From assembly GCA_021927905.1 (NCBI GenBank), contig LC537470.1, positions 1-36,047 of the forward strand: 36,047 bases of DNA, written 5' to 3'. Below the pieces are notes generated by a model. That model was not told the origin of the DNA and did not search any database. It was given only the letters and a program-made list of their open reading frames with translations. The translations under genes and the position numbers were made by a program. Origin of the DNA: Chaetoceros tenuissimus. Taxonomy: Eukaryota > Bacillariophyta > Thalassiosirophyceae > Chaetocerotales > Chaetocerotaceae. How positions within the stretch are numbered: position 1 is the first letter of the stretch; each line of letters begins with the position of its first letter. Below, in pieces: positions 1 through 36,047 of this stretch.

Positions 1-603
1 ATGATCGTTAACATTTTATTTTACTTATTTTCAATTGTATTACTATTAAGTTCTTTAATGGTAATTCTTGTGAACAATTCTATATACTCAGTTTTATTTT
101 TAGTTTTAAGTTTTATTGCTTCAGCAAGTCTCCTTTTTTTATTAAAATGTGAGTTTCTTGCTTTAATGTTTATTATTATTTATGTAGGAGCTATTGCAGT
201 GTTATTTTTATTTGTTGTTATGATGCTTGACGTTAAAACAATTAGTTTAAAAAAAGACACGTTAAAATATTTTCCTTTTGGAGCTTTAATTGGAAGTGTG
301 TTTTTAACAGAAATTTTACTTGTGATTCAAGAAACTTTTCAAGCAAATCCTTACGGAACAACATTTTTACATAACGCCTATTTTAGTTGGTACGAGCGTT
401 TAGACAGTTTTACAGAATTACACGCTATTGGTCAAGTTGTGTACACTGAATATGTTTTACAATTTTTGATTGCTGGTAACGTGTTGTTATTAGCAACCGT
501 AGCTGCTGTTGTTTTAACACTTAATACTAGTGAAGAAAGCGATAAAAAGCAAATTATTTTTAGACAACTATCGCGTAGCTACAAAAACGTTTTAATTAGT
601 TAA
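1..603 (+). CDS. nad6: NADH dehydrogenase subunit 6
   Basis: Membrane subunit of respiratory complex I (bacterial NuoJ). The 200-residue product is strongly hydrophobic with about five membrane segments. The family signature is visible at residues 61-76 (YVGAIAVLFLFVVMML), the segment that carries the pi-bulge helix in complex I. Length is normal for protist Nad6. The reading frame opens on the first base of the window with ATG and ends in TAA. If the molecule is circular, trnM ends 12 bases upstream (36035), so no earlier start is likely. It is followed by trnI(gau) after 9 bases. Identification rests on the signature and the hydrophobic pattern; Nad6 is poorly conserved elsewhere. Confidence 0.95.
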   Translation: MIVNILFYLFSIVLLLSSLMVILVNNSIYSVLFLVLSFIASASLLFLLKCEFLALMFIIIYVGAIAVLFLFVVMMLDVKTISLKKDTLKYFPFGALIGSVFLTEILLVIQETFQANPYGTTFLHNAYFSWYERLDSFTELHAIGQVVYTEYVLQFLIAGNVLLLATVAAVVLTLNTSEESDKKQIIFRQLSRSYKNVLIS

Positions 604-612
604 TTAATTAAA

Positions 613-686
613 AAGCTTATAGCTCAGTTGGTTAGAGCGTACGCCTGATAAGCGTAAGGTCAGTAGTTCAAATCTACTTAAGCTTA
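613..686 (+). tRNA. trnI(gau): tRNA-Ile (anticodon GAT)
   Basis: Full cloverleaf: acceptor AAGCTTA/TAAGCTT, D-stem GCTC/GAGC, anticodon stem TACGC/GCGTA around CTGATAA, T-stem AGTAG/CTACT, discriminator A. It reads AUU and AUC codons. It fills the gap between nad6 and nad2. Confidence 0.96.
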
Positions 687-698
687 TTTTAACATTTT

Positions 699-2219
699 AT
701 GCATATTGAAACATTATTATTTAAAGAAATTGTTATTTTACCTGAATTATTTTTAGGGCTTTCTTTAGTTTATTTAATACTACATTGTACTTTTTTAGCG
801 TTAAAAAAAAAGAATCTTTTAATTCAAGACTCCGTATTATATCTATGCGTTCTGGTTCTATTGTTTTCGTGCCTTTTAGTTGCAAATGATTCTTTGAATG
901 TTTTAGAGCTAAGCTTTCTAAATGATACAATTGTAATGGATTATGTGAGTTCATCCACAAAACTTGTAATTGGTAGCCTGTCACTTTTTTGTTTATTAAT
1001 GATCCAACCATATTTAACAAGTCAAAAAATTAATCAATTTGAATATTTAATACTAATTGTTTTCGCAGTATTAGGTTTATTTTTATTGTGTTCATCAAAT
1101 GATTTATTAACAGCATATTTAGCTATAGAGTTACAGAGTTTAGCTTTTTACGTCCTAGCTTCTTTTAAGAAAACATCTACTTATTCCGTAGATGCTGGTA
1201 TCAAATACTTTATTTTAGGTGCTTTCTCATCAAGTTTATTTTTGTTTGGTTCTTCTCTATTGTATGGTGTGACTGGAACAATAAATTTTGATGAATTTCG
1301 AGACCTGTTTGTCACTTTATTCGAAGACAGCAATAATGTTGCAGGTTTGTTTGATACAAGTTTAATAAAATTTGGTTTAATTTTCATACTAATTAGTTTA
1401 CTGTTCAAACTTGCAATAGCACCGTTTCATACATGGGCTCCTGATGTTTATGAAAGTTCACCATCTTCATCAACTTTTTTTTTCGCTGTAGTTCCTAAAT
1501 TAGCAATTTTCGTTTTGTTATTAAGAATTTTTTATCATAGTTTTTTCTGTTTTTTTGAAAGTTGGAGATATTTTATAGTTATCTCTGTGGTTCTATCGAT
1601 TATTGTTGGATCTTTTGGAGGTTTAGAGCAACGAAAATTAAAAAGCTTATTAGTTTATAGTTCTATAAGCCATATGGGTTATGCTCTAATCGCTTTTAGT
1701 GCAGGAACGTTTGATAGTATTCAGATGTTATTCTGTTATTTAGTTGTTTACAGTTTTTCAGGACTATGTGTTTGGTCTATTTTTATACAAACACGTGTAA
1801 AAAATAATTATTTGCAAAAACAAAACAAAGATTTAACGGACTTAGTTCTTTTAGGGAAATCAAATTATATGTTGGCTATTTTTTTTACAACAGTTCTATT
1901 TTCGATTGCAGGTTTTCCACCTATGATTGGTTTTTTAGTAAAAATTAGTGTGTTTTTAACAGCGATCGAATCATCAATGTACTTTGTTGCTCTTTTGAGT
2001 ATTCTATGTAGTGTTATAGGTACATTTTACTATATTCGATTAATTAAAATACTATACTTTGAAAAAGTTTTAGTTGGTAAATTATATTATCCTATTAAAA
2101 CACAATCTTCAATCTTGATTGCAATTTTATTTTTTTCATTCCTATTTTTATTTATCAACCCAACTATTTTATATTTATTTTCATATAAGTTTAGTTTACT
2201 AATTACTGCATTCTTATAG
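699..2219 (+). CDS. nad2: NADH dehydrogenase subunit 2
   Basis: Antiporter-like proton-pumping membrane subunit of complex I (bacterial NuoN). The 506-residue product has about 14 membrane segments. Recognisable family blocks are YLAIELQSLAFYVLASF (residues about 140-156, containing the conserved membrane glutamate), FKLAIAPFHTWAPDVYE (about 236-252, conserved lysine and PFH loop) and SSISHMGYALIAFS near residue 322. Length matches bacterial NuoN, so the gene is full size and not shortened as in animals. The start lies 12 bases after trnI; the stop is TAG. nad4 follows after 17 bases, so the two are probably on one transcript. Confidence 0.96.
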   Translation: MHIETLLFKEIVILPELFLGLSLVYLILHCTFLALKKKNLLIQDSVLYLCVLVLLFSCLLVANDSLNVLELSFLNDTIVMDYVSSSTKLVIGSLSLFCLLMIQPYLTSQKINQFEYLILIVFAVLGLFLLCSSNDLLTAYLAIELQSLAFYVLASFKKTSTYSVDAGIKYFILGAFSSSLFLFGSSLLYGVTGTINFDEFRDLFVTLFEDSNNVAGLFDTSLIKFGLIFILISLLFKLAIAPFHTWAPDVYESSPSSSTFFFAVVPKLAIFVLLLRIFYHSFFCFFESWRYFIVISVVLSIIVGSFGGLEQRKLKSLLVYSSISHMGYALIAFSAGTFDSIQMLFCYLVVYSFSGLCVWSIFIQTRVKNNYLQKQNKDLTDLVLLGKSNYMLAIFFTTVLFSIAGFPPMIGFLVKISVFLTAIESSMYFVALLSILCSVIGTFYYIRLIKILYFEKVLVGKLYYPIKTQSSILIAILFFSFLFLFINPTILYLFSYKFSLLITAFL

Positions 2220-2236
2220 ATACAAAATTTAAATTT

Positions 2237-3709
2237 ATGTTATATATTGAAAATATATTATCTTATATTTTAGTGTTACCTCTAATAGGTGCCTTTTTAA
2301 TATCTTTTATTCCGTCGTCAAATAGATCTATGTTACGATCTGTTGCTTTAAACTGTTCTTGTTTAACGTTTGTCTTGTCACTTTTATTATGGGTTTTTTT
2401 TAACAAATCTGTAGGTACTTTTCAGTTCGTTGAAAAGTTTTCTTGGATTCCAATTTTAAACATTAACTTCCCAATCGGTGTTGATGGTATTTCATTGTTT
2501 TTTATTCTATTAACAACATTACTTATTCCTATTTGTCTTTTAGCAAGTTGGGATAGTATTCAATACGATTTAAAAAAGTATTTAATTGCATTTTTAGTAA
2601 TGGAATTCTTTTTAATTGGAGTTTTTTGTGTTCTAGACTTATTACTATTTTACATTTTTTTTGAAAGTGTTCTTATTCCAATGTTTTTAATTATTGGTAT
2701 CTGGGGATCACGAGAAAGAAAAATTCGAGCAGGTTATTTTTTCTTTTTGTATACATTGCTTGGCTCTGTGTTAATGTTATTGTCAATTTTGTACATATAC
2801 TATCAAGTAGGTACAACAGATTATGAAGTATTATTAACTTTTTCATTCTCTCCACTAGAGCAAAAGATTATGTGGTTTGCCTTTTTTGCATCTTTTGCTA
2901 CAAAAGTTCCAATGGTTCCAGTACATCTTTGGTTGCCTGAAGCACACGTGGAAGCTCCTACTGCAGGATCTGTTATCTTAGCAGGGGTTCTTTTAAAATT
3001 AGGAACTTATGGATTTATCCGATTCTCTTTCCCACTATTTCCAGAAGCATGTTTCTATTTTGCACCATTTGTGTATGCAATGTCAGTTGTTGGTATTGTT
3101 TATACTTCTTTTACAGCGATTCGACAATCGGACTTTAAACGAATTATTGCGTATACATCAGTTGCTCACATGAACTTAGTAATGGTTGGTTTATTTAGTT
3201 TCAATGTTATTGGTTTAGAAGGTGCTATTTTACAAAGTTTAAGTCATGGGTTTGTTGCCAGTGCACTATTCCTTATTATTGGAGTTGTATATGATCGACA
3301 TCACACTCGAATGGTTAAATACTATGGAGGTCTTGTTCACACAATGCCTATTTACGTTTTAATCTTTCTTTTTTTTACAATGGCAAATATTGGTTTACCT
3401 GGTACTGGAAGTTTTGTTGGCGAATTTTTAATTCTAACAGGTTCATTTAAAGCAAACACAACAGTTACATTTTTAGGAGCTACCGGTATGATTATTGGTG
3501 GTTGTTACTCTTTGTGGTTGTTTAACAGAATTGCTTACGGTAATTTAAAAACACAATACTTTCAAAACTATTTAGATATCAATAAACGGGAATTCTTAAT
3601 TTTCTTTCCGTTAATTCTAGGTACTCTTGTAATGGGAGTATATCCAACCGTTTTTTTAAACCCAATTCATTTTAGTACAAATTTACTTGTGGAATTTATG
3701 TACTTTTAA
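2237..3709 (+). CDS. nad4: NADH dehydrogenase subunit 4
   Basis: Antiporter-like proton-pumping subunit of complex I (bacterial NuoM). The 490-residue product carries the family motifs FFESVLIPMF (141-150, conserved membrane glutamate) and KVPMVPVHLWLPEAHVEAPT (223-242, conserved lysine and the LPEAHVEAP loop), followed by a run of membrane helices including SHGFVASALFLIIG. Length is normal. The stop is TAA at 3707-3709 and rps13 begins 16 bases later. Confidence 0.97.
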   Translation: MLYIENILSYILVLPLIGAFLISFIPSSNRSMLRSVALNCSCLTFVLSLLLWVFFNKSVGTFQFVEKFSWIPILNINFPIGVDGISLFFILLTTLLIPICLLASWDSIQYDLKKYLIAFLVMEFFLIGVFCVLDLLLFYIFFESVLIPMFLIIGIWGSRERKIRAGYFFFLYTLLGSVLMLLSILYIYYQVGTTDYEVLLTFSFSPLEQKIMWFAFFASFATKVPMVPVHLWLPEAHVEAPTAGSVILAGVLLKLGTYGFIRFSFPLFPEACFYFAPFVYAMSVVGIVYTSFTAIRQSDFKRIIAYTSVAHMNLVMVGLFSFNVIGLEGAILQSLSHGFVASALFLIIGVVYDRHHTRMVKYYGGLVHTMPIYVLIFLFFTMANIGLPGTGSFVGEFLILTGSFKANTTVTFLGATGMIIGGCYSLWLFNRIAYGNLKTQYFQNYLDINKREFLIFFPLILGTLVMGVYPTVFLNPIHFSTNLLVEFMYF

Positions 3710-3725
3710 TGTCTCCATTTATTTT

Positions 3726-4079
3726 ATGATTTATATTTTTGAAACAGAAATAGAAAACAATAAGCCGTTAAAAGTTTCATTACAAAAAATTTACGGGTTA
3801 GGTAAAAAAAATTCAGCTTCATTATGCAAACAATTAGGCTTCTCAGATAACTCTAAAATTTCTAAGTTATCACCAAGCCAAGTTTCTAAACTAGTTAAAG
3901 CAATTGAAAAATCAAAGTTTATAATTACAAATGACCTACGTAAAGTTCAATCATTTTCGTTACGAAATCTTGTAAATATAAAAACTTACCGAGGTCTTAG
4001 ACGTATTGTAGGTCTACCCGTGCGAGGCCAACGAACACACACAAATGCAAAATCAGCGAAACGTCAACGACGTTTTTAA
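3726..4079 (+). CDS. rps13: Small-subunit ribosomal protein S13
   Basis: Head protein of the mitochondrial small ribosomal subunit. The 117-residue product has the S13 helix-two-turn-helix ([20 protein letters not shown]) and the basic C-terminal tail [20 protein letters not shown] that contacts rRNA and tRNA. The frame is open 39 bases further upstream, but a start there would overlap the nad4 end and add a hydrophobic peptide with no family counterpart. The ATG at 3726 gives a normal S13 N-terminus ([19 protein letters not shown]). In bacteria S13 is beside S11; here rps11 has moved to 15125-15721. Confidence 0.95.
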
Positions 4080-4090
4080 TAGTTATATAT

Positions 4091-5353
4091 ATGAAATCAA
4101 CTTATAAATTAAAAAATTCAGTGTTTGATACTTTTTCAAACTCATCTTCAGCTTTTCAAAGTTCGAACAATTCAAGTTTCATGGCGTCATTTGTAACTAA
4201 AACATTACGATGGAATAAAAACTATGTTTTATCGTTTGTTGACAATCACATTATCCATTATCCAACACCAATTAACTTAACATATGCTTGGAGTTTTGGA
4301 TCATCGGCAGGTATTTGTTTAGTTATTCAAATCTTATCGGGTGTATTTTTAGCTATGCATTATACTCCTCATATTGATTTAGCGTTTAGTAGTGTTGAAC
4401 ACATTATGAGAGATGTTAATAACGGATGGTTAATTCGATATATTCATGCAAATGGAGCATCAATGTTTTTCATTGTTGTATATAGTCATATTTTTCGAGG
4501 ATTATACTACGGTTCTTACATGCAACCACGACAACTACTATGGTGTTCTGGGGTTTTAATCTTTATCTTAATGATGGGAACAGCTTTTATGGGTTATGTA
4601 TTACCTTGGGGCCAAATGAGTTTTTGGGGTGCAACAGTAATTACTAGTTTAGTAACAGCTGTACCTGTAGTAGGTCAATCGATTGTTGATTGGTTATGGG
4701 GTGGTTTCACAGTAAACAACGCAACTTTAAATCGGTTTTTCAGTTTACACTTTTTATTACCGTTTGTAATTGCTGGTTTAACTGTATTACACTTAGCTTT
4801 ATTACACAAAGACGGATCTAACAATCCACTAGGTGTAGACAGTGGTGTAGATAAAGTGCCTTTCTATCCATATTTCTTTGTTAAAGATTTATTTGCATTT
4901 TTTTGCTTTTTACTATTCTTTGCTACTTTTGTTTTCTATTTTCCAAATGCGTTAGGTCACCCAGATAATTATATTCCAGCAGATCCTATGCAAACACCAG
5001 CGCATATTGTACCTGAGTGGTATTTTTTACCTTTCTATGCAATTCTACGATCAATTCCTGATAAATTAGGTGGTGTTGTTGCTATGGGTGGTGCTTTAGT
5101 TATTTTATTCTTAATTCCATTTACAAATACTTCAGAAGTTCGAAGTACAACATTCCGACCTATTTTTAAAATTTTCTACTGGTTACTTGTTGCTGACTTC
5201 CTAGTTTTAGGATGGGTTGGTCAAAAACCTGTGAAAGATGTTTACGTAATTGTTGGTCAAGTTGCTACAGTTTTTTACTTTTTATTCTTTTTAGTATTAA
5301 TTCCAGTTATTGGTATAATTGAAACAAAACTAGCACACCATAAAACAAACTAA
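4091..5353 (+). CDS. cob: Apocytochrome b
   Basis: Cytochrome b of the bc1 complex (complex III), which moves electrons from ubiquinol through hemes bL and bH. Counting from the ATG at 4091, the heme ligands are His119 (RYIHANG) and His133 (YSHIFRG), and His220 (SLHFLLP) and His234 (VLHLALLH), both pairs spaced by 14 residues as in the family. The Qo-site PEWY motif is present ([16 protein letters not shown]). From 4091 the protein is 420 residues with a Ser/Asn-rich leader of 30 residues that ordinary cytochrome b lacks. The ATG at 4181 would give 390 residues and a more usual N-terminus. The spacing of 11 bases to rps13 favours the upstream start but does not prove it. Confidence 0.96.
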
Positions 5354-5370
5354 TTACTATTTACATATAC

Positions 5371-6144
5371 ATGTTATTTACTCCATTAGAACAATTTCAA
5401 ATTATTTCTATTTTTTCTTTTAAGTTATTTTGTTTAGATTTTTCATTGACTAATATGTTATTTATTAATTTAATTGTTTTAGCAATTTTTAGTTCAATGG
5501 TTTACTTCTTTAGTGCTGATACAGACTATTTAGGAGAAACAAGCTATTTTTTCGTACCAAATACATGGCAAACTTTTGTTGAAACTGTGTACGAAACAGC
5601 TGCACAACTAGCTTTTGACAATTTAAATGAAGAAGGTGAAAAATATTTCCCTTTTATTGCTGTTATTTTTACTTTTATTTTGTTTAACAACTTAATTGGT
5701 TTAGTGCCATACAGCTTTACAATTACAAGCCATTTAATTGTGACATTTGCATTATCTTTTCCTATTTTTATTGGTTGTGTTATCATCGGTGTACAAAAAC
5801 ACAAAATTCATATGTTATCTGTGTTTCTACCAGCAAACACTTCAATTGGATTAGGTTTACTTTTAGTTCCAATTGAGCTTATCTCTTACATCTTTAAGCC
5901 TATTAGTTTAGGTGTGCGGTTATTTGCAAACTTAATGGCTGGACACACACTTCTAAAAGTAATTGTAGGTTTTGCATGGAGTATGCTATTACTAGAAGAT
6001 TTTATGTCTGTACTACACTTAATTCCACTATTAGTTCTTGTGATATTAATGGGTTTAGAACTTGGCGTTGCGATGATCCAAGCATACGTATTTACAGTTT
6101 TAACTTGTATTTACTTAAACGATAGTATTCAGTTATCTCACTAA
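5371..6144 (+). CDS. atp6: ATP synthase F0 subunit a (subunit 6)
   Basis: Proton-channel subunit of F1F0 ATP synthase in the inner membrane. The 257-residue product has the family blocks FNNLIGLVPYSFTITSHL (105-122), PIELISYIFKPISLGVRLFANLMAGH (about 167-192), where Arg183 is the essential stator arginine, and the C-terminal QAYVFTVLTCIYLNDSI helix. Length is normal. The start ATG lies 17 bases after cob, and rps10 follows after 22 bases. Confidence 0.97.
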   Translation: MLFTPLEQFQIISIFSFKLFCLDFSLTNMLFINLIVLAIFSSMVYFFSADTDYLGETSYFFVPNTWQTFVETVYETAAQLAFDNLNEEGEKYFPFIAVIFTFILFNNLIGLVPYSFTITSHLIVTFALSFPIFIGCVIIGVQKHKIHMLSVFLPANTSIGLGLLLVPIELISYIFKPISLGVRLFANLMAGHTLLKVIVGFAWSMLLLEDFMSVLHLIPLLVLVILMGLELGVAMIQAYVFTVLTCIYLNDSIQLSH

Positions 6145-6166
6145 TTTAAATACACTAATAAAAATT

Positions 6167-6616
6167 ATGCTTTTTAACATACATATTTGTACTAAAAATT
6201 ACAAATCGTTACAAAATTTTGTAAAGACTATTTCAAAAAAATCTTTATTAAAATTACTAAGTGTAACAAATTCAACGTACTCTGTTGAAAGAAAAAATAA
6301 AATTTTCACTGTTTTAAAATCACCACATGTAAATAAAACAGCTCAAGAACATTTTGAACAAAATTTCTATTCAAAAAAATTTAAGATATATTCTTATAAA
6401 CCTTTTTTGTTTTTGGTTTTCCTTAAAACATTAAAACAAAATCATTTTACTGATTTAACGTTTAAAATAGAAGTTGTAAACCAGCCTCAAAAACATAAAC
6501 AAATATTAAAAAATAAAATTAATCCTGATAATTTTTCAGTTCTTCGAAATACTGAAAGTTTAAACAATTATTTAAAAATTTTTAATAATTACGGCCATTT
6601 ACTTTTAAAAAATTAA
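6167..6616 (+). CDS. rps10: Small-subunit ribosomal protein S10
   Basis: Head protein of the mitochondrial small ribosomal subunit. The 149-residue product is divergent, but the S10 core can be read at about residues 43-74: KNKIFTVLKSPHVNKTAQEH corresponds to the family block in which a lysine-rich strand is followed by a SPHV(D/N)K turn and EQFE. The N-terminal strand (NIHICTKNYKSLQNFVKTI) also fits. The C-terminal 60 residues, rich in Lys and Asn, have no clear match. The position just before rps8-rpl6-rps2-rps4 is the one expected in heterokont mtDNA, which supports the call. Confidence 0.85.
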   Translation: MLFNIHICTKNYKSLQNFVKTISKKSLLKLLSVTNSTYSVERKNKIFTVLKSPHVNKTAQEHFEQNFYSKKFKIYSYKPFLFLVFLKTLKQNHFTDLTFKIEVVNQPQKHKQILKNKINPDNFSVLRNTESLNNYLKIFNNYGHLLLKN

Positions 6617-6624
6617 AACTACAT

Positions 6625-6698
6625 GTTTGGATAGCTCAGTTGGTTAGAGCAAAGGACTGAAAATCCTTGTGACGGCAGTTCAAATCTGTCTCTAAACA
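6625..6698 (+). tRNA. trnF(gaa): tRNA-Phe (anticodon GAA)
   Basis: Acceptor GTTTGGA/TCTAAAC with one G-U pair, D-stem GCTC/GAGC, anticodon stem AAGGA/TCCTT around CTGAAAA, T-stem GGCAG/CTGTC, discriminator A. Confidence 0.96.
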
Positions 6699-6715
6699 AA
6701 ACAAATTAATTAAGA

Positions 6716-7102
6716 ATGAAAAACCACTTATTTAATATGATTGCAAGTATCAATAACGGTCAATTGGTAAAAAAAGCTTATATCCTTCAAAGACGAAAAA
6801 AAATATGTGAATCTGTTTTAAACATTTTGTGGGATGAAGGTTACATTTCAGGTTATAAAATCTCTAAAACAAATCCAAATATATTAAAAATATTTTTAAA
6901 ATATAAAAATGGTAAACCTGCAGTAAATTTGATGAAAGCGCTAAGCAAACCAAGTTTACGTGTGTACTATTCTTTAAAACAACTTTGGAAGTTAGACTCA
7001 AGTGAAGGCCTTTTAGTTATTTCAACAAATAAAGGTCTGATGTCAGTTAATGATTGTAAGAAACATAAGTTGGGAGGCGAACCTTTGTTTATAGTTAAAT
7101 AA
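6716..7102 (+). CDS. rps8: Small-subunit ribosomal protein S8
   Basis: 16S-type rRNA-binding protein of the small ribosomal subunit. The 128-residue product has the usual S8 N-terminus (MIASINNGQLVKKAYI, the helix before the first strand), the middle block LWDEGYISGYKI, and the C-terminal S8 signature GLLVISTNKGLMSVNDCKKHKLGGEPLFIVK. Length is normal. One base separates it from rpl6, which keeps the bacterial spc operon order S8-L6. Confidence 0.95.
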   Translation: MKNHLFNMIASINNGQLVKKAYILQRRKKICESVLNILWDEGYISGYKISKTNPNILKIFLKYKNGKPAVNLMKALSKPSLRVYYSLKQLWKLDSSEGLLVISTNKGLMSVNDCKKHKLGGEPLFIVK

Positions 7103-7103
7103 A

Positions 7104-7660
7104 ATGAAACAATTTTCAAATCGTTATACCGTTAAAATACCAAACAATATTGAAGTCTTTCACTGTTCGGAACGACAAATTGTATTAATAAACGGCCCTT
7201 TAGGCAAAAAACTTTTAAACTTGAAAGTTCATGTTGAAATATGTCATAAACAAAATCTTATAAGAGTTTTAAGTTTAAATATTAAAAAAAAGCATCAAAA
7301 AATCTTTGTGGTACAACCGTCGCGCTTTTAAAACAATCTTTTCTAGATGTATCAACTACTGTTTGTAAGAAACTAAATCTGGTTGGGGTAGGTTTTAAAG
7401 CGTTATTAACTAAAACAGAACAGCATGATTTGATTCATTTAAAACTTGGCTACAGTCACGGTGTATATTTTAAAATTCCCGAGTCTATTGATATTAAATG
7501 TCACAAATCTGACAAACTGTTTGTCTTTGGTTCAAGTTGGAAACAAGTAACCCAAACAGCTGCACAAATTCGAAATTGTAAAGTACCAGAACCTTACAAA
7601 GGAAAAGGTATTTCTTACAGCGATGAAGTGATTAAATTAAAAGAAGGGAAAAAAGTTTAA
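7104..7660 (+). CDS. rpl6: Large-subunit ribosomal protein L6, reading frame broken near 7329
   Basis: L6 binds 23S-type rRNA near the GTPase centre. Residues 1-75 are read from the ATG at 7104 (KQFSNRYTVKIPNNIEVFHC..., the L6 N-terminal half) and end at a TAA at 7329-7331. The second half continues directly in the -1 frame from about 7328 with FLDVSTTVCKKLNLVGVGFK, then LGYSHGVYFKIPE and the L6 signature PEPYKGKGISYSDEVIKLKEGKK, and stops at 7658-7660. No family sequence is lost at the junction, so one missing base, or a one-base backward slip, at the run TTTTAAAA (7326-7333) reconciles the two halves to about 185 residues, a normal L6 length. A sequencing error in the homopolymer, a real frameshift needing recoding or editing, or two separate chains are all possible. 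An internal ATG at 7430 would miss the LVGVGF block. Confidence 0.85.
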
Positions 7661-8224
7661 ATGAAATTAAAAAAATTTATTGTTAAAAAACACACTTTAT
7701 TAAAATTTCACTTAATAAAGTACCAAGCGTATAAGAATAGTTTAAAAAAAGATGCAAATTTCAAATTGATTGATAATTTACAACTTCGTATAAAACAAGC
7801 CTTAAATTTAATTCATTTATATCATTTTAATAATAAAAGAATTTTATTTATAGGTTTTCCTTATACTAAAAAGAACTTGTTAGCACGAACAACAAAACAT
7901 GCTTTCATTCCAAAATCAATGTGGATACCAGGTATTTTTGGTAACAAAAATGCCAAAATTGACGAAAAAAAGAACAAAACTCACGTTGTTAGAAGTTTAA
8001 ATTTAACAAATGACCCAGATTTGGTAGTCCTTTTTAACGTGACATCTAAAGACTTAAACATCTTAAAGGAAGTTTGTTCCGTAGGATGTCCTGTACTTAT
8101 TTTTGGATCTAATACTAATTTTAAATCTGCAAATATCGTGAATGAAATTCCTGCATATTTCTACAAGAAACCTCTGAAGCAAATGTGTTCTTTTTTAATA
8201 TATTCTATCTTAAAAAAAATATAA
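7661..8224 (+). CDS. rps2: Small-subunit ribosomal protein S2
   Basis: Protein of the small ribosomal subunit located between head and body. The 187-residue product shows the S2 fold as NNKRILFIGFPYTKKNLLARTTK (the strand and turn after the first helix), SMWIPGIFGN (the W-x-x-G-x-L/F-T/N block) and DPDLVVLFNVTSKDLNILKE (the P-D-L/A-V-V-x-x-D block, with Asn in place of the usual Asp). It is shorter than bacterial S2 and lacks most of the coiled-coil insert. The ATG follows the rpl6 stop without any gap, so the two are surely co-transcribed. Confidence 0.88.
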   Translation: MKLKKFIVKKHTLLKFHLIKYQAYKNSLKKDANFKLIDNLQLRIKQALNLIHLYHFNNKRILFIGFPYTKKNLLARTTKHAFIPKSMWIPGIFGNKNAKIDEKKNKTHVVRSLNLTNDPDLVVLFNVTSKDLNILKEVCSVGCPVLIFGSNTNFKSANIVNEIPAYFYKKPLKQMCSFLIYSILKKI

Positions 8225-8236
8225 TACTTAAGTTTT

Positions 8237-8968
8237 ATGATACATAAAAAAAAATATAGATACAAACCGGTTTATAAAAAGTTTGTGGCATTGAAGAAAA
8301 ACGTTCAAAACCGATCAAAACTTTTAAATTTTAAAAAGCGAAAATGGCAATTTTTGTTAGCACAACTTGCAAAAATATCTAAAACTCGTAAAAATAATTG
8401 TTATTACAAATTTTACGATCAAAATGTGTACGTTACACCAAAATACAACAATTTTTTTTCTAAAAATTATAAGCAAAACCTTTTAAATAAAAGAAGTTTC
8501 AATCTTTTTTACGGCAACCTTGAAGAAAAATATTTAAAGAGAAATGTTTTTAAATCAAAGGCTGCGTCAAACAAAGTGCAAAACAAAATTAATTCGAAAC
8601 TTTTTTTTAAAGATGCTTTAGAAAGACGACTTGACAGTACTTTACTTCGATCTCACTTTGTTTTAAGCATTATGAATGCAAAACAGTTAATATCTCACGG
8701 CCATGTATTTTTAAATGGAGAAATTGTTAACGATGCCTCAATTTTAGTAAAAAAAGGGGACGTTATTACTTTTTCACCAAAAAGCCACAAATTGATTAAG
8801 TATTTTGTTTTAAATTCACCGTTTTGGCCATTACCACCTAAAAATCATCAAATAAGTTATAAAACTTTTCAAATAATAATAATAGATGATTCGAAACTAT
8901 TTAATACTTCTGACACTTTCCCTATGTGGTTGAACTTTAACAATGTTATGGAGTCTTACAATAACTAG
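8237..8968 (+). CDS. rps4: Small-subunit ribosomal protein S4
   Basis: Primary rRNA-binding protein of the small subunit. The 243-residue product carries a clear S4 RNA-binding domain at about residues 131-191: RRLDSTLLRSHFVLSIMNAK, then QLISHGHVFLNGEIVNDAS and the strand VKKGDVITF. The N-terminal 130 residues are very basic and poorly conserved, and the C-terminus ends in a hydrophobic PMWLNFNNVMESYNN. Length is larger than bacterial S4 (about 205) as is common in protist mitochondria. The stop is TAG. Confidence 0.93.
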   Translation: MIHKKKYRYKPVYKKFVALKKNVQNRSKLLNFKKRKWQFLLAQLAKISKTRKNNCYYKFYDQNVYVTPKYNNFFSKNYKQNLLNKRSFNLFYGNLEEKYLKRNVFKSKAASNKVQNKINSKLFFKDALERRLDSTLLRSHFVLSIMNAKQLISHGHVFLNGEIVNDASILVKKGDVITFSPKSHKLIKYFVLNSPFWPLPPKNHQISYKTFQIIIIDDSKLFNTSDTFPMWLNFNNVMESYNN

Positions 8969-8996
8969 GACATATGTTACTAATAATTAATACTTT

Positions 8997-9068
8997 TCTT
9001 CAGTAGCTCAGCGGTAGAGCAAGTGGCTGTTAACCACTTGGACGTTGGTTCAAATCCAGCCTGAAGAG
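8997..9068 (+). tRNA. trnN(guu): tRNA-Asn (anticodon GTT)
   Basis: Acceptor TCTTCAG/CTGAAGA, D-stem GCTC/GAGC, anticodon stem AGTGG/CCACT around CTGTTAA, T-stem GTTGG/CCAGC, discriminator G. Confidence 0.96.
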
Positions 9069-9094
9069 ATTTTTTGCGTAATAATTTAATTTGT

Positions 9095-9167
9095 TGGAAG
9101 TAATCGGGCTCGAACCGATAACTTTGTGCTTGCAAAGCACACACTCTACCAATTGAGTTATACCCCC
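9095..9167 (-). tRNA. trnA(ugc): tRNA-Ala (anticodon TGC)
   Basis: Read on the minus strand: acceptor GGGGGTA/TACTTCC with two G-U pairs, D-stem ACTC/GAGT, anticodon stem TGTGC/GCACA around TTTGCAA, T-stem ATCGG/CCGAT, discriminator A. Confidence 0.95.
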
Positions 9168-9177
9168 AAGTAAATTC

Positions 9178-9408
9178 CTACTTGATAAATTTTGTGTAGC
9201 TATAGCTAATTAACCATAGATTGTATTCTAAATCTTTATCTACTGTAGCCACTAAATTTGAGTTTTTTAAAAGCTTCTTTGTTCGAAGTTTTTTAATTTC
9301 AATAAAATTAGCGATACTTGTAGAAATTGAATAATAGTAGAAAAAATACAGACTAATTAATAGTCCAAATAGTTGAGCACCTAAAGTTAAAAGATCAAAT
9401 TGTGGAAT
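9178..9408 (-). CDS. atp8: ATP synthase F0 subunit 8, no ATG start
   Basis: Small membrane subunit of the F0 stator. Reading the minus strand from ATT at 9408 gives 76 residues beginning IPQFDLLTLGAQLFGLLISL and ending in TAG at 9178-9180. The family start is M-P-Q-(L/F)-D followed by one hydrophobic helix and a basic tail (here IEIKKLRTKKLLKNS), which fits exactly. No ATG occurs in frame before the frame runs into trnL(taa); ATT is also present in frame at 9420 and 9438, so the true start is one of these non-ATG codons, with 9408 best by homology. Position between rps4 and rps12 is known for atp8 in diatom mtDNA, which supports the call, though here the gene is on the opposite strand. Confidence 0.88.
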   Translation of the reverse strand: MPQFDLLTLGAQLFGLLISLYFFYYYSISTSIANFIEIKKLRTKKLLKNSNLVATVDKDLEYNLWLISYSYTKFIK

Positions 9409-9443
9409 AAGTAAAAAAATATAAACGTAATCATTAATACTTT

Positions 9444-9526
9444 GCTCGTTTGGTGGAATTGGTAGACACGTCAGACTTAAAATCTGGTTCTTTTAAAGAG
9501 TATCGGTTCAAGTCCGGTAACGAGTA
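9444..9526 (+). tRNA. trnL(uaa): tRNA-Leu (anticodon TAA)
   Basis: Class II tRNA with a long variable arm (TTCTTTTAAAGAGT). Acceptor GCTCGTT/AACGAGT with a terminal G-U pair, anticodon stem CAGA/TCTG around CTTAAAA, T-stem ATCGG/CCGGT, discriminator A. It reads UUA, by far the most used Leu codon in this genome. Confidence 0.95.
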
Positions 9527-9548
9527 ATTAATAAACAAATTCATTTAT

Positions 9549-10298
9549 ATGTGGTTTTTATTTGCAGGAAAACTAATGAGTGTTCTTTGTTTCTTTGTTT
9601 TTTTTCAAGGTGTTGCAGATCCATTAAATCTAGATATTGTAAATCGACTGTTTGGATGGTTTTTTTTAGAACATCTTTTTGAGGATTATGAAATAAACGC
9701 AGGAAAATTTTTTTTAATTAACGCTGATTTTCGTAAATTAATAAAGAATTTTCTAATTGTAGTTCGTAATATTATAATTTGGTCACATTTATTAACATTC
9801 GCAGAGTTTTTGTTAACAGGTTCTACTTTGTTTTTGCTTGTATACTTTTTATTTTACTTTGTAAAAACTAAGATAAAATATTCTGATAAAACAATATTGT
9901 TTATTTTAATCTATTATACTTTTATTTTGTACGTTCTGTTTTTAAAAACATTAAACTCTTTTAATCTATTTGATGTGTGTTTTTTACTCAAACCGATCTC
10001 CGTTGTTCTGCTCATTTTTAATTTTATGTTTTGCTTAGTTACATTTTTTTTAAATGGATTTTTTTTATCACTCTGCAACCAAACAAAGCTAGTATATAAA
10101 ACAATACTGTTTAAAACTGGCGTTATTTCTGTTTGCAGTATCTTTTCTATTGTAACTTTTATAAACAATGTTTTGATTGTTAACAATTTTAATAATAATT
10201 TTTTTCAAGAATCTTGCGTCAAGTTAACTTTTATTTATTCTTATTTTTATTATTTAATTTTTAAATATATAAATGCCAACAATAAATCAATTATGTAA
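9549..10298 (+). CDS. Unidentified multi-pass membrane protein (249 residues)
   Basis: I do not recognise this product. It is 249 residues, very rich in Phe, Leu, Ile and Asn, with roughly six hydrophobic segments (about residues 8-20, 70-105, 115-135, 143-175, 185-208 and 225-242). The N-terminal hydrophobic stretch is followed by a loop with acidic residues ([12 protein letters not shown]) before the main membrane block. It has none of the Trp-rich or His motifs of CcmC or CcmF, no Tat, Sdh or Atp signature, and no LAGLIDADG or GIY-YIG motif. It begins 22 bases after trnL(taa), and its last 26 bases overlap the rps12 start in another frame. An intact frame of this size in such a compact genome, with codon use like its neighbours, argues that it is a real, fast-evolving gene. 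Confidence 0.7.
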
Positions 10299-10653
10299 AA
10301 AAAAAAGACCTATTAAGAAACGACGAAACAAAGCACCTGCTCTTGATATGAATCCACAAAAAAAAGGCGTTTGTACCAAAATATTTTTAAGAACACCTAA
10401 GAAACCTAACTCCGCACTACGAAAGCTTGCAAACCTACGTTTAACAAATGGAAAACGAGTAGCTGCGTACATTCCTGGTGAAGGGCATAATTTACAAGAA
10501 TACTCTACTGTGCTAATTAGAGGTGGTCGAGTTAAGGATCTACCAGGTATCAAATACCACATGGTTAGAGGTAAGCTTGATTTTTCTGGATTAAAATCCA
10601 GAAAAACATCAAGATCTAAATATGGTACTAAGAAAATATCAAACTATTTATGA
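10273..10653 (+). CDS. rps12: Small-subunit ribosomal protein S12
   Basis: Decoding-centre protein of the small ribosomal subunit. The 126-residue product is highly conserved: [20 protein letters not shown] at the start, [20 protein letters not shown] and the decoding loop [19 protein letters not shown]. Length is normal. The first 26 bases overlap the end of the upstream membrane protein gene. The stop is TGA at 10651-10653, overlapping the rps7 ATG as ATGA; this is one of only two UGA stops in the window. The S12-S7 pair is a remnant of the bacterial str operon. Confidence 0.98.
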
Positions 10654-11084
10654 TTAAAAAAAAAAGTTTAAAACAAAATATATTTAACCGAATAATGGTT
10701 AATGGTAATAAAAGAATATCGGAGAAAATTTTTGTTAAAACACTAAAAACTATTCAAAAAACAGAATCAAAAAAAGATTTCGAATCTATTTTAAAATTCT
10801 CGTTAATAAATAGTGCACCTTTAATTTATGTGAAGAATATTAAACGAAAACGAAAAAGAACAATTGAGTTTCCTTTCTTACTGAATTCAAAATTAAAAGT
10901 TTCGTACGCTATTAAGTTTTTAGTATCAAACAGTTCAAAAAAAAAGACAGGCCCGTTCTTCAAAAGCTTAAACTCAGAGTTGATTAATTCATCAAAAAAA
11001 GTTGGAATGAGTTATAAACAAAAAATCGACTTACACAAAGATGGGTTTTCTAAACGAAAGTTCTCGAATTTTCGATGGTTTTAA
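10650..11084 (+). CDS. rps7: Small-subunit ribosomal protein S7
   Basis: Primary binding protein for the 3' domain of the small rRNA. The 144-residue product shows the S7 pattern [20 protein letters not shown] (first helix and loop), [20 protein letters not shown] (P-x-x-x-V-K block) and the basic strand [12 protein letters not shown]. The C-terminal segment keeps [20 protein letters not shown], matching the family (A-x-x-x-x-G-x-A-x-x-K-R-x-D-x-H-K). Length is close to bacterial S7. The start overlaps the rps12 stop by four bases (ATGA), suggesting translational coupling or simple compaction. Confidence 0.93.
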
Positions 11085-11096
11085 TCTAAACTAAAT

Positions 11097-11170
11097 TACG
11101 CTTAAAAGGACTCGAACCTATAACCTTCGGAACCGAAACCCGACGCTCTATCCAATTGAGCTATAAGCGC
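11097..11170 (-). tRNA. trnR(ucg): tRNA-Arg (anticodon TCG)
   Basis: Minus strand: acceptor GCGCTTA/TAAGCGT with a terminal G-U pair, D-stem GCTC/GAGC, anticodon stem TCGGG/TCCGA around TTTCGGT, T-stem ATAGG/CCTTT with one weak pair, discriminator A. Reads CGN codons. Confidence 0.94.
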
Positions 11171-11196
11171 TATCATTCTAATTAATATTTAATACT

Positions 11197-11577
11197 ATGA
11201 TTCAACAACAAACAATATTAAAAGTTGCAGATAATTCAGGAGCGAAAACTGTGAAATGTATAAAAGTTCTTGGTGGTTTTAAAAAGCGCGTTGCCAAACT
11301 TGGTAATGTTATTGTGGTATCTGTTCAAGAACTACGTAACAGATCTCGTAAAACTTCAAAAGTAAAAAAAGGAACTGTTCACAAAGCTTTGATAATTAAA
11401 ACAAAATCAAAACAGATTAATAAAGACGGTTCTTCTCTTTTTTTTCAGAGTAACTCCGTAAGTCTTATGAATACTCAAGGTAAACCTTTAGCGAGCCGTA
11501 TTATAAGCCCTGTACCAAAAAAACTAAGAAAAGGAAAATATTCTAAATTTGCAAACATTTCGTTAGGAACTCTTTAA
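11197..11577 (+). CDS. rpl14: Large-subunit ribosomal protein L14
   Basis: Protein of the large ribosomal subunit at the interface with the small subunit. The 126-residue product has the L14 N-terminus MIQQQTILKVADNSGAKTVK, the GNVIVVSVQ strand and the block KVKKGTVHKALIIKTK. The C-terminal ASRIISPVPKKLRKGKYSKF matches the family end (R-x-x-G-P-V-x-R-E-L-R). Length is normal. rpl5 follows after 16 bases, keeping the spc operon order L14-L5 (L24 is absent). Confidence 0.97.
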   Translation: MIQQQTILKVADNSGAKTVKCIKVLGGFKKRVAKLGNVIVVSVQELRNRSRKTSKVKKGTVHKALIIKTKSKQINKDGSSLFFQSNSVSLMNTQGKPLASRIISPVPKKLRKGKYSKFANISLGTL

Positions 11578-11593
11578 TAAAAACTAGTTTTCA

Positions 11594-12118
11594 ATGCATT
11601 TTTTCAATCATTACAACTATAATATCGTAAAATACGATTTGATAAACAAATTTCGATACAAAGCTATAAAAAAAATTCCAAAAATAACATCAGCTGTTTT
11701 GCGTTTCAGATTAAAACACAACGATATGAAACATTTAATAGCAGCATTAGCAGCTTTGGAATTGATTACTTCGCAAAAGGGAGTTCTTATAAAATCAAAA
11801 GTACCAAATGTGACTTTAAAACTCAGAAAGGGACAACCTATTGGTTGCAAAGTAACTATTCGTAAAAATACTTTATTTTCTTTTATAACAAATCTATATA
11901 GCAATATTTCAACAAAAAAAAAGAATGTAAAAAAAAAGGCTGACTTTAAAAACAAGATGATCTCATTTAAGATTCAGAACGTTTTATTATTTAGTCATTT
12001 GGAAAGTAATTATCAATTCTTTAAAAATTTAAGTAGATTAGATATAAGCTTAATAACAACAGCAAATGATTTTGATGATTACGTGTATTTACTGAAAGCA
12101 TATAAGCTGAACGTTTAA
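11594..12118 (+). CDS. rpl5: Large-subunit ribosomal protein L5
   Basis: 5S-rRNA-binding family protein of the large subunit central protuberance. The 174-residue product contains the L5 block AALAALELITSQKGVLIKSK followed by the FKLRKGQPIGCKVTIR motif of the family (here LKLRKGQPIGCKVTIRKN, about residues 75-92). The C-terminal part, rich in Lys, Asn and Ser, is divergent but keeps the DISLITTANDFDD block (family D-I-x-I-V-T-T-A-x-x-D). Its TAA stop abuts the first base of trnG. No 5S rRNA gene was found in this window. Confidence 0.93.
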   Translation: MHFFNHYNYNIVKYDLINKFRYKAIKKIPKITSAVLRFRLKHNDMKHLIAALAALELITSQKGVLIKSKVPNVTLKLRKGQPIGCKVTIRKNTLFSFITNLYSNISTKKKNVKKKADFKNKMISFKIQNVLLFSHLESNYQFFKNLSRLDISLITTANDFDDYVYLLKAYKLNV

Positions 12119-12191
12119 GCAAATGTAACTCAATTGGTAGAGTGTAACCTTGCCAAGGTTAAAGCTGAGGGTTCAAATCCCTTCTTTTGCT
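12119..12191 (+). tRNA. trnG(gcc): tRNA-Gly (anticodon GCC)
   Basis: Acceptor GCAAATG/CTTTTGC, with a T-T mismatch at pair 6-67, D-stem ACTC/GAGT, anticodon stem TAACC/GGTTA around TTGCCAA, T-stem GAGGG/CCCTT, discriminator T. A GCC anticodon would need wobble help to read GGA and GGG, or another tRNA-Gly must be imported. Confidence 0.93.
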
Positions 12192-12208
12192 GAATAAGTT
12201 TCAAATTA

Positions 12209-12293
12209 GGATAAGTGGTCGAGTGGTTTAAGGCGTTAGTTTTGAAAACTATTGTATTGAAAAATACCGTGGGTTCGAATCCCTCCTTATCCT
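12209..12293 (+). tRNA. trnS(uga): tRNA-Ser (anticodon TGA)
   Basis: Class II tRNA with long variable arm. Acceptor GGATAAG/CTTATCC, anticodon stem TTAGT/ACTAT around TTTGAAA, T-stem GTGGG/CCCTC, discriminator T. Confidence 0.95.
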
Positions 12294-12316
12294 TTTATCA
12301 ATTAAAAAGCTTTTAC

Positions 12317-12388
12317 GGTTAAATAACATAATTGGTAATGTATTAGATTGCAAATCTTGTAATATCGGTTCAAGTCCGATTTTAACCT
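12317..12388 (+). tRNA. trnC(gca): tRNA-Cys (anticodon GCA)
   Basis: Acceptor GGTTAAA/TTTAACC, D-stem ACAT/ATGT, anticodon stem TTAGA/TCTTG around TTGCAAA, T-stem ATCGG/CCGAT, discriminator T. Confidence 0.95.
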
Positions 12389-12401
12389 AATAAAATTATA
12401 T

Positions 12402-13388
12402 ATGATGACAATAATTTGTATTATTCTGAAAATTCTTGCAATAGTGGTTCCACTATTAATTTCTGTAGCATATTTCACAATTGCAGAGCGAAAATTTATG
12501 GGTAGTATTCAGCGACGGAGAGGTCCAAACGTTATCGGTTTTGTAGGTCTACTGCAACCGCTTGCTGATGGATTAAAGCTGTTTGTAAAAGAAACTATCT
12601 TACCAAGTAACTCTAATATTTATGTTTTTTTGTTGGCTCCAATTTTAACATTTGTCCTTAGTCTAATTGGATGGGCTGTTATTCCTTTATCTGAGAGTAT
12701 AGTTATCTCAGATATGAATTTAGGTGTACTTTACCTGTTTGCAATTTCATCACTAAGTGTGTATGGTATTGTGATGGCAGGTTGGTCTAGTAACTCTAAG
12801 TACCCTTTCTTAGGATCACTTCGATCCGCGGCTCAAATGATTTCTTATGAAGTCTCTATTGGGTTTATTATTGTAAATATTTGTGTTTGTGTTGGATCTT
12901 TCAACCTAACACAAATAGTTCTAGCTCAAGAAAAAGTTTGGTTTATAATCCCATTGTTTCCAATGTTTATTTTGTTTTATATTTCAATGTTGGCAGAAAC
13001 AAATCGCCATCCTTTTGATCTTCCAGAAGCAGAAGCGGAACTTGTTTCAGGTTACAATGTAGAATATTCTGCTATGACTTTTGCTTTATTCTTTTTAGGA
13101 GAATACGCAAACATGCTTTTAATGAGCACATTTTCGTCACTTCTTTTCTTAGGAGGATGGTTACCGTTGTTTGATGTATTACCGTTAAACATTTTACCTG
13201 GAAGTTTTTGGCTTTCGATTAAAATAATAATTGGAGTTCTTTTTTTTATTTTAACAAGAGCTGCGTTACCAAGATACCGATATGATCAGTTAATGCATAT
13301 CGGCTGGAAATCTTTTTTACCTTTATCACTAGGGTATTTGCTTTTCACAGTTGGAGTGCTTACAAGTTTTAACTGGTTACCTAACTAG
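12402..13388 (+). CDS. nad1: NADH dehydrogenase subunit 1
   Basis: Quinone-channel subunit of complex I (bacterial NuoH). The 328-residue product has [19 protein letters not shown] (25-43) and [16 protein letters not shown] (49-64) lining the quinone chamber, then [20 protein letters not shown], the acidic E-channel loop. The end is [19 protein letters not shown] and FNWLPN. Length is normal. Its stop (TAG, 13386-13388) overlaps the convergent tatC end by 12 bases. Confidence 0.98.
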
Positions 13389-14102
13389 TTTTAGATCATT
13401 TAAAATTACAATAACTATAATTAGCTCGTAAAGAAAACAAAAAATAGTACCGAGTAAGAGCTGACTGATAACATCCGGGGGCGTTATTAAGGTTGCAATT
13501 AAAAAAAAACCTATGAAAAATAAACGACGACTTTTCTGGATAAACTGAGTTCTTCTTGTTAAAAAACTCAACGTCAAAAAGGTCGCAACAAAAAGTTGGC
13601 CCACGAACGCTGTTACGTAATAAGTCGTGGTATAAAAAGTAAAATATTCCGTGATCTTCATTTCAAAAAAAATGGAAATAGATTGTTGCGATGCGTGTTG
13701 AAAACTTAAAAAGAAAGACCAGCAAAAAGGCAAAATTGCTTTGTTTAAGAGGACAAAACTCAAACTCCAGAAAAAGAAGCATATTAACGAGGTCAAATTT
13801 AAGTATTTAAGTTCTTTTCTGTATAGTCCTGGAGTCAAAAAAGTTTTTATATGATAGACACCTACAGCAAAAGTTAATTGAAACGCGACAAAGTAACTTA
13901 ACGCTAAGTAGACAGAAAAAATATCTGTTAAGTTCGTAGCGATAAAATAAAGAGTCTTTTCTTTAAACAAAAATTCGCATGGTTGAATTAATAGATATAA
14001 TAGTGTTTCTTTGTTCAAATACGAGCTCATTGCACACAAGCTCCAACACAATATTGTTAATGAAACTCTATTTCGAATTTCATAAAAGTATTTACTAAAC
14101 AT
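13377..14102 (-). CDS. tatC: Sec-independent (Tat) translocase subunit TatC
   Basis: Six-helix receptor subunit of the twin-arginine translocase (also called ymf16 or mttB in mitochondria). The 241-residue product starts [17 protein letters not shown], the amphipathic entry with the family E-(I/L)-R-x-R motif, has [15 protein letters not shown] (family T-E-x-F; Asp replaces Glu here) and ends in the diagnostic [20 protein letters not shown]. The frame is open upstream to 14159, but that stretch lies antisense to trnW, so the ATG at 14102 is preferred. It lies just downstream of tatA on the same strand. In plants and in yeast-free lineages this system is tied to Rieske protein assembly, which is an inference for this organism. 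Confidence 0.93.
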
Positions 14103-14116
14103 TTTTAAATTTTTTA

Positions 14117-14189
14117 AGGAGAATAGTTCAGTTGGTAGAACAGTGGTTTCCAAAACCAAAGGTCAGGGGTTCAACTCCCTTTTTTCCTG
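14117..14189 (+). tRNA. trnW(cca): tRNA-Trp (anticodon CCA)
   Basis: Acceptor AGGAGAA/TTTTCCT, D-stem GTTC/GAAC, anticodon stem GTGGT/ACCAA around TTCCAAA, T-stem AGGGG/CCCTT, discriminator G. The CCA anticodon reads UGG only, in line with UGA being a stop. It lies on the plus strand between the minus-strand tatA and tatC genes. Confidence 0.95.
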
Positions 14190-14325
14190 TTTTTTTTTTC
14201 GTAACTCGAGACTTTCGAGTGGTAAAAATACGTTTGATATTAGTTAATATTTTAGAAAAATCACCAAACATTAACAAAACTAATAAAAATAGTATAAGTA
14301 GTTGACCAAAACTAAAATTTCCCAT
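14128..14325 (-). CDS. tatA: Tat translocase subunit TatA
   Basis: Small pore-forming partner of TatC. The 65-residue product begins MGNFSFGQLLILFLLVLLMF, a single membrane helix followed by the FGD/FGxxK hinge and the amphipathic helix DFSKILTNIKRIFTTRKSRV, the exact TatA/B layout (family M-G-x-(L/F)-S-x-x-Q-L-L, then F-G). The usual TatA domain is finished by about residue 40. The frame then runs on, with no stop, through the antisense of trnW (14117-14189) to TGA at 14128-14130, so the last 21 or so residues are tRNA-derived. It lies upstream of tatC on the same strand with 25 bases between them. TatA could not be told from TatB by sequence alone. Confidence 0.85.
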   Translation of the reverse strand: MGNFSFGQLLILFLLVLLMFGDFSKILTNIKRIFTTRKSRVTKKKTGKKGVEPLTFGFGNHCSTN

Positions 14326-14378
14326 TGACTGCGGTTTATGTTTATTATTTATCGTTTTTTTATAAATAAGTTTACGTG

Positions 14379-14450
14379 AGGCTTGTAGTTCAGTGGTAGA
14401 ACGTACCGCTCATAACGGTTTAGTCGCAGGTTCAAATCCTGCCAAGCCTA
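14379..14450 (+). tRNA. trnI(cau): tRNA-Ile with CAT anticodon (presumed lysidine-modified)
   Basis: Acceptor AGGCTTG/CAAGCCT, D-stem GTTC/GAAC, anticodon stem TACCG/CGGTT around CTCATAA, T-stem GCAGG/CCTGC, discriminator A. Of the three CAT tRNAs in the window this is the one closest to plant mitochondrial and bacterial tRNA-Ile2 (GTACCGCTCATAACGGT). It would read AUA once C34 is converted to lysidine. Confidence 0.8.
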
Positions 14451-14480
14451 TTAATTAGAAAAAAAATATTAAATTAAAAA

Positions 14481-14951
14481 ATGAAATTTGGATTAAAAGA
14501 TTATAAATTACAAAAAATCGTAACTTGTTTTAAAAAAGAACCTTTAGTGTTTGTATTTAATGTGTCGAATACAAATTCGAAAAACTGGTTAAAAGTGGAA
14601 CAAACACTTCACAAATATGATATGAAATGTGTAAAAATTTCAAACAGTTTGTCAAAAAAGTCTTTAGAGAATTCTATCTTTAAAAATATTAGCTCCATGT
14701 TAAATGGTAATGTTTGTTTAATACACTTAAAAGACCCAAAAAATATGCCTGCATTACTTCAGGAAATTATTAAGTTAGACCCTACGTTAACTTTCTTAGG
14801 CGTAAAACTCAATAACAAAATTTACTCTGAAAGTCAAATTTTGAAGATTTTTAGCCTGAACTACAGTCAAAATGTAAGAGTTTTTAATAACTCATTAAAA
14901 AGACTGTTAAAGTTTCCGTATCAAAAACTTAAAAAAAAAGAATCGAAATAA
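14481..14951 (+). CDS. rpl10: Large-subunit ribosomal protein L10-like
   Basis: L10 anchors the L7/L12 stalk on the large subunit. The 156-residue product aligns by eye with the L10 pattern: the first strand PLVFVFNVSNTNSKNWLKVE (family V-x-x-x-x-G-L-x-V-x-x-x-x-x-L-R), helix and strand QTLHKYDMKCVKISNSLSKK (family L-R-x-x-G-x-x-x-x-V-V-K-N-T-L-x-x-x-A), then NGNVCLIHLKDPKNMPALLQ and LGVKLNNKIYSESQILKIFS (family G-G-x-x-x-G-x-x-x-x-x-x-x-v-x-x-L-A). The C-terminal stalk-binding helix is short. Residues are few in common, so the call rests on pattern order and length. Its stop overlaps antisense trnP by 9 bases. Confidence 0.7.
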   Translation: MKFGLKDYKLQKIVTCFKKEPLVFVFNVSNTNSKNWLKVEQTLHKYDMKCVKISNSLSKKSLENSIFKNISSMLNGNVCLIHLKDPKNMPALLQEIIKLDPTLTFLGVKLNNKIYSESQILKIFSLNYSQNVRVFNNSLKRLLKFPYQKLKKKESK

Positions 14952-15016
14952 TGTGATTCGAACACATGACTTCCTGTTCCCAAAACAGGCACGCTACCAG
15001 ACTGCGTTATATTTCG
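14943..15016 (-). tRNA. trnP(ugg): tRNA-Pro (anticodon TGG)
   Basis: Minus strand: acceptor CGAAATA/TATTTCG (C1-G72 as usual for tRNA-Pro), D-stem ACGC/GCGT, anticodon stem CCTGT/ACAGG around TTTGGGA, T-stem ATGTG/CACAT, discriminator A. Confidence 0.96.
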
Positions 15017-15026
15017 AAAAACTCTT

Positions 15027-15109
15027 TGAAAGAAGTAGGATTCGAACCTACGATGGGAGTACCCAACAGATTTACAATCTGCCACTTTAAACCGCTCAGT
15101 CATTCTTTC
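15027..15109 (-). tRNA. trnY(gua): tRNA-Tyr (anticodon GTA)
   Basis: Minus strand, class II with a long variable arm (bacterial type). Acceptor GAAAGAA/TTCTTTC, anticodon stem GCAGA/TCTGT around TTGTAAA, T-stem GTAGG/CCTAC, discriminator A. Confidence 0.95.
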
Positions 15110-15124
15110 TTATATGTTTAACAA

Positions 15125-15721
15125 CTATCGTAGCACCATTCGTTTAGTTCTACGCTTAATTCGTTTTAATTTTTTTGGACGACACCCATTGTGTGGTGAC
15201 AAGTTGTAACTTTGAATAGATTTTATAAAAAGCTTATCTTTTAACGCTTTTATTAAAAATGATTGATAAAACGCTTTGGTATTCTTAAAGTGAATAGCCA
15301 CAGGTGCATTTCTTAAAAAACCAACTTTTAATAGTAAAACTTTAAAAATATTAACCAAAGCCATTGGCTGTTTTTTTTTCTGTCGTTTTGCTAAATTAAC
15401 TAAACCTGCAGAAATTGAAATTTTAGGATTTCCTGCGACGTCTGTTACGCTAACAATTGTATTTGTTTGCGATAATGTTACGTTTATGATATAGTTAATT
15501 AAAGGAGTGCCTTTTTGTGAACGTCTAGAGTTTTCTGTGTTTTTAATTGCATTAAACTTTCGATAAACACTATTCAATTCTTCTTTTTTTATAATAGTGT
15601 GGGCTAATTTTGCCGATTTTAATTTGTTTAAAAGTTCGGATAACCGAAGTAACTTTTTTAAATGGGAAACGCTACCTTTTGGTGAATCGTTACTTGTTTT
15701 TACTATTTTTGATAAAATCAT
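15125..15721 (-). CDS. rps11: Small-subunit ribosomal protein S11
   Basis: Platform protein of the small subunit that touches the mRNA exit path. The conserved part covers about residues 74-198: TLSQTNTIVSVTDVAGNPKI (family N-N-T-I-V-T-I-T-D-x-x-G), SISAGLVNLAKRQKKKQPMA (family S-A-G-x-x-G-F-K-G-x-x-K-x-T-x-x-A) and the C-terminal signature LSPHNGCRPKKLKRIKRRTK. The N-terminal 70 residues, rich in Lys and Ser, are an extension not found in bacterial S11 (about 130 residues). The stop is TAG. It is divergent from rpl2, with 24 bases between the two start codons. Confidence 0.93.
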   Translation of the reverse strand: MILSKIVKTSNDSPKGSVSHLKKLLRLSELLNKLKSAKLAHTIIKKEELNSVYRKFNAIKNTENSRRSQKGTPLINYIINVTLSQTNTIVSVTDVAGNPKISISAGLVNLAKRQKKKQPMALVNIFKVLLLKVGFLRNAPVAIHFKNTKAFYQSFLIKALKDKLFIKSIQSYNLSPHNGCRPKKLKRIKRRTKRMVLR

Positions 15722-15745
15722 AATTTAAAATAATTTATTGCTAAA

Positions 15746-16561
15746 ATGAAACTTAAAACTTTTAAACCAACAACACCATCACAACGAAATTTGGTTCAAC
15801 TAAATAAATCAGGTTTGAAAAAAAAACCTTTGCTTAAAAATAAAATAAAAGGTACAAAAAATAAAACAGGTATAGGGCTTAACGGCCAAATAACCGCGTG
15901 GCACCGAGGTGGTGGTCACAAAAAAAAGTATCGTGAAATTAACTTTTACCGTGTAAACGATAAAACAGGTATTGTTACAAGCTTAGAATACGATCCTTAT
16001 CGAAGCGCAAATATTGCATCTATTTTTGATATAAACACTAAAAAATATGATTATATTTTAGCACCTAAGGGGCTACAAATCGGTGATATTGTTAAAGCAG
16101 GTCAAAACGCAGAAGCCAAAAATGGTCATTCATTGCCTCTGGCGAAAATTCCTGTTGGAAGTTTAATTCACAACATTTCTGTTAAAAAACGTAAACCTGC
16201 GCAATTAAGTAGAGCAGCTGGTACATTTTCTCAATTGATTGAGAAAGGTTCTAATTACGTGAGAATCAGATTAAGTTCTGGGGAACACAGAAATGTTTCA
16301 GTAGACTGCTATGCAACAATTGGTGTTGTGTCAAATGAATTTTCATTTTTAACGACATTGGGTAAAGCGGGTCGGTCTCGATGGTTAAATAAACGCCCAC
16401 ACGTTCGTGGTGTTGCTATGAACCCTATAGACCACCCACATGGTGGTGGAGAAGGTAAAACTTCTGGAGGACGATCTTCTGTTACACCTTGGGGAAAACC
16501 TACAAAAGGTGGTAAAACTAGTAGATCCACAAATAAATACATTATTGTTAAAAAATCTTAA
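15746..16561 (+). CDS. rpl2: Large-subunit ribosomal protein L2
   Basis: Core protein of the peptidyl transferase region. The 271-residue product is full length, with the RNA-binding block GQITAWHRGGGHKKKYREIN, and the L2 signature GVAMNPIDHPHGGGEGKTSG, which includes the histidine (HPHGG) essential near the catalytic centre, followed by WGKPTKGGKTSRSTNKYIIV. It heads a plus-strand group rpl2-rps19-rps3-rpl16 that keeps the bacterial S10 operon order (L22 and L29 are absent). Confidence 0.98.
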   Translation: MKLKTFKPTTPSQRNLVQLNKSGLKKKPLLKNKIKGTKNKTGIGLNGQITAWHRGGGHKKKYREINFYRVNDKTGIVTSLEYDPYRSANIASIFDINTKKYDYILAPKGLQIGDIVKAGQNAEAKNGHSLPLAKIPVGSLIHNISVKKRKPAQLSRAAGTFSQLIEKGSNYVRIRLSSGEHRNVSVDCYATIGVVSNEFSFLTTLGKAGRSRWLNKRPHVRGVAMNPIDHPHGGGEGKTSGGRSSVTPWGKPTKGGKTSRSTNKYIIVKKS

Positions 16562-16573
16562 AAAATAAAGTAA

Positions 16574-16828
16574 ATGAGTAGAGCTAAATGGAAAAGTCCT
16601 TTTGTAAGCAATCAATTATTACAAGAGTGTAATGGTACAACAAAAGAAATATATACTCAATCAAGAGAGTCTACAATCGTTCCTAAGTTTATTGGGTTAA
16701 CTATTAATGTCCACAATGGTCATGGGTTTTCAAAAATTAAAATTACTGAGCCCATGGTCGGTCACAAACTTGGTGAATTTGCACCTACGCGAAAACGATT
16801 TTCATTTAAAAAAAAGAAAGCTAAATAA
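16574..16828 (+). CDS. rps19: Small-subunit ribosomal protein S19
   Basis: Head protein near the A site. The 84-residue product starts [17 protein letters not shown] (family S-R-S-x-x-K-G-P-F-V) and has [20 protein letters not shown] (family R-x-S-x-I-x-P-x-x-x-G-x-T-x-x-V-x-N-G) and the C-terminal [19 protein letters not shown] (family G-H-K-L-G-E-F-x-x-T-R). Length is normal. Confidence 0.97.
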
Positions 16829-16845
16829 GCTATTTAAAAAATTCA

Positions 16846-17694
16846 ATGGGTCAAAAAACAAATCCAACTATTTTTAACTTAAGTTTAAAAAACGCCGAGT
16901 GGAAATCTAAATACATAGAAAAAAATAAAGAAGAATCATCGTTATTTCTTTACCAAGACATTGAAATTAGAAATTATTTAGACCAAGTTTTTAAAAACTT
17001 TGGATTATTAATTCACAACTGTAAAATCGAATACGGTCAAGAAACAACTACATTGTTAGTTACATTTTTTGAAAAAAAGACCGAAACTAGTAAATTTTAC
17101 GGAGAAAAAAACAAAAATCAAGAACTTTTTTTTAAATCAAGCAAAGAATTAATAAACCACATTGTAAATGACATTGTGGTGTTAAATTTAAATCTTTTTT
17201 TAAGAAACTCTGCTGTTGTTTTAAAAGTTCAAAACTTAAATCAAAGATTTGCTATACGTATTAACAAGTCCAAAACAAACTCGTTTGAATACAAGGTATT
17301 GTTAAGACGATTTAGAAGGTTTTTAAAAACTGCTCTATTTAAAGAGTTAGTCAAAGTATTATTTATTTCAGTAAGTGAGAAAAATTCAGCAAAGCTACTT
17401 GCGAAAGCTATATCGTCTTATTTTGAAAAACAAAAAAAAAGACATGGATTCGTTCTTTTTCTATTAAAGCACGTCTTAGAAGAACTTATTACATCAAAAA
17501 TCTCAAAAGTAAATGGTGTGAAAATTGTTATCAGCGGACGTTTTAATGGAGTACCTAGAGCCAATAAAAAAATTTTAAAGATAGGCCAAGTGCCGCTACA
17601 GTCTTTTGATTCTCCAATTGATTATTATGAAGACACATCTTATACATCAAATGGTACTTTTGGTGTTAAAGTTTGGATATCTGAAAAAAACTAG
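16846..17694 (+). CDS. rps3: Small-subunit ribosomal protein S3
   Basis: mRNA-entry protein of the small subunit. The 282-residue product starts MGQKTNPTIFNLSL, has a divergent KH-like middle, and the S3 C-terminal domain with VNGVKIVISGRFNGVPRANK (family I-x-G-x-x-I-x-x-x-G-R-x-x-G-x-x-x-x-R) and ending NGTFGVKVWISEKN (family T-x-x-G-x-x-G-V-K-V-W-I). Both domains are present and length is near the bacterial value, unlike the greatly enlarged S3 of plant mitochondria. The stop is TAG; rpl16 begins 16 bases later. Confidence 0.95.
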   Translation: MGQKTNPTIFNLSLKNAEWKSKYIEKNKEESSLFLYQDIEIRNYLDQVFKNFGLLIHNCKIEYGQETTTLLVTFFEKKTETSKFYGEKNKNQELFFKSSKELINHIVNDIVVLNLNLFLRNSAVVLKVQNLNQRFAIRINKSKTNSFEYKVLLRRFRRFLKTALFKELVKVLFISVSEKNSAKLLAKAISSYFEKQKKRHGFVLFLLKHVLEELITSKISKVNGVKIVISGRFNGVPRANKKILKIGQVPLQSFDSPIDYYEDTSYTSNGTFGVKVWISEKN

Positions 17695-17709
17695 AAAAAA
17701 ATTATTGTT

Positions 17710-18114
17710 ATGTTTTTACAACCGAAAAGATCAAAATACAAAAAAGTTCGAAAAGGGACTCTTCCAAAACTAGAGTACAGATCAACAAAACTTAGATTTG
17801 GAACAATTGGATTAAAAGCTCTAGAATCCGGTACTATATCGGCAAGACAAATTGAAGCAGCACGACAATCGATCATGCGAAAGATCAAACGGAAAGGTAA
17901 GTTATGGATTCAAATTTTTCCAACAACACCTATCACAGCAAAACCAACTGAGGTTCGAATGGGTAAAGGTAAAGGTGCCGTTAGTCATTGGGCTGTAAAA
18001 GTCGGTGGCGGCCGAGTTCTGTTTGAGTTATGCGGTGTTAGTACAAACACAGCTATTGCAGCTTTTAGAACTGGTGGAGCTAAGTTACCGATTAAAACTG
18101 CTGTTTTTCAGTAA
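17710..18114 (+). CDS. rpl16: Large-subunit ribosomal protein L16
   Basis: Protein of the large subunit near the A-site tRNA. The 134-residue product has PKRSKYKKVRKGTLPKLEYR at the start, RKGKLWIQIFPTTPITAKPT, RMGKGKGAVSHWAVKVGGGR and a C-terminal AFRTGGAKLPIKTAVF, all in the order of the family. Length is normal. It ends the S10-like group; 126 non-coding bases separate it from atp9. Confidence 0.98.
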   Translation: MFLQPKRSKYKKVRKGTLPKLEYRSTKLRFGTIGLKALESGTISARQIEAARQSIMRKIKRKGKLWIQIFPTTPITAKPTEVRMGKGKGAVSHWAVKVGGGRVLFELCGVSTNTAIAAFRTGGAKLPIKTAVFQ

Positions 18115-18468
<354 letters not shown>

Positions 18469-18469
18469 T

Positions 18470-18487
18470 TTTAACTTTCAAGTTAAA
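18470..18487 (+). repeat. Short hairpin after atp9
   Basis: TTTAACTT and AAGTTAAA form an 8-base perfect inverted repeat separated by TC, starting two bases after the atp9 stop codon. Such a hairpin could mark an mRNA 3' end or slow an exonuclease, but in AT-rich DNA it may be chance. Confidence 0.35.
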
Positions 18488-18502
18488 CGTGTTAAAAGTA
18501 AA

Positions 18503-18574
18503 GGGTACGTAGCTCAGTGGTAGAGCATTGGACTTTTAATCCACAGGTCTTGGGTTCGAACCCCAATGTACCCA
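18503..18574 (+). tRNA. trnK(uuu): tRNA-Lys (anticodon TTT)
   Basis: Acceptor GGGTACG/TGTACCC with one G-U pair, D-stem GCTC/GAGC, anticodon stem TTGGA/TCCAC around CTTTTAA, T-stem TTGGG/CCCAA, discriminator A. Confidence 0.96.
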
Positions 18575-18586
18575 AAAATAATATAG

Positions 18587-18898
18587 ATGATTACTACAAA
18601 TATAAGTTATATTTTAAATATTATTATAATTCTGTTCTTAATAGGGGCTTTAGGCCTTGTCCTTAACCGAAAAAACATCTTAATTACGATTATGTCGGTA
18701 GAATTAATGTTACTATCAGTAAACTTAAACTTTGTTATTTTTTCAGTATATCTTGATGATATTACAGGATATATTTTTGTGTTGTTTATTCTTACAATTG
18801 CGGCAACTGAATCTGCAATTGGTTTAGCGATTTTATCAGCATACTACAAGTTAAAACAAACAATTCAAATGGACAAAATTAAAAACATTAAAAGTTAA
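18587..18898 (+). CDS. nad4L: NADH dehydrogenase subunit 4L
   Basis: Small membrane subunit of complex I (bacterial NuoK). The 103-residue product has three membrane helices with the two conserved membrane glutamates: Glu39 in IMSVELMLLSVNLNFV and the second in TIAATESAIGLAILSAYYK. Length and the order of motifs are normal. The start is 12 bases after trnK. Confidence 0.97.
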   Translation: MITTNISYILNIIIILFLIGALGLVLNRKNILITIMSVELMLLSVNLNFVIFSVYLDDITGYIFVLFILTIAATESAIGLAILSAYYKLKQTIQMDKIKNIKS

Positions 18899-18915
18899 AT
18901 TTTTTATGTTTTTTT

Positions 18916-18990
18916 CGGGAAAGACGGGACTCGAACCCGCAATCTTCGACGTGACAGGTCGACGCTTTAACCAAATTAAGCTACATTCCC
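18916..18990 (-). tRNA. trnD(guc): tRNA-Asp (anticodon GTC)
   Basis: Minus strand: acceptor GGGAATG/CTTTCCC with one T-T mismatch at pair 6, D-stem GCTT/AAGC, anticodon stem TCGAC/GTCGA around CTGTCAC, T-stem GCGGG/CCCGT, discriminator G. Confidence 0.94.
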
Positions 18991-19005
18991 ATAAATGAAA
19001 TAAAA

Positions 19006-21294
19006 ATGAAATCTTTAAAATACTTTCACATTAATAACGTAAAATTTAATTATGTATTGGAATTTCAAAGTAATCACAAAAATGATTACTGGAAACACAA
19101 TGCTCCTTTAATTGAATACTGTGAAACAATTGGTGTAAATATACCTCACTATTGTTATCATAAAAATCTGTCTATTTCAGGAAACTGCCGTATGTGTCTT
19201 GTTGAACTAAAAAACTCACCAAAACCTATTGTTTCGTGTGCTATGAGTGCAAAATCTTGTTTAAACAATAGTGAAGTTTTTACAAATAGCCCTCTTGTTA
19301 AAAAAGCTCGAGAGAACGTACTTGAGTTTTTACTATTAAATCACCCACTAGATTGTCCTATTTGTGACCAAGGTGGAGAGTGTGATTTACAAGATCAATC
19401 ACTTTATTTTGGTATTACCAAAAAAAGATTTTACAACTTTAAACGTGTTGTTACTGACAAAAACATTGGTCCAATTGTTAAAACAGTAATGACTCGATGT
19501 ATACATTGTACACGATGTGTTCGATTTGCTGCAGAAGTTGCTGGTACCGAAGATTTAGGTATGTTTGGTCGTGGGCTTGATAGCGAAATTGGAACTTACG
19601 TTACAAAAACTTTCCAATCAGAACTTTCTGGAAATATTATTGACTTATGCCCAGTAGGAGCTTTAACTTCTAAACCATACCCGTTTGTAAGCCGAAGTTG
19701 GGAATTAAAGCATGTTAACTCTATTGATTTTTCAGATGCATTCGCGGAAAACACACAAGTTTATTTAAAAAACAACAAAGTTGTAAAAGTGAATCCAGGT
19801 TATAACCCAAGTAGTAACACTACAAATTGGATTTCGGATAAAACAAGATTTGCTTTTGACGGTATGTTTTCTCCTGAACGACTATTAACAAACTTTGTTA
19901 AGTCTGGAACAAAAGAAGTACAAACTTTAAACTCTTGGAAAACTTTATTAAATGAAGTTATGTTAACATTATATTTTCAAGACCATTTAAATAAACACTT
20001 CTTGACAACAAACAATTTATATTTTGTATTCGATTCTAACGTAAGTTTAGAAGTTTTGAACTTATTGTCTATGTTTTCTAAAAAATATTCTTTTGTTAAA
20101 TTAAGAAAATCGGAAAACTGTTCACAAAACGTTGACTTAGAATCTGACTTCATAGCAAACAGTAGTAAAGATATGACAGAATCTTTAGAAAAGTCAACAG
20201 TTTGCTTACTTGTAGGTTTGAATTCGAGATACGAGAGCTCAAGCCTAAACGTTAAGTTACGAAAAAGAGCTCTTGCAGGAAATTTTAAAGTTTTTTCTAT
20301 TGGTTCTTCTCTTGACTTGACTTTTCCTGTATCAAATGTTGGACTAAGTATTGACACTCTAAAATCGATTGCAGAAGGTAATCACTTTTTTTCACAAGAA
20401 CTTGCTTCATCAAAATCTATGATTTTTGCAAGCTCGTCTCTTTTACAAAGAAAAGATGGTAAAAGTTTACAAAAACTACTAAAAACTATTAGTAACAAAA
20501 GTTTAAGCCCACTGTCTAATACAAGCAACTTGAATATAATTAACAGTAGCTTAAATGAAACAGGTGCTAATTACTTGAACAGTTTTAAATCTTTTACAGA
20601 AACAGATTTAAATTCGAGCTGTGGTGTTTATTTTTTAAACACAGCATCTCAAAGTTCCAATTTAAAAAAAATTGTAAACTTAAAACTGTTAAATTATTTA
20701 GACTCTAGTGACTCATTGCCTAGATTTTGTTTTGAACAAAACAATGGATCTTTACCTTATGCTGCTAACCTTGGTAGTACAGCTTATAATGTATATAATT
20801 ACGTTAATTTACCAAATAGTACATTTTTTGAAACAAAAGGTACATATCTTAATGGTGAAGGTTGTTTTAAAAAAAGTGTTAGAATTATACCGACAAACCA
20901 ACAAACAAAAGACGATTGGCAAATCTTACGAAAAGTTTTTGAAAACTCTAAAAAAATTAACTTTTCAAACAACTATAAAGATAATTCTTTATTAAGTTTT
21001 AACAGTAAAAGTTTTCAAAAATTTAAGAGTTTTAACGATTTTTTAACATGTGCAACCAACAATTTAACATCTAAAACAGTAGCAGATTATTTAAATTCTT
21101 CAACAGGTTACAACGTGGTTCCACTAAAAACGTTAAACGGATCGAAATCTAAATTATCAAATACCAAATTAAAAATTTGGATTAATGATTTTTATATTGG
21201 TGGAAAAGATCCTTATAGTAAACAATCAAGTACTATGATCAAGTGTTCTAGAAATTTCAGAACGAACAAACATACGTTTTCACATATAAATTAA
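19006..21294 (+). CDS. nad11: NADH dehydrogenase subunit 11 (75-kDa iron-sulphur subunit)
   Basis: Largest peripheral-arm subunit of complex I (bacterial NuoG), which relays electrons through several iron-sulphur clusters. The 762-residue product has the 2Fe-2S ligands Cys50, Cys61, Cys64 and Cys78, the His113/Cys117/Cys120/Cys126 set (NHPLDCPICDQGGECDLQDQ) and the 4Fe-4S ligands Cys165, Cys168, Cys171 and Cys215 (CIHCTRC and LCPVGAL). The molybdopterin-oxidoreductase-like second domain follows (TNWISDKTRFAFDGMFSPER, then a divergent, Ser- and Asn-rich stretch to the end). It is full length; many heterokonts carry only the iron-sulphur part or a split gene. The start is 15 bases past trnD; the last 150 residues are the least certain in function. 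Confidence 0.96.
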   Translation: MKSLKYFHINNVKFNYVLEFQSNHKNDYWKHNAPLIEYCETIGVNIPHYCYHKNLSISGNCRMCLVELKNSPKPIVSCAMSAKSCLNNSEVFTNSPLVKKARENVLEFLLLNHPLDCPICDQGGECDLQDQSLYFGITKKRFYNFKRVVTDKNIGPIVKTVMTRCIHCTRCVRFAAEVAGTEDLGMFGRGLDSEIGTYVTKTFQSELSGNIIDLCPVGALTSKPYPFVSRSWELKHVNSIDFSDAFAENTQVYLKNNKVVKVNPGYNPSSNTTNWISDKTRFAFDGMFSPERLLTNFVKSGTKEVQTLNSWKTLLNEVMLTLYFQDHLNKHFLTTNNLYFVFDSNVSLEVLNLLSMFSKKYSFVKLRKSENCSQNVDLESDFIANSSKDMTESLEKSTVCLLVGLNSRYESSSLNVKLRKRALAGNFKVFSIGSSLDLTFPVSNVGLSIDTLKSIAEGNHFFSQELASSKSMIFASSSLLQRKDGKSLQKLLKTISNKSLSPLSNTSNLNIINSSLNETGANYLNSFKSFTETDLNSSCGVYFLNTASQSSNLKKIVNLKLLNYLDSSDSLPRFCFEQNNGSLPYAANLGSTAYNVYNYVNLPNSTFFETKGTYLNGEGCFKKSVRIIPTNQQTKDDWQILRKVFENSKKINFSNNYKDNSLLSFNSKSFQKFKSFNDFLTCATNNLTSKTVADYLNSSTGYNVVPLKTLNGSKSKLSNTKLKIWINDFYIGGKDPYSKQSSTMIKCSRNFRTNKHTFSHIN

Positions 21295-21335
21295 ATAATT
21301 ACTATCGTATAGCCTTTATAAATGTAATAACCATT

Positions 21336-21419
21336 TACCAAAAAAGGGACTTGAACCCTTACTCTCTAAAAAGAACTAGAACCTAAACCTAGCATGTCTA
21401 CCAATTCCATCATTTTGGT
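21336..21419 (-). tRNA. trnL(uag): tRNA-Leu (anticodon TAG)
   Basis: Minus strand, class II with a long variable arm. Acceptor ACCAAAA/TTTTGGT, anticodon stem CTAGG/TCTAG around TTTAGGT, T-stem AAGGG/CCCTT, discriminator A. Reads CUN codons. It lies in the convergent gap between nad11 and cox3. Confidence 0.95.
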
Positions 21420-21435
21420 GCTCTTGAACAAAGAA

Positions 21436-22338
21436 TTAGTGAATTCCACCCCACCAGTACACTGTAATGAATAGGAATAACCAAACAACATCAACGAAAT
21501 GCCAATACCAAGCTGCAGACTCAAAACCAAAATGGTGTGTCGATGTAAAGTGATTTAGTACAATTCGAATAAGTGAAACAAGTAAAGAGATAGTTCCTAC
21601 AAAAACGTGGAAACCATGAAAACCTGTTGCCATGTAAAAACAAGATCCAAAAACACTATCTGTAATTGTGAAAGGTGCATCTAAATATTCTAAACCTTGG
21701 AAGAATGTAAAAACTGTCGCTAGAATAATTGTAAGAATTAACCCAATAATTGCTTGTTTTTTAGCACGCACAATAATAGCATGGTGTGCCCAAGTAACTG
21801 TGGCACCTGAACTTAATAAAAGGAAGGTGTTTGTTAAAGGAAGACCTGAAGTTTGAATTGTTTCAATAGCAACAGGTGGCCATACTCCACCAATATTATA
21901 AGTTGGAGATAAACTTGAATGGAAGAATGCCCAGAAGAAAGCAAAGAAAAACATTACTTCTGAAACAATGAATAAGATCATACCTAGTCGTAGACCTCTT
22001 TGTACAGAAAATGTGTGTTGCTCTTCAAAAGTAGCTTCTCGAATAATATCTCGCCACCAAATATACATAACGTATAATACAGTTAAAAAACCTGTGAAGC
22101 ATAATCTTCCACCTCCAGCAAAGTTGTGCATATATGCAACACCACCCGATGTCATAAAGAAAGCACCTAAAGATGCAACTAATGGCCAAGGGCTTGGATC
22201 AACAAGATGCCATGTGTGTCGAGTTTTTAAATATTTAAATTGTTCATTTTTAAATGTGTTATTTTTTGAAATAACAGTTAAATTTTTCTTACCACTTACA
22301 AACTTAAATTTATTGATAAATAATTTAATAAATTTCAT
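21436..22338 (-). CDS. cox3: Cytochrome c oxidase subunit 3
   Basis: Core membrane subunit of complex IV. The 300-residue product carries the family blocks [20 protein letters not shown] (about 43-62), [20 protein letters not shown] (phospholipid-binding region), [20 protein letters not shown] and the C-terminal [20 protein letters not shown] with VYWWGG. Relative to ordinary Cox3 there is a basic N-terminal leader of about 37 residues ([17 protein letters not shown]...). No Met lies between it and the HLVDPSPWP block, so the leader is either translated or the true start is non-ATG. Confidence 0.97.
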
Positions 22339-22371
22339 TTATACGTGTTTGAAAAAAAATAAACAGCATTT

Positions 22372-22445
22372 CACATTTTACAGGATTCGAACCTATGACC
22401 GGCAGCTTAGAAGGCTGTTGCTCTATCCAACTGAGCTAAAAATGC
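22372..22445 (-). tRNA. trnR(ucu): tRNA-Arg (anticodon TCT)
   Basis: Minus strand: acceptor GCATTTT/AAAATGT with a terminal G-U pair, D-stem GCTC/GAGC, anticodon stem ACAGC/GCTGC around CTTCTAA, T-stem ATAGG/CCTGT, discriminator G. Reads AGR codons. Confidence 0.95.
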
Positions 22446-22476
22446 TAAGATTTGCTATTTACTATAATTGTAAATT

Positions 22477-24489
22477 TTACTTTTTCCAAGAAGTTTTTAA
22501 GTAAAAACCTGAAATGAAAAATAAAATAAACAATCGATAATCTGTAAATTCTCCGAAAACTAACCAATATTGCCGTGCACCTAACAGAATAGTACTACCA
22601 ATAAGCACCAATAACGTAGCATGATACAGATAATTTGTTTGAAGACTGCTTACAGATTTAGCTTTTGTTGAAATAGCCTTTGAAAGACCCATTGGGCCAA
22701 ACATTTCAATAATTCCTCGATCAATAATTTTGTAACTTACGTTGTAACCAAATTTGAAGAAAAATTGACCTACATATTCGTTATAAACTTTATCGAAAAA
22801 CCACTTTTTGTTTAAAAAGTTATAAATCTTTTTTCCTAAAAATGAAACCTTAAATCGAAATAAAAGTTTACTTCCAAAAGTATAAAGTAAAAAAGAGCTT
22901 GTAGCACCACACAAACTTAAAATAACAGGCAGTACTTTATAGGTGTGCTCAATAAACTCAGCATCAATCATATTCATATTTTCAGGTAAGACATATAGAG
23001 CATTTCCCCAGAAATCAGTACCCAAACCAATAATCATATCTTTACTATAATAACCAATAAACATACTTGGAATGGATAAAATAGCTAATGCAATACATAT
23101 TTGATAAGACGAATCATAAGCAGCACAAATTACAGATTTATAACCATTTGGTTTTGAAAGGAACGTTAAATAAACAAGTCGTGTCGAATAAAAAGCTGTT
23201 AAAAAAGCACCAACTGAACCTAGAATATAGCTAAAATGGCCTTCTGTTGTGTATTTACCATACGCAACCTCTAGAATAACATCTTTTGAGTAGAAACCTG
23301 TTAAAAATGGGAATCCTATTAGAGCTAAAGAACCAATTGTCATCATAGAATATGTAAATGGCACTAAATTTTTTAACCCTCCCATTTTTCGCATATCTTG
23401 CTCATCAGCAACGGCGTGGATAACAGATCCAGCACCTAAGAAAAGTAACGCTTTAAAAAAAGCGTGATTTACTAAATGAAATACTCCAACAGAATAATTC
23501 GATAAACCACATGCAAAAACCATGTAACCTAACTGACTACACGTAGAATATGCAATTACTCGTTTTAAATCATTTTGCATTAAACCTACAGTTGCAGCAA
23601 AAAACGCAGTACATGCACCAAGAACAGTGATTATTTTTAACATATTTGGTGTATACTCATAAATAGGTGAACTTCGCGCAATTAAAAATACACCCGCAGT
23701 TACCATTGTCGCTGCGTGAATTAGAGCTGACACCGGTGTTGGACCTTCCATAGCGTCGGGTAACCATGTATGCAATCCTAATTGTGCTGATTTACCAATA
23801 GCACCAATAAAAAGTAAAAACCCAATAATATCAATTAAGTTAAAACTCATATTCAAGAATACAAAACTATCTTCCACAAAAAAAGGAGTTAATGCAAACA
23901 CTGTTGCATAATCAACAGCTTTGTATTTAACAAAAATAATTAATATACCTAAAACTAAGCCAAAATCACCAATTCGGTTTAAAACCATAGCCTTGATAGC
24001 AGCTTTATTCGCTTGAATTCTGGTGAACCAAAAATTAATTAGTAAGTATGAACACAAACCAACACCTTCCCATCCTACGAACATTTGAATGAAATTGTCA
24101 GCTGTTACAAGAATAAGCATAAAAAAAGTGAATAATGACAAGTATGACATAAATCGAGGTAAGTGAGGATCATGAGACATATATTCTGTTGAATATAAGT
24201 GTACAAGAGTAGATACAAACGTAACCACACAACACATGGTAACCGTTAAAGTATCAAACATAAAACCCCAATCAACATTTAACATTTCGGAATTAATCCA
24301 AGTGACAAACTTAATGTAAACGGGTGAACCTACCAATGCAACTTCGTAAAAAGCAAATACAGAAATTAAAAAAGTTATAAAAAGTAACGTAACAGTTACT
24401 ATAGATGAACCTTTAGGACCCAATTTTCTACCAAACATACCGGCAGTAATTGATCCTATTAAAGGTAAAAATACTAAAAGCAAATACAT
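22477..24489 (-). CDS. nad5: NADH dehydrogenase subunit 5
   Basis: Largest antiporter-like subunit of complex I (bacterial NuoL). The 670-residue product has FMLILVTADNFIQMFVGWEG (conserved glutamate), AIGKSAQLGLHTWLPDAMEG (conserved lysine and LPDAMEGPTPVSALIHAATMV), HAFFKALLFLGAGSVIH and a long C-terminal part containing the lateral helix region (KKIYNFLNKKWFFDKVYNEY). Length is normal for full-size Nad5. It sits between trnR(tct) and trnV in the minus-strand block. Confidence 0.97.
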   Translation of the reverse strand: MYLLLVFLPLIGSITAGMFGRKLGPKGSSIVTVTLLFITFLISVFAFYEVALVGSPVYIKFVTWINSEMLNVDWGFMFDTLTVTMCCVVTFVSTLVHLYSTEYMSHDPHLPRFMSYLSLFTFFMLILVTADNFIQMFVGWEGVGLCSYLLINFWFTRIQANKAAIKAMVLNRIGDFGLVLGILIIFVKYKAVDYATVFALTPFFVEDSFVFLNMSFNLIDIIGFLLFIGAIGKSAQLGLHTWLPDAMEGPTPVSALIHAATMVTAGVFLIARSSPIYEYTPNMLKIITVLGACTAFFAATVGLMQNDLKRVIAYSTCSQLGYMVFACGLSNYSVGVFHLVNHAFFKALLFLGAGSVIHAVADEQDMRKMGGLKNLVPFTYSMMTIGSLALIGFPFLTGFYSKDVILEVAYGKYTTEGHFSYILGSVGAFLTAFYSTRLVYLTFLSKPNGYKSVICAAYDSSYQICIALAILSIPSMFIGYYSKDMIIGLGTDFWGNALYVLPENMNMIDAEFIEHTYKVLPVILSLCGATSSFLLYTFGSKLLFRFKVSFLGKKIYNFLNKKWFFDKVYNEYVGQFFFKFGYNVSYKIIDRGIIEMFGPMGLSKAISTKAKSVSSLQTNYLYHATLLVLIGSTILLGARQYWLVFGEFTDYRLFILFFISGFYLKTSWKK

Positions 24490-24510
24490 TTTTTGTTGTT
24501 GAATTTTTTA

Positions 24511-24583
24511 TAAGTAATAATGGACTCGAACCACCAACATCCTCGTTGTAAGCGAGACGCTCTACCAATTGAGCTAATTACTT
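24511..24583 (-). tRNA. trnV(uac): tRNA-Val (anticodon TAC)
   Basis: Minus strand: acceptor AAGTAAT/ATTACTT, D-stem GCTC/GAGC, anticodon stem TCTCG/CGAGG around CTTACAA, T-stem GGTGG/CCATT with weak pairing, discriminator A. Confidence 0.95.
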
Positions 24584-24592
24584 TTTTAATTT

Positions 24593-24664
24593 TTGGGACA
24601 AAAGGATTTGAACCTTTGAATACCCGTACCAAAAACGAGGGCCTTACCACTTGGCTATGTCCCA
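24593..24664 (-). tRNA. trnQ(uug): tRNA-Gln (anticodon TTG)
   Basis: Minus strand: acceptor TGGGACA/TGTCCCA, D-stem GCC/GGC, anticodon stem CTCGT/ACGGG around TTTTGGT, T-stem AAAGG/CCTTT, discriminator A. Confidence 0.95.
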
Positions 24665-24665
24665 A

Positions 24666-25238
24666 TTAAAAATTTTTTTGAGATTCCCATGGAGACAGAA
24701 ATGCAAATGTTCTATATTCTTGACACAATTCTAACGACTCGTTCACAACACGTTTTTCAATTTCATTATAACGCATTTCAATAAAACCACTTAATGGGAA
24801 ATCTTTTCGTAATGGGTATCCTTCAAAACCATAGTCGGTCAGAATTCTCTTTAGATTCGAATGATTCTTGAAAAAAACACCATACATATCCCAAATTTCA
24901 CATTCATACCAACCTGCTGCAGGATATAGTTTTTCACAAGAGTCAATACCTAGTAACTCGTGAGTAAAAGTTTTAACTCTTAGTCGAAAGTTGTATCGAA
25001 CACTTAATAACTCATAAACTACCTGAAATCGATATTTGTTCATAGGATAATCTACTCCAGAAATACATGATAACAATTTAAATTGATATAATATGTGATT
25101 TTTTAAAAACAGTAAGACATCAAACAACACATCTGGTTTGACAATTAAAATTAAATTGTCGCTAAACACTTGTATTTTTTCTATAGGACACACTTTTGAT
25201 AAGGAACGTAAATTTTCTACTAGTATTTGTTTGTTCAT
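24666..25238 (-). CDS. nad9: NADH dehydrogenase subunit 9 (30-kDa subunit)
   Basis: Peripheral-arm subunit of complex I (bacterial NuoC). The 190-residue product has LSCISGVDYPMNKYRFQVVY (family L-x-D-x-x-x-V-D-Y-P), and the signature block WYECEIWDMYGVFFKNHSNL followed by RILTDYGFEGYPLRKDFPLS. The end FLSPWE matches the family (F-x-x-P-W). Length is normal. The gene ends two bases before the 5' end of trnQ and cox1 lies upstream on the same strand. Confidence 0.97.
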   Translation of the reverse strand: MNKQILVENLRSLSKVCPIEKIQVFSDNLILIVKPDVLFDVLLFLKNHILYQFKLLSCISGVDYPMNKYRFQVVYELLSVRYNFRLRVKTFTHELLGIDSCEKLYPAAGWYECEIWDMYGVFFKNHSNLKRILTDYGFEGYPLRKDFPLSGFIEMRYNEIEKRVVNESLELCQEYRTFAFLSPWESQKNF

Positions 25239-25294
25239 ATATATGTATTTTTAGTAACAAAAATTTTTTGTTATTATAAATTTAAACAGTTGGT

Positions 25295-26818
<1,524 letters not shown>

Positions 26819-27118
26819 TTATCTAGCTGACTTACGTAAACCAGAAATAAAACCATTTCGTGCTAATCGTAGAAAAGATAATCTTGAATACCGAAAAGCT
26901 GAATGTGTTTTACCATTTCGACCTGTTAAAATACATCTATTTACAAGACGTGTTTTATGACTGTTAGAATTAAATTTGGCAAGTTGTAATTCTGAATTCC
27001 ACCGAATAGTTTTTGATAAATTACTGTTTCGCATAATGCTTTTTAATATAATACGTTGATTTTCGAACTTTAAGTTTAAGCTTCGTTTATTTTTATCTTT
27101 TTGAATTTGATTTTTCAT
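26819..27118 (-). CDS. rps14: Small-subunit ribosomal protein S14
   Basis: Head protein of the small ribosomal subunit. The 99-residue product has the S14 signature in its second half: NRCILTGRNGKTHSAFRYSR followed by LSFLRLARNGFISGLRKSAR (family R-C-x-x-T-G-R-x-x-x-x-x-x-x-F-x-x-S-R-x-x-x-R-x-x-A-x-x-G-x-x-x-G-x-x-K-(S/A)-S-W). The last residue is Arg where Trp is usual. Length is normal. It lies between rpl31 and cox1 on the minus strand, away from the L5-S8 context it has in bacteria. Confidence 0.96.
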   Translation of the reverse strand: MKNQIQKDKNKRSLNLKFENQRIILKSIMRNSNLSKTIRWNSELQLAKFNSNSHKTRLVNRCILTGRNGKTHSAFRYSRLSFLRLARNGFISGLRKSAR

Positions 27119-27120
27119 TT

Positions 27121-27312
27121 TTACTTAAATAATTTATTTCTGTAGCCGGCTAATGTGTTTAGCGTTGTAGTGTTTTTATTAGATTTTGGTTTTGAACTAG
27201 ATTCTAGATTTTTTAAATCTTTTTCAAGAAAACTAATATTAAAATTTAATTTTGAGTTTTTTAACATGGAATTGGTTGTACAGCTTCCATTTGAAAAGAT
27301 ATGTAATTTCAT
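27121..27312 (-). CDS. rpl31: Probable large-subunit ribosomal protein L31
   Basis: A 63-residue basic protein between nad7 and rps14 on the same strand, with two bases to rps14. The start MKLHIFSNGSC recalls L31 (M-K-x-x-I-H-P) and the end LNTLAGYRNKLFK recalls its C-terminal T-x-G-R-x-x-x-F-x-x-x-(Y/F). The Cys-x-x-Cys zinc ligands of some L31 proteins are not conserved (only one Cys). L31 is encoded in the mtDNA of brown algae and other heterokonts, which makes the call plausible. The middle is low-complexity Lys/Ser/Asn, so identity is not certain; the intact frame in a compact operon argues it is a real gene. Confidence 0.6.
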   Translation of the reverse strand: MKLHIFSNGSCTTNSMLKNSKLNFNISFLEKDLKNLESSSKPKSNKNTTTLNTLAGYRNKLFK

Positions 27313-27346
27313 GTATAATTTTTAAAATTGATTAAAAAAACTACTG

Positions 27347-28543
27347 TTACCGGTCTACTTCACCAAATACAATATCTTGTGTTCCGATAATTGTAACAAC
27401 ATCAGCAATTAAGTGGCCTTTTGACATATGGTCTAAAGCCTGTAAGTGTGCAAAACCTGGAGCCTTAATTTTACATCTATACGGTCGATTTGTGTTGTTT
27501 GAAACTAAATAAACCCCAAACTCGCCTTTTGGAGCCTCACTAGCTGTGTATGTTTCATTAAAAGGAACAACAAAACCTTGTGTGTAAACTTTAAAATGGT
27601 GAATTAAAGATTCCATAGACTGTTTTATATCTTTTCGTGATGGTGGTGTTAATTTGTTATCACTGCTTTTGATAATACCAGATGGAATTTGATTTAAACA
27701 CTGTTCAATAATTTTTAAAGACTCTTTCATCTCAAAAACACGAATTAGGTATCGATCATAACAGTCACCATTTGTACCTGTAGGTACATCAAAGTTTACC
27801 TCATTATAAACTTCATACGGTTGACTTTTTCTTAAATCCCAATTGATACCAGAACCTCGTAGCATAACACCACTGAATCCCCACGCTTGTGCGTCTTCAG
27901 CTGTAACAACACCTATATCTACAAGTCGTTGTTTCCAAATACGGTTTTCGGTTAACATCTCTTCTACTTCTAGAAGTCGAATATTAAATTGTTCAACGAA
28001 TAAATAAATATCGTTTAACAACCCTGCAGGGATATCCATAGAAACGCCTCCGGGTCTAAAATAAGCTGCATGCATTCGCGCTCCAGAAACGCGCTCGTAA
28101 AATTCCATTAATTTTTCTCGTTCTTCAAACGACCATAAAAATGGAGTCATAGCACCAACATCCATGGCATGACAACCTACAGCTAACAGGTGATTTAAAA
28201 TTCGAGTAATTTCTGCAAATAGAACTCGAATATATTGCGCTCGTCGAGGTACTTTTGCGTTAAGCAATTTCTCTACAGCTAAACAAAATGTGTGTTCTTG
28301 AGACATCATAGATACATAGTCTAATCGGTCGAAATATGGTAATGCCTGTAAGTAATTTTTATACTCAACAAGTTTTTCAGTACCTCGATGTAATAAACCA
28401 ATATGAGGATCAGCTCGGTGTACGATTTCTCCTTTTAATTCTAAGACAAGTCTAAGAACCCCATGAGCCGCAGGGTGTTGAGGCCCAAAATTGATAGTAA
28501 AATTTTTGATTCTTTTTTTTAAATCTTTCTTTTTTAATGTCAT
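27347..28543 (-). CDS. nad7: NADH dehydrogenase subunit 7 (49-kDa subunit)
   Basis: Peripheral-arm subunit of complex I that forms the quinone site with Nad1 and Nad9 (bacterial NuoD). The 398-residue product has [20 protein letters not shown] (about 18-37), [60 protein letters not shown] and the C-terminal [14 protein letters not shown]. Length and ends are exactly those of the family. It starts 19 bases after the cox2 end. Confidence 0.99.
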
Positions 28544-28562
28544 ATCTTTAAATTTTTAAAAT

Positions 28563-29330
28563 TTAACCAAGTTCTAATTTAGTCATAATATAATGGTGGA
28601 ATTTTAAAGTTGGAAGTGATACTACCACAATTGGCATAAATCCATGATTTACACCACAAATTTCACTACATTGACCAAAAAATACACCAACTCGCTTAAT
28701 AAATAAGTTTAGTTGATTTAGTCTGCCTGGGCACGCATCAACTTTTAATCCAAAAGATGGTACTGTCCAACTATGTAGTACGTCAGCAGCACTTACAAGT
28801 AATCGTAAGTGTGTGTTTGTTGGTAAGATTACTCTTTTGTTTGTTTCTAATAATCGGAAATAACCTTGTTTTGTTTTAGGTAGTCCGTCTAAAACCATCA
28901 TATAACAAACGTATTTTAAACTTTGTTCTTGTTTTTGACAAGAATTAAAGTCTGAAATTTCATAACTCCAAAACCACTGATGTCCTAAAATTTTAAGAGA
29001 TAATTCTGGTTCTGAAATTTCGTCCATAGCATATAACAATGTAAACGATGGTGTTGAAAGAATTAATAAAATTAATGCTGGAATTGTTGTCCATACAATC
29101 TCTAGTTCTTTTGAATGAACGAATTTAGAATTATACTTGTTATTAAATTCTACAAAATAAAAAATTGTATAAGCTAGTAACCATGCAACAAATAGTACAA
29201 TTACTGTTAACAAAAATAATAAATGTTTGTTAAAAAGTAAAATACCTTCCATTGTAATACTTGCAGGTTCTTGTAAAGAAGTTTGCCAAAAAGCGGGGCT
29301 GTCACAAAAAATAGAAGAATTATAAATCAT
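28563..29330 (-). CDS. cox2: Cytochrome c oxidase subunit 2
   Basis: Electron-entry subunit of complex IV with the binuclear CuA site. The 255-residue product has two N-terminal membrane helices, the aromatic patch GHQWFWSYEISDF, ADVLHSWTVPSFGLKVDACP with the CuA histidine, and GQCSEICGVNHGFMPIVV with the Cys-x3-Cys-x3-His-x2-Met ligand set. Compared with most Cox2, CPGRLNQ replaces the common xPGRLNQ, adding a cysteine close to the copper site. A short insert (about residues 135-158, with two further cysteines) lies after the aromatic patch. It is the first gene of the minus-strand block, reading away from the non-coding region. Confidence 0.98.
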   Translation of the reverse strand: MIYNSSIFCDSPAFWQTSLQEPASITMEGILLFNKHLLFLLTVIVLFVAWLLAYTIFYFVEFNNKYNSKFVHSKELEIVWTTIPALILLILSTPSFTLLYAMDEISEPELSLKILGHQWFWSYEISDFNSCQKQEQSLKYVCYMMVLDGLPKTKQGYFRLLETNKRVILPTNTHLRLLVSAADVLHSWTVPSFGLKVDACPGRLNQLNLFIKRVGVFFGQCSEICGVNHGFMPIVVVSLPTLKFHHYIMTKLELG

Positions 29331-29471
29331 ATATGTTTTTTTAATGTTATTCTTAGGTTTAGCGTTTTGAAAAAAGCATTATATGTACTAATTCCAAAAT
29401 TAAAAAGTTATCATCATTATTAAACAAACTTAAGTTTAAACGATAGAAAAATATTTAGAATAAGTTCATTT

Positions 29472-29574
29472 GGCTTTTCCCTTCATAAAGGTCGAAAAAA
29501 ATGTGTATTATTTTTTTGAACACTTTTTAGAAAATACAAATGCTAAAACCGTAGATAATACTTTATTGATTTAA
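29472..29574. repeat. Outer inverted repeat, left arm (103 bases)
   Basis: Matches the reverse complement of 30541-30643 with 6 differences in 103 bases; the first 45 bases from the outer end are identical. It starts GGCTTTTCCCTTCATAAAGG and ends CTTTATTGATTTAA. The differences are all in the inner 58 bases. Confidence 0.95.
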
Positions 29575-29910
29575 TTTTTGGAATAAATCTTAAACTAAAA
29601 TCTGTCATCTAATCGTACTTTCGTTATTTCTAATATGTCAAATGTTTTTTGACTTCAAATTTACGTTTACTTAAATAAGTTTTCTTTTGAAATAATTACA
29701 GAAATAAGTATCGAAAAAAATTACCAATTAATTCATTAACTACTTGAAAAGTATACAGAATTTAAGATACTATTATAGAATTAATTATAATTAACAAAAG
29801 TTGAACGAATATAAAAACATTCATTGTTAAAATAAAACTATCTTATTAAATCAAGTAAATATTGCGTTATTTAGTTAAATACATATATTATACCCCCCTA
29901 TATACTTCTA

Positions 29911-29982
29911 TTCCCTTCATAAAGGTCGAAAAAAATGTGAATTATTTTTTAATGTATTTTTTATTCAGTAGTAAAGTACAAA
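29911..29982. repeat. Inner inverted repeat, left arm (72 bases)
   Basis: Perfect reverse complement of 30216-30287 over 72 bases. It starts TTCCCTTCATAAAGGTCG and ends TCAGTAGTAAAGTACAAA. Its first 40 bases are the same core element found in the outer arms, with one base different (TGTGA in place of TGTGT). Confidence 0.97.
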
Positions 29983-30071
29983 GTGCGTTAAAATTTTTTG
30001 AACCTTACACAAATTTTTGTGGTTTTTTCTTATTTGTCTGTTGCAAAATATTTTTTAATTTGTATAATGAA

Positions 30072-30085
30072 TTAACAATTGTTAA
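30072..30085. repeat. 14-base palindrome
   Basis: TTAACAATTGTTAA is a perfect palindrome near the middle of the inner spacer. It could be a protein-binding site, but such AT-rich palindromes also occur by chance. Confidence 0.35.
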
Positions 30086-30132
30086 GAATAGTTACAAATT
30101 TACTATATAAAACAATTAAATTATCTATGTAC

Positions 30133-30160
30133 ATTTCATGAGTTTTTCTCCTCATGAAAT
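30133..30160. repeat. Central hairpin (10-base stem, 8-base loop)
   Basis: ATTTCATGAG and CTCATGAAAT pair perfectly around the loop TTTTTCTC. It sits in the 233-base spacer between the inner repeat arms, about 45 bases from the centre of symmetry. The form (GC-containing stem with a pyrimidine loop) resembles light-strand origins of other mtDNAs, but that role is only a guess. Confidence 0.6.
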
Positions 30161-30215
30161 TTTCAATAATATTAAAATTAACGAACAAGATTATTGTCTA
30201 AAAATTTAAACAATA

Positions 30216-30287
30216 TTTGTACTTTACTACTGAATAAAAAATACATTAAAAAATAATTCACATTTTTTTCGACCTTTATGAAGGGAA
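30216..30287. repeat. Inner inverted repeat, right arm (72 bases)
   Basis: Partner of 29911-29982, identical over all 72 bases in inverted orientation. Together the arms could form a 72-base-pair stem with a 233-base loop. Confidence 0.97.
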
Positions 30288-30540
30288 AAGTTAAAGTAAT
30301 TTATTTGGACCACTTTTAATTATTTCACAATCTAAATCTATTCACTGTTAACAGGCAGTTTTATTTTGGAATTAATGTAATTTTTTAGAAAATGTTAGGT
30401 TTAAGTATAAAAACATCGTTTAGAAAACATAAATGCTTTGAATTAATCTTAAATTCATTTTCTCAAACGTTTACAAAAACGTGTTTACATTACGATAATT
30501 TATATGAAGAAGATTTCGTATTTAACATTTACTATGAAGA

Positions 30541-30643
30541 TTGAATCAATAAAGTATTACCTACTGTTTTAGCATTTGTGTTTTTTAAAAAGTGTTCGAA
30601 AAAATAATACACATTTTTTTCGACCTTTATGAAGGGAAAAGCC
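30541..30643. repeat. Outer inverted repeat, right arm (103 bases)
   Basis: Partner of 29472-29574 with 6 differences. It ends GAAGGGAAAAGCC about 50 bases before trnE. Confidence 0.95.
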
Positions 30644-30692
30644 GCTTTTACTATTTTTAACAAAAAAGTTTTGCTATTTATTTTTATAAAAG

Positions 30693-30764
30693 GTCTCTAT
30701 CGTCTAGTGGTTAGGACATTGCCCTTTCACGGCAATAACACGGGTTCAAATCCCGTTGGAGATG
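30693..30764 (+). tRNA. trnE(uuc): tRNA-Glu (anticodon TTC)
   Basis: Acceptor GTCTCTA/TGGAGAT with G-U pairs including the terminal one, the typical CGTCTAGTGGTTAGGAC D-arm of tRNA-Glu, anticodon stem TTGCC/GGCAA around CTTTCAC, T-stem ACGGG/CCCGT, discriminator G. First gene on the plus-strand side of the non-coding region. Confidence 0.96.
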
Positions 30765-30863
30765 TTAAAATCTGAAATCATTTCTGAATTCAAGGATTTT
30801 TACAAAAAATTTAATTAAATATTCCTAACAAAAGGAGAAGCGTATATAAATTTTTTGTTGGTT

Positions 30864-30954
30864 GGAAAGGTGACTGAGTGGCTTAAAGTGAAGATCTGCT
30901 AAATCTTTGTGTAAACATTAATTTGCACCGTGGGTTCGAATCCCACTCTTTCCT
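30864..30954 (+). tRNA. trnS(gcu): tRNA-Ser (anticodon GCT)
   Basis: Class II with an extended variable arm (about 22 bases). Acceptor GGAAAGG/TCTTTCC with a G-U at pair 7, anticodon stem AAGAT/ATCTT around CTGCTAA, T-stem GTGGG/CCCAC, discriminator T. The 99 bases upstream to trnE hold nothing I can identify. Confidence 0.95.
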
Positions 30955-30965
30955 TAGATACATAT

Positions 30966-31385
30966 ATGTTACAAAATATTAATATGTTATACGAATTACA
31001 ATCGTTTTATAATTACAATTATTCGTTTTTATTTTTTGAATTTTTACCTGTATTAATTTTTTTAGGAATTGCTATCGTATTAGCTCTTATTATTACAGGC
31101 TTATCTTACTTGCTTTCGGTTCAAAACCCAGACACTGAAAAATTGTCTTCTTATGAATGCGGTTTTGAACCTTATGAAGACGCGCGAAATATTTTTGATG
31201 TAAAATTCTATATTGTGGCAATTTTATTTATTCTGTTCGATATCGAAGCTATGTTTTTACTACCTTGGAGTGTTAACATTTCTCAATTAAGTACTCTAGG
31301 TTTTTGGTCAATGATTGATTTTATCATCGAATTAGGTGTGGGCTTTGTTTATGTATGGTACATTGGCGCATTAGAATGGGATTAA
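30966..31385 (+). CDS. nad3: NADH dehydrogenase subunit 3
   Basis: Membrane subunit of complex I (bacterial NuoA). From the ATG at 30966 the product is 139 residues with three membrane helices; the quinone-site loop KLSSYECGFEPYEDARNIFD carries the conserved cysteine, and FDVKFYIVAILFILFDIEAM the conserved acidic residues. The frame is open back to 30930, but that lies inside trnS(gct), so the ATG at 30966 (or 30984) is preferred. It is slightly longer than usual because of a polar N-terminal stretch. Confidence 0.96.
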   Translation: MLQNINMLYELQSFYNYNYSFLFFEFLPVLIFLGIAIVLALIITGLSYLLSVQNPDTEKLSSYECGFEPYEDARNIFDVKFYIVAILFILFDIEAMFLLPWSVNISQLSTLGFWSMIDFIIELGVGFVYVWYIGALEWD

Positions 31386-31404
31386 TATTTGTTAAACCTT
31401 ATAA

Positions 31405-31477
31405 GTTAGGATAGAGCAATTGGTAGCTCACTGGGCTCATGCCCCAGAGGTTGTAAGTTCAAGTCTTACTCCTAACA
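31405..31477 (+). tRNA. trnfM(cau): Initiator tRNA-Met (anticodon CAT)
   Basis: Acceptor GTTAGGA/TCCTAAC, D-stem GAGC/GCTC, anticodon stem CTGGG/CCCAG around CTCATGC, T-stem GTAAG/CTTAC, discriminator A. The three consecutive G-C pairs next to the anticodon loop mark it as the initiator. The bacterial C1-A72 mismatch is replaced by a G-C pair. Confidence 0.85.
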
Positions 31478-31487
31478 AAAATAAAGA

Positions 31488-31529
31488 TTAAACTTAAATT
31501 ATCACAGTAGATTAATTTTTTAAGTTTAA
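31488..31529. repeat. Inverted repeat between trnfM and trnH
   Basis: TTAAACTTAA (31488-31497) and TTAAGTTTAA (31520-31529) are exact reverse complements separated by 22 bases. They may form a hairpin that separates the two tRNAs in the precursor; chance is not excluded. Confidence 0.35.
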
Positions 31530-31536
31530 GATAATA

Positions 31537-31611
31537 GGCGATTATAACTCAGTTGGTTAGAGTATTAGGTTGTGATTCTAAGAGACACGGGTTCAAATCC
31601 CGTTATTCGCC
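31537..31611 (+). tRNA. trnH(gug): tRNA-His (anticodon GTG)
   Basis: An encoded extra 5' G (31537) pairs with C73, as in bacterial tRNA-His. Acceptor GCGATTA/TATTCGC has a T-T mismatch at pair 5-68. D-stem ACTC/GAGT, anticodon stem TTAGG/TCTAA around TTGTGAT, T-stem ACGGG/CCCGT. Confidence 0.94.
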
Positions 31612-31621
31612 TTAAAACAAG

Positions 31622-33513
31622 TTGTATAAAAAGTAAAGCATTAAATGAATGCCTAAACATCAAAAACATTGCGGACGTTTTTATACGAAATTTTATTGTG
31701 AGTGCTATTAAGTGCTGAGAACGATAAATCTCCGTGTCGGAAAACCGAGCTTTTAAATTAAGCTTTCTGTCAAAACGTATTTTGGCAGAATTTTGAAAGT
31801 TAGCGAACTGAACCATCTAAGTAGCTAACAAAAAAATCAACCGAGACGTCGTTAGTAGTGGCGAGCGAACACGATATAGACTTAAAATAACAATCAAAAG
31901 TTTCTTAATTGAAAAAGCCATAGAAGGTTAATGCCCTGTAAAGATTGCTTATTGTTATTTTTCTAGTAAAACAATACAAGTCGTGTGTTGTTTAAAGATT
32001 GGGGACCCACCCTCAAAGTCTAGAATTTTTGATGATTGATAGTGTATTAGTACCGTGAGGGAAAGGTGAAAGTAGAGTTTAGTAAAATAAACCTGAAATA
32101 ATACTGAAATTTAATGCTGACAAGCAGTTGAAGCTTTTTATTCAAAAGTGACAACGTACCTTTTGCATAATGGATCAACGAGTTTATTTTAGTGGCGAGC
32201 TTAAGCGAAAGTGTAGGCGAAAAAAAATTAAGTTTTAAAAAGCATTTAAGTCTCTGAAATAAGACCCGAAACTAAGTGATCTAACCATGAGCAGGTTGAA
32301 TTTACAGCGGTAACGCTTATTGGAGGACCGAACCCGTGTATGTGGAAAAATACTGGGATGACTTGTGGTTAGGGGTGAAAGGCCAATCAAACTTAGAGAT
32401 AGCTGGTTTTCTGCGAAATCTATTTAAGTAGAGCGTTCAATTACTTTATTTTGGGGTAGAGCACTCGATAAATGATGGGAGCGTAAAGCTTTACTGAATT
32501 TAATGAAACTCCGAATACAAAATAAAAGACATTGAACAGACAGACTATGAGTGCTAAGATTCATAGTCAAGAGGGAAACAGCCCAGACTATTCGTTAAGG
32601 TCCTCAAAAATAGTTAAGTGAAAAAATTGTGAAGAATTTTAAACAGCCGGTAGGTAGGCTTGGAAGCAGCCATCCTTTAAAGAAAGCGTAACAGCTCACT
32701 GGTCTAAATTTTTTGCGGTGAAAATGTACATGGACTAAAACTATTTACCGAAACGATAGATTTATATTTTAAATGGTAGCAGAACGTTCTGTAAATCGAA
32801 GAAGATTTATGGTGACATAAATTGAAGAAATCAGAATTGAAAATGTTGATATGAGTAGCGACAAATAATGTGAAAAACATTATCGCCTTAAGTTCAAGGT
32901 TTCCGAGAAAAGGCTAATCCGTCTCGGGTTAATCGGTCCCTAAGAATAAAACGAAAGTTTTTTTTAATGGGTAAATAAGTAATTCTTATATTTTTGTAGT
33001 AATGACAAAACATGAAGATTATTTTTATTTTTAGGTTTAAATAAAAGTTTTTGATTGTTTTCTGGAAACAGTTCTACAAATAATAAAACCGTACTGTAAA
33101 CCGACACAGGTGAACAAATTGAGTAAATTAAGGCGCTTGAGTGAATTGTGTTGAAGGAACTCGGCAAAATGACTCCGTAACTTCGGGAGAAGGAGTAGCT
33201 TTTAGAGGGCAACCTTTAAAAGCTGTCACAAAATCGAGGACAGCGACTGGTTAATAAAACCACAGGTCTCTGCAAAGTTGTAATATGATGTATAGAGACT
33301 GACGCCTGCCCGGTGCTGCAAGTATAATAGAAAAAGTTTTGGCTTTGACTAGAAATCCCAGTAAACGGCGGCTGTAACTCTGACGGTCCAAAGGTAGCGA
33401 AATTCCTTGGCATTTAATTGGTGTCCTGCATGAATGGCGTAACGACTGTCCTACTGTCTCCAACACAACCTCAGTGAAATTGAATTCTCCGTGAAGATGC
33501 GGAGTACTTACGG

Positions 33514-33546
<33 letters not shown>

Positions 33547-33688
33547 GTTATGTATTGTAACAAAAACTTCTATGTGTAGCATATGTGGGAAATCGTTTTC
33601 AAATGTTTACGCAAGTAAATTATAAAGATATCAGTGAAATACCACTCTTAAAAGTTTTTGTTACTTATTATTTAAGACATTGCATAAT

Positions 33689-33737
<49 letters not shown>

Positions 33738-33869
33738 AAAGGTAAGTTCAAATTAAATAATTTTAATTGTAGAGCGTAATAGTATATTGCTTGCTTGACT
33801 GTAAGATTGACAAATCAAACAGGGACGAAAGTCGGTTATAGTGATCCGGTGATTCTGTGTGGAAAAGAT

Positions 33870-33910
<41 letters not shown>

Positions 33911-34346
33911 AATCACTCTCTAGAGACCCTATCGACGGAGTGGTTTGGCACCTCGATGTTGGATTATCGCATCCTGGAGCTGTAAGTGGTTCCAAGGGTT
34001 TGGCTGTTCGCCAAGGAAGGCGGTACATGATCTGAGTTTAGAACGTCGTGAGACAGTTTGGTCCCTATCTACCGTAAGCGCTAAAAAATTGAGAAGAGTA
34101 AACCCTAGTACGAGAGGACCGGGAAAAGTAAACCTATGGTGTATCGATTGTCATACCAATGGCATCGTCGAGTAGCTAAGTTTATAACAGATAATCATTG
34201 AAAGCATCTAAATGAGAAACTGGCTTCGAGATTAATTTTTTAATAGACGTAGTAGAAGACTACGTTAATAGGCTTGATGTGTAAGAGCTGTAAAGTTTTT
34301 AGCAAACAAGTACTAATTTCTTATAATTTTATATAGCTTGACTTTA
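31622..34346 (+). rRNA. rnl: Large-subunit ribosomal RNA
   Basis: About 2.7 kb of 23S-like rRNA. The 5' domain starts near AAGCATTAAATGAATGCC; GTAGTGGCGAGCGAAC (31855-31870) is the conserved domain I block, GATAGCTGGTTTTCTGCGAA (32398-32417) domain II, AACGGCGGCTGTAACTCTGA (33363-33382) domain IV, ACGCCGGGGATAACAGGCTA (33892-33911) the peptidyl transferase region and AGTACGAGAGGACC (34107-34120) the sarcin-ricin loop. The 3' end near TAGCTTGACTTT is placed by likeness to the bacterial end. No intron is seen. Both ends are approximate. Open frames within it, on either strand, are accidental. Confidence 0.96.
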
Positions 34347-34411
34347 AAAAATGTTTTTATAACATAGAGATTTAAATATTAAAGAGTTTTTAAATAAATA
34401 CTATTTAAAAA

Positions 34412-35161
34412 TTATTTGTTTTTGAGTTTGATCCTGGCTCAAGATGAACGCTAATAGTATGCTTTACACATGCGAGTTGAACGGATACTTTATGTATTAC
34501 GTAGCGAACGGGTGAGGAACGCGTAAAATTGTTACCTTTTAATTTAGGATAAAACTAATCAATTTTTATTTTGTTTTAAATTGAGAACTTTTGTAGTTAA
34601 TATTAAAAAAAAGTTATAATACATAACTTGTTAAAAGATACTTTTGCGTAAGATTAGGTAGTTGGTTGTTTAAAAGACTCCCAAGCCTGTGATCTTTAGT
34701 TGGTCTGAGAGGACGATCAACCACACTGGAACTGAGACAAGGTCCAGGCTAATTTTTTAGCCAGCAGTGAGGAATATTGGACAATGAACGCAAGTTTGAT
34801 CCAGCAATACTATGTGAATGATGACGGCTATTTTGGTTGTAAAGTTCTTTCGTTTAAGATGATAATGACATTATTAAAAGAAGTTTTAGTCCCGGCTAAT
34901 CTCGTGCCAGCAGCCGCGGTAATACGGGAGGGGCAAGCGTTATCTGGAATAATTGGGCGTAAAGGGTTCGTAGACGGTATTGTAAGTTATTTGTTAAATC
35001 CTAGAGCTTAACTCTAGAAAAGCATTTAATACTACTATACTAGAGTTTTGTGCAGAAGAGTAGAATTTCATGTCGAGGAGTAACGACTGCAGACACATGA
35101 AGGAATATCAGTAGCGAAGGCGACTCTTTGGCAAAAACTGACGTTGAGGGACGAAAGTGTA

Positions 35162-35193
<32 letters not shown>

Positions 35194-35959
35194 TACACTG
35201 TAAATGCTGAGTGCTGTAATTTAGTGAATATTTTGCTAGATTCTTTAAGCTAACGCCATAAGCACTCCGCCTGAGGAGTACGGTCGCAAGATTGGAACTC
35301 AAAGGAATTGACGGGGGCCTACAACAAGTGGTGGAGCATGTGGTTTAATGCGATAATCCGCGCAAAACCTTACCAACCCTTGACATAGAAAATAAACAAT
35401 TTTAGTTTTTTTAAATCCTTAAAATTGTTATGTTTTTTACAGGTGTTGCACGACTGTCGTCAGCTCGTGTCGTAAGATGTTTGGTTCATTCCTTTAACGA
35501 GCGCAACTCTTGTCTTTATCACGTATTTTACTTTTTAAAATAATTTTTATTTTTTAAAGCTTTATATGACACTATCAATGATAAATTGAAGGAAGGTGAG
35601 AATCAAGTCAAGTCCCTGTGGCCCTTATGGGTTGGGCTACACACGTGCTACAATGGAAATTACAATAAGTTACAAAAATTTTATTTAAGTTAATCTTTAA
35701 AAGTTTCCTTAGTTCGGATTACAAACTGCAACTCGTTTGTATGAAGTTGGAATCACTAGTAATCGCAAATCAGCATGTTGCGGTGAATATGTATCTTGGC
35801 CTTGTACACACCGCCCGTCACATGCAGAGAGTTAATTTTACTTGAAGTTTTCGTTTCAATATTAAAAATTCGATTTTTAATTTGTTGAAAACCATTGCGA
35901 AATTAATAATTTGGATGAAGTCGTAACAAGGTAGCTGTACGGGAACGTGTAGCTGGAAC
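34412..35959 (+). rRNA. rns: Small-subunit ribosomal RNA
   Basis: About 1.55 kb of 16S-like rRNA. Landmarks are GAGTTTGATCCTGGCTCA at the start (34424-34441), the 530 loop GTGCCAGCAGCCGCGGTAAT (34906-34925), GGATTAGATACCCTGGTAGT (35172-35191), AATTGACGGGGGCC (35305-35318) and the decoding region TTGTACACACCGCCCGTCA (35802-35820) with GTCGTAACAAGGTAGC. After the last helix the sequence runs AGCTGGAACAAAA, with no CCTCC, so the anti-Shine-Dalgarno tail is missing. The 3' end abuts trnM and the exact ends are estimates. Confidence 0.97.
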
Positions 35960-35961
35960 AA

Positions 35962-36035
35962 AATGAAATAGTTCAGTTGGTTAGAACGTTGGAATCATAA
36001 TCCAAGTGTCGGGGGTTCGAATCCCTCTTTCATTA
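35962..36035 (+). tRNA. trnM(cau): Elongator tRNA-Met (anticodon CAT)
   Basis: Acceptor AATGAAA/TTTCATT, D-stem GTTC/GAAC, anticodon stem TTGGA/TCCAA around ATCATAA, T-stem GGGGG/CCCTC, discriminator A. It lacks the three G-C pairs of the initiator and the tRNA-Ile2 features, so elongator Met is the best assignment of the three CAT tRNAs. It directly follows rns and, in a circle, precedes nad6. Confidence 0.88.
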
Positions 36036-36047
36036 TATTATATAAAA

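Follow-up and report, generated by a model that had tools for sequence, protein, structure and literature searches.

Mirrored copies of a 43-nt box in a putative divergent control region of the mitochondrial DNA of Chaetoceros tenuissimus

Described repeat regions and the mitochondrial genome of C. tenuissimus

The repeat regions of diatom mitochondrial genomes may hold the replication origin and are conserved neither in sequence nor in organisation (PMC7800273). In Asterionella, such a region consists of 24.9 kb of tandem repeats located between trnQ and nad11 (PMC7800273). The compact mitochondrial DNA of the centric diatom Eucampia zodiacus (36,162 bp) was reported to contain a pair of 129-bp inverted repeats which flank orf98 in intergenic DNA (PMC8024477). 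AT-rich control regions with long palindromes or inverted repeats were reported for insect and nematode mitochondrial DNA, and an origin function was suggested for them (PMC1762429). In the genome of the mitochondrion-related organelle (MRO) of the stramenopile Blastocystis, the nad2/nad11 spacer was described as a strand-switch spacer and possible replication origin (PMC5203790). A mapped mitochondrial promoter or origin of a diatom was not found in the literature searched, which comprised mainly titles and the openings of abstracts.

The spacer between cox2 and trnE of Chaetoceros tenuissimus resembles the repeat regions of Asterionella and other diatoms in being a single noncoding repeat region of the kind for which an origin was suggested (PMC7800273). 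In contrast to the tandem repeats of Asterionella, it contains short mirrored arms and is located at a strand switch. With E. zodiacus it shares an inverted pair around a short spacer ORF in a compact genome, whereas a single pair and no common box were described in the parts of that report drawn on here (PMC8024477). The control regions of insects and nematodes are likewise AT-rich and palindromic; they belong to an animal system, and four outward-facing copies of one box were not seen in the portion of that account used here (PMC1762429). The Blastocystis spacer also lies at a strand switch, but the sections of the report cited describe genomes devoid of repeats with spacers of mostly up to 207 bp (PMC5203790).

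The window, i.e., the whole stretch of DNA that was analyzed, is the complete mitochondrial contig of C. tenuissimus with 36,047 bp and a GC content of 30.79%. For strain NIES-3715 a mitochondrial DNA of 36,047 bp with 30.8% GC (LC537470) and a nuclear genome of 41.0 Mb were reported (PMC8613185). The nuclear assembly comprises 41.03 Mb and yielded 63 matches to chlorophyll-binding proteins. The mitochondrial contig carries a stramenopile-type mitochondrial gene set including 24 tRNA genes, rnl and rns. TGA codons were absent from 14 of the 15 reading frames checked. The sole TGA was observed at codon 4 of the tatC frame, upstream of the first ATG (codon 25).

The genes are organized in two divergent arcs (Table 1). 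The leftward arc starts with cox2 and nad7, reaches cox3 and continues to trnL at 21.3 kb. The rightward arc contains trnE, trnS, nad3, trnM, trnH, rnl and rns and runs round to nad11 at 21.3 kb. Exceptions located on the opposite strand within these arcs are trnA, trnR, tatC, trnP, trnY, rps11 and trnD. A preliminary description of this DNA had placed the repeats at the point where transcription diverges, and cox2 on the minus strand and trnE on the plus strand indeed flank the repeat region. The cox2-trnE spacer is the main noncoding spacer and the largest gap in the gene table (1,362 bp compared to 274 bp for the runner-up). Its ORFs starting with ATG encode 52, 50 and 48 amino acids, of which the 48-amino-acid one runs into trnE. 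The 52- and 50-amino-acid ORFs were scanned for protein families. One matched no family and the other exhibited only a weak match to DUF2371 (E 0.35) far under the cut-off; its longer form starting with TTG gave E 0.079. A coding role was consequently dropped.

Table 1. Positions of repeat elements and flanking genes in the window.
Feature	Position	Strand	Remarks
cox2	28563..29330	-	first gene of minus arc; Pfam COX2
cox2-trnE spacer	29331..30692		1,362 bp; strand-switch / putative control region
Outer left arm	29472..29574	+	97/103 vs right arm
Box A	29474..29516	+	43 nt
C6 run	29893..29898	+	just outside box B, in very AT-rich DNA
Box B	29908..29950	+	43 nt; differs from A at 2 positions and from B' at 1
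Inner left arm	29911..29982	+	72/72
10-bp perfect hairpin	30133..30160		between inner arms; T-rich loop TTTTTCTC on + strand
Inner right arm	30216..30287	-	72/72
Box B'	30248..30290	-	43 nt; differs from A and from B at 1 position each
Outer right arm	30541..30643	-	97/103 vs left arm
Box A'	30599..30641	-	43 nt; identical to A
trnE(ttc)	30693..30764	+	first gene of plus arc
rnl and rns	31623..35968	+	same arc as trnE; Rfam

Inverted arms and the common 43-nt box

Both nested pairs of inverted arms named in the preliminary description were recovered (Table 1). In the outer pair the first 45 positions are perfect (29472-29516 and 30599-30643). The repeats lie far above shuffled sequences, in which the longest perfect inverted repeat had a length of 24 (300 dinucleotide shuffles of 29331-30692) or 20 (20 shuffles of the whole window). 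The midpoints of the outer and inner pair are located at 30057.5 and 30099, respectively. Arm identity decays inward after approximately position 100 in the outer pair and abruptly after position 72 in the inner pair, and directly outside the arms it is near background. Gene conversion or selection, proposed earlier as the source of the arm identity, would fit this confinement to the arms.

Comparison of the arms revealed one 43-nt box that is common to all four of them and is located at the outer edge of each. This box had been overlooked in the preliminary description. Its columns are invariant across the four copies at 41 of 43 positions. The plus strand carries boxes A and B and the minus strand carries B' and A'; the copies are thus mirrored and face outward. 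One of the variable columns separates the pair A/A' from the pair B/B', while at the other B alone differs. Since B' is one base away from B and equally one base away from A, pairwise conversion is not clean inside the box. The arms as wholes clearly match in pairs, which does not hold within the box.

A search of the mitochondrial DNA with 16 nt and no more than 3 mismatches returned the four box places, and no further copy was detected with 29 nt when as many as 8 mismatches were allowed. A non-exhaustive search of the nuclear assembly found no other match. Between the outermost boxes and the adjacent genes lie 51 nt (trnE) and 143 nt (ATG of cox2). The likeness of the two inter-box spacers was not significant (63 of 500 shuffles).

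The AT-rich DNA around the arms had been called otherwise featureless. This is not quite accurate, as a C6 run and a 10-bp hairpin are present (Table 1). The fold of 30110-30185 gave a z value of -2.7 on each strand. The window contains 10 hairpins with stems of at least 9, whereas the 10 shuffles contained 1-7 each. The 1,172-nt segment, taken as a single strand, folds largely via its arms with -241 kcal/mol, a value obtained without shuffle control. Thus, hairpins could form during strand displacement. The left outer arm alone (29472-29600) folded no better than shuffles (z -0.08). Long spacers make a double cruciform unlikely; here they measure 233 and 966-1082 nt, so that the extrusion suggested earlier is unlikely. 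Intrinsic terminators, i.e., a GC-rich stem followed by a T run, were absent between 29,200 and 30,800 (shuffle mean 0.2), and sigma-70-like sites were found at shuffle level (11 versus 11.9). Both readings of the region were dropped.

Related contigs and strand composition

Scanning of prokaryote assemblies with nad5 matched 592 stretches, 587 of which were confirmed. The best 80 of these 587 were kept and the top five examined; the other 75 were judged bacterial by title and identity only. The five (L015 to L019) are eukaryote mitochondrial contigs that were apparently misbinned in bacterial assemblies. Two of them were used in the comparison, namely L015 (JACUUH010000016.1, 41,259 bp, labelled as a gammaproteobacterial MAG), called M1 below, and L016 (PKEA01000050.1, 25,333 bp), called M2. 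L017, L018 and L019 (JAAEPD010000613.1, SEBM01000028.1 and CASEHG010000114.1, respectively) were set aside as distant or fragmentary. Identities of M1 and M2 to the window were 69% for nad5, 82-84% for nad7 (M1 84%) and about 84-90% for cox1 (M1 exons 84-90%). Judged by sequence, both are probably diatom-like. In M1 nad11 is split into two separate pieces, an arrangement which was reported for many Bacillariophyceae (PMC8024477).

Searches of other collections found no relative of the spacer. Searching viral_contigs with cox1 gave 7 loci, and tblastn of 31 window proteins (E 1e-5) matched only cox1 and cox2 in them. With nad7, 31 stretches of viral_contigs fitted the pattern and none was confirmed, and the 18-nt core found no stretch in this set. 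The spacer itself had no match among plasmids and phages at E 1e-5. In plasmids, nad7 at E 1e-100 matched 112 records (14 at 60-80% identity, 98 lower) that included no spacer relative; the best listed match reached 66.6% and the named genera were bacterial. Across 397 genomes of the family of G002, nad7 at E 1e-120 matched a single one, G002 itself.

The three longest perfect inverted repeats of M1 (42, 29 and 29 bp) all lie between trnE on the minus strand and cox1 on the plus strand. This site is upstream of trnE-trnH-rnl-rns and thereby similar to the site in the window. The region spans both contig ends, which is the assembly break, and further copies may hide there. A 29-nt core faces cox1 at 92 and 235 (direct, 143 apart) and faces trnE at 41,163 (inverted); elsewhere in M1 it was not found at up to 8 mismatches. 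The outermost elements are separated from trnE by 41 nt and from the ATG of cox1 by 140 nt (positions 263 and 404). The corresponding distances in the window are 51 and 143 nt, a comparison of two genomes that was noticed after the fact. The letters of the elements showed no significant similarity. The observed score was reached by 41-115 of 400 target shuffles and by 50-191 of 400 query shuffles in four comparisons, and other places in M1 scored above its elements. Homology of the element letters was consequently rejected.

M2 contains no corresponding region. A scan for inverted repeats of at least 30 nt found none in L018 or in the 22-kb piece of L015, outside of which the repeats of that contig are located; L016 contained a single weak pair (31 nt, 81%). 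Repeats had been expected at this place in related genomes. They are present in M1, the one readable relative, but Skeletonema is without repeat regions according to the part of the report considered here (PMC8520197). Apparently, not every diatom needs mirrored repeats.

The cumulative GC skew of the window exhibited a minimum at 30,345-30,353 for all four starting points, raw or detrended. The skew maximum was unstable, lying at 20,303 in the raw curve (start 30,101) and at 3,533 after detrending. As it varied with starting point and detrending, its use as a convergence point was dropped. In M1 the minimum was observed at 41,250-41,257 in the trnE-cox1 repeat region, and the maximum at 20,121-20,161 by the convergence point, nearly opposite the minimum.

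At fourfold sites of 22 genes in the window the skew was +0.46 for the plus arc, -0.37 for the minus arc and 0.02 for tatC and rps11, which are embedded in the plus arc. The values for plus-arc, minus-arc and embedded minus-strand genes were 0.10, -0.27 and 0.04 in M1 and 0.27, -0.15 and 0.18 in M2, respectively. In a post hoc test pooled over these three related genomes, the embedded genes (45 G/40 C) differed from the minus-arc genes (168/285; Fisher p 0.008) and weakly from the plus-arc genes (345/193; p 0.05). In the window alone the p values were 0.03 and 0.007, respectively. The embedded genes thus differ from both arcs, and consequently the skew follows the arc as well as the gene's own strand. 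This pattern is compatible with long polycistronic transcription as well as with replication from the region and does not distinguish between the two. The bidirectional origin put forward in the preliminary description may exist, but the skew minimum at the site is confounded with gene direction.

A candidate control region and alternative explanations

Taken together, we favour with moderate confidence that the spacer controls divergent transcription through mirrored elements facing outward and that its arms are homogenised by conversion; it may also be the replication origin. Both the promoter and the origin role are putative. In such a region the four outward-facing boxes, two per side, would mark the starts of both divergent arcs. 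A nuclear-encoded single-subunit RNA polymerase may start at or near the boxes; a nuclear gene for a single-subunit RNA polymerase is present (RNA_pol PF00940, two adjacent matches). Tandem starts on each side would lead to two polycistronic arcs, and replication may be primed in this region as well. The inverted copies would pair and convert one another, which would keep the arms alike within each pair, and selection would hold the box itself. The control region proposed earlier for this point of divergence agrees with the largest spacer, the strand switch, the skew minimum and the repeats of M1 at a similar site.

The analysis provides an exact 43-nt candidate element that is present four times, together with the direction of every copy and the region in which starts are predicted. 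The comparison with M1 suggests that the mirrored layout, not the sequence, may be what the control regions of diatom mitochondrial DNA conserve. As a tentative and still doubtful generalization, diatom mitochondria might use mirrored tandem pairs of outward-facing promoter or origin elements at the strand switch by trnE and the rRNA genes. Their letters would change rapidly, whereas arm-to-arm conversion and selection would preserve the mirror symmetry, the copy number and the distances to the first genes. In that case the 43-nt box would represent the first mitochondrial promoter element defined in a diatom.

The elements could also be binding or priming sites for bidirectional replication only, with transcription starting elsewhere. 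For this reading speaks that the skew minimum falls into the region in both genomes, whatever the starting point or detrending, with the maximum of M1 nearly opposite. Moreover, tatC and rps11 lie in the plus arc without minus-arc skew (45/40 versus 168/285, p 0.008), a hairpin with a T-rich loop is located between the inner arms, and long palindromes and inverted repeats were reported for the mitochondrial control regions of insects and nematodes (PMC1762429). However, the maximum of the window is neither opposite nor stable, and the embedded genes differ from the plus-arc genes too (p 0.05 pooled, 0.007 in the window), i.e., skew and gene direction are mixed. The pooled test is furthermore post hoc and its three genomes are related. 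We regard a role in replication alone as rather unlikely. Noncoding repeats might instead have been copied by template switching and homogenised by conversion, with a functionless box. We consider such a neutral origin unlikely, since the edge of the box coincides with the outer edge of the arm in all four copies, always facing outward, and a similar layout occurs at the trnE-proximal strand switch of the distant M1. It would nevertheless account for the variation of diatom repeat regions in sequence and organisation among species (PMC7800273) and for the lack of significant letter similarity between M1 and the window. It would also agree with the reported lack of repeat regions in Skeletonema (PMC8520197) and with the dense variation among strains reported for a 400-bp stretch partly overlapping orf98 of E. 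zodiacus (PMC8024477).

Recombination between the arms, which would invert the enclosed segments and let several isomers coexist, appears very unlikely. The near-identical inverted arms are suitable substrates, but they measure just 72-103 bp, and only noncoding DNA would flip with the gene arrangement unchanged. Nested inverted repeats also look like nested insertions. A mobile element with terminal inverted repeats is highly improbable, as no target-site duplication (the 16-nt flanks share at most 4 and 3 nt), no recognisable ORF and, in the non-exhaustive search of the nuclear assembly, no further copies were found. Inverted repeats are a known assembly problem, and the contig may contain errors, as the apparent frameshift in rpl6 shows. 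Nevertheless, the arms differ at 6 of 103 positions, their spacers are unique, and comparable structures are present in M1 and, as reported, in E. zodiacus, which stem from other projects. The probability of an assembly artefact is consequently almost negligible.

Three further observations concern the coding part of the window. The rpl6 gene (7104-7660) is split over two frames, one containing the N-terminal part and another the part matching Pfam L6 (7430-7657). This split apparently represents a frameshift or an assembly error; in M1 rpl6 is encoded in a single frame. An ORF of 249 amino acids (9549-10298) precedes rps12 and showed no family match at or near the cut-off. Another ORF of 156 amino acids (14481-14951) matched Pfam ribosomal L10 and overlaps trnP by 10 bp. 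Its place is that of the overlaps reported for orf158 and trnP in Eucampia and for orf124 and trnP in Durinskia, and all three ORFs may be rpl10.
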